Assembly: GCA_019635795.1 (NCBI GenBank)
Contig: JAHBYV010000009.1
Span: forward strand, 62,001-126,000
DNA: 64,000 nt
Direction of reading: 5' to 3'
Source: Rhizobiaceae bacterium
Lineage (GTDB): Bacteria > Pseudomonadota > Alphaproteobacteria > Rhizobiales > Rhizobiaceae
Shown: positions 1 through 64,000 of the stretch, in pieces
Position numbering within the stretch: the stretch's first letter is position 1
Layout: each line of letters begins with the position of its first letter
Translations under genes and position numbers: made by a program
Notes under the pieces: generated by a model
Database searches by the model: none
What the model was told of the DNA's origin: nothing
Seen by the model: the letters and a program-made list of their open reading frames with translations, nothing else

Positions 1-824
1 TATCCGACGAATGCACGTTCCAGAACGAAAGTGTTCGGGCTGTTCAGAGAACCCTCTTCGAAACCGCGCTTTTCAAGGATCGCCTTAACGTCCTGATTAA
101 GCTGCATGGAGCCGCAAATCATGACCCTGTCCGTTTCGGGATTGAGGGCTTCAATGCCAAGGTCCGAGAAAATCTTGCCGCTCTCAATCAGATCGGTGAT
201 CCGGCCCATATAGGGCGATTCTTCCCGGGTGGTTGTAGAATAGAGCGTTACTTGCGGGGAAAATTCTCCGATCAGCGGATCGTCCGCAAGGTTGGCGATC
301 AGTTCCTTGCCATAAGCCAACTCGGCAACCTCCCGGCAGGTATGCGTAAGAACAAGCTGGCCGAACTTTTCATACGTGTCTGGATCCCGAACAAGGCTGG
401 CAAAGGGAGCAATGCCGGTACCTGTCGAAATCATGAACAGGCGGCGCGCCGGTGTAAGCGCATCAATCACCAGAGTGCCCGTCGATTTTTGTTTCATCAG
501 AACGGTGTCGCCCGGCTGGATGAGCTGAAGATGTTCGGTCAGGGGACCATCCGGCACCTTGATCGAGAAAAATTCCAGTTCTTCATCCCATGCGGGCGAA
601 GCGATGGAATAAGCACGAAAAACAGGGCGTTCAGCATTCGGCAAGCCGATCATGACGAACTCGCCGGAACGGAAGCGAAAGCTCTGCGGCCGCGTGATAC
701 GGAACTTGAACAGCCGGTCCGTATAGTGCTGCACCGAAACGACCGTCTCTGCATAGACGTTCGCCGGAATGGGAAATTTTGGCGCGTCGCTTTCGACGGC
801 CTTTAGCGAAGTTGAGTGGTGCAT
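1..824 (-). CDS. fpr: Ferredoxin--NADP(+) reductase, 274 codons, stop codon cut by the window edge
   Basis: This is an FAD flavoenzyme that passes electrons between NADP(H) and ferredoxin or flavodoxin in the cytoplasm. In frame from the ATG at 824 the protein shows the FAD-binding stretch RAYSIASPAWDEELEFFS near residues 75-92, the NADP-site segment STGTGIAPFASL and the C-terminal MICGSM block. It ends ERAFVG followed by TA at bases 2-1, so only the last base of a probable stop codon is missing and the protein is essentially complete. No strong ribosome-binding site precedes 824, but no better in-frame start is present. The upstream region carries the same GTATAC-centred palindrome (870-885) as the nicotinate operon promoter, 46 bp from the start codon. 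That suggests co-regulation and a job supplying reduced ferredoxin to the reductase at 2332-3840. The family call is firm; the pathway link is inference. Confidence 0.9.
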   Translation of the reverse strand, partial: MHHSTSLKAVESDAPKFPIPANVYAETVVSVQHYTDRLFKFRITRPQSFRFRSGEFVMIGLPNAERPVFRAYSIASPAWDEELEFFSIKVPDGPLTEHLQLIQPGDTVLMKQKSTGTLVIDALTPARRLFMISTGTGIAPFASLVRDPDTYEKFGQLVLTHTCREVAELAYGKELIANLADDPLIGEFSPQVTLYSTTTREESPYMGRITDLIESGKIFSDLGIEALNPETDRVMICGSMQLNQDVKAILEKRGFEEGSLNSPNTFVLERAFVG

Positions 825-869
825 CGAAGGTCGGACCTGTCCAAATCTTTGGGTCGTGTTTCTGAGATT

Positions 870-885
870 TATTAGTATACAAACG
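870..885. promoter_or_regulatory. Putative MarR (NicR-like) operator upstream of fpr
   Basis: The 16 bp read tattagtatacaaacg. They form an imperfect palindrome around GTATAC and match the site at 7471-7486 at the core and inner arms. On the minus strand a TTGACC (898-893) lies just upstream and could be the -35 of fpr, so a bound repressor would cover the -10 region. The nearby MarR protein (1029-1445) is the obvious candidate binder. The sequence match is direct observation; binding is inference. Confidence 0.6.
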
Positions 886-1028
886 AATATCGGGTCAAGA
901 TTGCGGCCTGAAACCCGGTTCCAAACATCTGCATCGTCGAAGATCATTCGTTTCGTCATTCGTTGATCGCGCAGAATAAACCTGCATCGAACAAAGCACC
1001 TTGAAATTCAGAAGCTCACACATGGCGG

Positions 1029-1445
1029 CTATGAAATCCTCTTCAACAATTTTAGCAAAGTTTCAGCTTCGCGCCCAGAAAGCGGAGCGAGTGTTTCTGC
1101 GGTAATTCGCCCTGCCTGCGAAACCAGTTGTGCCACGGCTTCCCTGCCCTGCGGCGTAATATGCACACTGACGCGCCGCCGGTCGGCATTATCGCGCTCT
1201 ACAAACACCAGCCCGCGGGCCTTGAGACGGTCGATTACGCCCTTGATGGTTGCGGCATCCATTGCGACCAACTGCCCAAGCTGGCTTTGTGAGGTCGTAC
1301 CGACTTCCTGAAGCATTTCGAGTGTCGCAAACTGCGGCGGTGTCAGGTCGGATATATGCGAGGCAAAAATCGACACATGCCGCTGATGGGCTTTTCGCAG
1401 CACGAAGCCGATCTGGTCCTGTAATTGATACTTGTCCTTGGTCAT
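1029..1445 (-). CDS. MarR family regulator, NicR/BpsR-like candidate
   Basis: This 138-residue protein has the usual MarR length. It has a helical N-terminus, then a winged helix-turn-helix around residues 35-100: the recognition segment SQSQLGQLVAMDAATIKG is followed by the wing RDNADRRRVSVHITPQG, which contains the family DxRR pattern. It is the last gene of the five-gene operon that starts at 7423, and its ATG overlaps the stop of the UPF0280 gene by 4 bp, so it is co-expressed with the enzymes. MarR proteins NicR (Pseudomonas putida) and BpsR (Bordetella) repress nicotinate genes and respond to 6-hydroxynicotinate. By analogy this one may bind the palindromes at 870-885 and 7471-7486. Family membership is secure; ligand and targets are inferred. 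Confidence 0.9.
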   Translation of the reverse strand: MTKDKYQLQDQIGFVLRKAHQRHVSIFASHISDLTPPQFATLEMLQEVGTTSQSQLGQLVAMDAATIKGVIDRLKARGLVFVERDNADRRRVSVHITPQGREAVAQLVSQAGRITAETLAPLSGREAETLLKLLKRIS

Positions 1446-2335
1446 CGGCAGCCGGCGAGTTTTTGTGGCATGGGCGGAGTTGCTGTTTTCTCAATCTGGC
1501 TTTGATGCCGGAAATTCTGGGTCAGGCGCTTTTGACCATCGAGATAGAGCGCAGCGCCTGCAATCAGGCCCGCTCTACGCAGTCCGTCAGCTTTGCGCAA
1601 ACCGGATTCCAGCGCGGCATCGACCTCATGCAATGCAAGGTGACCAACACTGACCGTAACCAACTTGCCGCGGAGATCGCTATCAGGCTGCAAGCTTGCA
1701 GCGGGCGCTCGTTTGACAGCCGGATGGTTCGGCAGATCGACAGCATTTGCAATGATGGTGGCAGCAGCATCGGCTTGTGCGGCGGTTGCGGCCAGCACTG
1801 TCACGGCATCGGCAATTCCAAGCGAGAATGAGCGCCCGCGCCAGCCGCTCGTCGCCACACCGCGCACATTATCATTCGATTCGATAGCGATACGATCCTT
1901 GAATCCATTGCCTGTTCCGGCAATCGCCAACTTCATTGTTTCACCATTCCCGAGCCAGATTGCGCTATCGCCGCCGTTATTAACGTAAGCCTTGCTCAGC
2001 CTGTTGCCCTGAAGCATATGACGCAGAATTTCATCGGCCACCGCACCCGCAACGGCTGCCATTGGCGTTATGAATTCCGGAAAGAACGGGTTTGTGGCCG
2101 CTTCCATTTTTTGTGCGACATGCCCGGCAAGGTCGCGAGGCTGCCCTTCAACAGGCGAACGCAGCTCTGGCAATTCGCGCACCAGCTCCTCCAGGATCGT
2201 GCTGAACCGGTCCGTGGCGCGCTCATATGCGCGGCGCACCTGTGCAGGTTCCCCGAAAGCCTCCGCAATAATGTCAATCGGCCCGTGGTTGAGGTGAAGC
2301 CTGCGGCCCAGCATGGCTGCCTGAGGGCCGGTCAT
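1442..2335 (-). CDS. UPF0280 family protein of unknown function (ApbE-like)
   Basis: This 297-residue protein belongs to UPF0280 (COG2122), which is distantly related to the FAD:protein FMN transferase ApbE. It starts MTGPQAAMLGRRLHLNHGP and has a central AAVAGAVADEILRHM segment and the motif YVNNGGDSAIWLGNGE (residues about 117-132), which recalls the ApbE nucleotide-binding NxGGD signature. No signal peptide or membrane segment is visible. The gene overlaps the reductase-like gene upstream and the marR gene downstream by 4 bp each, so it is translated as part of the pathway operon. It could modify or load a flavin onto a partner, or carry out a further step on the reduced ring. The sequence does not decide this. 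Confidence 0.85.
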   Translation of the reverse strand: MTGPQAAMLGRRLHLNHGPIDIIAEAFGEPAQVRRAYERATDRFSTILEELVRELPELRSPVEGQPRDLAGHVAQKMEAATNPFFPEFITPMAAVAGAVADEILRHMLQGNRLSKAYVNNGGDSAIWLGNGETMKLAIAGTGNGFKDRIAIESNDNVRGVATSGWRGRSFSLGIADAVTVLAATAAQADAAATIIANAVDLPNHPAVKRAPAASLQPDSDLRGKLVTVSVGHLALHEVDAALESGLRKADGLRRAGLIAGAALYLDGQKRLTQNFRHQSQIEKTATPPMPQKLAGCR

Positions 2336-3840
2336 CGACGCGCCTGTTCAATCTGGGCGGCCATCGGCCACGGATTTCCTATGGGTGCCGCTTCTTCCAC
2401 TCTGGGATTGTAGTATTCCCCACCTCGCTGCAAGATATCGTCGACCGTGCGAATTTCTTCCTCATACCCGCCAAGCGCCAGATAGTCGTCGCGCCTCAAC
2501 GTGAATTCGATAGGTGCAACAAGCGCGGGTGTCGGCACATAACCGAACGCGTTGTCCGGCACGCGCGTAACATCGACCATGAGCGTTATGCCGCCGCCGG
2601 GCCACACATAGACGGGCGCACCTCCCACAGTCACATATGTTTTGAGGCCCTGCACGGAGCGCGTCAGATTAACCGGATTCTCAACCACGCCAGCGCGCAG
2701 CGATCCCCCGGCACCGCCAACGAACAGCACAGTGCACACAGCCGGTTCACAATTCTGCTCAATCAGATCGACGGATTTTCGCAATCGTTCAGGGAACGGC
2801 TTGAGCACCGGCTTCAAATCGTCGTCCAGTTCGTAATAGGCAAACTGCTCGCCGGTCGTCGAAACCATCATCATCGAAAGGCCAGGTCTGGCACCCTTTG
2901 CCGCGTTCCACGGGCCAAGGATTTGCAGCGGATCTTCGATCGTGGTGCCGCCCCAGCCCTGTCCAGGCTCGGCAACCTTGAAGTAGCGCCCCGGCGTGGA
3001 ACGTCTCCCGACGATCTTGATGCCCGTATCTTCCCAGCCGATCACCTTGCCTGCCTGATGCTCGGACACGACGCCGGTGATATGGTCATCCACAACAACC
3101 ACCTCGTCCACCAGCCCGCGCCACTGTTTGGCGAACATACCTATCGTCGCCGAACCGCAGCCAACACGCATACGCTGCTCTGCCTTGCCATCAATGATCG
3201 GAGGCTTTCCCGCTTCAACCACCAGCGTTGTGCCGCCATCTATTGAAAGCTCAACGGGCTGGCGGTTGCACAGCGCCAGCAGCGTGTCGCAAGTTACGCG
3301 CCCCTCCTGTTTTGAGCCGCCGGTCAGGTGGTGGACACCGCCCAGCGACAACATTTGTGAGCCATATTCAGCGGTGGTGACATGGCCAACCGCCTCACCT
3401 TTCGCCCGCACCACTGCGGTTTCCGGACCAAGATGCCTGTCCGTGTCGATTTTGATCTTCACGCCGCAGTAAGAGAAAATCCCTTCCGTCACCACGGTTA
3501 CCAGATCCACGCCTTCGACTTCCTGACTGACGATGAAGGGTGCGGGCTTGTAATCCGGATAGGTTGTTCCCGCGCCGATGGCCGAGACAAAACGCTGGCG
3601 GGTGTTCACCAGCTCACCGTCCCATTCCTCACCGTCGAAGCGAACAAGCTGTTCGTGCTCAAGAATGCGCAGCGGATCGCAACGCGTAATCCGTCCATCG
3701 AAATTGCCGTACCGATCACATGCGCCGGTTCGCCCCTCCGCGATGTAGCACATCACCGGACATGCGTCGCAGCGCAGCTTTTCGGCGACCTTTTTTTCTC
3801 CCGGCTCGTGGGTATCGAACCGTTCCGAAAGCTCATTCAT
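2332..3840 (-). CDS. hnr: 6-hydroxynicotinate reductase-like iron-sulfur protein
   Basis: This 502-residue protein resembles 6-hydroxynicotinate reductase, which uses reduced ferredoxin to form 1,4,5,6-tetrahydro-6-oxonicotinate in anaerobic nicotinate fermentation and whose homologues occur in aerobic alphaproteobacteria. The N-terminus holds clustered cysteines at about positions 24, 27, 31, 41 and 54 (CDACPVMCYIAEG followed by CDRYGN), fitting a 4Fe-4S site. Glycine-rich stretches such as VGCGSATIGMFAKQW and FVGGAGGSLRAGVV follow. The gene overlaps the hydroxylase gene upstream and the UPF0280 gene downstream by 4 bp. The adjacent molybdenum hydroxylase, which would make 6-hydroxynicotinate, and a nicotinamidase support the substrate. 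The exact reaction is unproven; a reductase of a related hydroxylated heterocycle is the alternative. Confidence 0.75.
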   Translation of the reverse strand: MNELSERFDTHEPGEKKVAEKLRCDACPVMCYIAEGRTGACDRYGNFDGRITRCDPLRILEHEQLVRFDGEEWDGELVNTRQRFVSAIGAGTTYPDYKPAPFIVSQEVEGVDLVTVVTEGIFSYCGVKIKIDTDRHLGPETAVVRAKGEAVGHVTTAEYGSQMLSLGGVHHLTGGSKQEGRVTCDTLLALCNRQPVELSIDGGTTLVVEAGKPPIIDGKAEQRMRVGCGSATIGMFAKQWRGLVDEVVVVDDHITGVVSEHQAGKVIGWEDTGIKIVGRRSTPGRYFKVAEPGQGWGGTTIEDPLQILGPWNAAKGARPGLSMMMVSTTGEQFAYYELDDDLKPVLKPFPERLRKSVDLIEQNCEPAVCTVLFVGGAGGSLRAGVVENPVNLTRSVQGLKTYVTVGGAPVYVWPGGGITLMVDVTRVPDNAFGYVPTPALVAPIEFTLRRDDYLALGGYEEEIRTVDDILQRGGEYYNPRVEEAAPIGNPWPMAAQIEQARR

Positions 3841-6578
3841 TTTCGTGCGTCCTTGATCGCTGCCAGGATGCGTGCAGGTGTTGCCGGAAGCTGCGTAACC
3901 AGCACGCCTGTCGCGTGGCGTATTGCATTGAGAATGGCGGGCGCGGTGGGTATCAGCACATGCTCGCCCAACCCCTTCGCTCCAAATGGACCTTCCGCAT
4001 CCGGAACCTCCACCAATATTGTTTCTATTGGCGGAACATCCCCGATTGTCGGGATCAGATAGTCGTGCAGGTTTTCGGTGCGGCCCGGAATGTACTCTTC
4101 CATCAGCGCCATGCCGATGCCTTGTGCAATGCCACCTTCGATCTGTCCTTCAGCCAGCAGCGGGTTGATCGCTTTGCCCACATCATGAGCCGCCGTAATC
4201 TTCAAAAGCTTCACGGTCCCAAGCCGGATATCGACTTCGAGTTCAACCATTTGCGCGCCGTAGCCGTAAACGGCGTAGGGTCGTCCCTGACCTTTTTCAT
4301 CGAGCGCGCTGGTGGGCGGATCGTATGTTTCCTGCGCTGAAAACACATAGCGCAAACCATCTGCCGGCAAGGCACCGAGATCGATCGCCCGGCGCGTATC
4401 GCCTTCGCAAATAATCAGGCACCCATCATCCAAAGCCAGCGTTGCCGCATTGGAAACATTGGCGAAGCGCAAAATCTTGTCCCGCAACGCCCTTGCAGAC
4501 TTTTCCGCCGCCTTGCCACTCACGAATGTTTGGCGCGACGCTGAGGTCTTGCCCGCATCGGGTGTAAGAGATGTGTCTGCTCCAATCAGATCAATGCAGC
4601 ACAGCGGAACCCCAAGCGCATCAGCGGCAATCTGGCTGATAACTGTGTTCGAGCCCTGACCAATATCAACAGCACCCTGATGCAGCTTGACCCTTCCATC
4701 CGCAGAAATGCCGATCAGAATCGTAGAAGGATTGGGCAGCGACGTATTCCCGCAACCATACCAGCAAGACGCGACACCGACGCCGCGGCGAATGAAAATG
4801 CCTGATTCATTAGCCGACTTACGATCATGAAGCGCACGCGTCCAATGTGGCCTTAGCGCTTCCAGACAAGCGGCGATTCCCACACCCGCTTCCAGCACAT
4901 GACCTGTTACGGTCGCGTCCCCATTTCGCAGCGCGTTGGCAATACGCAATTCAAGCCGGTCCATGCCAATCTGGTCTGCAAGCTGATCGTACAGTGTTTC
5001 CTGCATGATGGTGGCTTGTGGAACTCCAAAGCCACGGAAGGCTCCGGAAACCGGGCCATTGGTATGAACTGCAACGCTATTTGCCCGGTAATTCGGCGTG
5101 AAATATGGGCCTGACGCGTGAACTGGAACACGATTTGCCACAGTTGGCCCCCAACTTGCGTAAGCGCCGGTGTTGAAGGTTCCATTGAAACGCATGGCGA
5201 CAATGCGGCCATTTTCGTCCGCGCCAATTTCGGCCGACATGGTTGCCGGGTGGCGCTTTGTCGATGCCATCATCGATTCCGCGCGTGTGAAGGCCAGCAC
5301 CGCCGCACGGCCCGTCTTTAAAGCCACGAGGCCAATCAATGGTTGGACGGAAATATCAAGTTTGGAACCAAATCCACCCCCGGTTGCGGTGGGCACAATG
5401 CGAACTTTTTCCACTGGCAAGCCAAGCAGTTTCGCTGTGTCATCTCGGTCCATGAAAGGCGCCTGCGTACAGGCTGTAATGACGAGCGTATCGCCATCCA
5501 TGACTGCAAATCCGGCTTCAGGCTCGATATAAGCGTGCTCGACATACGCAGTTTTAATCGTTCCGGTAACGGTATAATCCCCGCCTTCCATGGCACTATC
5601 CGGATTTCCGCGCTCAACATAGCCACGCACCAGAATATTGTCCGCGCGGCTTTCATGCAGAACCGGATTGGCAGGCCCCGGTTCAAGCGCATGTTCGAGC
5701 GGCTCCCATTCAACGGGGAAATCGCTCGCATCAAAATCGTGCAGGGCCGAACGCTCCAGTGCCACCAGAGCAATTGCCTCGCCTCGGAACCGGGCAGCAC
5801 CTTCGGCCAGAGCCGGTTGATCTGCAAAAGCCGGAATGACACCAAAACAATTGATGCCGGGCATATCCGCCGCAGTGAAGACACCGGCGATTGCTGGATT
5901 TGCCAGCCTATACTTTTCAAGATCGCCCAAGCGGAAGCGCGCATGATGATAGGGGGATCGGATCACCACCACGGCCAGCGCATCGGCGGGAAAACTGTCA
6001 GCGCCAAACTTCTCACGCCCATCCACCTTCGGCACACCGTCGAGCCTTGCGGGCGACGCGCCGACCGCCGAGCCCCGCGCGATACCCGATGGCGCTTCGG
6101 CACTTCGCCCACAGTCGACTTCGCCAGCCACCGCCAGCACGGCCGCGATGATCTTGCGATAGCCCGTACACCGGCAAAGAACCCCGCCCAGAGCATCCCT
6201 GACCTCAAACTCGTTCGGGCGGGGATTGCGTTCAAGCAAGGCAGATGCCGCCATCAAAAAGCCCGGAGTACAGATGCCGCATTGAGCCGCGCCATGAGCC
6301 AGAAAAGCGTCCTGCAAAGCAGACAAGCGTTCGCCTGCCAGTCCCTCCACGGTACGTATTCGGCAGCCATCGACAGCCGCAGCGGGTGCAAGGCACGCGC
6401 AGACCGCCTCGCCATCCACCAACACGGTGCAAGCTCCGCAATCGCCAGCATCGCAGCCGACTTTCGTTCCCGTCAGACCCAACTCGTCTCGCAACAGGCT
6501 CGAAAGTCGTGTGAGCGGATCGACATTGAGCGTCACGCTTGTGCCGTTCACATCAAGATTGATTGATTGACTCTTCAT
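3837..6578 (-). CDS. Molybdenum hydroxylase, fused 2Fe-2S and molybdopterin subunit (probable nicotinate dehydrogenase)
   Basis: This 913-residue protein of the xanthine dehydrogenase family fuses two modules that are often separate. Residues 1-160 form a CoxS/XdhA-type domain with two 2Fe-2S sites: C42, C47, C50 and C62 (GCDAGDCGACTV), then C100, C103, C135 and C137 (QCGICTPG and LCRCTGYRK). Residues about 170-913 form the molybdopterin-binding large subunit, with TGGGFGSKLD, the GAFRGFGVPQ motif and, near the C-terminus, FGAKGLGEHV, whose glutamate is the expected catalytic base. It starts at an ATG overlapping the FAD-subunit stop by 4 bp. Hydroxylation of nicotinate at C6 is inferred from the reductase-like gene downstream and pncA. 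Purine or another N-heterocycle remains possible because the family signature alone does not set the substrate. Confidence 0.85.
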   Translation of the reverse strand: MKSQSINLDVNGTSVTLNVDPLTRLSSLLRDELGLTGTKVGCDAGDCGACTVLVDGEAVCACLAPAAAVDGCRIRTVEGLAGERLSALQDAFLAHGAAQCGICTPGFLMAASALLERNPRPNEFEVRDALGGVLCRCTGYRKIIAAVLAVAGEVDCGRSAEAPSGIARGSAVGASPARLDGVPKVDGREKFGADSFPADALAVVVIRSPYHHARFRLGDLEKYRLANPAIAGVFTAADMPGINCFGVIPAFADQPALAEGAARFRGEAIALVALERSALHDFDASDFPVEWEPLEHALEPGPANPVLHESRADNILVRGYVERGNPDSAMEGGDYTVTGTIKTAYVEHAYIEPEAGFAVMDGDTLVITACTQAPFMDRDDTAKLLGLPVEKVRIVPTATGGGFGSKLDISVQPLIGLVALKTGRAAVLAFTRAESMMASTKRHPATMSAEIGADENGRIVAMRFNGTFNTGAYASWGPTVANRVPVHASGPYFTPNYRANSVAVHTNGPVSGAFRGFGVPQATIMQETLYDQLADQIGMDRLELRIANALRNGDATVTGHVLEAGVGIAACLEALRPHWTRALHDRKSANESGIFIRRGVGVASCWYGCGNTSLPNPSTILIGISADGRVKLHQGAVDIGQGSNTVISQIAADALGVPLCCIDLIGADTSLTPDAGKTSASRQTFVSGKAAEKSARALRDKILRFANVSNAATLALDDGCLIICEGDTRRAIDLGALPADGLRYVFSAQETYDPPTSALDEKGQGRPYAVYGYGAQMVELEVDIRLGTVKLLKITAAHDVGKAINPLLAEGQIEGGIAQGIGMALMEEYIPGRTENLHDYLIPTIGDVPPIETILVEVPDAEGPFGAKGLGEHVLIPTAPAILNAIRHATGVLVTQLPATPARILAAIKDARK

Positions 6579-7423
6579 CGGACAGACCGCTCCGAGGATA
6601 TGGCTTGCTCAATCGCTCGTGAGACGATTTCGCGGGCTGCATCCAGTCGATATTCGGAACTGGCGCGCACATCGTCGATCGGTGAAAGTTCGGGCATTGC
6701 GGCCCCTGCAACAATGCCATTTGCGCGGCTTATGTCCTGCCCGCCCAATTCACTCTCCAAAGTGAACAGGCGCTGGGCAACCGCCGAACATGCGCCGACT
6801 GCAATGGCTGCTTTTCTGATCGTGTGGTCAGACACTTCCAGTCGAACCGCAGCCATCGCAATGGAAATGACAAGATACCGCCGCGCGCCAAGCTTCTGGA
6901 ACGAAGAAACACCTGCAACGGAAGCTTTGGGCACTCGAATTGCGGTCAGCAATTCTTCATTGCGCCGCAAGGTTTGCCTGTTGCCCACAATGAAGTCGCC
7001 AAGCGGCACGTGTCTTGTCCCGCGTTGGGAACGCAACTCCACATCGGCATCAAGCACGAGCAATGGCGGCACACCATCGGCCGCAGGCGACGCATTGCAC
7101 AAATTGCCTGCGACAGTCGCAACATTCTGGATTTGGACCGATCCGACTTCACGCGCTGCTTGTTTGAGCGCATCAAATGCAGCGGGAAGCTTTGCCCGCA
7201 CAATCTCTGTCCAGGTCGTCCGCGCACCGATAACAATATGTGTGTCAGTCGTCGTGATCCCTCGCAATTGATCGAGAGCATTCAGATCCAGAACATTATC
7301 GGTAATGGGCTTGTTGCCCTGAGCGGGATAAAAATCCGTCGCGCCTGCCAGCGGTCGCCAGCTTGTCTGCGCAAGCAGAGCAAGCGCTTCATTGACCGTA
7401 GTGGGTTTCGCGTAGCGTGGCAC
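6575..7423 (-). CDS. Molybdenum hydroxylase FAD-binding subunit (CoxM/XdhB type)
   Basis: This 282-residue protein is the medium subunit partner of the fused large subunit. It begins MPRYAKPTTVNEALALLAQ, has the first FAD contact region RPLAGATDFYPAQ and the second, VATVAGNLCNASPAADG (near residues 110-126), and ends in the CO dehydrogenase flavoprotein C-terminal domain with GACSAVAQRLF. An FAD subunit implies that electrons leave to NAD(P) or a similar soluble acceptor, unlike the cytochrome-linked NicAB enzyme of pseudomonads. It is the first gene of the operon. A promoter reading TTGACA-N16-TATCAT (7511-7484) lies upstream, with the palindrome 7471-7486 over its -10 and start region. Confidence 0.88.
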   Translation of the reverse strand: MPRYAKPTTVNEALALLAQTSWRPLAGATDFYPAQGNKPITDNVLDLNALDQLRGITTTDTHIVIGARTTWTEIVRAKLPAAFDALKQAAREVGSVQIQNVATVAGNLCNASPAADGVPPLLVLDADVELRSQRGTRHVPLGDFIVGNRQTLRRNEELLTAIRVPKASVAGVSSFQKLGARRYLVISIAMAAVRLEVSDHTIRKAAIAVGACSAVAQRLFTLESELGGQDISRANGIVAGAAMPELSPIDDVRASSEYRLDAAREIVSRAIEQAISSERSVR

Positions 7424-7470
7424 GCAATGCCTTCCATTGGCCTGAACCCCCAGCTATCAGGGGCAAAATT

Positions 7471-7486
7471 CATTTGTATACGAATG
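7471..7486. promoter_or_regulatory. Putative MarR operator upstream of the hydroxylase operon
   Basis: The sequence catttgtatacgaatg is an almost perfect 16-bp palindrome with one mismatched pair. It is centred on GTATAC, 48 bp upstream of the start at 7423. The fpr site at 870-885 has the same core and nearly the same distance to its start codon (46 bp). It overlaps the predicted -10 box, as expected for a repressor. The divergent pncA gene begins 98 bp to the other side and may share the control. Confidence 0.65.
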
Positions 7487-7511
7487 ATATTCATTAATTC
7501 CCGTTTGTCAA
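7484..7511 (-). promoter_or_regulatory. Predicted sigma-70 promoter of the hydroxylase operon
   Basis: On the minus strand TTGACA (7511-7506) is followed after 16 bases by TATCAT (7489-7484). The -35 box is perfect and the spacing is close to optimal. The -10 box overlaps the GTATAC palindrome, so repressor and polymerase would compete. No transcript evidence is available. Confidence 0.5.
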
Positions 7512-7583
7512 AGCAAGCTTTATCTTGCACGAAAACAGGGGACCTATATTTTCGTCTGAACGAACACGAACCGGAGTCGGAAG

Positions 7584-8183
7584 TTGTCCTCAAGCGCGCT
7601 CATCGTCATCGACATACAGAATGATTTTTGTCCCGGCGGCGCTCTGGCCGTAACAGGTGGTGATGAAATCGTTCCTCTGGTCAATCGCATGATCGAAAAC
7701 TACGAGCATGTGATCCTGACACAAGACTGGCACCCGACTGCGCATTCCAGCTTTGCCTCAACCCATACGGGGCGCGCGCCCTTCGAAACGATCGAGGCTG
7801 CCTATGGACCGCAGACCTTGTGGCCTGACCATTGCGTTCAGGGAACGCCCGGCGCGGAATTTCACCCTGACCTTGTGTGGACAAAGGCTGAACTGGTAGT
7901 TCGCAAGGGGTTTCGGCGGGGGATCGATTCTTACTCCGCCTTCTTTGAGAACGACCACAAGACGCCAACCGGTCTGGGTGGGTATCTGAAAGAGCGCGGG
8001 ATTTCGGAACTGACGCTCGTTGGTTTAGCCACAGATTATTGCGTTGCCTATTCGGCGCTGGATGCCGCACGGCTTGGGTTCAACGTTTCCGTGCAGATGG
8101 ATGCTTGCCGCGCGATCGACCTTGGAGGTTCGTTGCAAACCATGACTGAAGCCATGGGCGATGCGGGGGTTTCGCTCAGATAA
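7584..8183 (+). CDS. pncA: Nicotinamidase/pyrazinamidase
   Basis: This 199-residue cysteine hydrolase converts nicotinamide to nicotinate and ammonia. The Asp-Lys-Cys triad is visible as D10 (VIDIQNDF), K108 (VVRKGF) and C153 (GLATDYCV). The metal ligands are D48 and H50 (TQDWHP) and H83 (WPDHCVQG). The start is a TTG at 7584 preceded by GGAG 7 bases upstream; no ATG occurs nearby in frame. It is transcribed away from the hydroxylase operon, and its product nicotinate would be that operon's substrate, which supports the nicotinate reading. It also serves NAD salvage. Transcription ends at the strong hairpin at 8184-8219. Confidence 0.93.
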   Translation: MSSSALIVIDIQNDFCPGGALAVTGGDEIVPLVNRMIENYEHVILTQDWHPTAHSSFASTHTGRAPFETIEAAYGPQTLWPDHCVQGTPGAEFHPDLVWTKAELVVRKGFRRGIDSYSAFFENDHKTPTGLGGYLKERGISELTLVGLATDYCVAYSALDAARLGFNVSVQMDACRAIDLGGSLQTMTEAMGDAGVSLR

Positions 8184-8219
8184 TAAAAACCCCGCCGGAT
8201 CGCTCCGGCGGGGCTTTTT
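8184..8219. terminator. Bidirectional rho-independent terminator between pncA and rpsA
   Basis: A perfect 10-bp stem, ccccgccgga (8190-8199) with tccggcgggg (8204-8213), closes a four-base loop. A-rich sequence lies on the left and ctttttg on the right. It lies just after the pncA stop on the plus strand and just after the rpsA stop on the minus strand, so it can end both transcripts. Confidence 0.92.
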
Positions 8220-8236
8220 GGATAGTTTAACGGGTC

Positions 8237-9934
8237 TTAGTTGCCCTGCTTCTTCAGCGCAGCGCCGAGAATGTCGCCGAGCGAAGCGCCGGAGTCGGTC
8301 GAGCCGTACTGTGCAACTGCTTCCTTTTCCTCTGCGATTTCGAGCGCCTTGATCGACACCTGAACCTTGCGGGTCTTCTTGTCATATACGATCACGCGTG
8401 CATCGACCTTCTGGCCAACCGAGAAGCGCTCTGGACGCTGCTCATCGCGGTCACGCGACAGATCCGAACGCTTGATGAAGGTTTCGAGGCCGCTCTCAAC
8501 GAGACGAACATCCAGACCACCATCCTTAACGCCGGTGACTTCGCAGGTTACAACTGCATTCTTGCGCAGTTCGCCCGATGCAGCTGCATCGCTGGCGGCG
8601 TCACGCTCAAGCTGCTTGATGCCAAGCGAGATGCGTTCCTTTTCGATGTCCACGTCGAGGACCTGAGCGCGGACCATCTGGCCCTTCTGGTATTCCTCGA
8701 TGACCTGCTCGCCCGGACGGTTCCAGTCGAGATCGGAAAGGTGAACCATGCCGTCCACATCGCCTTCGAGACCAATGAACAGGCCGAATTCGGTCTTGTT
8801 CTTGACTTCGCCTTCGACATTGCTGCCGACTGGATGGTTGCGTGCGAATGCTTCCCACGGATTCTCAAGCGTCTGCTTGAGGCCGAGCGAAATGCGACGC
8901 TTGGACGGATCGACTTCGAGCACAACCACATCCACCTGCTGCGAAGTGGAGAGGATCTTGCCGGGATGCACGTTCTTCTTCGTCCAGGACATTTCCGAAA
9001 CGTGGATCAGGCCTTCGATGCCCGGTTCGAGCTCGACGAACGCGCCGTAATCGGTGATGTTCGTAACCGTGCCGGTGATCTTCTTGCCCAGCGGGAACTT
9101 GAAGCCGATGTCGCCCCATGGGTCGGACTCGAGCTGCTTCATGCCGAGCGAGATGCGATGCGTGTCCTGATTGATGCGGATGATCTGCACCTTGACCGTC
9201 TGGCCGATGTTCAGGATTTCGGTTGGATGGTTCACGCGGCGCCATGCCATGTCGGTGACGTGGAGCAGGCCGTCAATGCCGCCGAGATCAACGAACGCAC
9301 CGTAGTCGGTGATGTTCTTGACCACGCCTTCGACAACCTGACCTTCTTCGAGGTTCTGCACGATTTCCGAACGCTGTTCGGCACGGCTCTCCTCGAGGAC
9401 CGAGCGGCGCGAAACCACGATGTTGCCGCGACGGCGATCCATCTTGAGGATTTCGAACGGCTGCGGGTTGTGCATCAGCGGGGTGACGTCGCGGATCGGG
9501 CGGATGTCGACCTGCGAACGCGGCAGGAAGGCCACTGCACCGTCGAGATCGACAGTAAAGCCACCCTTGACCTGATTGAAGATGACGCCTTCAACGCGCT
9601 CACCCTTGGAGAACTTCTCTTCGAGCTTGACCCAGCTTTCTTCGCGGCGAGCCTTTTCGCGGCTCAGCATCGCTTCGCCAAGCGCGTTTTCGATGCGCTC
9701 AACATAAACTTCAACAGTGTCGCCCGGCTTCAACTGGCCGTCCTTGGCCTTCGCGCCGAACTCCTTCAGCGGAACGCGACCTTCGACCTTCAGGCCGACA
9801 TCGATGATGGCCATGTCCTTCTCGATTGCGGTGATCGTTCCGCGAACGACCTGACCTTCACCGGAATTGCCATCGGAAAATGATTCTTCGAGAAGCGCGG
9901 CGAAATCGTCGCGCGAGGGGTTGGATTGTGACAT
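8237..9934 (-). CDS. rpsA: 30S ribosomal protein S1
   Basis: This 565-residue protein helps the 30S subunit bind mRNA. Six S1 (OB-fold) repeats follow one another. Typical repeat segments are [60 protein letters not shown] and [19 protein letters not shown]. The start is the ATG at 9934 (protein beginning [11 protein letters not shown]), with AGGAG 5 bases upstream; an in-frame upstream extension to 10012 lacks this support. Length and domain count match other alphaproteobacterial S1 proteins. It follows cmk on the same strand after a 130-bp gap, a widely conserved pairing. Confidence 0.97.
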
Positions 9935-10064
9935 TAAATCTCCTGATAGCTCCAATCCTTGGAGCAGCGCCGGGGTTTGCGTTGCGTTTACCTGCCGGCG
10001 CTCCGGGTCCATGGACCCTGCCGCTTCTTCGCGGCTTTGGCGCAGTGGAATGCTGGCAAGCTGG

Positions 10065-10730
10065 TTATCGGCTCATATAATGCGTCTTTTCCTGTTTGGC
10101 GAGCACATCTTCAACGATTGCGCGCGCCGCGAGGAATGCGGCTTCTATAGACATTTCCGACGTATCGAGCAAGTGCGCGTCTTGTGCAGGCCTCATGGGC
10201 GAGTCGGCGCGGCTCGAATCGCGTTCGTCACGCTTTACGATGTCTGCCAGAATGTCTTCCACACTGGCCGTTCCACCGCGCGATTCAATATCGCGCAGCC
10301 GGCGTGCGGCCCGCACCTGCGGGCTTGCTGTGATGTAAAGCTTGACGTCCGCATTTGGGCACACCACCGTGCCTATATCCCGACCGTCCATCACGGCACC
10401 GCCGGGCTGGTTGGCAAACTGGCGTTGCTTGTCAACGAGAATGCGCCGCACCTGAGGATATACGGCGACCTGCGAGGCGGCATCCGCCACGGCATGAGCG
10501 GACAGTGGTCCCTTGTCCAGATTTGAAAGATCCACCTGTTGCGCGGCTTCTGCGGCCAGCGCGGCATCGTCCAGCGCCAGCCCCTCGGAAAGCATCTTGT
10601 GTGCAACAGCCCGATACGTCAGGCCGGTGTCCAGATGCGGCAGATGATAATAATCGGCCAGTCGCCGGGCCAGCGTTCCCTTGCCCGAGGCCGCAGGCCC
10701 ATCGATTGCAATAACCAGATTCTGATCCAT
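10065..10730 (-). CDS. cmk: Cytidylate kinase
   Basis: This 221-residue protein phosphorylates CMP and dCMP to the diphosphates with ATP. It shows the P-loop GPAASGKGT at residues 11-19, the CMP-site segment [10 protein letters not shown] (36-45), the [11 protein letters not shown] motif and the lid-region arginines in [10 protein letters not shown]. Length is normal. It lies upstream of rpsA as usual, but its customary upstream neighbour aroA is absent; aglK ends 45 bp before the cmk start instead. Transcription from the agl operon could therefore run into cmk, as no terminator-like hairpin is evident in the 45-bp gap. Confidence 0.96.
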
Positions 10731-10775
10731 TCCCGCATCAAGCCGAGACGGACCGATTGTGCAACAGGAAAATCG

Positions 10776-11894
10776 TCAGGCCGCTCTCGCTTCAGTCTCG
10801 TGCGGAACAAAGGAAGAGCCGTTGGCATCGAAGATGTGCAAATCGCCAGCGTCGGCGTCCAGACGCAATTGCTGGCCGCGCTCCACCTTTGCGTTTCCGG
10901 GAAGTTTTGCGGTCAGCACCTTGTCGGCACCCCTGCCAATATCGACGTAAACAAGTTGAACCTCGCCAAGCTGTTCGATGTAATCCACCCTGCCTTCAAA
11001 AAGGGCGTTGGGGCCTTTTGCCAAAAACAAATCCTCCGGGCGCACACCGAAGCTGATTTCTGCTCCACTGGCACTGGAAGGTGTCGCGATTGGTACTAAA
11101 ACGTTGGCGGCGCCGCCATCAACTGCGACTTCGGTTACCGCGCCGGACTTTGAAACGCGTGCGGGCAGTATGTTCATGGCGGGCGACCCGATGAACTGCG
11201 CAACAAACAAGTTTCCAGGCTTCTTGTAGAGGTCCATCGGCGAGCCAACCTGCTCTACGCGACCATCTTTCAGCACAACAATCCGGTCTGCCAAAGTCAT
11301 GGCCTCGACCTGATCGTGAGTTACGTAGATCATCGTGGCGTTGGGCATGGATTCCTTGAGCTTGGCTATTTCAATACGTGTTGCCACGCGCAGCGCGGCG
11401 TCCAGATTGGACAGCGGCTCATCAAACAGGAAAACTTTGGGATTGCGGACAATAGCACGCCCGATAGCAACGCGCTGACGCTGGCCGCCCGACATGGCCT
11501 TAGGCAGGCGGTCCAGATATTTTGTGAGCTGCAGAATCTCCGCAGCCTGTCGCACCCGGCGATCGATCTCTGCCTTGTCTTCTCGCGCGATCTTCATGCC
11601 AAACGCCATGTTGTCGTAAACGGTCATGTGCGGATAAAGCGCATAGGACTGGAACACCATCGCTATGCCGCGCCGTGACGGCGGCACTTCGTTCACCACT
11701 TCATTGTCAATTTCCAACGTACCCCCGGTGATTTCCTCAAGGCCGGCAATCGAGCGCAAGAGCGTCGATTTTCCGCAGCCGGAAGGCCCGACGAATACGA
11801 TGAATTCTCCCGATTTTATGTCGAGGTTGATACCATGAAGAATCTTCAGCGTTCCGTAGGCTTTCTCAACATTGCGCAGTTTCAGATCGGCCAT
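10776..11894 (-). CDS. aglK: Alpha-glucoside ABC transporter ATPase
   Basis: This 372-residue ATPase has the UgpC/MalK/AglK layout. Walker [10 protein letters not shown] is near residues 37-45, the Q-loop is in VFQSYALYPHMTV, the signature [14 protein letters not shown] near 134-147, Walker [10 protein letters not shown], and the H-loop [15 protein letters not shown]-terminal TOBE-type regulatory domain carries SFGVRPEDL. It would energise the AglFG permease for uptake of sucrose, trehalose, maltose and similar sugars. It is the last agl gene, 23 bp downstream of aglA. Confidence 0.93.
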   Translation of the reverse strand: MADLKLRNVEKAYGTLKILHGINLDIKSGEFIVFVGPSGCGKSTLLRSIAGLEEITGGTLEIDNEVVNEVPPSRRGIAMVFQSYALYPHMTVYDNMAFGMKIAREDKAEIDRRVRQAAEILQLTKYLDRLPKAMSGGQRQRVAIGRAIVRNPKVFLFDEPLSNLDAALRVATRIEIAKLKESMPNATMIYVTHDQVEAMTLADRIVVLKDGRVEQVGSPMDLYKKPGNLFVAQFIGSPAMNILPARVSKSGAVTEVAVDGGAANVLVPIATPSSASGAEISFGVRPEDLFLAKGPNALFEGRVDYIEQLGEVQLVYVDIGRGADKVLTAKLPGNAKVERGQQLRLDADAGDLHIFDANGSSFVPHETEARAA

Positions 11895-11917
11895 GTCGTC
11901 CTCCCCAGTAAATTTTC

Positions 11918-13582
11918 CTACAGAAGCCGCCCGAACCAGGCGCTGTACGGTTTGAGTTTGATCCTGTCGTCCGTTCGTTCGGAATGGAATCCGTGGCCTG
12001 CAAGCGTCTCGGTCTTCAGGCTGGTTTCAAAGGTCTGATTTTCTGCACCGAGATTGAACACGCACAAAATGCCTTCATTCCCGTGCCGACGCACAAAGGC
12101 GACTACATCGCCATCTGCCGCCGTGAACTCGATTTCACCTTTTGCGAAGGCGGGGTGCGCTTTGCGAAAGGCGATGAACCGCCGATAATGTTCCAGCACT
12201 GAGGACTTGTCGCCGTACTGTTGGCTCACTGCCAGCGGCAGGTGGTCAGCCGGGACAGGAAGCCACGGCCGTCCATCGGAAAACCCGGCATTTTTCGTGG
12301 TTCGCTCCCACACCATCGGTGTGCGGCAGCCATCCCTGCCCTTGAACTCCGGCCAGAAGCGGATGCCGTAGGGGTCCTGCAAATCATCGAATGAAAGCTC
12401 TGCTTCCGTCAGCCCCAGCTCCTCGCCCTGATAGAGACATACCGAACCACGCAGGGACATAATCAGAGCCGAGAGCAGCTTCAGGTAGGCTTCGCGGTCC
12501 GTTTCGTCTGCTCCCCAGCGGGTCGCGTGGCGCACAACGTCATGATTGGAAAAAGCCCAGCAAGCCCAGCCATCATGCGCGACGCGTCCGAAATCTTCCA
12601 ACACTCCACGCACTTTGGAAGCACTGATTTTCTCTGGAGCGAGAAAATCGAACGCATAACACATATGAACCCGGTTTCCGCCCGAAGTGTAAGCCGCAAC
12701 GACCTCAAGCCCTCGCTGTGAGTCGCCAACCTCGCCAACGGATGCCGCTGCCGGATATTCGTCCAGAACGGCGCGAAACCTTTGCAAGAAGCCGAGATTT
12801 TCCGGTCGGCTTTTGTCGTATATGTGGTCCTGAAAATTATACGGATTGACCGCGGGTGCTGTCTGATCGTTGCGCTCTTCCGGTCGCAGCGCCGGATTGT
12901 CCTCCAGCCCCTGACTGTGGAAATAGAAGTTGATCGTATCGAGCCGAAATCCATCGACACCCCGGTCGAGCCAGAACCGGATCACATCCAGCAAAGCGTC
13001 CTGCACCTCCCTGTTGTGAAAATTCAGATCCGGCTGTTCGGCAAGGAAGTTATGCAGATAGTACTGCATCCGTCTTGTATCCCACTGCCATGCTGACCCG
13101 CCGAAAATGGAAAGCCAGTTGTTCGGGGGTGTTCCATCCGGCTTGGCGTCGGCCCAAACGTACCAATCTGCCTTGGGGTTGGTGCGGGATGATCGGCTTT
13201 CCACAAACCAGGGGTGTTGATCAGACGAATGCGAAATTACGCCATCCACCATGACCTTCAGCCCAAGCTCGTGCGCGCCTTTTATCAGGTCATCGAAGTC
13301 GGATAGCTTTCCGAACATCGGGTCGATGCCGCGATAATCCGAAACATCATAGCCAAAATCCTTCATCGGTGAGGTGAAGAAGGGCGAAATCCAGATTCCA
13401 TCCACGCCGAGTTCGGCCACATAGGGCAATCGCTGGATGATGCCTCGAAGGTCACCAATGCCGTCACCATTTGAGTCCTGAAAGCTGCGTGGATAAATCT
13501 GGTAGATCACCGCGCCCCGCCACCAGTCGCGATCAGGCGCCAGTTCTGGCTCAGCCACAGTATGCTGGAGAGCCGCTCCCAT
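11918..13582 (-). CDS. aglA: GH13 alpha-glucosidase
   Basis: This 554-residue cytoplasmic glycoside hydrolase of family 13 (oligo-1,6-glucosidase branch) hydrolyses imported alpha-glucosides. The catalytic nucleophile is D215 in GFRLDTINFY, the acid/base is E284 in SVGEVGDS, and the transition-state aspartate is D348 in FSNHDVVRHATRWG. Region I appears as VMVDGVISHSSDQHPWF. The N-terminal WWRGAVIYQIYPRSFQD is typical of the branch, and there is no signal peptide, so hydrolysis follows uptake. The gene sits 3 bp after aglG and before aglK, the order known from rhizobial agl operons. Confidence 0.95.
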   Translation of the reverse strand: MGAALQHTVAEPELAPDRDWWRGAVIYQIYPRSFQDSNGDGIGDLRGIIQRLPYVAELGVDGIWISPFFTSPMKDFGYDVSDYRGIDPMFGKLSDFDDLIKGAHELGLKVMVDGVISHSSDQHPWFVESRSSRTNPKADWYVWADAKPDGTPPNNWLSIFGGSAWQWDTRRMQYYLHNFLAEQPDLNFHNREVQDALLDVIRFWLDRGVDGFRLDTINFYFHSQGLEDNPALRPEERNDQTAPAVNPYNFQDHIYDKSRPENLGFLQRFRAVLDEYPAAASVGEVGDSQRGLEVVAAYTSGGNRVHMCYAFDFLAPEKISASKVRGVLEDFGRVAHDGWACWAFSNHDVVRHATRWGADETDREAYLKLLSALIMSLRGSVCLYQGEELGLTEAELSFDDLQDPYGIRFWPEFKGRDGCRTPMVWERTTKNAGFSDGRPWLPVPADHLPLAVSQQYGDKSSVLEHYRRFIAFRKAHPAFAKGEIEFTAADGDVVAFVRRHGNEGILCVFNLGAENQTFETSLKTETLAGHGFHSERTDDRIKLKPYSAWFGRLL

Positions 13583-13585
13583 TTT

Positions 13586-14752
13586 TCAACCTCCCTTGAC
13601 CGAGCCAGCCAGCAGGCCGCGCACGAAGTAACGCTGCAACGAGAAGAACACGATCAGCGGTACTATGATTGTGATGAATGCCGATGTGGTGAGAATTTCC
13701 CAGTCACCACCGCGCGACCCGAGCAGCGCATTCAGCCTTCCGGTGAGAACAAGCTGGTCATTGCCGGAGCCAAGGAAAACCATTGCAACAAGCAGGTCAT
13801 TCCATACCCAGAGAAACTGGAAAATGGCAAACGATGCCAGGACAGGGAACGAAAGCGGCAAGACGATCTTTACGAATATTTCGAAGTCGCTCGCGCCATC
13901 TATGCGGGCCGATTCCATCAGCTCCCGAGGCAGGCCAGCCATATAGCTGCGCAGAAGGTAGATCGCGAAAGGCAAGCCGAAACCGGTATGGGCGAGCCAT
14001 ATGCCGAGATATGTTTTCGACGGCACACCGAACAGGTTACCGACGCCATTATACAGTTCCAGCAGCGGTATCAGCGCCATTTGCAAAGGCACGACGAGCA
14101 GCCCGATAATCACCGCAATGAGAAGCGCGCGCCCCGGAAAACGCATCCATGCGAGCGCATAGGCCGCGAATGCAGCAATCATGATGGGAATGATCGTCGC
14201 GGGGATCGTCACCGTCAACGAATTGAGAAACGAACGCCCAATCCCAGCGGAATAAAGCACCGTGCCATAGTTTTCGGTCGTAAAACGGGGTGGCACAGTA
14301 GCGGCGTAATAGACACGCCGTCCATTATTTCCCTCAAACGCCACCGGCGAGGAAAACAGGTAGGAGCCATCTTCATTGACCTGCAACGTTACGCCGTCTT
14401 TCAGGTCTGCAACCTCACCTGCGGCGAACTCGGTCGGTTGCGCCGAACGTGTACCAAACGCGCTGACAGTCGAGGTTCCGGGGGTTTCGAAGATATTCCC
14501 CTCGATAATAAACCTGCCATCCTTCTGCACCTGCGCCTCTGCAGGCGCCAAACGTGTCGCCGCAGTTTGGCTGGACGAGGAAAAGGCAGTCCACCAGCCT
14601 GAGGCTATGATCTGGTCCTTGTCCCGCAACGACGTTACCAGAATACCGAGGGTCGGGAGCGTCCAGATCAGGACAAAGAAGAGAACCGCCAGATGGACCC
14701 CGAAGCGACCGAAGAAGGATTTGCCGGCTGAATTTCCGCTTGGCTGTGCCAT
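13586..14752 (-). CDS. aglG: Alpha-glucoside ABC transporter permease
   Basis: This 388-residue inner-membrane permease is larger than simple sugar permeases. After the first membrane segment (LAVLFFVLIWTLPTLGILVTSL, residues about 21-42) a periplasmic region of roughly 130 residues precedes the remaining five segments, as in AglG and MalF-like proteins. The coupling motif that docks to the ATPase is ELMESARIDGASDFEIFVK. It is separated from aglF by one base and from aglA by 3 bp, so it is translationally coupled to both. Confidence 0.92.
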   Translation of the reverse strand: MAQPSGNSAGKSFFGRFGVHLAVLFFVLIWTLPTLGILVTSLRDKDQIIASGWWTAFSSSSQTAATRLAPAEAQVQKDGRFIIEGNIFETPGTSTVSAFGTRSAQPTEFAAGEVADLKDGVTLQVNEDGSYLFSSPVAFEGNNGRRVYYAATVPPRFTTENYGTVLYSAGIGRSFLNSLTVTIPATIIPIMIAAFAAYALAWMRFPGRALLIAVIIGLLVVPLQMALIPLLELYNGVGNLFGVPSKTYLGIWLAHTGFGLPFAIYLLRSYMAGLPRELMESARIDGASDFEIFVKIVLPLSFPVLASFAIFQFLWVWNDLLVAMVFLGSGNDQLVLTGRLNALLGSRGGDWEILTTSAFITIIVPLIVFFSLQRYFVRGLLAGSVKGG

Positions 14753-14753
14753 A

Positions 14754-15764
14754 TCAGCGCCCCCCTTCCTTGTTTGCCTGACGAATGTTCCAGATCATGA
14801 TGGGCAGCACACCGATCATGATGACGATTGCAATCGTCGCGCCTCGCCCAAAGTCGCCGCCGCCGCGGAACATCCAGTTGAACATGAGATTTGCGAGAAC
14901 CTGACTGCTCCACTGACCGTTGGTCATGGTCAGCACAATATCGAACACCTTGAGCACAAGGATCGTGATGGTGGTCCACACCACAAGTATGGTGCCCCAG
15001 ATTTGCGGAACCATGATCTTCCAGAAAATCTGGAAGGGATTGGCCCCATCAATCACGGCCGCTTCAATCGTTTCTTCGGGAATGCCGCGAAGGGCGGATG
15101 ACAGGATCACCATCGCAAATCCCGTCTGAATCCAGATCAGAATTATCATGAGGAAGAAATTGTTCCAGAAGGGCAATGAAATCCACACTTGCGGCTGCCC
15201 GCCGAACGCCTGCACGATTGCATTCAATATGCCGATCTGCTCCTGGCCCTCACCACGATATTCGTAGACAAATTTCCAGATCACGGACGCGCCAACAAAG
15301 GAAATCGCCAGCGGCAGGAAGATCAGGCTTTTTGCAATCGTACCCCACCAGATCTTGTCAGTTAGAACCGCAATGATCAGGCCCAGCAAGGTGCATGCCG
15401 CGGGCACGACGATGAGCCACATCAGATTATTCAGCAGCGAATTGTGAAACTCTGCATCTGAGACCAACCAGCGGTAGTTGGCCATGCCAACGAAGCTGTC
15501 TCCACCCTTGTCATAGAACGAATAGATCAGCGTCGAGACAACCGGATAGATGAGATAGACAGTGAGTATGAGAATTGCCGGACCGATGAAAAGCCAGGGC
15601 CGCACCAAAGCCTGACGCCGCAGATTGTCCACCGCAGCCGCGCCACTCACACCTCGCGATGGAAACACCAGATCGACGAGTTTGTTTGCGCCCCAGAAAT
15701 AGGCGAGGCAACCGCCAACACCGACAATAATAACGATTATCGCAGAGATGATTTGCGAAGCCAT
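14754..15764 (-). CDS. aglF: Alpha-glucoside ABC transporter permease
   Basis: This 336-residue permease partners AglG. An extra N-terminal membrane segment (IISAIIVIIVGVGGCLAYFW) precedes the six core segments. The ATPase-coupling motif is EETIEAAVIDGANPFQIFWK. The start is the ATG at 15764 (MASQIIS), because GAGGGGA lies 5-6 bases upstream; a GTG five codons earlier would place that site inside the coding region. Two strong hairpins in the 110-bp gap separate it from aglE and probably lower its expression relative to the binding protein. Confidence 0.92.
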   Translation of the reverse strand: MASQIISAIIVIIVGVGGCLAYFWGANKLVDLVFPSRGVSGAAAVDNLRRQALVRPWLFIGPAILILTVYLIYPVVSTLIYSFYDKGGDSFVGMANYRWLVSDAEFHNSLLNNLMWLIVVPAACTLLGLIIAVLTDKIWWGTIAKSLIFLPLAISFVGASVIWKFVYEYRGEGQEQIGILNAIVQAFGGQPQVWISLPFWNNFFLMIILIWIQTGFAMVILSSALRGIPEETIEAAVIDGANPFQIFWKIMVPQIWGTILVVWTTITILVLKVFDIVLTMTNGQWSSQVLANLMFNWMFRGGGDFGRGATIAIVIMIGVLPIMIWNIRQANKEGGR

Positions 15765-15820
15765 GATGCGTCCCCTCACGTCTGACAGTTACAGACCATT
15801 CGCGCGGCACTGGCCGGAGA

Positions 15821-15866
15821 GGTCGTGGGCTCGACACAGGCCCACGACCAGGGGCCCGAAGGCCCC
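15821..15866 (-). other. Twin intergenic hairpins after aglE
   Basis: Two perfect inverted repeats lie side by side between the aglE stop and aglF. One is a 10-bp stem, ggtcgtgggc (15821-15830) with gcccacgacc (15840-15849). The other is a 6-bp stem, ggggcc (15851-15856) with ggcccc (15861-15866), whose loop reads TTCG on the transcribed strand, a very stable tetraloop. No T-run follows, so they are more likely mRNA 3'-end stabilisers or attenuators, set after the binding-protein gene, than full terminators. Confidence 0.75.
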
Positions 15867-15874
15867 GGGAGGAA

Positions 15875-17230
15875 CTATTTGATAGCGTCCCAGCTTTTCT
15901 GGATGTCGTTCGCAACATCCGACGCAGGCTTTCCGCCAACGAGATCAATCATACCGGTCCAGAACGCGCCGGCGCCGATCTTGCCGGGCATGAGGTCCGA
16001 GCCATCAAAGCGGAACGTGGTCGCATTCACCAGAATGTCACCCTGACGACGAAGCCCGTCATTGGCGTAGGCTTCAGGCTTGACGGTCTTGAGCGGGGTC
16101 AGGAAGCCTGATTGGGCCATCCATATTTCATGCGCCAGAGGCATTTTCAGGAAATCGACAAATGCGCGCGCAGCCTTGGAATCCTTGGTAATTGAAACGA
16201 GAGTGCCGCCGCCGAGAACCGGCTTGCCAAGCTCTTCATGCTCAGCCATTGGCGGCAGATAGAAGAAATCCGCACCTTCCCCAAGCACTGTGCCTTCCGG
16301 GAAGAAGGACGAGATGAATGAAGCCTGACGGTGCAGATAGCATTTGGGCGGAACGGTGAAGAGACCTTGCGGACTGTCACGGAAATCGGTTGCCGCCACC
16401 GCCGCCACGCCGCCATCGACATATTTCGGGTTGGTCGCGATTTTTGCGAATATATCCAGTGCGTTAACAACGGCGGGATCGGTGAACGGAATTTCGTTGC
16501 GTGTCCATTTGTCATAGGTTTCAGGTGCCTGGGTGCGTAACATTATGTCCTCAACCCAATCGGTTGCCGGCCACCCGGTGGCCCCTCCTGAACCCAGACC
16601 TATGCACCATGGCACACCGCCATCTTCAACAATCTGGTCAGACAGCTTCATAAGGTCTTCCCATGTCTCGGGAACCTCATAGCCACTTTCCTCAAAGTTT
16701 TCCGGTACATACCAGACGAGCGACTTAAGGTCGGCCTTGTACGGAAACGCGAAATATTTCGCAGTGCCGTCCTTGTCCTTGTAGGTTCCCAGATCGACCC
16801 ACGATTGACCGGCGCCGTAATTGTCTTTCACGAATGTCGCGGTGGCGTCATCCAGCGGAACCAGCAATCCCTTGGACGCCAAATCCTGAATCAAACCCGG
16901 CTGCGGCAGAATTGCAATATTCGGCGGGCTGCCGGCCTGCGTATCGATAACGATCTGCTGTTCGTAATTCTCGGAAGACGCATAGTTAATCGTCACACCG
17001 GTCGCTTCAGCGAAATAGTCAAGAACCGAACGGAACAGCGTTTCATCTTCGCCCCGCCATGGTCCGAAAATTGAAATGGTCTCACCTTTCAGATCAACTT
17101 TCTTCAGTTCTTCAAAACCAGCCCAGTCAAGACGCGGGTCTTCGCCCGGCTTGAACTTCAATTCTGCAGATACAGGTGTAGTGAAGGCAGCGAGCAAAAA
17201 GGCCGCGCCGACCAATAGCGATTTACTCAT
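15875..17230 (-). CDS. aglE: Alpha-glucoside periplasmic binding protein
   Basis: This 451-residue solute-binding protein has an N-terminal signal peptide, MSKSLLVGAAFLLAAFTTPVSA, with probable cleavage after VSA near residue 22. The mature part shows the family-1 binding-protein features GETISIFGPWRGED, FAFPYKADLKSLVWYVPENF and PEKGxx-like loops, and it ends DVANDIQKSWDAIK. It captures alpha-glucosides in the periplasm and delivers them to AglFGK. It is the first gene of the operon; a TTGACA/TCAAAT promoter and a CAAAGCGCTTTG operator lie upstream. Confidence 0.93.
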   Translation of the reverse strand: MSKSLLVGAAFLLAAFTTPVSAELKFKPGEDPRLDWAGFEELKKVDLKGETISIFGPWRGEDETLFRSVLDYFAEATGVTINYASSENYEQQIVIDTQAGSPPNIAILPQPGLIQDLASKGLLVPLDDATATFVKDNYGAGQSWVDLGTYKDKDGTAKYFAFPYKADLKSLVWYVPENFEESGYEVPETWEDLMKLSDQIVEDGGVPWCIGLGSGGATGWPATDWVEDIMLRTQAPETYDKWTRNEIPFTDPAVVNALDIFAKIATNPKYVDGGVAAVAATDFRDSPQGLFTVPPKCYLHRQASFISSFFPEGTVLGEGADFFYLPPMAEHEELGKPVLGGGTLVSITKDSKAARAFVDFLKMPLAHEIWMAQSGFLTPLKTVKPEAYANDGLRRQGDILVNATTFRFDGSDLMPGKIGAGAFWTGMIDLVGGKPASDVANDIQKSWDAIK

Positions 17231-17288
17231 GGCAGTTCCTCCCAGACATGCCGCACCGACGAGTCCTCCACTCGCCAGCAGCGCCCTT

Positions 17289-17300
17289 CAAAGCGCTTTG
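17289..17300. promoter_or_regulatory. AglR operator for aglE (CAAAGCGCTTTG)
   Basis: This is a perfect 12-bp palindrome with the central CG typical of LacI-family sites. It lies 58 bp upstream of the aglE start codon and just downstream of the predicted -10 box, so a bound repressor would block initiation. The identical 12-mer occurs at 17449-17460. Confidence 0.8.
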
Positions 17301-17308
17301 GTTCGCGC

Positions 17309-17338
17309 ATTTGAGCCATTATTTGCCCATCCTGTCAA
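17309..17338 (-). promoter_or_regulatory. Predicted promoter of aglEFGAK
   Basis: On the minus strand TTGACA (17338-17333) is followed after 18 bases by TCAAAT (17314-17309). The operator at 17300-17289 would cover the region from about +2. The start is a prediction from sequence only. Confidence 0.45.
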
Positions 17339-17448
17339 TACTTTCTCGGTATAAATCGATTAGATTTTTGAACGAGCCGCGATTTTGCGGCGTATTCTCG
17401 GCAAACAGGGCACTTTATCCTTGAAAACTATACAGATCAGGCAATAAT

Positions 17449-17460
17449 CAAAGCGCTTTG
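17449..17460. promoter_or_regulatory. AglR operator for aglR (autoregulation)
   Basis: This second exact copy of CAAAGCGCTTTG ends 9 bases before the aglR ATG. Its last G overlaps the ribosome-binding site GGGGA. A repressor here would block its own transcription elongation, and with the site 149 bp away could form a loop. Confidence 0.75.
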
Positions 17461-17469
17461 GGGAATGAC

Positions 17470-18498
17470 ATGAATCTCAAACAACTTTCGCAAATGCTCG
17501 CCCTTTCACAGACCACGGTGAGCCGGGCTCTGAACGGCTATCCGGAAGTCAATGAGGACACGCGCCGCCGGGTGATGGATGCTGCCCGCAGGCATGGCTA
17601 CCGCCCCAACCCGAGCGCCCGGCGACTGGCGACGGGCAAGACAGGCATGATCGGCTACATTCTGCCGACGGGTAACTCAGTGGATATTGATCCGCACTTT
17701 GTCGAGTTTCTTTCCGGGCTCGGCGATTATGCGCGCGGGCATGGCCTCGACCTTGTGCTCAGTCCTGCCGATGCGCTTGACGAGGAAACTACCTACCGTC
17801 GCGTCGTGGCAAACAAGCAGGTCGATGCATTGTATGTTTCCTCCCCCAAGCCCGCCGACAAGCGGATTGAACTGCTCGAACAATTGGGCCTGCCCTACAT
17901 CGTTCACGGTCGCAGTGAGGGCCTTGCGTTCGACTATCCATTTACCGACATCGACAATGAAGGCGCTTTTCATGAAGCGGGCAGGCTTCTGGTCCAATTG
18001 GGTCATGGGCGTATTGCGCTCATCAACGGCCAATCGAGTGAAACCTTTGCGATTTTTCGCGAACGCGGATTACGCAAGGCCCTTTCGGCAAGCGGGCTGG
18101 CGCTCCCTCCGCATATGATCCAATCTCTGCCGATGACCGAGGAGAACGGTTATCGCGCGGCGCGCACCTTGCTTGAACAAACACCACGCCCGACTGCCGT
18201 GCTATGCTCAAGTCTCATCATGGCGCTGGGCGCAGTGCGGGCGGCACGTGACCTCAACATCGAAATTCCGGCAGAACTGTCCTTGATCGCCCATGACGAT
18301 GTTTTTCCCTGGCTCAAGCCGGAGAACTTCACCGTACCGCTTGCAACCACCCGTTCGTCGATCCGGTTGGCTGGTGCCCGCATAGCCGAAAGGCTCGCCG
18401 CCCGCATTTCAGGCGCTGAGGAAGGGCGTAATGGCGAAGTATGGCCTGTGGATCTTGTGATACGCGGTTCGGTGGCTGGAGCGCCATCCAAAGCCTAG
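17470..18498 (+). CDS. aglR: LacI family repressor of the alpha-glucoside operon
   Basis: This 342-residue protein has an N-terminal LacI helix-turn-helix, MNLKQLSQMLALSQTTVSRA, and the hinge region NPSARRLATGKTGMIG. A periplasmic-binding-like sensor domain follows, with LPYIVHGR and the C-terminal SLIAHDDVFPW. The start is the ATG at 17470 with GGGGA five bases upstream; a TTG at 17458 would extend it by four residues but lies inside the operator. It is divergent from aglE, and both genes carry the same palindrome. It probably represses agl genes until an alpha-glucoside is present. Its TAG stop overlaps the nagA stop on the other strand (CTAG at 18495-18498). Confidence 0.93.
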   Translation: MNLKQLSQMLALSQTTVSRALNGYPEVNEDTRRRVMDAARRHGYRPNPSARRLATGKTGMIGYILPTGNSVDIDPHFVEFLSGLGDYARGHGLDLVLSPADALDEETTYRRVVANKQVDALYVSSPKPADKRIELLEQLGLPYIVHGRSEGLAFDYPFTDIDNEGAFHEAGRLLVQLGHGRIALINGQSSETFAIFRERGLRKALSASGLALPPHMIQSLPMTEENGYRAARTLLEQTPRPTAVLCSSLIMALGAVRAARDLNIEIPAELSLIAHDDVFPWLKPENFTVPLATTRSSIRLAGARIAERLAARISGAEEGRNGEVWPVDLVIRGSVAGAPSKA

Positions 18499-19646
18499 GC
18501 TTTATCGCCGCCAATCCACACACCGCCAATGTCCAGATCGCTCCCAACATGCACAAAGTCGGCACGAGCGCCAGGCCGCAAATGCCCATGAGATTCGGCG
18601 ACACCCGCGACAATCGCGGGGTAAAGCGAAGCCATCCGCAGAGCCTCATCAAGGTCGATCCCAATCGTTTCGTGCATGAAACGAACGGCAGAAATCATGT
18701 CGAGATCAGCACCTGCCAGAGTTCCGTCCTCAAGCGTCAGGCGGCCGCCTTCGCGCTTGATCCAACGTCCGTTCAGGGTGAAACCGGGAAGGTCCGTGCC
18801 AAGTGTCGCCATCGCGTCTGTCACGAGAAAGATGTGGCCGGGGCCACGCTTTGCGCGCAGCGCGATACCAATGCTTTCAGGATGCACATGGAACCCGTCA
18901 GCAATCAGGCCAGCCGACATTGCACCAATCGCCAGCACTGAGCCGACAAGACCCGGCTCACGATTGGCGATCTGGCTCATGGCGTTGAAAAGATGCGTCG
19001 CGGTGATTGCACCCGCCTCCTTGCAAGCCAACACTTGTGAGAATGCTGCTTCAGTGTGCCCAATGCTCACCTTGACACCGGCGCTTGTCAAAGCCGCGAT
19101 CTGGCCGGGCGTCACGGACTCAACCGCAACAGTGGTGAGCAAAACCGGCAAGCCATTTACCGCCTGAACGATGGCCGCAAGATCGGCTTCCTCCATCTTG
19201 CGGATCAAATCGGGATCGTGCGCGCCCTTGCGCGCCAAAGACAAATGCGGGCCTTCCAGATGAAGCCCAAGGAAGCCCGGCACTTTTTGCTGTGCTGCTT
19301 CTATCCCTGCGGCAACTGCCTGTGCGGTGATTTCGGGCGTGTCCGTTATGAGCGTTGGCAAAAGTGCCGTCGTGCCGAACCGTCGATGAGCATTGCAGAT
19401 GGTGCGGATTCCTTCCACGCTACGCTCATCATTCAGCATGACCCCGCCACCGCCGTTGACCTGCAGGTCAACGAAGCCCGGTGCGAGAAAGCCATTCTCA
19501 ACGCTTACCCTTTGAAACCCTCCGGGAATATCGCCGGGCAAACAAATGGCTTCCACCTTGCCGTCATCGACCAGAAGGGCGGCATTGTCATACCACTCAT
19601 ACCCGTCGAAAATTCGCGGTGCCACATAGGCGGTTTTGTCGGTCAT
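18495..19646 (-). CDS. nagA: N-acetylglucosamine-6-phosphate deacetylase
   Basis: This 383-residue amidohydrolase removes acetate from GlcNAc-6-phosphate to give glucosamine-6-phosphate. Seen motifs are PGFVDLQVNGGGGV near residue 55, the metal-site GLHLEGPHLS (about 125-134), SIGHTEAAF, ATHLFNAMSQ and the catalytic aspartate in FLVTDAMATLGT. Length is normal for the family. It is the last gene of the four-gene operon starting at 22312 and overlaps the SIS-domain gene by 4 bp. NagA would take GlcNAc-6-phosphate both from the kinase in this operon and from MurQ in the divergent one. Confidence 0.95.
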   Translation of the reverse strand: MTDKTAYVAPRIFDGYEWYDNAALLVDDGKVEAICLPGDIPGGFQRVSVENGFLAPGFVDLQVNGGGGVMLNDERSVEGIRTICNAHRRFGTTALLPTLITDTPEITAQAVAAGIEAAQQKVPGFLGLHLEGPHLSLARKGAHDPDLIRKMEEADLAAIVQAVNGLPVLLTTVAVESVTPGQIAALTSAGVKVSIGHTEAAFSQVLACKEAGAITATHLFNAMSQIANREPGLVGSVLAIGAMSAGLIADGFHVHPESIGIALRAKRGPGHIFLVTDAMATLGTDLPGFTLNGRWIKREGGRLTLEDGTLAGADLDMISAVRFMHETIGIDLDEALRMASLYPAIVAGVAESHGHLRPGARADFVHVGSDLDIGGVWIGGDKA

Positions 19647-20668
19647 AGCGTCTCCGTGACCTTGCGAAGATTGCGCGGCTGGTCAGGGTTCAGCCCGCGC
19701 TGCCGCGCCAGAGATTCGACAAAGGAATAGAAGGATGTGACAAGCGCAAGCGGGTCTGTAAGCCAATGACCAGTTGTTGCAAATGGCAATCTGTGCGCGG
19801 CCTGAACCTCGCTTGAGGTGGCAAAGACGGCGGCCTGTCGTCCTGCCAGACCATCCGCCGTTTGCACAACGGATCCCTCCGCCTTGTCACGGCTTGCCAA
19901 CACAAGAACAGGAAAGCCCGGACCGACAAGAGCCAGAGGTCCGTGCATGACTTCGGCCGCACTGTAAGCTTCGGCGTGAATGGAGCATGTCTCCTTGAAC
20001 TTCAGCGCGACCTCATTGGCAATGGCTAGGGACGGACCACGCCCAAGAACGAAGATCGAATTATCTGCGCCAACGGCTTCAGCAAATGCCGACCAATCGC
20101 AGGCAACGGCATCTTCCAAATGCCTGGGGAGAGCATGAAGCGCTGCCAATAAATCCTCATTGCGTGTCCAATGCGCGAGAATGGCCAAACCAGCCACGGC
20201 TGAATTCACGAATGTTTTTGTTGCGGCCACGCTCAATTCAGGCCCCGCGGCAATGTCCACTGCATGCTGCGAAGCGAGCGCGAGCGGCGAATCTGGCGTG
20301 TTGGTAAGCGCGACTGTCAGCGCACCGCCCTCCCGCGCAGTATTCGCCATGGCCACAATGTCGGGGCTTTTGCCAGATTGCGAAATTGCAAGGCAGGCAG
20401 CCTTGTTCAGTTTCAGTTTTGCGCCATAGATCGAGCCTATGGATGGCCCCAATGATGCGACCGGCACACCAGCAGTGAGCTCAACCGCGTATTGAAGATA
20501 AGACGCCGCATGGTCGGACGATCCACGTGCTACACTGACCAGAACATTCGGGTTGAGTTCGCGCAGCCCCGCGCCCGCCCGTTCCATTTCGAATGCGGAA
20601 CGATCCAGCAAACGAGCCACTGCCTGCGGGATTTCCAGCACCTCACGGCGCATATGCGTCAAAGTCAT
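19643..20668 (-). CDS. SIS-domain glucosamine-6-phosphate deaminase (NagB-II type)
   Basis: This 341-residue protein contains two SIS domains and equals the isomerase half of GlmS without the glutaminase domain. The first sugar-phosphate site is SVARGSSDHAA and AISQSGKSPDIV. The second domain has VLGRGPSLAIANEVALKFK. The GlmS-like catalytic segment is ETCSIHAEAYSAAEVMHGP, and the C-terminal PRNLRKVTETL keeps the catalytic lysine. Such proteins (NagB-II) convert glucosamine-6-phosphate to fructose-6-phosphate and ammonia, the step after NagA. The neighbours make deamination more likely than synthesis. Both ends overlap flanking genes by 4 bp. Confidence 0.88.
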   Translation of the reverse strand: MTLTHMRREVLEIPQAVARLLDRSAFEMERAGAGLRELNPNVLVSVARGSSDHAASYLQYAVELTAGVPVASLGPSIGSIYGAKLKLNKAACLAISQSGKSPDIVAMANTAREGGALTVALTNTPDSPLALASQHAVDIAAGPELSVAATKTFVNSAVAGLAILAHWTRNEDLLAALHALPRHLEDAVACDWSAFAEAVGADNSIFVLGRGPSLAIANEVALKFKETCSIHAEAYSAAEVMHGPLALVGPGFPVLVLASRDKAEGSVVQTADGLAGRQAAVFATSSEVQAAHRLPFATTGHWLTDPLALVTSFYSFVESLARQRGLNPDQPRNLRKVTETL

Positions 20669-21438
20669 AGGGCTGCTCCTTCAGCGGAACCCAGCCGCAA
20701 TTCAGCTACAAAATCGTAGGCATCGCCCCTATAGACCGAACGCGTGAACTCCACGACCTTGCCGCTCGGCAGATACGAAACGCGCTCAATATTCAGGCTG
20801 GCCGAACCCGGCGCTACATCCAGCAGCCCCGCATCCGCCTCGCCCAGATTTGCAGCCGATATGCGCTGCACGGCACGAACGGGCTTGCACCCACGCGCTT
20901 CCAACGTTGCATAGAGCGAGGCACCGGTGGCGTTCGGGTCCGGCAGGAACTCGGCGGAAATGGAAGCGCGCTCAATCGCCAGAGGCGTGTCGTTGGCAAT
21001 GCGCAACCTGCTGACACGCGACACCATCGCATCGGATGACAAACCCAGCGTCATCATTTCTTCGGGCGAAGGGGAATAAACGCCGCGATCCAGCCAAACC
21101 GAACGCACATCAAGTCCGCGCCTTGCCATATCTTCGGTGAACGAGGTGAGTCGCGAAAGCGATTGCTCGACGCGTTCCATACGCGGCGCAACAAAGGTGC
21201 CAGAGCCGTGGCGCTGCACAAGCACGCCAAGCTGAACAAGGTCTTGTATGGCCTTTCTCACCGTGACGCGTGAGATATCGGCACTGGCAGCAATGTCGCG
21301 CTCAGATGGTAGCGCATCACCCGGCACGAGCGTTCCGCGCTTGACCGCATCTTCTATCGCCTTGCGCAGCCGCACATATAGCGGCGCACCGATTGCCGCA
21401 TCCTTCACGTTTGCGAATATCGCGGCAACATCAGTCAT
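20665..21438 (-). CDS. GntR/HutC family regulator of amino-sugar genes
   Basis: This 257-residue protein has an N-terminal GntR winged helix (PSERDIAASADISRVTVRKA, residues about 43-62) and a C-terminal UTRA ligand domain, as in NagR and DasR, which sense phosphorylated amino sugars. The start is the ATG at 21438 (MTDVAAIF), inside the end of the kinase gene (8-bp overlap), with GGAAG upstream. Longer in-frame starts run deep into the kinase gene and are not credible. The likely targets are the tandem TTGGTATT repeats at 22335-22353 and 22446-22464 in front of both divergent operons. Ligand and sites are inferred. Confidence 0.9.
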   Translation of the reverse strand: MTDVAAIFANVKDAAIGAPLYVRLRKAIEDAVKRGTLVPGDALPSERDIAASADISRVTVRKAIQDLVQLGVLVQRHGSGTFVAPRMERVEQSLSRLTSFTEDMARRGLDVRSVWLDRGVYSPSPEEMMTLGLSSDAMVSRVSRLRIANDTPLAIERASISAEFLPDPNATGASLYATLEARGCKPVRAVQRISAANLGEADAGLLDVAPGSASLNIERVSYLPSGKVVEFTRSVYRGDAYDFVAELRLGSAEGAAL

Positions 21439-22312
21439 CGCCGCTTCCTTTTTGCATGAGCATCCGCGCGGCCATTGAAACAGCGCCGCCGAGCGCATCC
21501 TGCAATGGCGGGCGCAGCGAAACCTGATAGCGGGGTGAAAGACGTGGCGCGAACATCTGCGCAAGCCCACCCAACAGGCAAAGCGGTGTTTCAGGAGCAG
21601 GATCAAGCGCGCCGAGCGAAGCCTCGATCGACTGGCGCGCCCGCTCGATTATTCGCAGCGCCGTTTCATCGCCCTTTGCAGCATGATCGAACACCAGCGG
21701 CGCGAAGCCGCCAAAATCTCCGGGCTTTGCCGAGGTTGTGAACTCCACCACATCGCGCGGGTCGTTTCGGTAAATTGCCAACACTGCATTTGTCAGCGGG
21801 GAAGCCGGAACGACGCCGTCATGAGCCAGCAAAGTTTCTTCCAGAAGATCACGGCCAATACGCGCTCCGCTGCCCTGATCGCCAATAACAAAGCCCCAGC
21901 CACCAATGGCGCGAACCACGCCGCTCTTGCGGGACATATAGGCGGTACCAGTGCCCAATATAGCGATTGCACCGTCGCCCGATCCCACCGCCCCTTCAAG
22001 CGCTATCAGCGCATCAGATACGACCTTGCTTGCGGCGAACGGCAGGATTGCTTCGACCTGGCTTGCATATGTGCCGACATTTGCGCCGGCCAGACCAAGA
22101 ACGGCGGAGCATTGGGAAAGCATTTCAGGGGCAAGTCCCGCATCCGACAAGGCCAATTCAGCCGCATTCACTATGCTGGCGCGCGCGCCCGACAGGTCGG
22201 TGCGAATATTGGCCGAGCCGCTCGCGCCGCGTCCCACGATGACCCCGTCAGGGCCTGCGACCGCCGCGCGACAACTGGTTCCACCGCCATCTATGCCAAG
22301 AACAAATGACAC
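21431..22312 (-). CDS. BadF/BcrA-type amino-sugar kinase (GlcNAc or MurNAc kinase)
   Basis: This 293-residue protein belongs to the BadF/BadG/BcrA/BcrD ATPase family with the ASKHA fold. The N-terminal phosphate loop is LGIDGGGTSCRAAVAG, the second phosphate motif AILGTGTAYMS, and GGWGFVIGDQGSGARIG is the hallmark of N-acetylglucosamine kinases. The adenosine region is in LCLLGGLAQMF. Bacterial relatives phosphorylate GlcNAc, and a clostridial member (MurK) also accepts MurNAc. Here it heads an operon ending in nagA and faces murQ, so it could supply GlcNAc-6-phosphate, MurNAc-6-phosphate or both. Substrate choice cannot be read from the sequence. Confidence 0.87.
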   Translation of the reverse strand: MSFVLGIDGGGTSCRAAVAGPDGVIVGRGASGSANIRTDLSGARASIVNAAELALSDAGLAPEMLSQCSAVLGLAGANVGTYASQVEAILPFAASKVVSDALIALEGAVGSGDGAIAILGTGTAYMSRKSGVVRAIGGWGFVIGDQGSGARIGRDLLEETLLAHDGVVPASPLTNAVLAIYRNDPRDVVEFTTSAKPGDFGGFAPLVFDHAAKGDETALRIIERARQSIEASLGALDPAPETPLCLLGGLAQMFAPRLSPRYQVSLRPPLQDALGGAVSMAARMLMQKGSGDD

Positions 22313-22334
22313 CTGAGCCTCCCTTCAAGTCAAT

Positions 22335-22353
22335 AATACCAATAAAATACCAA
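22335..22353. promoter_or_regulatory. Tandem AATACCAA repeats before the kinase operon
   Basis: AATACCAA occurs at 22335-22342 and again at 22346-22353, an exact 11-bp period, which puts both on one face of the helix. Read on the minus strand this is TTGGTATT-N3-TTGGTATT, ending 22 bp before the kinase start codon. It matches the array before murQ in inverted orientation and is a probable site of the GntR regulator. Confidence 0.65.
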
Positions 22354-22445
22354 TTGCCAAGTATTAACTTGTTGAAACTTATATCTTCCGTTTTTGCTAC
22401 TGAACAGGCGTTAATGACGTCAATCTGTTAACACCCTATGGACAA

Positions 22446-22464
22446 GTGGTATTTTTTTGGTATT
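22446..22464. promoter_or_regulatory. Tandem TGGTATT repeats before murQ
   Basis: GTGGTATT (22446-22453) and TTGGTATT (22457-22464) are spaced by 11 bp and end 21 bp before the murQ start codon. The arrangement mirrors 22335-22353, so both divergent operons carry the same element at the same distance from translation. Confidence 0.65.
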
Positions 22465-22485
22465 ACTCAAGGCAGGAGGATGCGA

Positions 22486-23436
22486 ATGGCGGAAACTCGC
22501 ACCGAGACACAGCATGGTGAGGCGCAAGGTATTGACCTTCTCGCGCCGCAGTCGGTGCTTCGCGTATTGGCTCAAGGCCAGCTGGACGCTGCCAATTCCG
22601 TATTCGCTGCTATCCCATCCATCGCAAGGGCCGCAGAAGAAGCCGCGCGTGCGCTCGCGGGCGGCGGCAAGATCGCATATGCGGCTGCCGGAAGCTCGGG
22701 GCTTATGGCGCTCGCAGACGGGCTGGAACTGCCCGGCACATTTGGAATTCCGCAGGACCGCATCCGTATTCTGCTGGCTGGCGGAGCTGCAAATTTCCAT
22801 GAACTTGCCAATGACGCGGAGGACGATAAACAACTCGCCCGCGATGACGTGGCAAGCGCTGGAATTGGCGCGGGCGACTGCCTTATCGCTCTTTCTGCCA
22901 GCGGCAGCACCCCTTACGCCGTGGAAGCCTTGCGGGTTGCGGAATCGCTGGGAGCCAAGACCATCGCGATTGCCAATAATCCCCGAGCCATTCTGTTTAA
23001 CCACGCCGATATTCCGGTGCTTGTCGAGACACCTGCCGAGGTGATCGCAGGGTCCACGCGCATGGGTGCGGGAACAGCGCAGAAAATTGCGCTCAATATG
23101 ATGTCCACGCTGATGGCCATTCATCTTGGCCATGTGCACGATGGCTATATGGTCAATCTTCGTCCAGATAATCTGAAGCTCAAGGACCGCGCCGCGCGCA
23201 TTGTCGCTGCGATAGCCGGTTGTACGCCAGATATGGCCGCCGAGCTTCTTTCGAAAAGCGGTGGTTCGGTGAAAGCTGCAATCCTGATTGCTTCTGGCGC
23301 TCAGGACGCGGATGATGCCGAACGCCTGCTGCAAGGCACAGGCCAACGCTTGCGGCCCGCACTTGCAATGATTGAGGGGAGCAAAAGCTCCAATCACGGC
23401 GGGGCGAAAACGCCCAAACAGGGAGAATGCAAATGA
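22486..23436 (+). CDS. murQ: N-acetylmuramic acid 6-phosphate etherase
   Basis: This 316-residue SIS-domain lyase splits MurNAc-6-phosphate into GlcNAc-6-phosphate and D-lactate. Seen features are IDLLAPQSVLRVLAQGQ at the N-terminus, the sugar-phosphate loop AAAGSSGLMALADG and its following glutamate (LELPGTFG), the second acidic segment NDAEDDKQL, the ALSASGSTPYAVEAL loop and ETPAEVIAGSTRMGAGTAQK. The start is the ATG at 22486 because AGGAGG at 22474-22479 is six bases upstream of it and directly abuts the earlier ATG at 22480. It is the first gene of the plus-strand operon, and its stop overlaps the binding-protein start (ATGA). Confidence 0.94.
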   Translation: MAETRTETQHGEAQGIDLLAPQSVLRVLAQGQLDAANSVFAAIPSIARAAEEAARALAGGGKIAYAAAGSSGLMALADGLELPGTFGIPQDRIRILLAGGAANFHELANDAEDDKQLARDDVASAGIGAGDCLIALSASGSTPYAVEALRVAESLGAKTIAIANNPRAILFNHADIPVLVETPAEVIAGSTRMGAGTAQKIALNMMSTLMAIHLGHVHDGYMVNLRPDNLKLKDRAARIVAAIAGCTPDMAAELLSKSGGSVKAAILIASGAQDADDAERLLQGTGQRLRPALAMIEGSKSSNHGGAKTPKQGECK

Positions 23437-24692
23437 GAAACAAGCTATTCCTAGCCCTTCTTATGGGCACGAGCGTTTTGGGGACAGCGGGCGGCGCATT
23501 CGCGCAGGACGCCACGCTGACCATCGAAAGCTGGCGCAATGACGATCTGCCGATATGGCAGGACAAGCTGATCCCGGCCTTCGAGGCCGCAAATCCCGGC
23601 ATCAAGGTAACATTCGCGCCATCCGCGCCAACCGAATACAACGCCGCGCTGAACGCCAAGCTTGACGCTGGATCAGCGGGAGACCTCATCACCTGCCGCC
23701 CCTTCGACGCTTCGCTGGAATTGTTCAACAAGGGCCACCTTGGCGACCTGACCGATCTTGCCGGCATGGAAAACTTCACAGATGTTGCGAAGTCGGCATG
23801 GCAGACGGACGATGGCAAGAGCACCTTCTGCGTACCGATGGCCTCCGTGATCCACGGCTTCATCTACAACAAGGACGCATTTGACCAGCTCGGCATCACG
23901 CCGCCAGCGACTGAAGAGGAGTTTTTCGCCGCGCTTGAAAAGATCAAGGCTGATGGCAACTACATCCCGATGGCCATGGGCACCAAGGACCTGTGGGAAG
24001 CAGCCACGATGGGCTACCAGAACATCGGGCCAAACTACTGGCATGGCGAAGAAGGCCGTCTGGCCCTGATCAAGGGCGAGCAAAAGCTGACTGATCCGCA
24101 GTGGGTCGGGCCATTCGAAACGCTGGCAAAGTGGAAGCACTATCTCGGCGACGGTTTCGAGGCGCAGACCTATCCAGACAGCCAGAACCTGTTCACGCTG
24201 GGTCGCGCCGCTATCTATCCCGCCGGTTCATGGGAAATCTCGGGCTTCAACACGCAGGCTCAATTCAAGATGGGCGCGTTCCCGCCACCGGTTAAAGCGG
24301 CAGGCGACACCTGCTACATCTCCGACCATAACGATATAGGCATTGGCATGAACGCCAAGACCAAGAACCCGGAAGCAGCGAAGAAATTCCTGTCATGGGT
24401 GGCTTCGCCGGAATTTGCATCCATCTATGCAAACGCGTTGCCGGGCTTCTTCAGCCTGTCTTCAACGCCGGTAAAGATGGAAGACCCGCTGGCGCAGGAA
24501 TTCGTGTCCTGGCGCGACAAGTGCAAGTCAACCATTCGCTCGACTTACCAGATCCTTTCGCGCGGCACCCCGAACCTCGAAAACGAGACCTGGGTGAAAT
24601 CAGCCAATGTTATCAACGGCACCGAAACGCCGCAGCAGGCTGGTGAAGAGCTCCAGAAGGGTCTGGACAGCTGGTACAAGCCGGCAAAGTAA
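23433..24692 (+). CDS. ABC sugar-binding protein, candidate amino-sugar binder
   Basis: This 419-residue family-1 solute-binding protein has the signal peptide MRNKLFLALLMGTSVLGTAGG with likely cleavage after AFA near residue 25. The mature part contains LTIESWRNDDLP, LDAGSAGDLITCRPFDAS, GFIYNKDAFDQLGI and the tryptophan-rich sugar-contact segment AGSWEISGFNTQ. The start is the ATG at 23433 (GGGAGA six bases upstream) rather than the ATG two codons earlier. It lies between murQ and two permease genes, so MurNAc, GlcNAc or a small muropeptide-derived sugar is the likely ligand. A 10-bp hairpin follows the stop. Confidence 0.88.
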   Translation: MRNKLFLALLMGTSVLGTAGGAFAQDATLTIESWRNDDLPIWQDKLIPAFEAANPGIKVTFAPSAPTEYNAALNAKLDAGSAGDLITCRPFDASLELFNKGHLGDLTDLAGMENFTDVAKSAWQTDDGKSTFCVPMASVIHGFIYNKDAFDQLGITPPATEEEFFAALEKIKADGNYIPMAMGTKDLWEAATMGYQNIGPNYWHGEEGRLALIKGEQKLTDPQWVGPFETLAKWKHYLGDGFEAQTYPDSQNLFTLGRAAIYPAGSWEISGFNTQAQFKMGAFPPPVKAAGDTCYISDHNDIGIGMNAKTKNPEAAKKFLSWVASPEFASIYANALPGFFSLSSTPVKMEDPLAQEFVSWRDKCKSTIRSTYQILSRGTPNLENETWVKSANVINGTETPQQAGEELQKGLDSWYKPAK

Positions 24693-24714
24693 CACGTATC
24701 CATTTAAGCCAAGT

Positions 24715-24740
24715 CCCGTCCGGCTATCTGGCCGGACGGG
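24715..24740 (+). other. Intergenic hairpin after the sugar-binding protein gene
   Basis: A perfect 10-bp stem, cccgtccggc (24715-24724) with gccggacggg (24731-24740), closes a six-base loop. It is followed by catgac rather than a T-run. The position after a binding-protein gene and before its permeases mirrors 15821-15866 in the agl operon and suggests mRNA stabilisation or partial termination. Confidence 0.7.
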
Positions 24741-24778
24741 CATGACACGACTCATTCGACAATCGGAAGCATCGCCGG

Positions 24779-25711
24779 ATGGTGACAGAGACAGCACGCT
24801 CCAAAAGCCCGATACGCTGGCACATTGCTGTGTTCCTGGCGCCCGCTGTGTTGATCTATACGCTGGTGATGATCCTGCCGTTGTTCGGCACACTTCAGCT
24901 TTCGCTTTACCGCACGATTGACGGCGTTCGGCAATTTGTCGGCATCGACAATTTTCGCACGCTGTTTGGCGACCCGCGCTGGTCTGCGAGCTTCTGGAAT
25001 GCGCTTGGCAATAATGTGTGGTTCTTCATCATTCATATGGTGGTGCAGAACCCCATTGGCATTGCGCTGGCAGCCATCCTTTCGCACCCGAAACTGCGCT
25101 TCGCCGCCTTCTATCGTACGGCAATATTCATACCCACCGTGCTTTCCTTCGTTGTTGTCGGCTTTATCTGGAAGCTTATCCTTTCACCGCTCTGGGGTGT
25201 CGCGCCGTGGATGATGGATCTGGTAGGACTCAAGAGCTGGTTCACGCCGTGGCTCGGCAAGGAAGAATATGCGCTGACGACGCTCGGGCTGATCTCGGTG
25301 TGGCAGTTTGTCGGCATTCCCATGATGCTGATCTATGCCGCTTTGCTTTCCATTCCCGATGAGGTGATTGAAGCTGCCGAAATGGATGGCATTACCGGCA
25401 TGTCGCAGTTCTGGAAGATCAAGCTGCCATTGATCCTGCCTGCGATCGGCATCATTTCAATTCTGACATTCGTGGGTAATTTCAACGCGTTCGACCTTAT
25501 CTATTCCGCTCAGGGCGCGATGGCCGGACCCAATTACGCCACCGACATTCTGGGCACATTCCTTTATCGAACATTCTTCGGCTTTCAGCTTCAGCTTGGC
25601 GACCCGAACATGGGCGCAACAATTGCCTCCATGATGTTCTTCATCATTCTGGCGGGCGTATGCGTCTACCTGTTCGCCATCCAGACGCGCCTGCGGCGCT
25701 ATCAGTTCTAG
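24779..25711 (+). CDS. ABC sugar transporter permease, first subunit
   Basis: This 310-residue protein has six predicted membrane segments. The first is AVFLAPAVLIYTLVMILPLFG (about 18-38) and the last FFIILAGVCVYLFAIQ. The coupling loop to the ATPase is DEVIEAAEMDGITGMSQFWK. It belongs to the MalF/UgpA branch. The ATG at 24779 is used (a GTG follows it directly), with GGAAG about ten bases upstream. Together with the next gene it forms the channel for the sugar captured by the protein at 23433-24692. Confidence 0.9.
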   Translation: MVTETARSKSPIRWHIAVFLAPAVLIYTLVMILPLFGTLQLSLYRTIDGVRQFVGIDNFRTLFGDPRWSASFWNALGNNVWFFIIHMVVQNPIGIALAAILSHPKLRFAAFYRTAIFIPTVLSFVVVGFIWKLILSPLWGVAPWMMDLVGLKSWFTPWLGKEEYALTTLGLISVWQFVGIPMMLIYAALLSIPDEVIEAAEMDGITGMSQFWKIKLPLILPAIGIISILTFVGNFNAFDLIYSAQGAMAGPNYATDILGTFLYRTFFGFQLQLGDPNMGATIASMMFFIILAGVCVYLFAIQTRLRRYQF

Positions 25712-25721
25712 GGCGGGAAAC

Positions 25722-26561
25722 ATGAGCACGGCCACCCATTCCCCTGCCCGCACATTTGCTGCACATGCGGTACTGATTGCCTATACGGCTATCGCTCTGT
25801 TTCCGGTGTTGCTGATTGTCATCAACTCGTTCAAGTCGCGTAACGCGATTTTCCGTTCGCCTCTGGCTTTGCCGACGCCGGAAAATTTTGACCTGATCGG
25901 CTATGCCACCGTGCTGAAGCAGGGTGATTTCTTCCTGTATTTCCAGAACAGCCTTATCGTGACAGTCGTTTCGCTTTTTCTGGTGTTGCTGTTCGGAGCT
26001 ATGGCCGCGTTTGCGCTTTCGGAATATCGCTTCAAGGGCAACACGCTGATGGGGCTTTACCTGGCGCTCGGCATCATGATTCCGATCCGGCTAGGCACCG
26101 TTGCTATCCTGCAATTGATGGTCGCCAGCGGGCTGGTCAACACGCTGACGGCGCTGATCCTCGTCTATACGGCGCAGGGCCTGCCGCTGGCAGTTTTCAT
26201 TCTATCGGAATTCATGAAGCAGGTTTCTGACGACCTGAAAAATGCCGGGCGCATCGACGGCCTGTCCGAGTATCGCATATTCTTCCGGCTGGTGTTGCCG
26301 CTCGTTCGCCCTGCAATGGCAACGGTTGCGGTTTTCACCATGATCCCTATCTGGAACGATCTTTGGTTCCCGTTGATCCTCGCGCCCTCTGAGGAAACAA
26401 AGACCGTTACGCTCGGCGCGCAAATCTTCATCGGCCAGTATGTCACCAACTGGAACGCTGTGCTCGCCGCGCTGTCACTGGCGATCCTGCCAGTGCTGGT
26501 TCTCTACGTCATTTTCTCGCGGCAACTGATCCGCGGCATTACTTCTGGAGCAGTGAAATGA
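25722..26561 (+). CDS. ABC sugar transporter permease, second subunit
   Basis: This 279-residue MalG/UgpE-type permease has six membrane segments. The first is VLIAYTAIALFPVLLIVINSF and the last LSLAILPVLVLYVIFS. Its coupling loop is DDLKNAGRIDGLSEYRIFFR. It begins 10 bp after the first permease and overlaps the next gene by 4 bp (ATGA), so the four genes are tightly linked. Confidence 0.9.
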   Translation: MSTATHSPARTFAAHAVLIAYTAIALFPVLLIVINSFKSRNAIFRSPLALPTPENFDLIGYATVLKQGDFFLYFQNSLIVTVVSLFLVLLFGAMAAFALSEYRFKGNTLMGLYLALGIMIPIRLGTVAILQLMVASGLVNTLTALILVYTAQGLPLAVFILSEFMKQVSDDLKNAGRIDGLSEYRIFFRLVLPLVRPAMATVAVFTMIPIWNDLWFPLILAPSEETKTVTLGAQIFIGQYVTNWNAVLAALSLAILPVLVLYVIFSRQLIRGITSGAVK

Positions 26562-27619
26562 GTTCGCTTAAGCCTCTGCGCGTCGTTGTTGCGGGCCTTG
26601 GCAATATGGGTCGCAGCCATGCGTTAGCATATGAAACAAATCCCGGTTTCGAGATTGCCGCACTGGTGAACCGTTCAGACGTACCGCTTCCGCAGGAGCT
26701 GGAGCGCCATGCAATTCGCCGCTCGTTCGACGATGCTTTGCGTGAGGAAAAGCCCGACGTCGCGTCAATCAACACATATTCTGACAGCCATGCCGAATAC
26801 GCAGTCAAGGCGCTGGAAGCAGGCTGCCATGTATTCGTGGAAAAGCCGCTCGCAACCACCGTTGCCGATGCTGAACGCGTTGTGGCCGCCGCAAAGGCAA
26901 ATGGCCGGAAGCTGGTTGTCGGCTATATCCTGCGCCACCACCCATCATGGGTGCGCTTGATTGCCGAAGCCCGCGCGCTGGGCGGCCCTTACGTGTTTCG
27001 CATGAACCTTAATCAGCAATCCAGCGGGTCTACCTGGGCCACCCACAAGCAGCTGATGCAAACGACACCGCCGATTGTCGATTGCGGTGTGCACTATGTC
27101 GATGTGATGTGCCAGATCACCGATGCAAAGCCAGTCGAGGTTCGTGGCATGGGATTGCGGCTTTCCGACGAAATCGCGCCGGATATGTATAATTACGGCC
27201 ATTTGCAGGTGTTGTTCGATGATGGGTCGGTCGGTTGGTATGAGGCCGGATGGGGGCCAATGATTTCTGAAACCGCTTTCTTTGTGAAAGACGTGATTTC
27301 TCCAAATGGCTGCGTTTCCATCGTCATGGACGAAAGCGCCAAATCTGACGACATCGACACTCACACCAAAACGTCGCGGCTACGCATTCACCATGCAAAG
27401 ACCGGCGAAGATGGCAAGTTTGCCGCGCCTGACCAAATGCTTTCGATGGAGGGCGAACCGGGCCATCAGGAGCTTTGCGACATGGAACAGGCATTTTTGC
27501 TGAAGGCCATTCGCGACGATGTGGATTTGACGCGTCACATGTCCGACGCCGTGAAGTCTCTTGCTGTGTGTCTGGCAGCAGATGAAAGTGTGCGCACCGG
27601 GCGCGCGATAAAGCTGTAG
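26558..27619 (+). CDS. Gfo/Idh/MocA family oxidoreductase
   Basis: This 353-residue protein has an N-terminal NAD(P) Rossmann fold, RVVVAGLGNMGRSHALAYE, the family signature VFVEKPLATTVADAERVV (about 92-109) and a C-terminal alpha/beta substrate domain with DCGVHYVDVMCQ, where the histidine is the usual catalytic residue. Family members oxidise or epimerise sugars, and some use NAD for glycoside cleavage or anhydro-sugar opening. Placed between permease and ATPase genes of an amino-sugar importer, it may act on the imported sugar, for example an anhydro- or N-acetyl derivative, before MurQ and NagA. The substrate is unknown. Confidence 0.88.
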   Translation: MSSLKPLRVVVAGLGNMGRSHALAYETNPGFEIAALVNRSDVPLPQELERHAIRRSFDDALREEKPDVASINTYSDSHAEYAVKALEAGCHVFVEKPLATTVADAERVVAAAKANGRKLVVGYILRHHPSWVRLIAEARALGGPYVFRMNLNQQSSGSTWATHKQLMQTTPPIVDCGVHYVDVMCQITDAKPVEVRGMGLRLSDEIAPDMYNYGHLQVLFDDGSVGWYEAGWGPMISETAFFVKDVISPNGCVSIVMDESAKSDDIDTHTKTSRLRIHHAKTGEDGKFAAPDQMLSMEGEPGHQELCDMEQAFLLKAIRDDVDLTRHMSDAVKSLAVCLAADESVRTGRAIKL

Positions 27620-27628
27620 GGGGCTGCG

Positions 27629-28630
27629 TTGGGTTCGCTTTCCATTCAGAATGTAAAAAAGTCATTCGGCAAGGTCGATGTTCTCAAGGGCATAGACCTT
27701 GACGTTAAGGACGGCGAATTCGTTGTCTTTGTCGGGCCTTCCGGCTGTGGCAAGTCCACGCTGCTGCGCATTATTGCCGGGCTTGAGGACGCAACTTCGG
27801 GCACGGTGCAGATCGACGGCAAACCGGTAAACGATGTGCCTCCTGCCAAACGCGGCATTGCTATGGTTTTTCAGACCTATGCGCTTTATCCGCACCTGAC
27901 CGTAAAGAACAATATGGGGCTGGGGCTGAAGCAGGCCGGTGAAGCTGCCGCCGAGATCGAAAGACGCATCGGCGTTGCCTCAACCATGCTTTCGCTGGAA
28001 CCCTATCTTGAACGTCGCCCGGCTGAACTTTCCGGTGGCCAGCGCCAGCGTGTCGCCATAGGGCGCGCTGTCGTGCGCGAGCCCAAGCTGTTTCTGTTCG
28101 ATGAGCCGCTCTCCAATCTCGATGCAGCGCTGCGAGTCAACACACGGCTGGAAATAGCAGAGCTTCACCGGCGGCTGGGCGCAACGATGATTTATGTTAC
28201 GCACGATCAGGTTGAGGCCATGACGCTGGCTGACAAGATTGTGGTCTTGAACGCCGGGCGCATTGAGCAGGTTGGCGCGCCGATGGAACTTTACAACAAT
28301 CCAGCCAACACATTCGTGGCAGGATTCATCGGCTCTCCGAAGATGAACTTCATCGACGGGGCGCGTTTGGGCGACACGGCAAAAACAATCGGGGTTCGGC
28401 CCGAACACATACTTGTCGATCCCAACAAGGGCGACTGGAAAGGCGTTGTGATCCATGCCGAACATCTTGGCGCGGACACAAACCTTTACCTCGACACTGA
28501 AAAAGCCGGTCGCATTACCGTTCGGCTGTTCGGGGAATATGCAGCCGAGCCGGGAACCACGCTTTATGCAACTCCCGTCAACGCGCGCACTTACCGGTTT
28601 GACGAGGCCGGTCGCGCGATTGCCAGATAA
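27629..28630 (+). CDS. ABC sugar transporter ATPase (UgpC/MsmK type)
   Basis: This 333-residue ATPase shows Walker [13 protein letters not shown] near residues 37-48, Q-loop [12 protein letters not shown], signature [14 protein letters not shown], Walker [13 protein letters not shown] and H-loop [15 protein letters not shown]-terminal TOBE-type domain contains [12 protein letters not shown]. The start is a TTG at 27629 with AGGGGG upstream; no ATG is available. It ends the plus-strand operon and would drive the permeases at 24779-26561. It converges on the ghrA-like gene with an 8-bp gap and no visible terminator hairpin. Confidence 0.9.
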
Positions 28631-28638
28631 TTTGACAG

Positions 28639-29580
28639 TCAATACCCCGCAGTGCGGTCTACGAGGTTGCGCAGCGGCCTGCCCTCTTCCAGCCCGCGCA
28701 TCTGCTCCAGCATGGGGCCGACAAGATGTGCAGGGTCCGAGGTCGCTGCCGCGTGCGGCGTGATGAAAACTTTCGGATTGCCCCAGAACGGGCTGGTCCT
28801 GGGAAGCGGCTCCACCTCGAACACATCCAGACTGGCTTCCTTGAGCGTCCCGTCCTCCAGCGCGCGCAATATGTCCGCATCCCGATGCAGCCTGCCGCGA
28901 CCGGCACTGACGAGAACCGCGCCTCCAAGCGCATTTGTCCGGCGCAATTCGCGCAACAATTCGTAATTGATGATGCCGCGCGTCTGGTCGGTCAGCGGCA
29001 ATAGCACCACCAGAATGTCCGTGGCGTTGAGGAAGGAAATAAGGCCGCTTTCCCCGTGCCATGTGTTAATCCCATCCAGATTGCGCGGTGTGCGGCTCCA
29101 GCCATTGACATGGAAGCCAAGAGCCTTGAGCGCTCTGGCCGCAGCGCCGCCCAGCTCACCAATTCCCATAATTCCGACCGCAACGTCGCTTGAGGTACGC
29201 TGCGCGCGGTCATGCCAGACCTTGCGCTGCTGTTGGGCGCGGTAAGCAGCGCCTTGCCTATGGTGATCCATCACCCGCCAGACAATGTATTCAACCATGT
29301 GCTGCGTCAGGTTGGGGTCCACAATGCGAACAATCGGCACATCCGGCAGTGTCTGGTCGGCCAGAATATGGTCCACGCCCGCCCCGATCGAGAAAATGGC
29401 TTTCAGGTTCGGCAGGCCAGCCAGAACATTCGGCTTTTGCTTCCACACAACGGCATAATTGATAGAGGGATCGTTCGGGCCATCTGATTCCAGAACGACC
29501 TCGCGCTCTTGCGCCAGCAATTCCTGCCAACGATGCGGATTAAACCCGGTTACGGAAAGGAGAACGCGGCTTTCTGACAT
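28639..29580 (-). CDS. ghrA: 2-hydroxyacid dehydrogenase, glyoxylate/hydroxypyruvate reductase A-like
   Basis: This 313-residue D-isomer-specific dehydrogenase is of the GhrA type. The NAD(P) fold carries VGIMGIGELGGAAARALKALG and the catalytic residues are the arginine in VLVSAGRGRLH, the glutamate in SLDVFEVEPLP and the histidine in VFITPHAAATSDP. It reduces glyoxylate and hydroxypyruvate with NADPH in known members. Being convergent with the amino-sugar operon and 36 bp from yejF, it could also handle a 2-hydroxy or 2-keto acid from that pathway, such as the D-lactate freed by MurQ; this is speculative. Confidence 0.88.
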   Translation of the reverse strand: MSESRVLLSVTGFNPHRWQELLAQEREVVLESDGPNDPSINYAVVWKQKPNVLAGLPNLKAIFSIGAGVDHILADQTLPDVPIVRIVDPNLTQHMVEYIVWRVMDHHRQGAAYRAQQQRKVWHDRAQRTSSDVAVGIMGIGELGGAAARALKALGFHVNGWSRTPRNLDGINTWHGESGLISFLNATDILVVLLPLTDQTRGIINYELLRELRRTNALGGAVLVSAGRGRLHRDADILRALEDGTLKEASLDVFEVEPLPRTSPFWGNPKVFITPHAAATSDPAHLVGPMLEQMRGLEEGRPLRNLVDRTAGY

Positions 29581-29615
29581 GGCGAATTGATACCCATGGC
29601 CGCTCGCATTCGCAA

Positions 29616-31244
29616 CTATTGGCTTACGACACCTTCGCTGGCCGTCTCCATCCTGAATGCCGCCGAGATTAGCGCACGCGTATAATCCGTTTTCGGCTCT
29701 TCAAATATCTGGCGCGATGGTCCCTGCTCGACCACCTTACCGTTGCGCATGACGATGACATCATTCGCCAAAGCCCGCACAACTTTCAGATCGTGACTGA
29801 TGAACAGATACGCAAGATTATGCTTTTCCTGAAGGCTGCGCAGAAGATCGACCACTTGCGCCTGCACACTCATATCCAGCGCTGAGGTCGGCTCGTCCAG
29901 CATGACGAAGCGTGGTTTCAGCACCATGGCACGCGCAATGGCAATGCGCTGGCGCTGTCCGCCTGAAAATTCGTGCGGGTAGCGGAAGCGCGTTTCGGGG
30001 TCGAGGCCAACCTCTTTCAGCACGTCCACGACAAGTTCGTCACGATCATCGAAACCAAGTTCAGGCTGGTGGATTTTCAGACCTTCTTCAATGATCTCGG
30101 CAACCGACATGCGCGGGCTCAACGAGCCGTAAGGGTCCTGAAAAACGATCTGCAACTCATGGCGCAGGGGGCGCATATCCGAGTAGCTGAGCTTGTCTAT
30201 CTCCCGACCGTTAAAATCGATCCGCCCCATCGAAGTAATCATGCGCGCGAGCGCAAGGCCAAGCGTGGTCTTGCCTGATCCCGATTCCCCCACGACGCCC
30301 AGCGTCTGCCCTGCCTTCACCTGAACGTCGATGCCATCGACAGCCTTTACATGGTCAACCACGCGCCGGAAAAACCCCTGCCGGATGGGGAACCAGACCT
30401 TTATGTCATCGCCGGACATGACAACCGGAGCATTCGGGTCAGAAGCTGGCGGATTGCCCTTCGGCTCTGCGGATAAGAGACGTTTCGTATAGGAATGTTG
30501 CGGGTTCTCGAAGAGTTCGCGGGTCGGCCCATGCTCGACAATGCGGCCCTGCGTCATAACACAGACGCGATCAGCAATCTTGCGCACAATGCCAAGGTCA
30601 TGCGTGATGAAAAGCATCGACATGCTCTTCTCGCGCTTGAGCTTGGCCAGAAGCTCCAGAATTTGCGCCTGCACAGTAACGTCGAGCGCCGTCGTCGGCT
30701 CATCGGCAATCAGCAGCTTGGGTTCATTTGCCAGCGCCATTGCGATCATGACGCGCTGGCGCTGCCCGCCCGACAATTGATGCGGATAGGCATAAAGGCG
30801 CTTTTCGGGGTCGCGGATTCCAACTTCCCTGAAAAGCTCCAACGTGCGTGCCAGCGCCTGCGCGTCACTCATGCCCTTGTGCAGCTTCAAGACCTCCATC
30901 ACCTGCTGAGAGATTGTGTGCAGAGGGTTGAGCGAGGTCATCGGCTCCTGAAAGATCATCGTGATGTCGTTGCCGCGAACGGCCCGCAGCTCCGGCTCAC
31001 TGCATCTCAGCAGGTCCTTGCCTTCAAACACGATTGATCCGTTTGGGTGGCTGGCGGGCGGATACGGCAGCAATTTCAGGACCGAAAGCGCCGACACCGA
31101 TTTGCCCGAGCCGGATTCCCCGACAAGCGCGACCGTCTCGCCCTTGCCAATGTCAAACGATACGTGATCGACCGCCGTTGTCGTGCGCCCGCCCTGCGTG
31201 AACGTGACCGATAAATCCTTGATGGAAATCAGCAGCTCACTCAT
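29616..31244 (-). CDS. yejF: Peptide ABC transporter ATPase with two ABC domains
   Basis: This 542-residue protein fuses two oligopeptide-type ATPase domains. Domain 1 (about 1-260) has [27 protein letters not shown] and LLIADEPTTALD. Domain 2 (about 275-530) has GESGSGKTTLGLA, FSGGQRQRIAIARA and FVMLDEPTSALD. This is the YejF arrangement. YejABEF imports oligopeptides and microcin C in enterobacteria, and in Agrobacterium a YejBEF complex brings muropeptides into the cell in place of AmpG. It is the last gene of the five-gene operon and overlaps yejE by 4 bp. Confidence 0.94.
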   Translation of the reverse strand: MSELLISIKDLSVTFTQGGRTTTAVDHVSFDIGKGETVALVGESGSGKSVSALSVLKLLPYPPASHPNGSIVFEGKDLLRCSEPELRAVRGNDITMIFQEPMTSLNPLHTISQQVMEVLKLHKGMSDAQALARTLELFREVGIRDPEKRLYAYPHQLSGGQRQRVMIAMALANEPKLLIADEPTTALDVTVQAQILELLAKLKREKSMSMLFITHDLGIVRKIADRVCVMTQGRIVEHGPTRELFENPQHSYTKRLLSAEPKGNPPASDPNAPVVMSGDDIKVWFPIRQGFFRRVVDHVKAVDGIDVQVKAGQTLGVVGESGSGKTTLGLALARMITSMGRIDFNGREIDKLSYSDMRPLRHELQIVFQDPYGSLSPRMSVAEIIEEGLKIHQPELGFDDRDELVVDVLKEVGLDPETRFRYPHEFSGGQRQRIAIARAMVLKPRFVMLDEPTSALDMSVQAQVVDLLRSLQEKHNLAYLFISHDLKVVRALANDVIVMRNGKVVEQGPSRQIFEEPKTDYTRALISAAFRMETASEGVVSQ

Positions 31245-32374
31245 TTGAACGTCTTTCGCGGATCGAACGCGTCACGCGTGGCCTCGCCAATGAAAATAAG
31301 GAGCGAGAGCATCATCGCCATAACGAAGAACCCCGTCAGGCCGAGCCACGGTGCATTGAGATTGCGCTGCCCCTGTTTCAGCAATTCGCCCAGCGAAGCA
31401 GAACCCGGCGGCAGGCCAAAGCCGAGGTAGTCCAGCGAGGTCAGGGTCGTGATCGAGGAGTTCAGGATGAACGGCAGGAATGTGAGCGTTGCGACCATCG
31501 CATTCGGCAGAAGGTGGCGAACCATGATTGTTGCATTCGGCACGCCGAGGGCACGCGCCGCACTCACATACTCAAAGTTCCGCGCCCGCAGGAATTCCGC
31601 TCGCACGATGCCCACAAACGAAACCCATGAAAACAGCATCATCAGGCCAAGCAGGATGAAGAACCCCGGCGGAAGAATCGCGGCAACGATCATCAGCAGG
31701 TAAAGCGTTGGCATGGCCGACCAGATTTCAATGAAGCGCTGCATGGTCAGATCTGTCCAGCCGCCGAAATAGCCCTGAACAGCGCCGGCTGAAACGCCGA
31801 TTATCGCTGAACCAATCGTGAGCAGAAGACCGAACAGCACCGAGATGCGGAAGCCATAAATGACGCGGGCGAGAACGTCGCGTGTCTGGTCATCCGTGCC
31901 GAGCCAGTTCCAGTTGCCTATCGTGCAATTCGGGTCGTCCACGCCCATCTGATAGCGCTGGCAGCGCACCTCCTTCGGATACATCCACGAGGGCTTTGCA
32001 GGGGCCGCTTCCGGTATCTCATTGTTCGGCGTGCGGTAGGAATAGCGGATCGGCGGCCAGATCATCCAGCCATTCGAATTGATCTCATCCTGAATGACGG
32101 GGTCGCGGTAGTCAGTCACGGCGAGAAACCCGCCGAACTTCTCTTCCGGATAGCTTACGACGGCCGGAAACAGAATTTCCCCCTTGTAGAAGGCCAATAC
32201 CGGACGATCATTGGCAATAAACTCGGCAAACATCGACAAAACGAAGAGCACGAGGAATATCCACAATGACCAGTAGCCACGCCGGTTAGCCTTGAAGCTT
32301 TCCCAGCGCCTCTGATTGAGCGGTGACAGGAACGGTCTCTTGCGCGGCGTGATCGTGGCTTCTGCGAGCGCCAT
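31241..32374 (-). CDS. yejE: Peptide ABC transporter permease
   Basis: This 377-residue DppC/OppC-type permease has a first membrane segment WSLWIFLVLFVLSMFAEFI, a long periplasmic loop (about 60-165, typical of YejE, with a conserved-looking DYRDP) and five further segments. The inner-membrane coupling motif is EFLRARNFEYVSAARALG. The ATG at 32374 shares one base with the yejB stop; a GTG one codon upstream is equally possible, as GGAGGG precedes both. Confidence 0.93.
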   Translation of the reverse strand: MALAEATITPRKRPFLSPLNQRRWESFKANRRGYWSLWIFLVLFVLSMFAEFIANDRPVLAFYKGEILFPAVVSYPEEKFGGFLAVTDYRDPVIQDEINSNGWMIWPPIRYSYRTPNNEIPEAAPAKPSWMYPKEVRCQRYQMGVDDPNCTIGNWNWLGTDDQTRDVLARVIYGFRISVLFGLLLTIGSAIIGVSAGAVQGYFGGWTDLTMQRFIEIWSAMPTLYLLMIVAAILPPGFFILLGLMMLFSWVSFVGIVRAEFLRARNFEYVSAARALGVPNATIMVRHLLPNAMVATLTFLPFILNSSITTLTSLDYLGFGLPPGSASLGELLKQGQRNLNAPWLGLTGFFVMAMMLSLLIFIGEATRDAFDPRKTFK

Positions 32375-33468
32375 CACACATCCCTCCGCTCAAAATCGAT
32401 GCGGGGGTCGATCCATGTGTAGATCATGTCCGACAGGAGGTTCACCAGAAGTCCCATCAGCGAGAATATATAGAGCGTGGCGAACACCACCGGATAGTCG
32501 CGGTTCAGCACGGACTGCCAACCGAGCAGGCCGAGTCCATCGAGCGAAAAGATGTTCTCTATGAGCAAGGAGCCGCTGAAGAAGGCGGAGATGAACGCGC
32601 CCGGAAAACCCGCGATAACGATCAGCATGGCGTTGCGGAACACGTGGCCATAAAGCACCCGCCCTTCGGACAGTCCCTTGGCGCGCGCCGTCACCACATA
32701 TTGCTTGCGAATTTCGTCAAGGAACGAGTTCTTCGTCAGCAGTGTCGTTACCGCGAAGGCCGATAGCACAAGGGCCGTTAAAGGCAGCGTTATGTGCCAC
32801 AGATAATCGACAATCTTGCCGCCAAGCGACAGTTGATCGAAATTGTCTGATGTCAAACCCTGCAACGGGAACCAGTCAAAGAACGATCCGCCGGCAAACA
32901 GAACCATCAGCAATATGCCGAACAGGAAGCCTGGAATCGCATAGGCGACAATCACAATCGCGCTGGTCCATATGTCGAAACGCGAGCCGTCTTTCACCGC
33001 CTTGCGTATTCCGAGCGGTATTGAAATGAGATTGGAGAGGATGGTGATCCAGAGGCCTATGGTGATTGAAACCGGCATTTTCTCCAGAATGAGATCGAGC
33101 ACCGCTATGTCGCGGAAATAGCTCTCGCCAAAATCGAAGCGCGCATAGTCCCACAGCATCTTGCCGAAGCGCTCAAGCGGCGGTTTGTCGAAGCCGAATT
33201 GTTGCTCCAGCTTGGCGATGAACTCGGGGTCCAGCCCTTGCGCGCCGCGATATTTCGAGCTTTCGCCGCCGGCCTCAAAGCTGCCGCCTGCACCGGCATC
33301 CGCGCCGCCGCCAGACAAGCGATCATCTGCACCCTGCCCGCTGATGCGCGCTATGACCTGTTCGACAGGCCCGCCGGGCGCAAACTGAATAACCGCAAAA
33401 GAAATTGCCATGATCCCGAAAATGGTCGGTATCATCAGCAAAAGACGGCGAAGGACATAGGCCGCCAT
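32374..33468 (-). CDS. yejB: Peptide ABC transporter permease
   Basis: This 364-residue DppB/OppB-type permease starts [20 protein letters not shown], the usual first segment, and carries a periplasmic glycine-rich insertion ([17 protein letters not shown]). Five more segments follow, with the coupling motif [17 protein letters not shown]. It lies 38 bp downstream of the second binding-protein gene. Confidence 0.93.
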
Positions 33469-33506
33469 CCGTTCAACGCGCCCCGTACTGTGTCAACGGA
33501 GATGGT

Positions 33507-35366
33507 TCAAGATTTCCCAATCGCCTTAGCCTTCGCCTCATCAAACCACCAAAGCGTTTCGACCGGAAAGCCATAATCAGGCTTCGGCTCCTTGAAGCCG
33601 AACATATCCCAATAGGCGGCACGGTGATTCGCCAGATAGTATGTTGGAATCCAGTCCAGCCGCGCGCGCAAGACCCGATCAAGCGCATTGAGCGCCGTAA
33701 CAAGCTCCAGGCGGCTCTTTGCCCGCCCGGCAACCTCAACAAGCGCATCTATGGCCGGATTTTCCGTGCCGGGATAGTTGCGCGTTCCGGGCCGTTGCGC
33801 AGCGCGCGAGTGATACAGGGAAACAAGGGAATCATAGCTTGGCGTTGCGCCAACACTGACGGCGAGCATGTTCACATCAAAATCGAACTCGCTTTGCCTT
33901 GCCTCATACTGGGTCGCATCCACGAGGCGGATTGAAGCATCAACCCCGATAGATTTCAGATTCTCCACCCATTTCGCGTAGAGACGCGCTAATCCCTCGT
34001 CATTGGCCAAAAACTCGGCGGAAAGCCGTGCACCCTTGTCATTAACGACAAAATTGCCCTCGCGCTTCCAGCCAGCCTCAGCGAGCAGTTTTGAAGCCTG
34101 ACCCAGCATTTTGCGGTCCCGTCCCGATCCGTCCGAAACAGTTTGCAATATCGCTTCGCCGAACACCTCAGGCGGCAAATCTGAGCGCAGCGGCTCCAGA
34201 AGCGCCAACTCCCCAGCGGACGGTTCTCCCGTTGCCTTGAAGTCGGAATGCTCGAAAGTGGACTGCGAGCGGTCATACGACCCATAAAACAATGTGCGCT
34301 TTGACCACTCAAAATCAAAGCAGAGCGCTATCGCACGCCTTACCCGCACATCGCGAAACTGCGGTCGGCGCTGGTTGAGCGCGACGGCCTGCATTTGCGG
34401 CCATTCCTCGCCAGAAAACTCACGCTTCACAACCCGCCCATCCTTGATTGCGGGGAAGTTATATTCCGTCGCCCAGACTCGTGAGGTGAATTCCTGCCTG
34501 AAGGTGGTGTCCCCCTTCTTGAAAGCCTCGAATGCGGCCTGACGCTCCTGATAGAAATCGATACGAATGCGGTCGAAATTGTGCAGCCCCTTGCGAACTG
34601 CCAAATCACGTCCCCAATAATCCTCAACGCGTTCCAGAACGATACTGCGCCCGGCTGAGACCCTACCCACCCGGTAGGGTCCAGACCCCAGCGGCGGGGT
34701 CAATGTGGACGCCTCGAAGTCATTGGCCGTGTAAAAAGCCTCGGAAACGATTGGCATAACGACAATGGACAATATCGTTTGCGCCGACTGGTTTCCGTTA
34801 AAATCCAGTCGCAGGGTCGACCGGTCGAGCGCGACGGCCGCTGTTAATTCACGCAGCGGAAGCAACAGGTCGGGATGGCCTTTTTCCTTATAAAGGTTGA
34901 AGGAAAAGGCTGCATCCTCTGCCGTCAGAGGCGTTCCGTCGTGCCAACGCGCCGCATCGCGCAGTTTGAACACATAGCTGTTGCGGTCTTTCGAGATTGT
35001 GACGTTTTGCGCCAGCAGGCCATAGACAGCATCGGGCTCATCCAATGCGCGCACCATGAGCGTGTCGAAACACAACTCGATGCGGGGCGGTGACTCGCCC
35101 TTCAGAGCCAGCGCATTGAGCGTGTTGAAGGTGAAGGGCGTCTGGTTGTAAATCCAGTTTGGCGGCTGAAAATTGATCTGGCCGCCTTTCGGAGCGTCTG
35201 GGTTCACATAGTCGAAATACCGGAAATCTGGCCCATACTTCAGCTCCCCAAAGGCGGACAATCCATGCACCGGCACGTCTGACGCAATCTGCGCAAATGC
35301 CATGCGGGGCAAAATTGCCAGCGCGCCCGCACCTGCCATAATGGCTCGGCGAGTTAAGTGCGCCAT
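33507..35366 (-). CDS. yejA2: Extracellular peptide/muropeptide-binding protein, second copy
   Basis: This 619-residue family-5 solute-binding protein begins at the ATG at 35366 (MAHLTRRAIMAGAGALAIL), which has a Tat-like twin-arginine leader with cleavage after AFA near residue 25. Mature motifs are YFDYVNPDAPKGGQIN, YGLLAQNVTISKDRNSYVFK and RDVRVRRAIALCFDFEW. The start overlaps the previous stop by one base; an in-frame extension to 35426 would run into yejA1. It is related to, but clearly diverged from, the neighbouring copy, so the transporter may serve two ligand classes. Confidence 0.9.
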   Translation of the reverse strand: MAHLTRRAIMAGAGALAILPRMAFAQIASDVPVHGLSAFGELKYGPDFRYFDYVNPDAPKGGQINFQPPNWIYNQTPFTFNTLNALALKGESPPRIELCFDTLMVRALDEPDAVYGLLAQNVTISKDRNSYVFKLRDAARWHDGTPLTAEDAAFSFNLYKEKGHPDLLLPLRELTAAVALDRSTLRLDFNGNQSAQTILSIVVMPIVSEAFYTANDFEASTLTPPLGSGPYRVGRVSAGRSIVLERVEDYWGRDLAVRKGLHNFDRIRIDFYQERQAAFEAFKKGDTTFRQEFTSRVWATEYNFPAIKDGRVVKREFSGEEWPQMQAVALNQRRPQFRDVRVRRAIALCFDFEWSKRTLFYGSYDRSQSTFEHSDFKATGEPSAGELALLEPLRSDLPPEVFGEAILQTVSDGSGRDRKMLGQASKLLAEAGWKREGNFVVNDKGARLSAEFLANDEGLARLYAKWVENLKSIGVDASIRLVDATQYEARQSEFDFDVNMLAVSVGATPSYDSLVSLYHSRAAQRPGTRNYPGTENPAIDALVEVAGRAKSRLELVTALNALDRVLRARLDWIPTYYLANHRAAYWDMFGFKEPKPDYGFPVETLWWFDEAKAKAIGKS

Positions 35367-37249
35367 CAGTTTATGCTCTTGTGACGGGCCGATAGCGCCT
35401 GTTCCTTTTGCGGATCGATCCACCACGATTCCGTGTCCGCGCCAAGATATTCAGGCTGCTTGTCCGGCATTCCGAATTTGTTCCAGTAAGCGAGCCAGCG
35501 CTCACCCCGATTATATTGAGGTATGACGTAGTAATTCCACAGCAGAACGCGATCCAAAGCATGGGTTGCGGCCAGCAGGTCCTCGCGATCCGTTGCAAAG
35601 ATCACCCGTTCAACCAATTCATCGACCACCGGGTTCTTGATACCAGACAGATTGCGCGAACCCGGCGTTTCGGCTGCTTTGGACGACCAGAAATCGCGTT
35701 GCTCATTTCCCGGAGATTCCGACTGCGCAAGCACAGTGCTGATCATATCGAAATCGAAATTGTTGACGCGATTCACATACTGGCTGGGGTCAACGATCCG
35801 AAGTGTGGCATCAATCCCGATTTTCTTCAGCACATTGATATAAGGCAGCGAGATAATCTCATCCGTCGAGCTGTTGCCCAGGATTTCGAGCCTGAACTGT
35901 TCGCCCGTCTGCTCGCTGATCATCTTGCCGCCCTTGATGCTCCAGCCTGCTTGCCCGAAAAGCTCAACTGCCGCCTGCAGGTTGGCGCGTTCGGCCTTCG
36001 GCGTGTCGTAAACGGGCAGATCATAGGCTTCAGTGAATAGCTCAGGCGGCAGCTTGTCGCGATACGCTTCGAGTATCTCAAGCTCCTTCCCTTCAGGAAC
36101 TCCGCTGGAAGCCAACTCGCCGCCAACGAAGAAGCTCTTGGTGCGCTTATAGGAATTGAAGAAGGATGTGCGATTAAGCGTCTCGAAATCGAACGCAAGC
36201 GTCAACGCCTTGCGCACATTCACATCCTGAAATTCCGGCCTGCGCGTATTGATTACAAAGCCCTGGAATTTGGCGCGTGACTGGCTCGGGAAGGCCTTCT
36301 TTATGACGTCTCCTGACAGAGCGGCAGGGAAATTGTAACCGGTCGCCCAACGGCGCGACACGTTCTCTTCGCGAATATCCTCAAGCCCGCCCTTGGTGAA
36401 GGCTTGCCATTCGGCGTTGTCGTCCAGGAAATAGCTGTAACGTCGGCGATCATAATTCTCGCGTCCGACTTTCACTCCGAGTTTCGCGGCCCAATAGTCT
36501 GGCACACGCTCCCAGATGATTTCCTTGCCTGTTTTGAAGCTCGCAATCTTGTAGGCCGCAGAACCCAGAGGCGATTCAAGAGTAGGCCGCGTTATATCTC
36601 GCTTGTTGCCCTTGGAGTCCTTGCCTTCCCACCAATGCTTGGGCAGCACGACAAGATCGCCCATGATTTTCGGAAGCTCGCGATTCCCTTTCTGGTCGAA
36701 TCGGAATTCGACTTCCCTGTCATTGACCGCAACCGCTTCCGTGACATTCTCATAGTACCGGGCATACATCGGGCTGTTTTCTTTCAGCACCTTGAACGAC
36801 CAGATCACGTCATCAACCGTTATCGGCTTGCCATCATGCCATCGGGCTGCGGAATTCAGCCGATAGGTTGCGGACGAATAGTCAGCGGGAAACTTATAGG
36901 CCTCCGCGACCAGCGCGTGGCTCACACCCGGCTCGTCTGTAGATTGCTCCATCAACGTGTCGTAAAGCAATCCGCCGCCGAAAGGCGACAAGCCCGCCGC
37001 CGGGGTGCCGCGCACTATATAGGGATTAAAACTATCGAACGTGCCTGGCACAGTCTGATTAAGCTGCCCGCCTTTCGGCGCGTCAGGGTTCACATAATCA
37101 TAGCGCTTGAAGTCCTGACCGTATTTTGAATCGCCCATCAGGGACGAACTTGTATGCCACTCCTGAGCCGCAGCTGCCTGTGCGGCGAGCACAATAGCCA
37201 ACGCGCCCGCAATCGTTCTTAGTCGGATCAGCATCGTGGTTCCCGTCAT
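35366..37249 (-). CDS. yejA1: Extracellular peptide/muropeptide-binding protein, first copy
   Basis: This is a family-5 solute-binding protein of about 627 residues. The leader MLIRLRTIAGALAIVLAAQA gives cleavage after AAA. The mature part contains KRYDYVNPDAPKGGQLNQ, TYRLNSAARWHDGKPITVDD and FQDVNVRKALTLAFDFETLN. Three in-frame ATGs occur, at 37264, 37249 and 37234; 37249 has GAGGA eight bases upstream, and 37234 (GGGA) is a fair alternative. It heads the yejA1-yejA2-yejB-yejE-yejF operon, a layout also known in Brucella, where the operon contributes to resistance to antimicrobial peptides. Confidence 0.9.
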   Translation of the reverse strand: MTGTTMLIRLRTIAGALAIVLAAQAAAAQEWHTSSSLMGDSKYGQDFKRYDYVNPDAPKGGQLNQTVPGTFDSFNPYIVRGTPAAGLSPFGGGLLYDTLMEQSTDEPGVSHALVAEAYKFPADYSSATYRLNSAARWHDGKPITVDDVIWSFKVLKENSPMYARYYENVTEAVAVNDREVEFRFDQKGNRELPKIMGDLVVLPKHWWEGKDSKGNKRDITRPTLESPLGSAAYKIASFKTGKEIIWERVPDYWAAKLGVKVGRENYDRRRYSYFLDDNAEWQAFTKGGLEDIREENVSRRWATGYNFPAALSGDVIKKAFPSQSRAKFQGFVINTRRPEFQDVNVRKALTLAFDFETLNRTSFFNSYKRTKSFFVGGELASSGVPEGKELEILEAYRDKLPPELFTEAYDLPVYDTPKAERANLQAAVELFGQAGWSIKGGKMISEQTGEQFRLEILGNSSTDEIISLPYINVLKKIGIDATLRIVDPSQYVNRVNNFDFDMISTVLAQSESPGNEQRDFWSSKAAETPGSRNLSGIKNPVVDELVERVIFATDREDLLAATHALDRVLLWNYYVIPQYNRGERWLAYWNKFGMPDKQPEYLGADTESWWIDPQKEQALSARHKSIN

Positions 37250-37310
37250 CCGGCACGTCCTCATTTATTCTGTTTTCGGGAAATGGTGCCCGCGCCGCAA
37301 GAGCGACAAT

Positions 37311-37339
37311 AAAAAAAGCCGGGCTGAACCCGGCTTTTT
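37311..37339 (-). terminator. Rho-independent terminator downstream of cycM
   Basis: Six G-C-rich pairs (gccggg 37318-37323 with cccggc 37329-37334) close a five-base loop and are flanked by a run of seven A on the left and five T on the right. On the minus strand it lies 26 bp after the cycM stop and ahead of yejA1, so it separates the two transcription units. Confidence 0.9.
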
Positions 37340-37364
37340 CGTGATCTGCGATCTAAAATTTTCG

Positions 37365-38063
37365 TTAGTTGGCCGGTTTTGCCGGTTCGCCAGCAGGGGC
37401 GGTCCCTTCTGCGGGCGCAGCGGCAGGCCGTTCGGCCGGCGTAGCAGCCGGTGCTGCGGCAGGCTGTTCGGCTGGAGCTGCGGCCGGTTCTGCGGCTGGA
37501 GCGGCAGCGCCTGCTTCAGGCAGCGGAACCGGATTGTCGGAAAGCGTACGCAGGTAGGCAATCAGATCTGCACGTTCCTGGGTCTTTTTCACCCCGGCAA
37601 ATCCCATCGCCGTGCCTTTGACCAGGCCCTTGGGGCTCAAGAGGAAGTGGTCGAGGTTCTCATACGTCCACTTTTCTTCACCACCCTTGGCGAATTCCTT
37701 CATCGCGCCCGAATAAGCGAAGCCCTCATGAGAGGCGACCGGACGGTCCAAAATTCCCCAAAGGTTCGGGCCAGTCTTGTTGGCGCCGCCTTTTTCGACA
37801 GTGTGGCAAGCCATACACTTCTTGTGGGACTTTTCGCCGCTTTCGACGCTTGCGCTGGCCAGCAGCGGCAACACTGATTCGACAGCAGGCGCGCCGCCGC
37901 CACCGCCGGCAGGTTCGCCGCCTTCGGCAGCTTCAATGCCATAGCCCGGCTTTTCCGGAACAGGCGACGCAAAAATAGCGTCCGACAGAATGCCGAGCGT
38001 CAGGACGACGAACACCGTGGCGAGCAATGCCCCGATGATCTTGTTAAATTCAAAAGAGTTCAT
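37365..38063 (-). CDS. cycM: Membrane-anchored cytochrome c (CycM type) with Ala/Pro-rich tail
   Basis: This 232-residue protein has an uncleaved N-terminal anchor (IIGALLATVFVVLTLGIL, about 9-26), a Gly-rich linker and one class I cytochrome c domain. The haem motif CMACH lies near residues 83-87 and the methionine ligand is probably in GTAMGFAGVKK. It would carry electrons between the bc1 complex and the terminal oxidase on the periplasmic side. After the haem domain come about 50 residues of Ala, Pro and Glu in short repeats (PAEQPAAAPAATPAERPAAA), longer than in CycM of other rhizobia as I know it. It is transcribed alone, divergent from kdsB. Confidence 0.9.
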   Translation of the reverse strand: MNSFEFNKIIGALLATVFVVLTLGILSDAIFASPVPEKPGYGIEAAEGGEPAGGGGGAPAVESVLPLLASASVESGEKSHKKCMACHTVEKGGANKTGPNLWGILDRPVASHEGFAYSGAMKEFAKGGEEKWTYENLDHFLLSPKGLVKGTAMGFAGVKKTQERADLIAYLRTLSDNPVPLPEAGAAAPAAEPAAAPAEQPAAAPAATPAERPAAAPAEGTAPAGEPAKPAN

Positions 38064-38182
38064 CCGCCCTAAGCTCCCTTTGCGGCCGGTCCACCTTCTT
38101 ATTGTGGACCGCGTACTGGTGCAAAAAACCTTTTACCATTCTGCATCCCCGGCAGATGGCGATCATTTTTCGTCTAGGTCTT

Positions 38183-38209
38183 TTGACCCGGTGTTGCAAC
38201 ACCTATAAG
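38183..38209 (+). promoter_or_regulatory. Predicted kdsB promoter with a perfect palindrome in its spacer
   Basis: TTGACC (38183-38188) and TATAAG (38204-38209) are separated by 15 bases. The 14-bp perfect palindrome GGTGTTGCAACACC fills positions 38190-38203 of that spacer. The short spacing and the palindrome suggest a regulated rather than constitutive promoter. It sits in the 205-bp region shared with the divergent cycM. Confidence 0.4.
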
Positions 38210-38268
38210 GGCGCTGCCAGTGAGACTTTTTGCCACTTTTCCGCAAACATCGTAAGGCAGGCGCCGCA

Positions 38269-39000
38269 ATGACCGTCCTTATACTCATTCCAGCCCGCAT
38301 GGCTTCAACCAGACTGCCGGGAAAACCGCTTGCTGACATAGCGGGGAAGCCCATGATCGTGCACGTCGCAAAGCGCGCAGCCGAAAGCGGCCTTGGGCGT
38401 GTGGTGGTCGCAACCGACACGCAAGATGTTGTGGATGCAGTGCGCGCAAGCGGTTTTGAAGCCATCATGACCCGTCCAGATCACGAATCAGGTTCCGACC
38501 GCATATTCGAGGCGCTTGGCATCGTCGATCCGAAAGGCGATGTGGAAACCATACTGAATGTGCAGGGCGATCTGCCAACGATAGACCCTGCCACCATTCA
38601 GGCCGTGTTCCGCCCTTTCGAAGACAGATCGGTGGATATTGCCACGCTCGGCGTCGAAATCACGGATGAAGAGGAAAAGACCAACCCTAATGTGGTGAAA
38701 ATAGTCGGTTCGCCACTTTCACCATCCCGGTTGCGCGCCCTTTATTTCACCCGCGCGACGGCACCATGGGGGGAAGGACCGCTTCATCACCATATCGGCC
38801 TTTATGCCTACCGACGCGCGGCGCTGGAACGCTTTGTCACGCTGAAGCCATCTTCACTTGAGCGGCGTGAAAAACTGGAGCAATTACGCGCATTGGAAGC
38901 CCAGATGCGCATTGATGCGGAGATCGTGGACACTGTGCCCCTCGGCGTGGATACGCCACAGGATTTGCAGCGCGCACGAGAAATTCTTTCGAAAGCTTGA
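38269..39000 (+). CDS. kdsB: 3-deoxy-manno-octulosonate cytidylyltransferase
   Basis: This 243-residue enzyme activates Kdo with CTP to CMP-Kdo for lipopolysaccharide core synthesis in the cytoplasm. The nucleotide-binding N-terminus is [20 protein letters not shown]. Other family blocks are [43 protein letters not shown] and [18 protein letters not shown]. The ATG at 38269 gives the family's normal N-terminus; an in-frame TTG 13 codons earlier does not. pheA follows after 4 bp. Confidence 0.95.
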
Positions 39001-39004
39001 GATC

Positions 39005-39871
39005 ATGAACGCAGCCAGAACCAACCGAATATCCTTCCAGGGTGAGCCCGGAGCAAATTCCGACACTGCGTGCCGGGATATGTTTCCCGACATGCAGCCT
39101 CTTCCCTGCGCGACGTTCGAGGATGCGTTCAATGCTGTGGAAACCGGCAAGGCCGATCTGGCCATGATCCCGATTGAGAACACCATCGCGGGCCGCGTTG
39201 CTGACATTCATCACCTGCTACCGGAATCGCGTCTGCATATTGTAGGCGAATATTTCCTGCCCATCCATTTCCAGCTCATGGTTCTGCCGGGTGTTGAGCG
39301 CAAGGAGATCAAAACGGTTCACAGCCATATTCATGCGCTCGGCCAATGCCGCAAGTACATTCGCAAGAATGGCTGGAAAGGCGTGATTGCCGGGGACACC
39401 GCAGGGGCCGCCAAACAGGTGAGCGAGATCGGCGACCGCAGTATGGCTGCGCTTTCGCCCCGCCTTGCTGCGCAGCTTTACGGTCTCGATATTCTGGAAG
39501 AGAACGTCGAGGACGCCGACACGAACGTTACCCGCTTTGTGGTTCTCACCAAGAACAAGGCGTGGGTAGAGCGCCCGACACCGGACACCAAAATGATGAC
39601 AACATTCATATTTCGGGTCCGCAACGTGCCTGCCGCGCTTTATAAGGCAATGGGTGGCTTCGCGACCAATGGCGTGAACATGACCAAGCTGGAAAGCTAT
39701 CAGCTTGGCGCATTCACCGCCACGCAGTTCTATGCCGATATTGAAGGCCATCCGGACGATCCGAGCGTGAAAAACGCGCTGGAAGAGTTGCGCTTTTTTA
39801 CGCGGGAATTGCGGATTGTCGGCGTTTATCCAGCCAGCGAATCCCGTGAAAACTGGAAGCTGGCGGATTGA
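39005..39871 (+). CDS. pheA: Prephenate dehydratase
   Basis: This 288-residue monofunctional enzyme converts prephenate to phenylpyruvate for phenylalanine synthesis. The catalytic domain starts RISFQGEPGANSDTACRDMF and contains DLAMIPIENTIAGRVADIHH and the key NVTRF motif. Residues about 195-280 form an ACT domain for phenylalanine feedback (MMTTFIFRVRNVPAALYKA and NMTKLESYQLG). No chorismate mutase domain is present. The ATG at 39005 lies 4 bp after the kdsB stop. Its stop is followed after one base by the end of nudC on the other strand. Confidence 0.95.
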   Translation: MNAARTNRISFQGEPGANSDTACRDMFPDMQPLPCATFEDAFNAVETGKADLAMIPIENTIAGRVADIHHLLPESRLHIVGEYFLPIHFQLMVLPGVERKEIKTVHSHIHALGQCRKYIRKNGWKGVIAGDTAGAAKQVSEIGDRSMAALSPRLAAQLYGLDILEENVEDADTNVTRFVVLTKNKAWVERPTPDTKMMTTFIFRVRNVPAALYKAMGGFATNGVNMTKLESYQLGAFTATQFYADIEGHPDDPSVKNALEELRFFTRELRIVGVYPASESRENWKLAD

Positions 39872-39872
39872 A

Positions 39873-40814
39873 TCAATCGAGCTGCGCCCAGTTGCGGATC
39901 AAGTGGCGGGCTATCGACGCTGGAAATGGCAAAACCACCCCCTCGGGATGGCGATTCTCGTGGGCCGCGCGCACCTCTTCGCGCGTAAACCAGCGGCACG
40001 CTTCGAGTTCCGCGAAATCGGCCTGAATGTCGTCATTCAACGCTTCGCCATAACAGCCAATCATAAGCGAATAGGGAAACGGCCAGGGCTGGCTGGCGAA
40101 ATATTGAACCCGTCCCAGCCTTATCCCGCTTTCTTCCAGCGTTTCCCGGCGAACGGCATTCTCAATCGTCTCGCCGGGTTCCACAAAACCGGCCAATGCC
40201 GAGAACATTCCGGGCGCAAAATGCCTGCCCCGCCCCATCAGGCAGCGGTCATTATGCACGGTAAGCATGATTACGACGGGATCGGTACGCGGAAAATGCT
40301 CCGTATTGCAGGCGGAACAAACCCGCTTGTACCCGCCCGCCTTCAATTCTGTAGGCGAACCGCAGCGCGAACAAAAGCGGTGGTTCTGGCTCCACGCCAG
40401 CAGGGCGGCGCCTTGTGCAAGAGCGCCCAGTGGTTCGTGAGGCAAAAGGCCCTGCAAATTGATAGAGCGATAATCAATTGCCTTGATGTTTTCGGGTAAG
40501 GTTTCAGGGTCAATCTGACTTGGTGCGGCAATCACGGGGCCTTGCGCATCGCGCCCCAACAGAACCGCGTTCTCAAGCTCGGCACCGAGCGCCAGCGCCT
40601 GCTGCGGAGAGAACCATGGATTGAAGCCAGAATCGGCTAACTCCATGCACAGCCGCGAATTCGTAATAACAAACAGCCGGGCTGCGGAATCGTGCAAAGC
40701 GACTGAAACTGCGTCGTCCGCGCGCTGCTCCGCCTGACGCCAAATGCGGTTTCCCGAAAAGCCCATAGCAGCGCTGTGCTCAGGAAAGGGGGCGTCGAAA
40801 AGCTTGAAATTCAT
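39873..40814 (-). CDS. nudC: NAD(H) pyrophosphatase, Nudix hydrolase
   Basis: This 313-residue NudC protein cleaves NADH to NMNH and AMP and can remove NAD caps from RNA. A zinc ribbon (FCSRCGSPTEL and VCSACNTEHFP, about 157-180) precedes the Nudix box GFVEPGETIENAVRRETLEE with its final SG. The downstream SQPWPFPYSLMIG is the NudC-specific SQPWPFPxS signature. I chose the ATG at 40814 (MNFKLFDAPFPEHS) because it matches typical rhizobial N-termini; an ATG at 40874 would add 20 residues, and neither has a strong ribosome-binding site. Confidence 0.93.
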   Translation of the reverse strand: MNFKLFDAPFPEHSAAMGFSGNRIWRQAEQRADDAVSVALHDSAARLFVITNSRLCMELADSGFNPWFSPQQALALGAELENAVLLGRDAQGPVIAAPSQIDPETLPENIKAIDYRSINLQGLLPHEPLGALAQGAALLAWSQNHRFCSRCGSPTELKAGGYKRVCSACNTEHFPRTDPVVIMLTVHNDRCLMGRGRHFAPGMFSALAGFVEPGETIENAVRRETLEESGIRLGRVQYFASQPWPFPYSLMIGCYGEALNDDIQADFAELEACRWFTREEVRAAHENRHPEGVVLPFPASIARHLIRNWAQLD

Positions 40815-40887
40815 GAAGGATGCCGGTGGGTCATTGCGGAAGGACGGGCAAGTTATGCCGCTTCCCTTCCGCATCGCAATGGCGAAA

Positions 40888-41307
40888 TTACAATGCGCGC
40901 TTCAACTTTTCCTTGATTTCATGCATTTCCGTGCGGCCGTAAGGGTCGCGCTGGCCAAATCCCCACACGGGACCGGGCCAGCCGGGATCACCTTCGTTGC
41001 GGGCAATCACATGAATATGAAGCTGGCGCACCATATTGCCCAGCGCGGCGACATTGATCTTCGTACAACCTGTGACCTGCTTCAAACCCTGGGCGACCAG
41101 ATTGGTTTCGAAGGTCAGCATTGCCTGATCCAGCGGGGTTAGTTCATGCAATTCTTCAATGCCTGGTCGCTGGGGAACAAGGATAATCCAGGGCCACCGC
41201 CGATCGTTCATCAGCCGCATTTCACACAGGCCCAGCCAGAATAGCGGCTCGGTATCGGCTTCCAGCCGGCGATCCAGCTCGAAACCACCTTCCAGAACGG
41301 TCGGCAT
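40888..41307 (-). CDS. HIT domain protein
   Basis: This 139-residue member of the histidine triad family, probably a nucleotide hydrolase or transferase acting on a dinucleotide, shows RRWPWIILVPQRPGIEEL and the triad region VRQLHIHVIARNEGDPGWPG, in which the histidines are spaced as HxHxx. The ATG at 41307 is preceded by GGAG nine bases upstream; an ATG five codons earlier (41322) would place that GGAG inside the gene. It lies upstream of nudC on the same strand. Confidence 0.88.
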   Translation of the reverse strand: MPTVLEGGFELDRRLEADTEPLFWLGLCEMRLMNDRRWPWIILVPQRPGIEELHELTPLDQAMLTFETNLVAQGLKQVTGCTKINVAALGNMVRQLHIHVIARNEGDPGWPGPVWGFGQRDPYGRTEMHEIKEKLKRAL

Positions 41308-41437
41308 TCGACGTTTCTCCATTTTTCTACACGCTATGGTGAGTTTTGGTTTGCGGCAAGTTGTATTTTACCCATCGCTGAAATGCGGCATCATTGAAGG
41401 GCTTGCAATTCGCCGCGCGATTGCCGATATGGAATGC

Positions 41438-41534
41438 GGGAGGTTGGTGGTGGACGAGCCACTCGCCAACCGGGTCAGGTCCGGAAGGAAGCAGCCCTAA
41501 CGAGCCACGGCACGGGTCATCGTGCCAGCCTCCC
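41438..41534 (+). ncRNA. ffs: 4.5S RNA of the signal recognition particle
   Basis: This 97-nt segment folds as a long hairpin whose ends pair as GGGAGG (41438-41443) with CCTCCC (41529-41534). The apical region contains the invariant SRP domain IV sequence gtccggaaggaagcagcc (41479-41496) with its GGAA loop and asymmetric bulge, which binds Ffh. It lies just upstream of dnaX, a position common in this group. Confidence 0.95.
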
Positions 41535-41695
41535 ACCTCATTTCTCTCTTGCGTCAACGTTGACGGTGACATGCTTGCCGCGCGAAACTCGCTTGAAGAG
41601 AAATGGAATCGGCAGCCAGACGCTGCGAAAGGACCGGATTTGCGGCGCGATTTGCACGATAACCGCAAACATGCAGGCAAGGAGCGTTGCGGCGC

Positions 41696-43498
41696 ATGAG
41701 CGGGGAGTTCGAATCACCTTCAACGACGCCTCAGGCCGGCTATCGCGTTCTGGCACGAAAATATCGTCCGCGCGATTTTACGGGCCTCGTCGGCCAGGAG
41801 CCGATGGTGCGAACGCTCACCAATGCCTTTGCAACAGGCCGCATCGCACAGGCGTGGATGCTGACCGGCGTTCGCGGCGTCGGCAAAACGACGACGGCGC
41901 GCATTCTTGCACGCGCTCTGAACTACAAGACCGCCGAAATTGACGCCCCCTCCGTCGATATGTCGACCGAGGGCGAACACTGCCGCGCCATCATGGAAGG
42001 CAGGCACGTCGACGTTATTGAGATGGACGCGGCTTCGCATACCGGCATTGATGACATTCGCGATATTATCGACCGCGTGCGCTACGCTCCGGTTTCGGCG
42101 CGCTACAAGGTTTACATCATCGACGAAGTTCACATGCTCTCCACGCAAGCCTTCAACGGCCTGCTAAAAACGCTTGAAGAACCGCCGCCGCATGTGAAAT
42201 TCATCTTCGCAACGACGGAAATTCGCAAAGTTCCGATCACAGTCCTTTCGCGCTGCCAGCGATTTGACCTGCGGCGAATCGATGCCGCGTTGATTGCGGA
42301 ACATCTGGGTCGCATTGCCGGAATGGAAGGCGTTCAGATCGAAGAGGAAGCGTTGGCCATGGTTGCGCGGGCGGCCGAGGGTTCGATGCGCGACGCACAG
42401 TCCATTCTCGATCAGGCCATTGCGCATGGCGGCGGGACAGTGACCGCTCAGGCCGTGCGCACAATGCTTGGACTTGCCGACCGTGCACGAGTCGTTGACC
42501 TGTTTGAAGTGCTGATGAAAGGCGACGTTGCCGCAGCGCTGGCTGGCTTTCGCGCTCAATATGACACCGGCGCCGATCCGGTAGCGATTTTGACCGATCT
42601 CGCGGAATTCACCCATCTCGTAACGCGGCTCCGCTTCGTTCCTTCGGCCATTCAGGACGCGTCCCTGACGGAGACAGAGAGACAGCGCGGCGGTGCTTTT
42701 TCCGAGACCCTTTCGGTGCGTGTGCTTTCGCGCGCCTGGCAGATGCTGCTGAAGGCTATTTCAGAAGTTCAGTCCAGCAACCGGCCCGCAATGGCAGCGG
42801 AGATGGCGCTGATCCGCATTGCGCACGCCGCGGATTTGCCGACGCTGGACGATGCGCTGAAAATGCTTGAGAGCAATGGCGAAACGGCCCCACGACCGCC
42901 TGCGCCGCCGTCTGGAACATCTTCGGGAAATGGAGCCTCAGCCGTCTCCACTTCCGCAATCTCTTCATCGGTTGTGCCCTCTTCGAACGGAGGCGGGGCG
43001 CAAACAATGCGCCTCGTTGAGACCCAAACACACCTCCAGCCCACCACTGCAGCGGAACAGCAGAGCCAAACCGTATCGATCAAATCATTGGCCGACATCG
43101 TTTCGCTTGCCGAATCGCACCGCGACATGATGCTCAAGGTTGCTGTGCGGCGATACGTGCGACTTGTGCGACTGGAACCCGGCCAACTGGTTATTTCGCT
43201 GGTGGAAGGCGCAGATCGGGGCTTGCTGAACGAACTTGCAAGCAAGCTCAAGGCATGGACGGGCCGTATGTGGATGGTTTCGCTTTCGCAGCAAGCGGGC
43301 GGGCCCACACTTGCCGAGGAAGAGCACACGAAACGCGAGACGGCCATTATGGATGCGCGCAGCGATCCGGTTGTTTCGGCAATTCTTTCGCGTTTTCCGG
43401 GCGCTCGCATTATTGACGTCAGAATTCCAGATTCACCGGAACTCGACAGCGAGGGTGACCCCGCCCCCGATATTGATGACGATGACGACCAGATCTGA
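41696..43498 (+). CDS. dnaX: DNA polymerase III gamma/tau subunit
   Basis: This 600-residue clamp-loader ATPase shows [14 protein letters not shown], Walker [16 protein letters not shown], Walker [11 protein letters not shown], sensor 1 [12 protein letters not shown] and the SRC arginine-finger motif [12 protein letters not shown] Pro/Ser-rich linker (about 400-440) precedes the tau-like C-terminal domain. The zinc module is degenerate: in the segment between ARALNYK and [13 protein letters not shown] only one cysteine (GEHC) remains of the four seen in Escherichia coli. The ATG at 41696 has AAGGAG 11 bases upstream; a TTG three codons earlier is too close to it. ybaB follows after 17 bp. Confidence 0.96.
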
Positions 43499-43515
43499 AA
43501 ATAGAGGATAATTCC

Positions 43516-43839
43516 ATGAAAGATCTCTTGGGCCTGATGAGCAAGGCCAAAGAAATGCAGGCAAAGATGCAGGCCATGCAGGAAGAGATGGTTGCTATGG
43601 AGGCCACTGGCCAATCTGGTGGCGGACTGGTGAGCGTTACCCTTTCAGGCAAGTTCGACATAAAATCGATCAAGATCGATCCCTCACTCGTCAAGGAAGG
43701 CGAAGGCGAGATCCTTGAAGACCTGATTCTTGCCGCGCACAACGACGCCAAAGCCAAGATCGAGCAGGCAATTCAGCAGAAAACACAGGAAATGACCGCT
43801 GGCTTGCCGCTGCCACCGGGAATGAAGCTGCCTTTTTAG
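43516..43839 (+). CDS. ybaB: YbaB/EbfC family nucleoid-associated protein
   Basis: This 107-residue small DNA-binding protein has the family pattern: [20 protein letters not shown] forms a helical N-terminus, [20 protein letters not shown] the beta core, and the C-terminus ends [12 protein letters not shown]. It follows dnaX and is close to recR, the conserved dnaX-ybaB-recR arrangement, here interrupted by a SleB-type gene. A 7-bp inverted repeat spans its stop codon. Confidence 0.94.
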
Positions 43840-43868
43840 GCAGCAGGTTTCTGCTTGTGCGGCTACAC

Positions 43869-43894
43869 ACCTGTCACTCCGTCTGGTGGCAGGT
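43869..43894 (+). other. Hairpin in the 273-bp gap between ybaB and the SleB-type gene
   Basis: acctgtcac (43869-43877) pairs with gtggcaggt (43886-43894), nine pairs with one T-G wobble, around an eight-base loop. No T-run follows closely, so termination is uncertain. The rest of the gap is AT-rich and holds the promoter at 43963-43991. Confidence 0.4.
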
Positions 43895-43962
43895 CGACAA
43901 ATTTGAGGCACTGCGGCCATTTTTCTTCGATTTTTTTACAGATTTGGCCAGCAACCAAGGCT

Positions 43963-43991
43963 TTGAAATTAAACAGTTTTATTAGTATTTT
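43963..43991 (+). promoter_or_regulatory. Predicted promoter of the SleB-type gene
   Basis: TTGAAA (43963-43968), a 17-base spacer and TATTTT (43986-43991) lie in an AT-rich stretch about 120 bp upstream of the start codon. The prediction rests on sequence alone. Confidence 0.4.
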
Positions 43992-44112
43992 CTAATTTTA
44001 ATGACAATCATTAAGAACCAGTTAACCACTTTTGCGCCATGGTTTCGCCAGAAACGTCCGCATTCTGATCGCCAGCGAAATCAGCAGTCAGGGGACCAAT
44101 GAGGCGCTTTTC

Positions 44113-45045
44113 GTGACACCTTCAAGAAGAATATTGGCTGCCTTGGCGGCAATCAGTGCTTTGGCCCTTTCAGGTTGCAGTCAGAGCGCTGATGGACTCG
44201 GCGACGGCTTGAACTCCTCTGCGACATACAACGCTGTCCCCACCTCAAAAGAGGTCGCCCTCGCTAAATCAGGCACCAAATCTCTTGCCTATCGCGCTTC
44301 AGAGCAGGACCGGGAATGCCTTGCGCGGGCAATGTTTTTTGAAAGCAATCGCTCGAGCCGGGAAGGTCTGCTGGCCGTCGGTTCGGTGGTCATGAACAGG
44401 CTTCACTCCGGCAAATGGGGTAACGATATTTGTGGTGTTGTCGGCGCAGAGCGTCAGTTTGCGCCCGGTGTTCTGAGCCGGCCTATGAACTCGAAAGCTC
44501 TGCCGGACGTGATTGAAACTGCGGATGCCGTTTTGAAAGGCGAGCGCCACCCGAAAGTCCCACCTAACGTGATGTTCTTCCACACTGCGGGCAGGAAGTT
44601 TCCGTACAAAAACATGCACTACACCACCGTTGCGGGCGGCAATGCGTTCTACGAGAAGCGTGATCGTCGCCGAATGCAAAGGGAAGGCTCCCCCTCCGAT
44701 GCGTCTGTGATGATGGCTCAGGCGGAGCCACAAGCTGCGGCATCGACCATGACCGCTCTTGCGCCCCAAAGCTCGACCTTGCAGCAGGGCGAGATAATGC
44801 TGGCCATGAACATCAGCGCCGTTCCCACACCACGCCCTGGCACGGCTATGGACAACCCGCTTCCGGGCGTTACCGGCGCGAGCGATGCGGTGGATACGCA
44901 GCGCTATGGCAATGGCGGAACAATGGCCGCGGCCGAAATGCAGCCGGACTTTGACACGGCAAACGCTCCTGCGGCCGCTTTCACCGCCAGCCCCGAACAA
45001 GCAACAGCAATAGGCGCCATGCTCATTGCGCAGCGTTCTGATTGA
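44113..45045 (+). CDS. Lipoprotein with SleB-type cell wall hydrolase domain
   Basis: This is a 310-residue protein. From the GTG at 44113 it begins with a lipoprotein leader (RRILAALAAISALALSGCSQ, lipobox LSGC), so it is probably anchored to a membrane facing the periplasm. Residues about 70-185 form a Hydrolase_2 (SleB) domain with REGLLAVGSVVMNRLHSGKW and the acidic ARAMFFESN. Members cleave peptidoglycan glycan strands. The C-terminal 120 residues are Ala-rich and of low complexity. Longer upstream frames exist but spoil the leader; GAGGCG seven bases before the GTG supports this start. Confidence 0.85.
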   Translation: MTPSRRILAALAAISALALSGCSQSADGLGDGLNSSATYNAVPTSKEVALAKSGTKSLAYRASEQDRECLARAMFFESNRSSREGLLAVGSVVMNRLHSGKWGNDICGVVGAERQFAPGVLSRPMNSKALPDVIETADAVLKGERHPKVPPNVMFFHTAGRKFPYKNMHYTTVAGGNAFYEKRDRRRMQREGSPSDASVMMAQAEPQAAASTMTALAPQSSTLQQGEIMLAMNISAVPTPRPGTAMDNPLPGVTGASDAVDTQRYGNGGTMAAAEMQPDFDTANAPAAAFTASPEQATAIGAMLIAQRSD

Positions 45046-45090
45046 AACGCTGCTCTGTTCGCCTTGCGGCAATGATTCTATACCGACTTC

Positions 45091-45696
45091 ATGTCGAAGC
45101 GAATCGCCGGTCCTGAAATTGAACGCCTGATCCAGTTGCTGGCCAAAGTGCCTGGGCTGGGTCCTCGCTCGGCGCGCCGCGCCGCGCTTCATCTCATAAA
45201 GAAAAAAGACCAGCTTCTTGGTCCGCTTGCCGGTGCAATGGCCGAAGCGCACGCCAGGGTGCGCCTGTGCTCGGTATGCGGGAATGTGGACACGTCAGAT
45301 CCTTGCATGATCTGTACAGACCCGCGCCGCGATCCAGCGACCATCATCGTTGTCGAGGATGTTTCGGACCTGTGGGCGCTTGAGCGCGCGGGCGCTATGA
45401 ACGCTCGCTATCACGTTCTGGGCGGCGTGCTCTCTCCTCTCGACGGGATAGGACCCGATCAGCTCAACATCAAACCGCTTGTGGACAGAATAGCCGCTGG
45501 CGGCGTTGTCGAGGTCGTGTTGGCTGTGAATGCAACTGTCGAGGGCCAGACAACCGCACACTATCTCACCGACCAGCTTTCCGAGTCTGGCGTCAGGATC
45601 ACGCGACTTGCACATGGAGTGCCGGTAGGCGGGGAACTCGACTATCTGGACGAGGGAACGCTGACCGCCGCGCTTAAATCCAGAACTGCCTTTTGA
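45091..45696 (+). CDS. recR: Recombination mediator protein RecR
   Basis: This 201-residue protein works with RecF and RecO to load RecA on gaps. Visible are the helix-hairpin-helix [17 protein letters not shown], the four-cysteine zinc finger LCSVCGN and PCMIC (residues about 58-75), the Toprim domain starting [14 protein letters not shown] and the C-terminal [18 protein letters not shown]. Length is standard. Confidence 0.96.
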
Positions 45697-45703
45697 GGTC
45701 GCC

Positions 45704-46933
45704 ATGCTGCGTAGCGCGATTGTCGCATTCTTTCTTGCAATGACCGCCCTGCCCGCGCTCGCGCAATCGAATCTCGATGACCAGTTCCGCAACTGGCTGG
45801 AAAATGACGTGTGGCCGCAGGCAAAATCGGCAGGCATATCGCGCGGGACATTCCAAGGCGCTTTCAAAGATGTTCAGCCGAACCCGAAGCTGCCCGATAT
45901 CATTTTGCCCGGTGCGAAGCCTGAAACACCAAAGGCCCAGCATCAGGCTGAGTTCAACGCGCCATCCAGATACTTTGCGGAAAAGACGGTTGGTGCCGTG
46001 AGCGCGGGGGGCAGGTCACGGGCTAAACGTCTCGGAAAGCTTCTCGCTTCGATCGAAAAGCGGTATGGCGTACCGGCTGGAATCGTGCTGGCGATCTGGG
46101 GCCGGGAATCCGGTTTTGGCGCTGCCAAAATGCCCTATGACGCGTTTGAGGTGCTTGGCACAAAAGCCTGGCTTGCGCGCCGGAAGGATATGTTTCGTGC
46201 GGAATTGATTGCAGCCCTGCAACTTGTCGAAAAAGGCGTTGCCAGCAGGCAGGCAATGCGTTCCTCATGGGCAGGCGCGCTCGGCCAGCCGCAATTTCTT
46301 CCAACCTCGGTGCACAAACACGGCGTCGATTTTGACCGCGATGGCAAGATCGACATCTGGAAATCCGAACCTGACACGCTGGCTTCCATAGCCAAATATC
46401 TTGCCGACTATGGCTGGGAAGCGGGACGCGAGTGGGGCTACGAAGTCCGTCTCCCGCAAGACCTCTCCTGTGCGCTGGAAGGGCCGGATCAGGGACGCAA
46501 AATTTCCGATTGGATTTCGCTTGGCGTGTCGCGCGTAAGCGCAAAGCCATTTCCGGACAAGGAATTGGCGAAGGAAGGCTTTCTTCTGATGCCTGCGGGT
46601 CGCAACGGGCCGGCCTTTATCGTCAGCAGGAATTTCTATGTGCTGAAAGAATATAATGAGAGCGACCTGTACGCGCTTTTCATTGGACATGCCGCAGACC
46701 GGATTGCGGGAAGCGATAAAAGCTTTTCAGGCAAATGGGGCAAGGTGGACACGCTGTATCGTTCAGACATTGCGCAGATGCAGCGCAATCTGGAAGCTCA
46801 GGGATATGATGTTGGCGGAGCCGATGGGCTTCCGGGCTTCAAGACCCGCCGGTCAATTGGCAAGTGGCAGGAAAAGCAAGGCATGGCTGCAACCTGCTTC
46901 CCCTCGGCAGAGTTGGTGAAGCGGTTGCGCTAA
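45704..46933 (+). CDS. Lytic murein transglycosylase (MltB/SltB type) with peptidoglycan-binding domain
   Basis: This 409-residue protein has the signal peptide [20 protein letters not shown] (cleavage after ALA, residue 20). The catalytic domain shows the glutamate in [14 protein letters not shown] and the family block [16 protein letters not shown], followed by [18 protein letters not shown]-terminal PG_binding_1 domain (about 350-405, [16 protein letters not shown]) holds glycan. It cuts murein to 1,6-anhydro products, the kind of fragments the Yej importer and MurQ cluster could recycle. It follows recR by 7 bp. Confidence 0.93.
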
Positions 46934-47919
46934 ATCTCGTCGCGCACTTGCGCAATAATCGAATACGATCGCTTGCGCGCCTCATGATTAAATATCTGGG
47001 CCGTGATAATGAGTTCGTCGGCGCCTGTTCTCTGGATAAAATCACGCAGGCCCTGCCGCACCTTATCCGGCGAGCCAACGACGGCGCACGACAAGACGCT
47101 ATCCAGCATCGCCTTCGCCTGCAGATCAAGGCTCTCGGCATATCCGGCCAACGGCGGAGGAAGCTTGCCGGGCCGGCCCGACCGCAGGTTCACGAAGGAT
47201 TGCTGCTGAGACGTGAACAACAACTCCGCTTCTTCATCTGAGGGTGCGGCAACCACGTTCACGCCAAGCATTGCGTGCGGCTTTTGCAAATGATCCGACG
47301 GCTGGAACCGCTCGCGATACACATCAAGAGCCTCAGCCATCTGGGATGGCGCGAAGTGGGACGCGAACGCGTATGGCAGGCCAAGCAGCGCGGCAAGATG
47401 CGCGCCATAGGTTGAAGAACCCAATATCCATACCGGCACATTGCGCCCTTCCCCCGGCACCGCGCGCACACGTTGCCCCTCTGTCGCCGGCGCGAAGTAA
47501 TTGATGAGCTCTACAACATCTTGCGGAAAGTCGTTTGCCGCCGCTTCCAGATTGCGACGCAAGGCGCGGGCGGTCAGCATATCCGTGCCGGGCGCACGGC
47601 CAAGGCCCAGATCAATGCGCCCGGGAAAGAGAGCATCCAGCGTGCCGAACTGTTCGGCAACGACAAGCGGCGAATGGTTGGGCAACATGATGCCGCCTGC
47701 GCCAACGCGAATGGTTTTCGTTCCCGCTGCAACATGGCCGATTGCAACAGCAGTCGCTGCGCTGGCAATGCCCCGCATATTGTGATGCTCGGCCAACCAG
47801 TATCGGTTGAAGCCCAATGTTTCCGCATGTCTCGCAAGGTCGAGCGTGTTTGCAAGAGATTGCGCAACGTCGCTGCCTTCCGGCACTGGCGAGAGGTCGA
47901 GAACGGAAAACGGTATCAT
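46930..47919 (-). CDS. Luciferase-like flavin-dependent oxidoreductase (YhbW/MsnO8 type)
   Basis: This 329-residue TIM-barrel protein of the bacterial luciferase-like monooxygenase family has typical blocks [22 protein letters not shown] (about 41-50), [20 protein letters not shown] and [13 protein letters not shown]. The cofactor is probably reduced FMN or F420; the substrate is unknown. It overlaps the next gene upstream by 4 bp, so two related enzymes are co-translated. Its stop overlaps the transglycosylase stop on the other strand. Confidence 0.88.
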
Positions 47920-48953
47920 TTCTTCGGAATTTCCTTTCGAACGATGGGCGCAACCCTGGTGCCGAAAAGCTCGATGGCCTTCATCAATTTCGAATGCGGT
48001 AGCTCGCCAATCGCCATCTGGATCATGAAGCGGTCATTCCTGAACAAGCGGTGGGTCGCGATGATTTTCTCGGCCACCGCTTCAGGGTCCCCAACGAACA
48101 GATGTCCATCCGGCCCGATGCTGCGGTCGAAATGCGCCCGGTTCGTCGGCCCCCAGCCGCGCTCGCGCCCGATACGGTTCATGACTTCAGCCTGCGGTCC
48201 GTAGAAATCATCAGCAGCCTGCGCGGTCGTTTCGCCAACAAAGCCGTGAACATTAATACTGGTCGGCAGTTTCGACACATCATGACCGGCCCGTTGAGCG
48301 GCCTCTCTGTAAAGCTCGAAGAAGGGTGCGAAACGTGCCGGTTCCCCGCCTATGATCGCCAGCGCGAGCGGCAAGCCAAGTTGCGCAGCTCGGACAACGG
48401 ATTGCGGTGTGCCACCAACTGCAATCCATACAGGCAGGGGATTTTGCACCGGACGCGGATACACGCCACGATTATTAATCGGCGCCGTCAATCTGCTGCC
48501 GGACCAATTTACCCGCTCGCTTTCCCGGATACGCAACAGCAGGTCCAGCTTTTCGGCGAAAAGATCGTCGTAATCTTCCAGATTATAGCCAAAGAGCGGG
48601 AAGGACTCGATAAACGATCCTCTTCCAGCCATGATTTCAGCGCGACCATGGGACAGGAGGTCTAGCGTTGCAAATTGCTGGAACACCCGCACGGGATCAT
48701 CTGACGACAGAACCGTAACAGCGCTGGACAAACGAATGTTGCGGGTTCGCTGCGACGCAGCCGCCAGGGCTACGGCTGGCGCTGAGGCGGCATAATCCGG
48801 ACGGTGATGTTCACCCAGCCCGAATACGTCCAGCCCGACCTGATCGGCCAGCTCAATTTCCTCCATGAGATTGCTCAGCCGCTTTTCGGGGCTAACCGAA
48901 TCAGGACCGCTGGTCAGGCTGACATCAGCAAAGGTGTGAAGGCCGAGTTCCAT
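47916..48953 (-). CDS. Luciferase-like flavin-dependent oxidoreductase, second type
   Basis: This 345-residue protein is of the same superfamily but a different branch: it begins [16 protein letters not shown], has [19 protein letters not shown] (about 43-61), [20 protein letters not shown] and the flavin-site region [20 protein letters not shown]. It resembles LLM class oxidoreductases of unknown substrate. It is first of a two-gene unit with the gene at 46930-47919; the two may act together or on similar compounds. Confidence 0.88.
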
Positions 48954-49106
48954 ATGTCGTGCTCCCGTAGGTTTACCCTAGATAGAAACCCGGCGCGCCC
49001 GTTACCAGCGTCATTTTTCGAACAGTGCATCGCCCATTTTGGTGCAAAACTGTTCTGCACTTGCAACATGGCAGCTTTGCAATGCGAGAAACTGGACATT
49101 TTGGTC

Positions 49107-49134
49107 TTGAACTATCGTCCCCGGTGAGTATGTA
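49107..49134 (+). promoter_or_regulatory. Predicted promoter of the DUF6481 gene
   Basis: TTGAAC (49107-49112), 16 bases, then TATGTA (49129-49134) lie 33 bp before the TTG start. The 214-bp region upstream also serves the divergent oxidoreductase gene. Sequence-only prediction. Confidence 0.35.
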
Positions 49135-49167
49135 AGGCACGGAATTTCTTCTCAGGACGATCGAAAA

Positions 49168-49587
49168 TTGGCAATTTACAGGGACCTCTCGTTCATCGAG
49201 CGGCGCGATGCAGCCATAGCTGCGAAGCAGGCGCTTCTCGAAAAGTATAAATCCAAGCCTTCTGCTGACGATCCTCGCGTTCAGGCGCGGGCTGCGGAAC
49301 GGCGCGCTATTCTGGAAGCACGTCAGAAGCGTGAAGCCGAAAAGGCTCGGCTGAAGGCTGAACGTCTCGCGCGCGAAGCAGAAGAAAAGGCTCGCCGTGA
49401 GGCTGAGGAAGAGGCAGCGAGGCTGAAAGCCGAGGCTGAAGCAGCAGAGCTGGCTCGGATTCAGGCGGAAGAAGAAGAAGAGCGGCTTGCTGCTGCACTT
49501 CAGCTTGAAGCGGCACAAAAGGCCAAGCGCGATGCTCGCTATGCAGCGCGCAAGGCTCGCGGTCGCCGCGCTCCTCCCGGACGCTGA
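49168..49587 (+). CDS. DUF6481 family charged coiled-coil protein
   Basis: This 139-residue protein of unknown function is conserved in rhizobia. The N-terminus (YRDLSFIERRDAAIAAKQAL) matches the DUF6481 pattern. Residues about 45-125 are a nearly uninterrupted run of Ala, Glu, Lys and Arg, expected to form one long helix or coiled coil. The C-terminus is basic (ARKARGRRAPPGR) and could bind nucleic acid or ribosomes. The start is a TTG at 49168 with AGGA about ten bases upstream. There are no membrane segments or known catalytic motifs. Confidence 0.8.
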   Translation: MAIYRDLSFIERRDAAIAAKQALLEKYKSKPSADDPRVQARAAERRAILEARQKREAEKARLKAERLAREAEEKARREAEEEAARLKAEAEAAELARIQAEEEEERLAAALQLEAAQKAKRDARYAARKARGRRAPPGR

Positions 49588-49651
49588 CACTCAATACTAA
49601 ACGAATGTACCGCCGTGGCCCAACGCCGCGGCGGTTAATTGCGTTTTGCGA

Positions 49652-49966
49652 TCAGCTTGCCAGCTTCAAGCCGATGATGCCCGCAACGATCAGGCCGATG
49701 CTTGCAACGCGCATCGCCGTTGCCGGTTCACCAAGGAGCGCAACACCCAGTATCGCTGTGCCCACGGCACCAATGCCGGTCCACACCGCATAGCCAGTGC
49801 CAACCGGCAATGTTTTAAGTGCCAGCCCCAGCAACACGATACTCGCCAACATGCTGCAGGCAGTCCAGACAGTTGGCCAAAGACGCGTGAAGCCATCGGT
49901 GTATTTCAGGCCGATCGCCCAACCGATTTCAAACAATCCTGCAATGAGAAGATAAATCCAGGCCAA
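49652..49966 (-). CDS. sugE: Small multidrug resistance family guanidinium exporter
   Basis: This 104-residue four-helix membrane protein of the SMR family is of the SugE/Gdx type, which exports guanidinium in exchange for protons. It shows the central glutamate in [20 protein letters not shown] (about E12), [20 protein letters not shown] and a short C-terminus [15 protein letters not shown] place the start at a TTG (49966, MAWIYLL) because GGAGGG lies four bases upstream; an ATG at 49978 would put that site inside the coding sequence. The guanidine-II riboswitch at 49985-50030 is directly upstream, which supports the guanidinium role. Confidence 0.92.
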
Positions 49967-49984
49967 GTGACCCTCCATTGTGAT

Positions 49985-50030
49985 GGCGGGTCGTCCCGTC
50001 GTGACTATGCCAAGGCAGGGCCGTCCCTGC
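49985..50030 (-). promoter_or_regulatory. Guanidine-II (mini-ykkC) riboswitch controlling sugE
   Basis: On the minus strand two hairpins with ACGR tetraloops follow each other. The first is gcaggg-ACGG-ccctgc (50030-50015, six perfect pairs). The second is gacggg-ACGA-cccgcc (50000-49985, four core pairs closed by a further G-C after one mismatch). A 14-base linker separates them. The second hairpin lies 8 bases from the ribosome-binding site GGAGGG (49976-49971). This double hairpin is the hallmark of the guanidine-II class, whose members switch on SMR exporters when guanidinium binds. Confidence 0.9.
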
Positions 50031-50077
50031 ATCCAACATTTAGCGCCTCAGAGAGCCGGTTTCAACCGTACTCAGGC

Positions 50078-51325
50078 TCAGTTCTCATCCACGACACGCA
50101 ACCGCAGCGAACCATTCGGCGACTCGACGGAGCGCGACCGCGCAGGCGAGCTATCACTTTCGTCCGGCAACTGTTGGCCATCCGCGCCAAACTCCAGCGC
50201 CTCAATCTTTTGCCCGCGCTTTGTCAGCTTGTTCGAGGAAACAAGTATTTCGTCGATATCCCGCGCGGCCTGTCCGAAATGTGTCTGGAGCTTGCGGACA
50301 CGTTCATCCAGACGAGATACGTCTTCCATCAGGCGCAGGACCTCGCCTTGAATCAGATGTGCCTGTTCGCGCATTCGCGCATCTTTGAGAATTGACTGAA
50401 TGACCTGTATCGAAAGCATAAGCAGCGAGGGCGAAACAATGACGACACGCGCGCGGTGCGCCCGTTGGACCAACGCTTCAAAGTTTTCATGAATCTCCGC
50501 AAATATCGACTCGGACGGCACAAACATGAATGCCGTATCCTGCGTTTCGCCCCTTAGCAGATATTTCTCCGCAATATCCCGAATGTGGACCTCGACATCC
50601 CGCCGGAACGCCTGCATCGCCTGACGTTGCATGTCTGCACCCTCGGCAGCCCGGATTGCATTCCACGCCTCAAGCGGGAACTTGGCGTCGATCACCAGCG
50701 AAGGCGAGCCGTTCGGCATCTTGACCAGGCAGTCCGGCCGGCTTCCATTGCTAAGGGTCGGCTGAAACTGGTAAGCGCCTGTCGGCAACCCGTCTGCCAC
50801 AATGGCTTCCATTCGCGATTGGCCGAACGCACCACGCGTTTGCTTGTTCGACAGGATCGCCTGCAACTGCACAACCTGCCCGGCAAGCGATTGAATATTG
50901 TTCTGCGCCGTATCAATGACAGCGAGCCGCTCCTGCAGCTTTGCAAGGTTTTCGTGGGTTGAGCGCGTTTGTTCGGCCATCGTTTGCCCGAGCCGACCAG
51001 TCATGGCGTCGAGGCGCTGGCTGAGTGATTGGGTAAGTTCGGCCTGCCTTGCGCCAAAGACTTCTGCCACCGTGCCAAGCCTGCCCTGCATTTCGGCCTG
51101 CGCCTGCAAAATTCCCGCCATGCGGCTTTCCATGTCTCTTGCGTGCTCGGCCGCTTGCGCGGCTGCCTCCGCCCGGGCCCGCGCCGACCGCCAAAGCCCC
51201 GCACAAAGCAACAGCAGAAGGGCAACAAAAGCCAGGCCCGCCACGAACAGGACCTGCCCAAGCGTAAGCAGGGAGGAACCAATCTGGATAACAGGCAGGG
51301 AAAGAATGTCTGACACTTCATTCAT
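50078..51325 (-). CDS. rmuC: DNA recombination protein RmuC
   Basis: This 415-residue protein has an N-terminal membrane segment (LGQVLFVAGLAFVALLLLLCAG, about 22-43), a coiled coil (about 50-160) and the RmuC nuclease-like domain with GAFGQSRMEAIVADGLP, LVIDAKFPLEAWNAI and AFMFVPSESIFAEIHEN. RmuC limits DNA inversion and repeat recombination in Escherichia coli. The gene reads toward sugE, but a separate riboswitch leader lies between them. It is divergent from def. Confidence 0.94.
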   Translation of the reverse strand: MNEVSDILSLPVIQIGSSLLTLGQVLFVAGLAFVALLLLLCAGLWRSARARAEAAAQAAEHARDMESRMAGILQAQAEMQGRLGTVAEVFGARQAELTQSLSQRLDAMTGRLGQTMAEQTRSTHENLAKLQERLAVIDTAQNNIQSLAGQVVQLQAILSNKQTRGAFGQSRMEAIVADGLPTGAYQFQPTLSNGSRPDCLVKMPNGSPSLVIDAKFPLEAWNAIRAAEGADMQRQAMQAFRRDVEVHIRDIAEKYLLRGETQDTAFMFVPSESIFAEIHENFEALVQRAHRARVVIVSPSLLMLSIQVIQSILKDARMREQAHLIQGEVLRLMEDVSRLDERVRKLQTHFGQAARDIDEILVSSNKLTKRGQKIEALEFGADGQQLPDESDSSPARSRSVESPNGSLRLRVVDEN

Positions 51326-51427
51326 GCGTTCAGCATAGACGATTCGAAATGCAATACCAGATCAAACCATGAACATTTCACGCGCAGACCTGTTGACGCT
51401 GGCCTTGTCAGGTCTTAGTTGAAGCGC

Positions 51428-51949
51428 ATGTCGATCAAGCCGCTTGTAATTCTTCCCGATCCGCTCTTGCGCCAGGTTTCCGAACCCGTGGCGAATATAG
51501 ATTCGCGCATCAAGGATCTGGCGCGCGATATGTTCGAGACAATGTATGATGCGCCCGGCATCGGGCTTGCGGCGATTCAGGTGGGCGTGCCGCTTCGGCT
51601 GCTTGTGATCGACCTTGCAAGGGAAGATGAACCCAAGCAGCCGCAAGTGTTCATCAACCCGCAGATTGTCGAATCGTCAGATGAACGGTCTGTCTATGAG
51701 GAAGGGTGCCTCTCCATTCCCGACTATTATGCGGAGGTGGAGCGACCGGCGAATGTGCGCGTCCAGTTCATCGATGGAAACGGGAAGGATCAGGAGATCC
51801 TCGCTGATGGTTTGCTGGCGACCTGCCTGCAACACGAAATCGACCATTTGAACGGGGTGCTGTTTATCGACCACATTTCCAAGCTCAAGCGCGATATGGT
51901 GGTGAAGAAGTTCAAGAAGCTCGCGCGGGACCGCGCCCCGGCGGTCTGA
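51428..51949 (+). CDS. def: Peptide deformylase
   Basis: This 173-residue metalloenzyme removes the formyl group from nascent proteins. All three motifs are present: [18 protein letters not shown] with the metal cysteine, and QHEIDHLNG with two histidines and the catalytic glutamate. The ATG at 51428 gives the usual start [16 protein letters not shown]; an in-frame TTG three codons earlier is less likely. fmt follows 13 bp later, the standard pairing. Confidence 0.96.
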
Positions 51950-51962
51950 CGAAAGAGCGCCA

Positions 51963-52892
51963 ATGCCTTTGCGCATAATCTTTATGGGAACGCCGGATTT
52001 TTCCGTACCCACCTTGCGGGCATTGGCCCAGGCGGGTCATGAAATCGTTGCAGCTTACACACAGCCGCCGCGACCCGCAGGCAGGCGAGGGCTCGAAACC
52101 GTTCCTTCTCCAGTTCAGGCCGAGGCCGAACGCATGGGCATTCCTGTTCGTTCGCCGCTGACACTCAAGGATGCAGCCGGCCAGGAAACGTTCAGGGCGC
52201 TGGGCGCAGATGTTGCTGTGGTTGTGGCTTACGGGCTGCTGCTGCCGGAAGCAATTTTGAATGGAACACGTCTTGGCTGCTTTAATGGCCACGCTTCCTT
52301 GTTGCCGCGCTGGCGCGGTGCCGCCCCCATTCAGCGCGCCATCATGGCTGGTGATCGGGAAACCGGCATAATGGTTATGAAGATGGAGCGCGGCCTCGAC
52401 ACTGGTCCCGTCGCGCTTGAGGCGCGCGTCGAGATCGGTTCCGACATGACCGCCGGTGAGTTACACGACAGGCTGATGACGGTTGGCGCGGACCTTATGG
52501 TTCAAGCTATGGCGCAGCTTGAGAACAACGCCATTGTGCTGACGCCCCAGTCTCAGGACGGCGTTTTGTATGCACACAAGATCGAAAAGGCCGAAACGCG
52601 CATCGACTGGTCCAGACCGGCTGATGAGGTTCACAATCACATTCGTGGATTGTCGCCCTTCCCGGGAAGCTGGTACGAATTTGGTCCAAAAGCTGAGCGC
52701 GTGAAAGTTCTTCGCTCAACACACGGCATTGGCAATGGCGCGCCGGGAACGGTGCTTGATGAAAACCTCACGATCGCATGTGGGAACGGTGCGGTTCGGT
52801 TGGTCGAAGTACAACGAGCGGGAGGAAAGCCCCTGCCTGCGCAGGAATTTCTGCGTGGGGCAAAAATTGAAAAAGGAATGATCTTTCAATGA
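51963..52892 (+). CDS. fmt: Methionyl-tRNA formyltransferase
   Basis: This 309-residue enzyme formylates initiator Met-tRNA with 10-formyltetrahydrofolate. It begins [19 protein letters not shown]. The catalytic Asn/His pair is in [18 protein letters not shown] and the aspartate in [14 protein letters not shown]. The C-terminal tRNA-binding domain carries INGLSPFPG-like [12 protein letters not shown]. It partly overlaps the acetyltransferase gene (4 bp). Confidence 0.96.
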
Positions 52893-53398
52893 GCATGATG
52901 TCGATTCGCTCCGCAACGTCGCGAGACCGTGACGCTATTCGTCAGGTTGAAGAACACGCATTTGGTCAGGCCACAGAGGCTGGTCTGGTCGATGCACTGG
53001 TCGCTAACGCGGACTGCGTGCTGGAACTTGTTGCTGTAGAAGAAGGCGTGGTCGTCGGTCACATTCTGTTCTCGCGCCTGCATGTTGAGAACGGCGGCGT
53101 TCGCACCCCGGCCGTAGCGCTTGCACCATTGGCCGTTGAGCCTTCATTTCATGGAACGGGCATTGGTGGAGCGCTGGTGCGTGAGGCTCATTTGCGCTTG
53201 AAGGCAGCAGGCGAAAGCCTATCCATCGTGCTCGGCGAGCCCGACTATTATGGCCGCTTTGGCTACAGCCACGCACGGGCGGCAGGTTTTGAAAGCGAAT
53301 ATCAGTGCGAGGCCCTGCAAGCTCTCGCATGGGGCGATGCGCCGGAACAAGGCAAGCTGATTTACGCTGAGCCGTTCGGGTCGCAGATCGCAGCCTGA
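52889..53398 (+). CDS. GNAT family N-acetyltransferase
   Basis: This 169-residue protein carries the GNAT acetyl-CoA motif in [20 protein letters not shown] (about 83-102) and a [16 protein letters not shown] segment typical of YhbS-like acetyltransferases. It overlaps fmt by 4 bp and precedes truA by 4 bp, so it belongs to the def-fmt-truA operon. The substrate is unknown. Confidence 0.9.
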
Positions 53399-53402
53399 TC
53401 CC

Positions 53403-54152
53403 GTGTTCCGCTATCGAATCGATATTGAGTATGACGGTTTTGCCTACGCCGGATGGCAAAGGCAGGCGGACCAGCACACCGTCCAGGCCGCGATTGAGCA
53501 GGCGGTGCAGGCCTTTTCCGGCGAGCAATGTTCCCTGCGAGGTGCGGGTCGCACAGACGCGGGCGTTCACGCCACCGGTCAGGTCGCCCATCTCGACCTC
53601 TCACGCGAGTGGAAGGCCGACAAGGTGCGAGATGCAATCAATGCACATCTGCGGCTGCGAGGCGAACGTGTCTCCATTCTGGCCGCAAGCGCGGTCGGAC
53701 CGGACTTTGACGCGCGATTTTCCGCGCGCTCCAGACATTACATCTACCGCATTCTGAACAGACGGTCCCCGCCAGCGCTCGAACTCGGCAAAGTGTGGTG
53801 GGTGCCGAAGAGCCTTGATCCAGAGGCTATGCACGAAGCCGCACAACCTTTGCTTGGCAAGCACGACTTTACAACCTTTCGGTCCGCACAATGCCAGGCC
53901 AACAGCCCGTTGCGCACGCTCGACCGGCTGGACGTTATTCGGACAGGCGATCTGATCGAAATTCACGCCTCAGCGCGGTCATTTCTTCACAATCAGGTTC
54001 GCTCAATGGTGGGCTCGCTCAAGCGCGTTGGCGAAGGCGGCTGGCCGGTGGATGGCGTGAAAATGGCGCTGGAAGCTTGCGACCGTTCAGCCTGTGCAGG
54101 CATTGCACCGCCGGAGGGTCTGTATCTCGTTCGCGTCGATTACGACGACTGA
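53403..54152 (+). CDS. truA: tRNA pseudouridine(38-40) synthase
   Basis: This 249-residue enzyme isomerises uridines 38-40 in the anticodon arm. The catalytic aspartate is in [19 protein letters not shown] (near residue 52). Other blocks are [34 protein letters not shown] and the C-terminal [11 protein letters not shown]. The start is a GTG at 53403. It is last in the def operon and converges on the membrane-protein gene (7-bp gap). Confidence 0.95.
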
Positions 54153-54159
54153 CCTTCGG

Positions 54160-54744
54160 CTATAGTCCAAACAACTGCACGAGCATCACGACTGTCAGTA
54201 TTGTGACGACGAACATCGCCACAAAGACACCCGTTGCAAGAGCCGCGCCCTTTCCAATTGCGGCGTTGGTCAATCGCCAGATCAGCACAAGCGTCACGAT
54301 ATAGACAATCTGCCAGAGCGGCTCCATCGACTTGTCGAAGTCGGGCGCGAAGAGACGCAGCAAAGACACCGGCAGCATGAACCATGCAATCACCACTGAC
54401 GCCCAGTTGGTGGAAACCACATAGGCTATAAAGCGGTCGGCTATGCCTATCGTGCGGGCCGCAAGCGCGAGCAGCATCAGGGGAACAATCCAGGCCGACA
54501 GCTCAATGACGCCATTCGCCAACGTGACGTAGGAGCGCGACCATCCATTCCCAGAAGTTGATATATAGTCGCTTGCAGATGCCAGCCAGCTAAGCAGAAG
54601 CGGCGGAAAGGCGAGTGGAATCGCGGCGAACGAGTTCCAGAACCCGTCAACGGAAAGGTCCATGTGCTTTAGCCCGTCGGGCTTGCCAAACATCATGCGA
54701 ACCGCGCCGTATAGCGCGTTGCGCACATAGCCTGTTTCGGACAT
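54160..54744 (-). CDS. Conserved integral membrane protein of unknown function
   Basis: This 194-residue protein has about five hydrophobic segments, for example FAAIPLAFPPLLLSWLASA, VIELSAWIVPLMLLALAA, VVIAWFMLPVSLL, IVYIVTLVLIW and VAMFVVTILTVVMLVQL. I recognise no catalytic motif. It starts at an ATG one base after the dapE stop, so it is translationally linked to dapE; a TTG at 54753 overlapping that stop is an alternative. A similar gene accompanies dapE in related rhizobia. Its role is unknown. Confidence 0.75.
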   Translation of the reverse strand: MSETGYVRNALYGAVRMMFGKPDGLKHMDLSVDGFWNSFAAIPLAFPPLLLSWLASASDYISTSGNGWSRSYVTLANGVIELSAWIVPLMLLALAARTIGIADRFIAYVVSTNWASVVIAWFMLPVSLLRLFAPDFDKSMEPLWQIVYIVTLVLIWRLTNAAIGKGAALATGVFVAMFVVTILTVVMLVQLFGL

Positions 54745-54745
54745 T

Positions 54746-55933
54746 TCACTCAAACCAGTCGGATAGAAAGCGTTGGTAAATCTGTGTCAGCGTCTCAAGA
54801 TCGGCGAGGTCAACACGCTCATCAACCATGTGCATGGTTTTGCCAACCAGCCCGAACTCAACCACGGGACAATAATCCTTGATGAAACGCGCGTCGGACG
54901 TGCCGCCAGATGTGGAAAGCGCCGGGCGCTTGCCTACCACCGCCTCGACGGATTTTGACAGCGTTTCGAGAAGCTTGTCATCGCGCGTCAGGAATACATG
55001 GCTTGGGCGATCTCTCCACACCAGATCGAAGCTGATCGGCTCCTTGCGGCCAGCGCGATATTTCGTTCGGCTCGCCGCACGGTCGAGCCTGTTGTGCACT
55101 TCCGCTTGCAAGCTTTCCGCGGTCCACGTGTCGTTGAAGCGTATATTGAACGCGGCGCTCGCCCGCGCAGGCGTGACATTTACAGCCGGATTGCCAACAT
55201 CAACGGTCGTTACTTCCAGATTGGTTGGCTGAAAATCCTTGGTGCCATTGTCGAACGGCGGAACCAGCAGCGCGTCGAGCAAAGTCAGCATGCCACGCAC
55301 CGGGTTGTCGGCCAGGTGCGGATAGGCTGCATGGCCCTGCACCCCGTTCACGGTAAGAATACCGGAGATTGATCCGCGCCGACCGATCTTGATCATTTCG
55401 CCAAGTGTGTCGGGATTGGTAGGCTCGCCGACGATCGCGGCGTCCCAATTTTCCCCGCGACCCGCGGCCCATTCGAGGAGCTTTATCGTTCCATTGATCG
55501 ACGGCCCTTCCTCGTCGCCGGTAATGACCAGAGACACGGAGCCTTTCGGCTTTCCACTTTTCTCCACATGGCGCGCAAGCGCTGCAATGAAGCACGCAAT
55601 GCCGCCCTTCATATCGACAGCGCCGCGGCCATACATCTGCCCGTCGCTGATTGCCGCGGAGAACGGCGGATGCGTCCAGGCGCTCTCATCACCCACAGGC
55701 ACAACATCCGTATGTCCGGCAAACATGAGATGCGGCCCGTTGCCCGATAGCCGCGCGTAGAGATTCTCAACGTCCGGCGTGCCCTCCTCCCGGAACAACG
55801 GACGGTCGATGGTAAAGCCCATTGGACGCAACATCGCTTCCAACGCCGTCAGTGCGCCCCCCTCAGCGGGCGTTACGGAAGGACATCTGATTAGTGTCGC
55901 CAGATTTTCTGCGGGGTCGGTGGGCAGTTTCAT
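54746..55933 (-). CDS. dapE: Succinyl-diaminopimelate desuccinylase
   Basis: This 395-residue M20 metallohydrolase makes LL-diaminopimelate for lysine and cell wall synthesis. Metal ligands appear in [12 protein letters not shown] and [10 protein letters not shown]. The catalytic glutamate is in [12 protein letters not shown]. Further family blocks are [25 protein letters not shown] and the late [13 protein letters not shown]. It lies downstream of DUF805 and dapD on the same strand, 9 bp after the DUF805 gene. Confidence 0.96.
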
Positions 55934-55942
55934 GGTGCCGTA

Positions 55943-56344
55943 TCACCTGCGAGCTTTCGGCGGCGGCATATCGCGCACCGAGCCATATTTGTTTGGACCC
56001 TTCGTGCCGGGATATATGCTCAGGATGAAGTAGCCGATAATGGAAATCATCGGCACGGCAATCAGAACCGAGAAAAATGGCGGAACGTTCATGTCCTGCA
56101 ATCGCTTGGCGCTGAGCGCAATCATTGGCCAGAGCGTGACGATGAAGAGCAGAAGAATAAGCTGGTCCAGACCGGGTGTCTGCCACGGGTCAGTCGCGCC
56201 AACGGGCATATGCACCAGCACCCGGCGATAAACCATGAGACTCGAAAGCACCGAGATCAGCATGGTTGCCAGAAAATAAGGCAAGCGGGTGAGCCTGCCC
56301 GCCGGCTTCAGGAACAGCCAGATATAGTCAATGCGGTTTTTCAA
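55943..56344 (-). CDS. DUF805 membrane protein
   Basis: This 133-residue inner-membrane protein has about four hydrophobic segments and the DUF805 features [14 protein letters not shown] near the start, [17 protein letters not shown] in the middle and GTKGPNKYG near the end. Its function is unknown. It overlaps dapD by 4 bp and is followed closely by dapE, so it is part of the diaminopimelate operon. Confidence 0.87.
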
Positions 56345-57195
56345 TCGCGCAGCAATTCGTTGATAGAGGTCTTGGAACGTGTCTTTTCGTCAACGCGCTT
56401 GACGATGACGGCACAATAAAGGCTGGGGCCGGGATTGCCATTCGGCAGCGGATTACCAGGCATTGTTCCAGCAACGACAACCGAATGAGGCGGAACCTCG
56501 CCATAAAAAATCTCGCCGGTTGCGCGATCAACGATCTTGGTGGACTTGCCGATGAAAACACCCATCCCGAGCACAGAGCCTTCGCGAACGATGCAGCCTT
56601 CGACGACTTCAGAACGCGCGCCGATGAAACAATTGTCTTCAATGATTGTAGGACCGGCCTGCATTGGCTCCAGCACACCGCCAATGCCCACGCCGCCGGA
56701 GAGATGGACGTTCTTGCCAATCTGGGCGCATGAACCAACCGTCACCCATGTATCCACCATCGTTCCCGAATCGACATAGGCACCAAGGTTCACAAAAGAT
56801 GGCATCAGCACAACGCCGGGAGCCACATAGGCCGAGCGGCGCACGATGCAATTCGGCACGGCGCGAAAACCAGCCTTCTCGAACTCCATCGCGCCCCATC
56901 CGTCGAACTTCGATGGAACCTTGTCCCACCAAACCGAATCGCCGGGTCCGCCTTTGATGACATCCATGGGCGCCAGGCGGAAGGACAGAAGCACCGCCTT
57001 TTTGAGCCATTGGTTCACGGTCCACTGGCCGTCGCTCCCGCGTTCGGCCACGCGCGCCACGCCCTTGTCGAGCAAATCAAGCGAGGTCTCGACGGCTTCA
57101 CGCACCTCGCCACGTGTAGAGGTCGAGATTGACTCGCGATCGTCAAACGCCTTCTCGATTGCTTTTTCGAGGGCAGCTAGATCGTGTTTCAACAT
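56341..57195 (-). CDS. dapD: Tetrahydrodipicolinate N-succinyltransferase
   Basis: This 284-residue enzyme succinylates tetrahydrodipicolinate in the diaminopimelate pathway. The N-terminal helical domain ends near residue 100, with [14 protein letters not shown] left-handed beta-helix of hexapeptide repeats follows ([57 protein letters not shown]). It starts the dapD-DUF805-dapE operon. Confidence 0.97.
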
Positions 57196-57332
57196 GGATT
57201 GCTCCGTTACGCGGTGTTAAGGGCTGTTCTGGACAGTGGTTTGGAAAACGCGGCGAACCTATGCCAAGGATTCGGGTGGGTCAATCGCACATGCAACGTA
57301 GTTTGCCGCAACAATGTTTGAGGAATTAGTGC

Positions 57333-58175
57333 ATGAATCAGGACAAAGCCGGCTGGACACCTCTTCCCCACTCGGATGAGGATCTGGAACGCGCCAAAAG
57401 CGTGCCCGATACCCCGCAAACACGAGCGCCAACATATCGCCTCGCCTGGACCGATGAAGACTTCATGACACGGCGCGATTTACGACCCGTGCGCCTTCAA
57501 CTTGAATTGCTCAAGACTGAAATGACATTGGCCGAGCGGGGAATCCGTTCCACCGTTGTGATGTTTGGGGGCGCGCGCCTGCCTGCGCCCGGCGAGGATG
57601 CCTGGGCTGCGAAAAACGAACAGCAGCGTGAAAACCTGCTCAACAATGCCAAGTATTATGAGGAAGCGCGCCTGTTTGCGCAGCTTTGCTCCAAGCATTC
57701 GGCCGCATCCTACTACCGCGAATTTGTCGTGGTGACCGGTGGTGGGCCGGGCGTTATGGAGGCAGGCAATCGCGGAGCTGCCGAGGTCGGCGCGCCTTCC
57801 ATCGGCCTCAACATCGTGCTGCCGCACGAACAGGCACCCAACATCTATGTGACACCCGATCTCTGCTTCAATTTCCACTATTTCGCTATTCGCAAGATGC
57901 ACTTCGTGATGCGCGCAAAGGCTGTTGTGGTGTTTCCGGGCGGTTTTGGAACCCTCGACGAATTTTTTGAGACATTGACCTTGATTCAGACAGGTCGAAT
58001 GGAGCGGGTTCCGGTCATTCTCTTCGGCAAGGATTTCTGGAAGCACGCGCTCAACCTGGATTACCTGGCAGAGCAAGGCACTATTTCGCCGGGCGATCAG
58101 GACATCATTGACTATGCAGAAACGGCCGACGACGCGTGGAATATCATCTCGAAGTTCTACGAACTGGAATCGTGA
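57333..58175 (+). CDS. LOG/TIGR00730 family Rossmann-fold protein
   Basis: This 280-residue protein shows VVTGGGPGVMEAGNRGAAE (about 132-150) and the signature VVVFPGGFGTLDEFFETLTL, with the PGGxGTxxE motif of cytokinin riboside 5'-monophosphate phosphoribohydrolases (LOG) and bacterial nucleotide hydrolases. An extra N-terminal region of roughly 75 residues distinguishes it from short LOG proteins. It probably hydrolyses the N-glycosidic bond of a nucleoside monophosphate. Its 3' end overlaps the convergent HAD gene by 19 bp. Confidence 0.88.
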   Translation: MNQDKAGWTPLPHSDEDLERAKSVPDTPQTRAPTYRLAWTDEDFMTRRDLRPVRLQLELLKTEMTLAERGIRSTVVMFGGARLPAPGEDAWAAKNEQQRENLLNNAKYYEEARLFAQLCSKHSAASYYREFVVVTGGGPGVMEAGNRGAAEVGAPSIGLNIVLPHEQAPNIYVTPDLCFNFHYFAIRKMHFVMRAKAVVVFPGGFGTLDEFFETLTLIQTGRMERVPVILFGKDFWKHALNLDYLAEQGTISPGDQDIIDYAETADDAWNIISKFYELES

Positions 58176-58867
58176 AGGATCGTATTGAGGAAAGACGACA
58201 AATCGTCGGTCACGAAATCCACATCGTCGTCAAAAGCCGGGTCGCGTTCCCATATTTCGGAGAATGTCGGCTCAAAATTGCGCGGCACTATCAAAACTGT
58301 GGTCATGCCCATGGCCTTGGGCTGTTGAAGATTGCGCGCCAGATCTTCAAACATGACTGCATTGCTGCCATTGATGCGGTGGAGCTGCACGAATTTTTCA
58401 TAGGCATATCGCGCGGGCTTGGGTGACATGTCTGCCGCAACGATGTCAAAAATATCGTCGAAATGGTCGAGAATTCCGAGTTGCCGCGCCGTGCGTTCCG
58501 CGTGACGGCGGTCACCATTCGTGAGAATGAACTTGCGACCCGGCAATTGATGGATGGCCGTACCCAGAACAGGATCGGGAACCAGCCACGAATAATCGAT
58601 ATCGTGAACCTTCTCCAGAAAGTCATCGGGATCGATCTTGTGCCGCGCCATCAACCCGTTCAGCGTCGTGCCGTACTCCTTATAGAGGTCCTTCTGCAGC
58701 TTTCGCGCTTCTTCGCGCGAAATGCTGAGCAGCTCGGATACATATCCCGTCATCTTTACATCAATCTGCGAGAAAAGATTGGTGTGGTGCGGGTACAGCG
58801 TATTGTCGAGGTCAAATACCCAGTCGGTTACATGCGCGAATCGGGCGGGATCGGGTTTCATTGTCAT
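58157..58867 (-). CDS. HAD family pyrimidine 5'-nucleotidase
   Basis: This 236-residue haloacid dehalogenase-like phosphatase shows motif I WVFDLDNTLYPH (nucleophile and acid aspartates), motif II KFILTNGDRRHAE, motif III lysine in MSPKPARYAYEKF and motif IV VMFEDLARN. It matches the SDT1-like pyrimidine nucleotidases common in alphaproteobacteria. The ATG at 58867 has CAGG close upstream; 58861 is also possible. A longer frame to 58927 lacks support. Confidence 0.9.
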   Translation of the reverse strand: MTMKPDPARFAHVTDWVFDLDNTLYPHHTNLFSQIDVKMTGYVSELLSISREEARKLQKDLYKEYGTTLNGLMARHKIDPDDFLEKVHDIDYSWLVPDPVLGTAIHQLPGRKFILTNGDRRHAERTARQLGILDHFDDIFDIVAADMSPKPARYAYEKFVQLHRINGSNAVMFEDLARNLQQPKAMGMTTVLIVPRNFEPTFSEIWERDPAFDDDVDFVTDDLSSFLNTILHDSSS

Positions 58868-58998
58868 TGAACCTGAATACGGCATGTTGCGCGCAGTTTG
58901 AAGGGCATATTCGTCAACAGCGTGCACCCTTGCCCGTCGTCAATCATTGATTGTGTCGGGATCTGTTCATCGCTTGCAGCAGATTGTAAGTGACCGTC

Positions 58999-59904
58999 AT
59001 GGAACTCTGGATACCCATCACCATTGCTGCCGCATTTCTTCAAAATCTGAGGACAGCCGCACAAAAGAAACTTCAAGGATCGCTCGGGACGACGGGCGCA
59101 AGCTTTGTGCGCTTCGGGTTCGGGTTTCCGATCGCGATTGCCTATGTTCTGGCCCTGCATTTCATCGGAGGCAGGCCGTTCCCGGAACTGTCCTGGAGTT
59201 TCCCGGTCTGGGCGTTGGTGGGCGGCGTTGCACAAATTGCAGCAACCATTGTGCTGGTTCACATGTTCACGCTCCGCAATTTTGCAGTCGGCACCGCCTA
59301 CTCCAAAACAGAGCCGGTTCAGGCGGCATTGTTCGCGTTTGTGGTTTTGGGTGAACGGCTCACTCCCGCATCAATCTGGGCAATCATCATCGGCGTCGTC
59401 GGCGTGATGTTGATATCGGTCGCACGCGCACCGTTATCATGGCGTAGCCTCGCGACTGCACTGCTCGGAAAAACAGCCCTGACTGGTATTTTATCGGGAG
59501 CGCTTTTTGGCATATCGGCTGTGGCCTATCGCTCGGCCTCTCTCTCGCTTGGCGGCGAGGACCGCATCATGCAGGCAGCCATGTCGCTGGCGGTGGCAAC
59601 CACGCTGCAAACCATCATCATGGTCATCTGGATGGCGATACGTGATCCCGGAGAATTTGGCAGGGTAGCGCGCGCCTGGCGCGCTTCCTCAATCATCGGA
59701 CTTGCGAGCGTTGTTGGCTCGGCATGTTGGTTCACCGCAATGGCGCTACAGCACGTTGCTTATGTGCGGGCGCTCGGCCAGATCGAATTGATCTTCACCT
59801 TCGCCACATCGATCTTCGTGTTCAAGGAACGGATCAATGTGTTTGAAGCGGCAGGATGCGTCCTGATCGTCGGCGGCATATTGCTGCTGCTATCGAGCGC
59901 TTAA
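58999..59904 (+). CDS. EamA-type drug/metabolite transporter
   Basis: This 301-residue protein has about ten membrane helices in two EamA repeats. The first repeat ends in [20 protein letters not shown], the usual PxxxxxxxxxxLGE pattern, and the second repeat in [20 protein letters not shown]. It probably exports a small metabolite, with substrate unknown. The ATG at 58999 is preferred to the GTG three codons upstream. Its TAA overlaps the argB stop in the palindrome TTAA. Confidence 0.87.
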
Positions 59905-60797
59905 GGAACGATAAGCGTACCCGCGCCATGCTCGGTGAACAATTCCAGAAGAACCGAATGCGGTGTCTTGCCGTTCAGGATAACGACGCCTTCGACGCCA
60001 CGCTCAATTGCCTCAATGCAGGTCTCGACCTTCGGGATCATGCCACCGGAGATCGTTCCGTCCTTTATAAGCGTGCGTGCCTGTGAAACCGTCAGCTCAT
60101 CAATGAGCTTCTTGTCCTTGTCCAACACGCCCGGAACGTCCGTGAGGAACAATAGCCGCGTGGCGTTCAGCGCACCTGCAATCGCACCGGCAAAGGTGTC
60201 GGCGTTGATATTGTAGGTATGGCCATCACGACCGGGCGCGACGGGTGCAAGCACCGGAATCATTTCCGACCGCGCGAGAAGGTCAAGAAGTGTGCGATCA
60301 ACCTCAACCGGCTCACCGACAAATCCCAGATCGACAACCTTTTCTATGTTGGAATCGGGATCAACCATCGTCTTTTTGGCCTTTTCGGCAAAGACCATGT
60401 TGCCATCCTTGCCGCACAGGCCGATTGCCCACTCGCCTTCAGCGTTGATGAGGGCCACAATTTCCTTGTTGATCGAACCGGCAAGCACCATTTCGACGAT
60501 TTCGACTGTTCGCTGATCGGTGACGCGCAGGCCGCCTTCGAACTTCGACTCGATGCCCATGCGGTTCAGCATTGCTCCGATCTGTGGGCCGCCGCCATGC
60601 ACGACGATGGGGTTCACGCCCGATTGCTTCAGCAGAGCTATATCGCGCGCGAAAGCCTTGCCCAGCGCATTGTCGCCCATCGCATGGCCGCCATATTTCA
60701 CAACCACCGTCTTGTTTTCATAGCGCTGCATGTAGGGAAGAGCGCGGGACAAAAGGTCGGCCTGTGCCTCGGCAGTGTGTTGAATTTCGGCGGTCAT
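59901..60797 (-). CDS. argB: Acetylglutamate kinase
   Basis: This 298-residue amino acid kinase phosphorylates N-acetylglutamate in arginine synthesis. The phosphate-binding glycines are in [11 protein letters not shown] and [18 protein letters not shown]. The substrate arginine is in [18 protein letters not shown], and [14 protein letters not shown] and [17 protein letters not shown] are the C-terminal signatures. The long form with the N-terminal extension is the arginine-inhibited hexameric type. It follows engB by 36 bp. Confidence 0.96.
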
Positions 60798-60833
60798 CGT
60801 TCGTCCATCATGTAACAGCGAATGGATATTGCT

Positions 60834-61487
60834 CTAGCGCCCTTCCACGGTGGCGGCAATCGCCTCTCGCAACTCTTCAATACCTGCGTTTTTCTCTGAA
60901 GATGTTGAGAGAATGTGAGGATAGGCCGCAGGGCGCTTTTTAATACGCTCGGCAGTTTCCGATATGAGGCGCGGAACACCGGTTGCCTTTATCTTATCAG
61001 TCTTTGTCAAAACGATCTGATACGACACGGCCGCTTTGTCGAGCAGCGATAAAACCTCTTCATCATTGGCCTTGATACCGTGTCGCGCATCAATCAACAC
61101 GTAAACACGCTTCAGCGTGGCGCGTCCGCGCAAATAGTCGAATACGAGCCGCGTCCACCTGTCCACCTGCTCCTTCGGCGCTTGCGCATAGCCGTAACCG
61201 GGCATGTCGACCAGCGCGAGGGGAGGCAGATCAGCCCCCTCGCCCGAATAGCCGTCCGGCACGAAGTAGTTCAGCTCCTGTGTGCGGCCCGGCGTGTTTG
61301 ACGTGCGCGCAAGGCCCTTCTGGCCAACCAGAGCGTTTATGAGCGACGACTTACCGACATTCGAACGACCCGCGAACGCCACTTCCGCCGGACCTTCCGG
61401 CGGCAGATAGCGCATATCCGGAACGCCCCTGATGAAAATCCAGGGCCGCCCGAAATAAGGCTGCGCGCTTGCCGATGGGTTGCTCAC
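60834..61487 (-). CDS. engB: Ribosome biogenesis GTPase EngB (YsxC/YihA)
   Basis: This 217-residue GTPase is needed for 50S assembly. G1 is [16 protein letters not shown]2 [11 protein letters not shown]3 [11 protein letters not shown]4 LTKTDK and G5 STSSEKN. I use the GTG at 61487 with AGGAG eight bases upstream; an in-frame ATG at 61580 would overlap yidC by 59 bp. It lies 34 bp after yidC on the same strand. Confidence 0.95.
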
Positions 61488-61521
61488 AATCTGCGCTCCT
61501 GTTGCCGTGTGAAACCGCTGC

Positions 61522-63321
61522 CTATTCGGCAGTCTTCGGCTTCTTGCGGAACAGACCCACCAGATTGTCCCAAAGCTCAATCTTCGCGCCCTGACGCTTC
61601 ATGATGACGCCCTGCTGGACGATCGACAGGAAGTTGTTCCACGCCCAGTAGATAACGAGACCAGCCGGGAACGATGCAAGCATGAAGGTGAAGATTACCG
61701 GCATCCAGTTGAAGATCATGGCCTGCGCCGGATCGGGCGGAGTCGGGTTCATGCGCATTTGCAGGAACATGGTTACGCCCATGATGATCGGCCACACGCC
61801 AATCATGAGGAAGGCCGGAACCGCGAATGGCAGAAGCCCGAACAGGTTGAATATCGATGTCGGATCTGGCGCCGCAAGGTCCTGTATCCAGCCATAGAAC
61901 GGCGCATGGCGCATTTCGATGGTGATGTAGAGAACCTTATACAGCGCGAAGAATACCGGGATCTGCACCAGCACCGGCCAGCAACCCGCGAGCGGATTGA
62001 TTTTCTCGGTCTTGTACAGCTCCATCATGGCCTGCTGCTGCTTCATCTTGTCATCCGCATATTTCTCGCGGATTTCCAGCATCTTCGGCTGCACCAACTT
62101 CATCTTTGCCATCGACTTGTAGGACTTGTTGGCCAGCGGATAGAAAATCAGCTTGACCACAACGGTCGTTGCAAGAATTGCGAGGCCGAAATTGCCCAGC
62201 ATCTTGTAGAGAAAATCGATGAGCTGGAACATTGGCTTGGTGATGAAGTAGAACCAGCCCCAGTCGATCATGAGGTCGAATTGGCGGATGTTGCGGTCCT
62301 TCTCGTAATTATTGATGGTCGCGACTTCCTTAGCGCCAGCAAAAACGAGATTTTCAAGCGTTGCGGACTGACCCGGCGCAATCGTAAAGCCATCGGTCAG
62401 GAAATCAGCCTGAAAGCGCGGACGCCCATCGTCAAAATATGAGAATGCTGGCTGGAATGCCTGCTTGCCGGAAGGAACGAGCGCCACAGCCCAGTATTTA
62501 TCCGTGATGCCGAGCCAGCCGTCTTCCGATTTGCCCGGTTTGATCTGCTTGTCGTCCTCAATCTTGCTGTAGGTTATCTCTTGCAGCCCCTCTTCGCCCG
62601 TGACGCCGATCAAGCCTTCATGCAGAACATAGATCGAGGCGTGCTCCGGCTTTCCGAAGCGCGTGACCCGGCCATAACCCGAAAGCGTAACCGGTTGGCC
62701 GGAATCGTTGGTCACCGTATCGGTGACAGTAAACATGTACTCCGAATCAACGGAGATCGTGCGCTTGAAAGTGAGCCCCTTGTCGTTGACAAAGGTGAGC
62801 GTGATCGGCTTGGCGGGGGTCAGTTCTGTTCCGTCTGCAGTCCAGACCGTGTCTGGTCCCGGCAATGCGCCGACGTCACCTGCCCCGGTGAAGCCCAGCT
62901 CCGCGAAATAGCCCTTGGGGAGTGACTGCGGGCTCAGCAGATCAATTATAGGAGAATTCGGCTCGACCGTCTCGCGGTAGTCCTTGAGCTTCAGATCATC
63001 CAGACGACCGCCGACCAGATTGATTGACCCGGACAGGCTGGGAGTTTCGATCTTCACGCGCTGCCCCGCCGCACCCAGTGCCTGCGCGCGGTTTGCCGCT
63101 GTTGCATCAACCGGCCCGCCGGGAATGGCGCCCTGAGGCGCGGCGGTGGGGATGTCGTTGCCCGGCTGAGCGGCCTGCTGCGCGGCCTGTTCGCGCTGCG
63201 TTTCCACTTGCTGCTGCTGGCGCTGGGCCTCGATGCGCGGGTTCATGTAGAACACTTGCCACAGCGTCAGGATCAGCACCGACAATGCGATGGTGATGAA
63301 GAAGTTGCGGTTATTTTCCAT
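61522..63321 (-). CDS. yidC: Membrane protein insertase YidC
   Basis: This 599-residue protein inserts and folds inner-membrane proteins with or without Sec. It has an N-terminal anchor ([20 protein letters not shown]), a Gln/Ala-rich linker (about 35-60), a large periplasmic beta domain (about 80-345) and the conserved five-helix core from [19 protein letters not shown] onward, with [18 protein letters not shown] and [18 protein letters not shown]. It is part of the rpmH-rnpA-yidC-engB run. The membrane-insertion RbmA-like small YidD is not seen between rnpA and yidC. Confidence 0.97.
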
Positions 63322-63342
63322 GGGAAGCCCTTGGGTGGTCGG

Positions 63343-63678
63343 CTATTTGCGGCGCAGTCGCCGTGAAAGCTCGACCTTGATGGTTTCGAACGGCACCGCA
63401 ATGACGTCTTTGCGGGCCACGATCACATAGTCCATGCCTGGCACCATGTCAGTGGCGGCATGAACGCGCAGGGCCTCTTTAAGCCGCCTGCGAATGCGGT
63501 TGCGCTGAACGGCATTGCCGTTCTTCTTCGTAACCGTGAAGCCGACGCGTGCCGGCTCCATATCGCCACGGGCGCGTGTTTCCATGAGAAATAGCGGGCC
63601 GCCACGCCTTTGGCCCTCCCGCACTTTCAGGAACTCCGCCCGCTTGCGAAGTCGTCCATAGGGACGTTTTTCGGCCAT
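63343..63678 (-). CDS. rnpA: Ribonuclease P protein component
   Basis: This 111-residue basic protein is the RNase P cofactor for 5' tRNA maturation. The family signature is [20 protein letters not shown] (residues about 52-71), flanked by RVGFTVTKK and DYVIVARKD. It starts 17 bp after rpmH and lies 21 bp before yidC. Confidence 0.95.
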
Positions 63679-63695
63679 GCGGCCTGCCCGCCGCC

Positions 63696-63830
63696 CTAGG
63701 CGGACAAACGCTTGCGGCCACGGTTACGACGGGCAGCTACGACCTGACGGCCGCTCTTTGTTGCCATGCGTGCGCGGAATCCGTGACGGCGCTTGCGAAC
63801 GAGCTTTGATGGTTGGTAAGTGCGCTTCAT
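63696..63830 (-). CDS. rpmH: 50S ribosomal protein L34
   Basis: This 44-residue protein reads [20 protein letters not shown] at its start and [11 protein letters not shown] at its end, an unmistakable L34. It is a small, highly basic 50S protein. No clear Shine-Dalgarno sequence precedes the ATG at 63830, where the leader reads ttaaaataa. A good promoter lies about 120 bp upstream (63975-63946). It heads the rnpA-yidC-engB group. Confidence 0.97.
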
Positions 63831-63945
63831 TTATTTTAATACCGCGGTGTGCGGCCCTTCTTGGTTCTGTTCTTGAACAGGAGCTGGCTCAAGCCCTTCC
63901 GGCACAACAAAAAATGCGCCGGGATGTCGGCCCGAACGTGCGGCG

Positions 63946-63975
63946 GCTTATATTTGTACCGGAACGGGGAGTCAA
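63946..63975 (-). promoter_or_regulatory. Predicted promoter of rpmH
   Basis: On the minus strand TTGACT (63975-63970), an 18-base spacer and TATAAG (63951-63946) make a near-consensus sigma-70 promoter, leaving an untranslated leader of roughly 110 bases before rpmH. The leader is GC-rich with no riboswitch that I recognise. Confidence 0.55.
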
Positions 63976-64000
63976 CCGAGCCAGACGCGCTGGCCAAACT

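Follow-up and report, generated by a model that had tools for sequence, protein, structure and literature searches.

Matching palindromes before fpr and a nicotinate-type hydroxylase operon as predicted operators of one MarR-family repressor

Two related palindromes in the 64-kb window (the whole stretch of DNA analysed) lie upstream of fpr and of an operon for a hydroxylase, a 6-hydroxynicotinate reductase homologue (Hnr) and a MarR-family protein. It is highly likely that both are operators of one BpsR-like MarR repressor, which an early intermediate of the pathway would release, inducing the hydroxylase, Hnr, the repressor and Fpr together. Because the paired sites are kept together in soil bacteria related to this one, one repressor very probably controls both promoters. 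The features concerned are:

3..824, minus strand: fpr, ferredoxin-NADP reductase, 274 aa, stop codon at or beyond the window edge (NCBIfam NF008178, 135 bits)
866..889 (core 870-885), minus strand: predicted fpr operator, minus-strand sequence TATTCGTTTGTATACTAATAAATC, from own-genome models and conservation
871..876, minus strand: proposed fpr -10, ACTAAT, within the operator, from conservation and genome G133
894..899, minus strand: proposed fpr -35, CTTGAC, separated by 17 bp from ACTAAT, from conservation
1029..1445, minus strand: marR, MarR-family repressor (Pfam MarR), last operon gene, its start overlapping the stop of the preceding gene
1442..2335, minus strand: operon member of the PRK04334 family, which we take to be UPF0280, function unknown (NCBIfam NF003322, 371 bits, cut-off 290)
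2332..3840, minus strand: hnr, 6-hydroxynicotinate reductase homologue, its homologues so annotated in several plasmid records
3837..6578, minus strand: hydL, fused [2Fe-2S] and molybdopterin subunit of a xanthine-dehydrogenase-type hydroxylase (Pfam Fer2, Fer2_2, MoCoBD_1, MoCoBD_2)
6575..7423, minus strand: hydM, hydroxylase FAD subunit, first operon gene (Pfam FAD_binding_5, CO_deh_flav_C)
7467..7490 (core 7471-7486), minus strand: predicted operator of the hydroxylase operon, minus-strand sequence ATATCATTCGTATACAAATGAATT, from own-genome models and conservation
7484..7489, minus strand: hydroxylase promoter -10, TATCAT, overlapping the operator and kept in relatives
7506..7511, minus strand: hydroxylase promoter -35, TTGACA, 16 bp from the -10, from consensus matching and relatives
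7584..8183, plus strand: pncA, nicotinamidase, divergent from the hydroxylase operon (NCBIfam NF008623, above cut-off)

The fpr gene is assigned at family level only, because its NF008178 score falls below the cut-off of 390. The enzyme encoded by hydL and hydM is probably a nicotinate hydroxylase. For the hnr product neither Pfam nor NCBIfam gave a match, and the PDB gave none that was convincing. Hydroxylase and 6-hydroxynicotinate reductase, the latter function taken from homologue annotation only, are present together as in the route through 1,4,5,6-tetrahydro-6-oxonicotinate (THON), and the genome of the window also holds a homologue of a ring-opening enzyme of that route, an enamidase, at C17 (2vun, 373 bits). 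No HyuA was found in this genome at E<=1e-150. The pncA gene adjoins hydM in most of loci L005-L063.

An earlier, sequence-only reading had placed palindromes at 870-885 and 7471-7486, 46 and 48 bp from the start codons. tattagtatacaaacg and catttgtatacgaatg do lie at these coordinates, and the distances agree with starts at 824 (ATG, fpr) and 7423 (GTG, hydM). The core and inner arms that it took to be common to both are present as ATTCRTTTGTATACNAATRA, on the minus strand at the fpr site and on the plus strand at the hydroxylase site. Its description of both sites as palindromic stands for the core, GTATAC being an exact palindrome in each, but less well for the arms, which pair at 7/8 positions in the hydroxylase site and at only 5/8 in the fpr site. 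GTATAC occurs twice in the window, both times at the palindromes, and was dropped as evidence by itself because two occurrences are expected by chance (mean 1.95). The longer common core TNNGTATACNA gave 4 strand-matches at 2 places against 0.18 expected, a count that none of 100 shuffles reached.

The 3.26-Mb own genome was searched with two sets of models. A1/R1 was built from 61 of 70 distinct sites, the own genome's two included (of the nine left out, most were odd or distal and one was omitted by oversight), and A2/R2 solely from other genomes, using 26 of their 27 hydroxylase sites. With R1 the two window sites ranked best, at E 1.8e-4 and 3.5e-4, the next candidate standing at 0.72 (150 of 357 candidates scored). 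R2 gave the hydroxylase site at E 5.5e-4, the fpr site at 0.048 and the next at 0.37 (150 of 995 scored). Weaker sites could have escaped both searches, since only 150 candidates were scored in each. A pattern search at <=2 mismatches was uninformative beyond the best sites, as it returned 42 matches against 37 for a reversed control. A one-mismatch place at window positions 15260-15273, which neither R1 nor R2 gives at E<=10, was set aside as chance.

Conservation was followed in 151 family genomes, 57 with hnr (hnr+) and 94 without (hnr-). An fpr match at E<=1e-70 is present in 132 of them, some having two. Besides the window's, 131 genomes have such a match, and 100 entered the fpr test: all 48 hnr+ and 52 of 83 hnr-, the latter chosen mainly by fpr identity. 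Eight hnr+ genomes lacking an fpr match at this threshold (G004, G035, G081, G090, G102, G112, G156, G174) stand outside it. A site with <=1 mismatch precedes fpr in 38/48 hnr+ versus 2/52 hnr- genomes (Fisher 7e-16, with no correction for relatedness). At <=2 mismatches the counts are 43/48 versus 4/52, so that the operator accompanies the operon and is largely absent elsewhere, as for a member of a MarR regulon; shuffles of the 48 hnr+ upstream regions gave 0 (<=1) and 1.0 (<=2). Gaps in the assemblies may account for both hnr- matches at <=1 mismatch: G158 is 85% complete, belongs to the same genus as the hnr+ genome G063 and has its HyuA cut by a contig end, and G114 is 92% complete and carries MarR on the same contig. 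Five of the 48 hnr+ genomes (G022, G147, G026, G131, G006) lack a site before fpr even at <=3 mismatches. In a strict test on an rpsA tree (80 of the 100 fpr-test genomes plus the window), with only 6 supported independent pairs, the site went with hnr in 2.4 (<=1 mismatch) or 3.3 (<=2) and against it in 0, the rest showing no difference, which is not significant.

On the hydroxylase side the analysis covered 67 of the 80 loci L005-L084, those in which the start of the gene and 350 bp could be seen. The site is present at <=2 mismatches in 61 of these upstream regions (shuffles, 0.6), and three (L072, L074, L078) have none at <=3. R1 found both sites in 18/20 hnr+ genomes, many of which had supplied its training sites, and only that of fpr in G089 and G031; extra matches, all weak, appeared in only 2/20, and 2/10 hnr- genomes gave one weak match each. 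The palindrome is thus conserved at both promoters of operon-bearing relatives and tracks the operon, the point on which the sequence-only reading had made its proposal refutable, and by these counts the regulon looks compact, as it had envisaged. That GTATAC reflects chance, or a -10-like promoter element of no regulatory meaning, would fit its expected frequency of about two per window and the resemblance of TATACT to a -10, but this predicts equal presence with and without hnr, which the counts contradict. Since 48 of the 52 hnr- fpr upstream regions also lack the site at <=2 mismatches, and arms as well as core are kept over 61 distinct sites, we consider it very improbable.

Both predicted operators overlap a promoter that they would control, as is characteristic of MarR-family repressors, the fpr promoter itself being a proposal. 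The hydroxylase promoter, TTGACA-16-TATCAT, matches the consensus at 11/12 positions of the -35 and -10 together, and CTTTGACAA is the consensus at its -35 among 57 distinct sequences of relatives. A plain sigma-70 scan gave no promoter on the fpr side of the window. For fpr we propose CTTGAC-17-ACTAAT, on the basis of conservation: among 37 distinct sequences upstream of fpr the consensus is CTTGAC, with each base at >=75%, and in G133, a genome without hnr, MarR or nicotinate-type HyuA, both CTTGAC and ACTAAT persist although the left half of the operator is gone.

The fpr-side palindrome might instead belong to the promoter of a divergent ring-opening enzyme (hyuAB or enamidase) and be a relic in the window, with fpr outside MarR control. 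Gene order lends this some weight. Wherever both genes were seen (38/38 loci), hyuA is divergent from fpr across a gap of 144-223 bp, which holds the site at <=1 mismatch in 37/38 and at 2 in L040; fpr likewise faces an enamidase, unrelated to HyuAB, across the operator in 5/8 enamidase loci, and in L069, L077 and L084 the site lies 77-89 bp from the enamidase start but ~460 bp from that of fpr. However, in the window and G099, both without nicotinate-type HyuA, the proposed hyuA-strand -35 is eroded, yet the operator is intact. The fpr site also persists (2 mismatches) in G020 and G145, where hyuA is ~15 kb away, and a perfect site separates divergent marR and fpr in G086. The site is moreover close to fpr in L072 (59 bp) and L082 (78 bp), and a perfect one lies ~70 bp from the fpr match in G013 and G140. 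With the operator also overlapping the proposed fpr -10, the relic explanation is improbable, and control of fpr by the MarR protein is the preferred reading.

The enzyme encoded divergently from fpr across the operator in most relatives examined, HyuAB or enamidase, is likely the ring-opening enzyme for THON. Among 49 hnr+ genomes, 42 have a nicotinate-type HyuA (relatives at 41-48% identity, such as that of G091, were placed outside this type), and an enamidase is present in 7/7 genomes without it versus 1/42 with it (Fisher 9e-8, uncorrected for relatedness); hyuB was sought in the window and the fetched loci. The lineage of the window has no such HyuA, has kept operator and fpr, and has its enamidase elsewhere. 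On balance we favour a broader interpretation, in which a conserved two-way promoter unit of ring-opening enzyme, MarR operator and fpr runs through regulons of the THON route and survives exchange of the enzyme for a non-homologous one (HyuAB, which is ATP-dependent, in loci of the Mesorhizobium type, and enamidase in e.g. those of Chelatococcus and Bosea). HyuAB would then be a THON lactamase of a new kind, and Fpr would serve 6-hydroxynicotinate reductase as its dedicated donor, from NADPH to ferredoxin. The apparent swap around a constant operator and fpr would thereby predict a function for a HyuAB family.

The operon-encoded MarR is the likely binder of both predicted operators, judging from its domains and distribution. 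It is a short protein with a winged-helix domain (PF01047 and PF12802 above the gathering score) and matches 55 solved sequences at E<=0.001, mostly named MarR-type regulators, the closest being 2nnn and BpsR (6pcp/6pco). Conservation is strong across residues 61-74 of the winged helix, 7/14 being invariant among 91 relatives. The sites could be bound by another regulator, MarR controlling something else; the own genome encodes two further MarR relatives (E<=0.001), one in an island with enamidase and transport genes. Against this, MarR is found at E<=1e-25 in 55/57 hnr+ (none in G102 and G112) versus 7/94 hnr- family genomes, and in the window, as in most loci, marR comes after the other genes of the operon. 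In six distant loci (L064, L079, L095, L096, L097, L103), moreover, marR and hydM are divergent and the site stands in the space that separates them, with 1, 1, 0, 2, 3 and 3 mismatches, an arrangement from which this MarR is likely the binder; in L076, also divergent, the best match has 4 mismatches. Binding by another regulator is thus quite unlikely, still more so than the relic explanation. Where marR ends the operon, no separate operator was found upstream of it (4-6 mismatches), and so in these loci its control is taken to be that of the operon.

In BpsR, 6-hydroxynicotinate is contacted by Tyr15, His23, Arg26 and His32 (PMC6837509, accessible text). Three of these four are conserved in the MarR of the window, as Y6 (91/91 relatives), R17 (91/91) and H23 (88/91, for His32). 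The position of BpsR His23 is Phe in 83 and Tyr in 8 of the 91, and F14 in the window protein, which for this reason is not classed as a BpsR-type sensor; its ligand may differ from that of BpsR. It may nonetheless work like one, and, given the three conserved contacts, the inducer is probably 6-hydroxynicotinate.

The following scheme takes the sites, the promoters and their linkage to the operon and MarR from sequence and comparison, whereas we infer that MarR binds, what induces, what the enzymes do and how the electrons travel. Without substrate, a MarR dimer would sit on TTCRTTNGTATACNAAYGAA-type sites. At the hydroxylase promoter it would cover the -10 together with the start region, and at that of fpr the spacer and the -10 that we propose. 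The hydroxylase would convert nicotinate to 6-hydroxynicotinate and Hnr would reduce this to THON, while an early intermediate, most likely 6-hydroxynicotinate, would free MarR from the operators, more repressor being made at once with hydroxylase, Hnr and Fpr. 6-Hydroxynicotinate reductase (EC 1.3.7.1) accepts electrons from ferredoxin, as Hnr would, and Fpr would pass it those of NADPH via a ferredoxin. The scheme offers a concrete predicted operator for a MarR protein that is widespread and would regulate the breakdown of nicotinate (vitamin B3). It also supplies regulatory grounds for proposing that, in aerobes, 6-hydroxynicotinate reductase has Fpr as its electron donor. This kind of regulon is already known; the operator and its membership appear new. 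Among the best-ranked matches in the open-licence literature, no report of the operator, the fpr link or the donor of the reductase was found, and the accessible text of PMC5343134 and PMC7057948 holds nothing on this MarR regulator.

One of the closest known counterparts is BpsR of Bordetella, a MarR-family protein whose homology to the window MarR spans almost the full length (93 bits); unlike BpsR, the window MarR has fpr among its proposed targets. The genes nicC and nicE belong to another nicotinate route. In the accessible text of PMC6837509, BpsR represses nicotinate catabolism genes, with nicC and nicE as targets, and its exact DNA site is called unclear, whereas a defined site is predicted for the window-type MarR. 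NicR of Pseudomonas putida is likewise a MarR-like repressor of nic genes but without the BpsR-type contact residues (PMC6837509, accessible text), and is likened here by description only. In Azorhizobium caulinodans and Bradyrhizobiaceae SG-6C, a nicotinate cluster encodes the THON route. The main text of the paper on it contains neither 'MarR' nor 'ferredoxin', whereas the window operon includes marR and has fpr beside it; most relatives of the operon also have HyuAB, unlike that cluster. For HyuA and HyuB of Mesorhizobium denitrificans the best NCBIfam match is the caprolactamase CapAB (alpha/beta, 511 and 313 bits), both subunits falling below its cut-off of 1000, and THON is the substrate that we infer for HyuAB.

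The genome holding the window (C30:62001-126000) measures 3.26 Mb in 30 contigs. The genes around the two operator sites are arranged as follows:

Minus strand: operon of overlapping genes, hydM (FAD subunit), hydL, hnr, a PRK04334-family gene and marR.
Minus strand, in this operon: hydL, a fused iron-sulfur and molybdopterin subunit.
Minus strand, ~200 bp past marR: fpr.
Divergent from hydM: pncA (nicotinamidase).

The hnr homologues carry the annotation 6-hydroxynicotinate reductase, and the one in Mesorhizobium denitrificans LA-28 (NZ_QURN01000001.1) is 91% identical to the window gene. In several Mesorhizobium loci (L013, L022, L032, L035), the hydL match is ~140-170 bases longer than the window's, which suggests an insertion in the gene. 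Because only ~100 bp separate the hydroxylase operator from pncA (7467-7584) and pncA keeps this position in many relatives, its control might be shared with that operator.

Both 16-mers picked out by the sequence-only reading are present in the window. GTATAC alone is unremarkable (2 observed, 1.95 expected in the window), unlike the wider core common to both sites. When compared in matching orientation, both contain ATTCRTTTGTATACNAATRA. Of 8 arm positions, 7 pair in the hydroxylase site and 5 in the fpr site. The hydroxylase promoter reads TTGACA-16-TATCAT, with the operator overlapping the -10 element; the consensus of 57 distinct sequences from relatives is CTTTGACAA with GATATCAT. On the fpr side, a conserved CTTGAC is followed after 17 bp by ACTAAT within the operator, an arrangement given no score by a plain promoter scan. 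Both layouts suit repression through blocked RNA polymerase. Between the marR end and the fpr promoter lies an operator-half-site-like direct repeat of TCATTCGTT (944-964; copies at 944-952 and 956-964). Among 37 distinct fpr upstream sequences, TTTGGAA is strongly conserved ~35-40 bp upstream of the operator core, and it is retained in the window (919-925, minus strand) despite the loss of hyuA. The fpr upstream region of one relative (G013, L196) contains two operator-like sites separated by ~90 bp, of which one, AATTCGTTAGTATACTAACGAATT, is perfectly palindromic over 24 bases.

The palindrome is conserved in relatives that carry the operon. A scan with hnr gave 80 loci (L005-L084), of which 67 include the start of hydM plus 350 bp. 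ATTNGTATACNAAY occurs upstream of hydM in 49 of these 67 at ≤1 mismatch and in 61 at ≤2 (dinucleotide shuffles of the regions: 0.1 and 0.6); three regions (L072, L074, L078) contain no motif at ≤3 mismatches. Within the family, the fpr site is found at ≤1 mismatch in 38 of 48 genomes with hnr versus 2 of 52 without, and at ≤2 in 43 versus 4, while shuffles of the 48 regions gave 0 and 1.0. The two exceptions at ≤1 mismatch are G158, which is 85% complete and has a genus-mate with hnr, and G114, which is 92% complete and has MarR on the same contig. Five of the 48 hnr genomes (G022, G147, G026, G131, G006) lack the fpr site; in G022 and G026 the interval between marR and hydM does contain one, at 2 or 3 mismatches (L096, L097). 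As the genomes are related, an rpsA tree (81 rows) was used. Its supported branches yield only six independent pairs, with site and hnr together in 2.4 (≤1 mismatch) or 3.3 (≤2), none against the association and the rest without difference, which for six pairs is by itself not significant.

The regulon looks compact in genome-wide models, and both models place the window's two sites on top in their own genome. With at most 150 candidates scored per genome, model R1 (61 sites) recovered the hydroxylase and fpr places and no other below E 0.7. Since R1 included the window's own sites, R2 was built from 26 hydroxylase sites, all from other genomes; among the 150 candidates scored it ranked the hydroxylase site first (5.5e-4) and the fpr site second (0.048), the next being 0.37. 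Applied to 20 genomes with hnr, including many that had supplied its training sites, R1 matched both fpr and the expected hydM position 3.6-4.3 kb upstream of hnr in 18, and fpr only in G089 and G031; additional weak matches appeared in G001 and G098. Two of 10 genomes without hnr gave one weak match each. The two weak R1 sites in G098 (C6:147917-151158; E 0.46 and 0.08) stand 3.2 kb apart and perhaps mark a second target or a paralogous cluster.

MarR is distributed with hnr, being detected at E<=1e-25 in 55 of 57 family genomes with hnr versus 7 of 94 without, and in 69 of the 80 hnr loci. The palindrome, with 0-3 mismatches, lies between divergent marR and hydM in L064, L079, L095, L096, L097 and L103; in the corresponding gap of L076 the best match has 4. 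Winged-helix residues 61-74 are strongly conserved over 91 MarR relatives, as is the operator site. The closest solved structures are 2nnn and BpsR. In BpsR, 6-hydroxynicotinate is contacted by Tyr15, His23, Arg26 and His32 (PMC6837509); the window MarR has Y6, F14, R17 and H23 at these places, so that one contact (His23) differs. Agreement among the 91 rows is 91 for Y6, 83 for F14 (Tyr in 8), 91 for R17 and 88 for H23. Since these contacts are mostly kept in the alignment, a pyridine-carboxylate, 6-hydroxynicotinate most of all, is a plausible ligand, though one contact differs.

In relatives, the operator also faces hyuA. All 38 loci with both genes, M. denitrificans included, have fpr and hyuA divergent (gap 144-223 bp), with the operator inside the gap in 37 at ≤1 mismatch. 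HyuAB is the likely ring-opening enzyme: HyuA and HyuB of M. denitrificans most resemble caprolactamase subunits, under the cut-offs of that family, and caprolactamase opens a lactam ring using ATP (PMC8453981). The fpr-side place in the window lacks hyuA, hyuB and the PF06684 gene, and the genome has no nicotinate-type HyuA at E<=1e-150; both same-genus genomes have one, and PF06684 relatives (64% and 47%) are present on contig C17. G099 likewise lacks this HyuA. In these two genomes the proposed hyuA-strand -35 is eroded and the operator whole; in G133, without hnr, MarR or nicotinate-type HyuA, CTTGAC and ACTAAT are kept and the other operator half has decayed. If the operator is retained for MarR and serves fpr, this pattern is as expected, three genomes being few.

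The replacement appears to be an unrelated enzyme. 1,4,5,6-Tetrahydro-6-oxonicotinate, reported to be the product of the reductase route in aerobic Azorhizobium (PMC3511419), is opened in Eubacterium barkeri by a bifunctional enamidase (PMC9304392). Contig C17 encodes a close relative of the solved-structure enamidase (2vun, 373 bits). Counting the window's among 49 hnr genomes, 42 have nicotinate-type HyuA (64-100% identity) and seven do not (G000, the window's own; G099, G013, G140, G014, G091, with only a 44% relative, and G006). Enamidase occurs in all seven versus one of the 42 (G076; Fisher 9e-8, relatedness ignored); a close enamidase is also found in 2 of 11 genomes tested without hnr (G133, G108). 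The 80 hnr loci include hyuA in 41, enamidase in 8, both in none and neither in 31, many of these short or cut. Among the eight enamidase loci, five carry the two genes back to back, fpr on one side of the TTNGTATACNAA palindrome and enamidase on the other; it stands 59 and 78 bp from fpr in L072 and L082, and 77-89 bp from enamidase but ~460 bp from fpr in L069, L077 and L084; this layout was not seen in L066, L075 and L081. In G013 and G140, where gaps of ~200-240 bp separate the divergent fpr and enamidase, a perfect site stands ~70 bp from the fpr match. It is somewhat probable that a two-way unit of ring-opening enzyme, MarR operator and fpr survives the exchange of HyuAB for enamidase, slightly less so given the distance from fpr in L069, L077 and L084. 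The C17 enamidase gene is part of an island (L298:1130-18171) that also carries genes for a second MarR, for ABC-type transport and for two nucleoside hydrolases, besides two PF06684 genes; in G099 a set resembles it in part (L299), and an enamidase is encoded on its C15. Given the hydrolases, transporters and second MarR, the window genome's enamidase may serve another pathway too.

The comparison shows the two sites, how they are conserved, their linkage and their overlap with the promoters. Most likely, MarR binds both sites and keeps the hydroxylase and fpr promoters shut until an early pathway intermediate opens them. With the predicted enzyme activities, electrons would pass from NADPH through Fpr and ferredoxin to Hnr, which we take to be ferredoxin-dependent (EC 1.3.7.1). 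No report of the operator, of fpr membership or of the enzyme swap was among the top open-licence papers listed. BpsR and NicR are known examples of a local MarR controlling nicotinate catabolism; what seems new beyond these systems is the operator, fpr as a regulon member and the enzyme swap.
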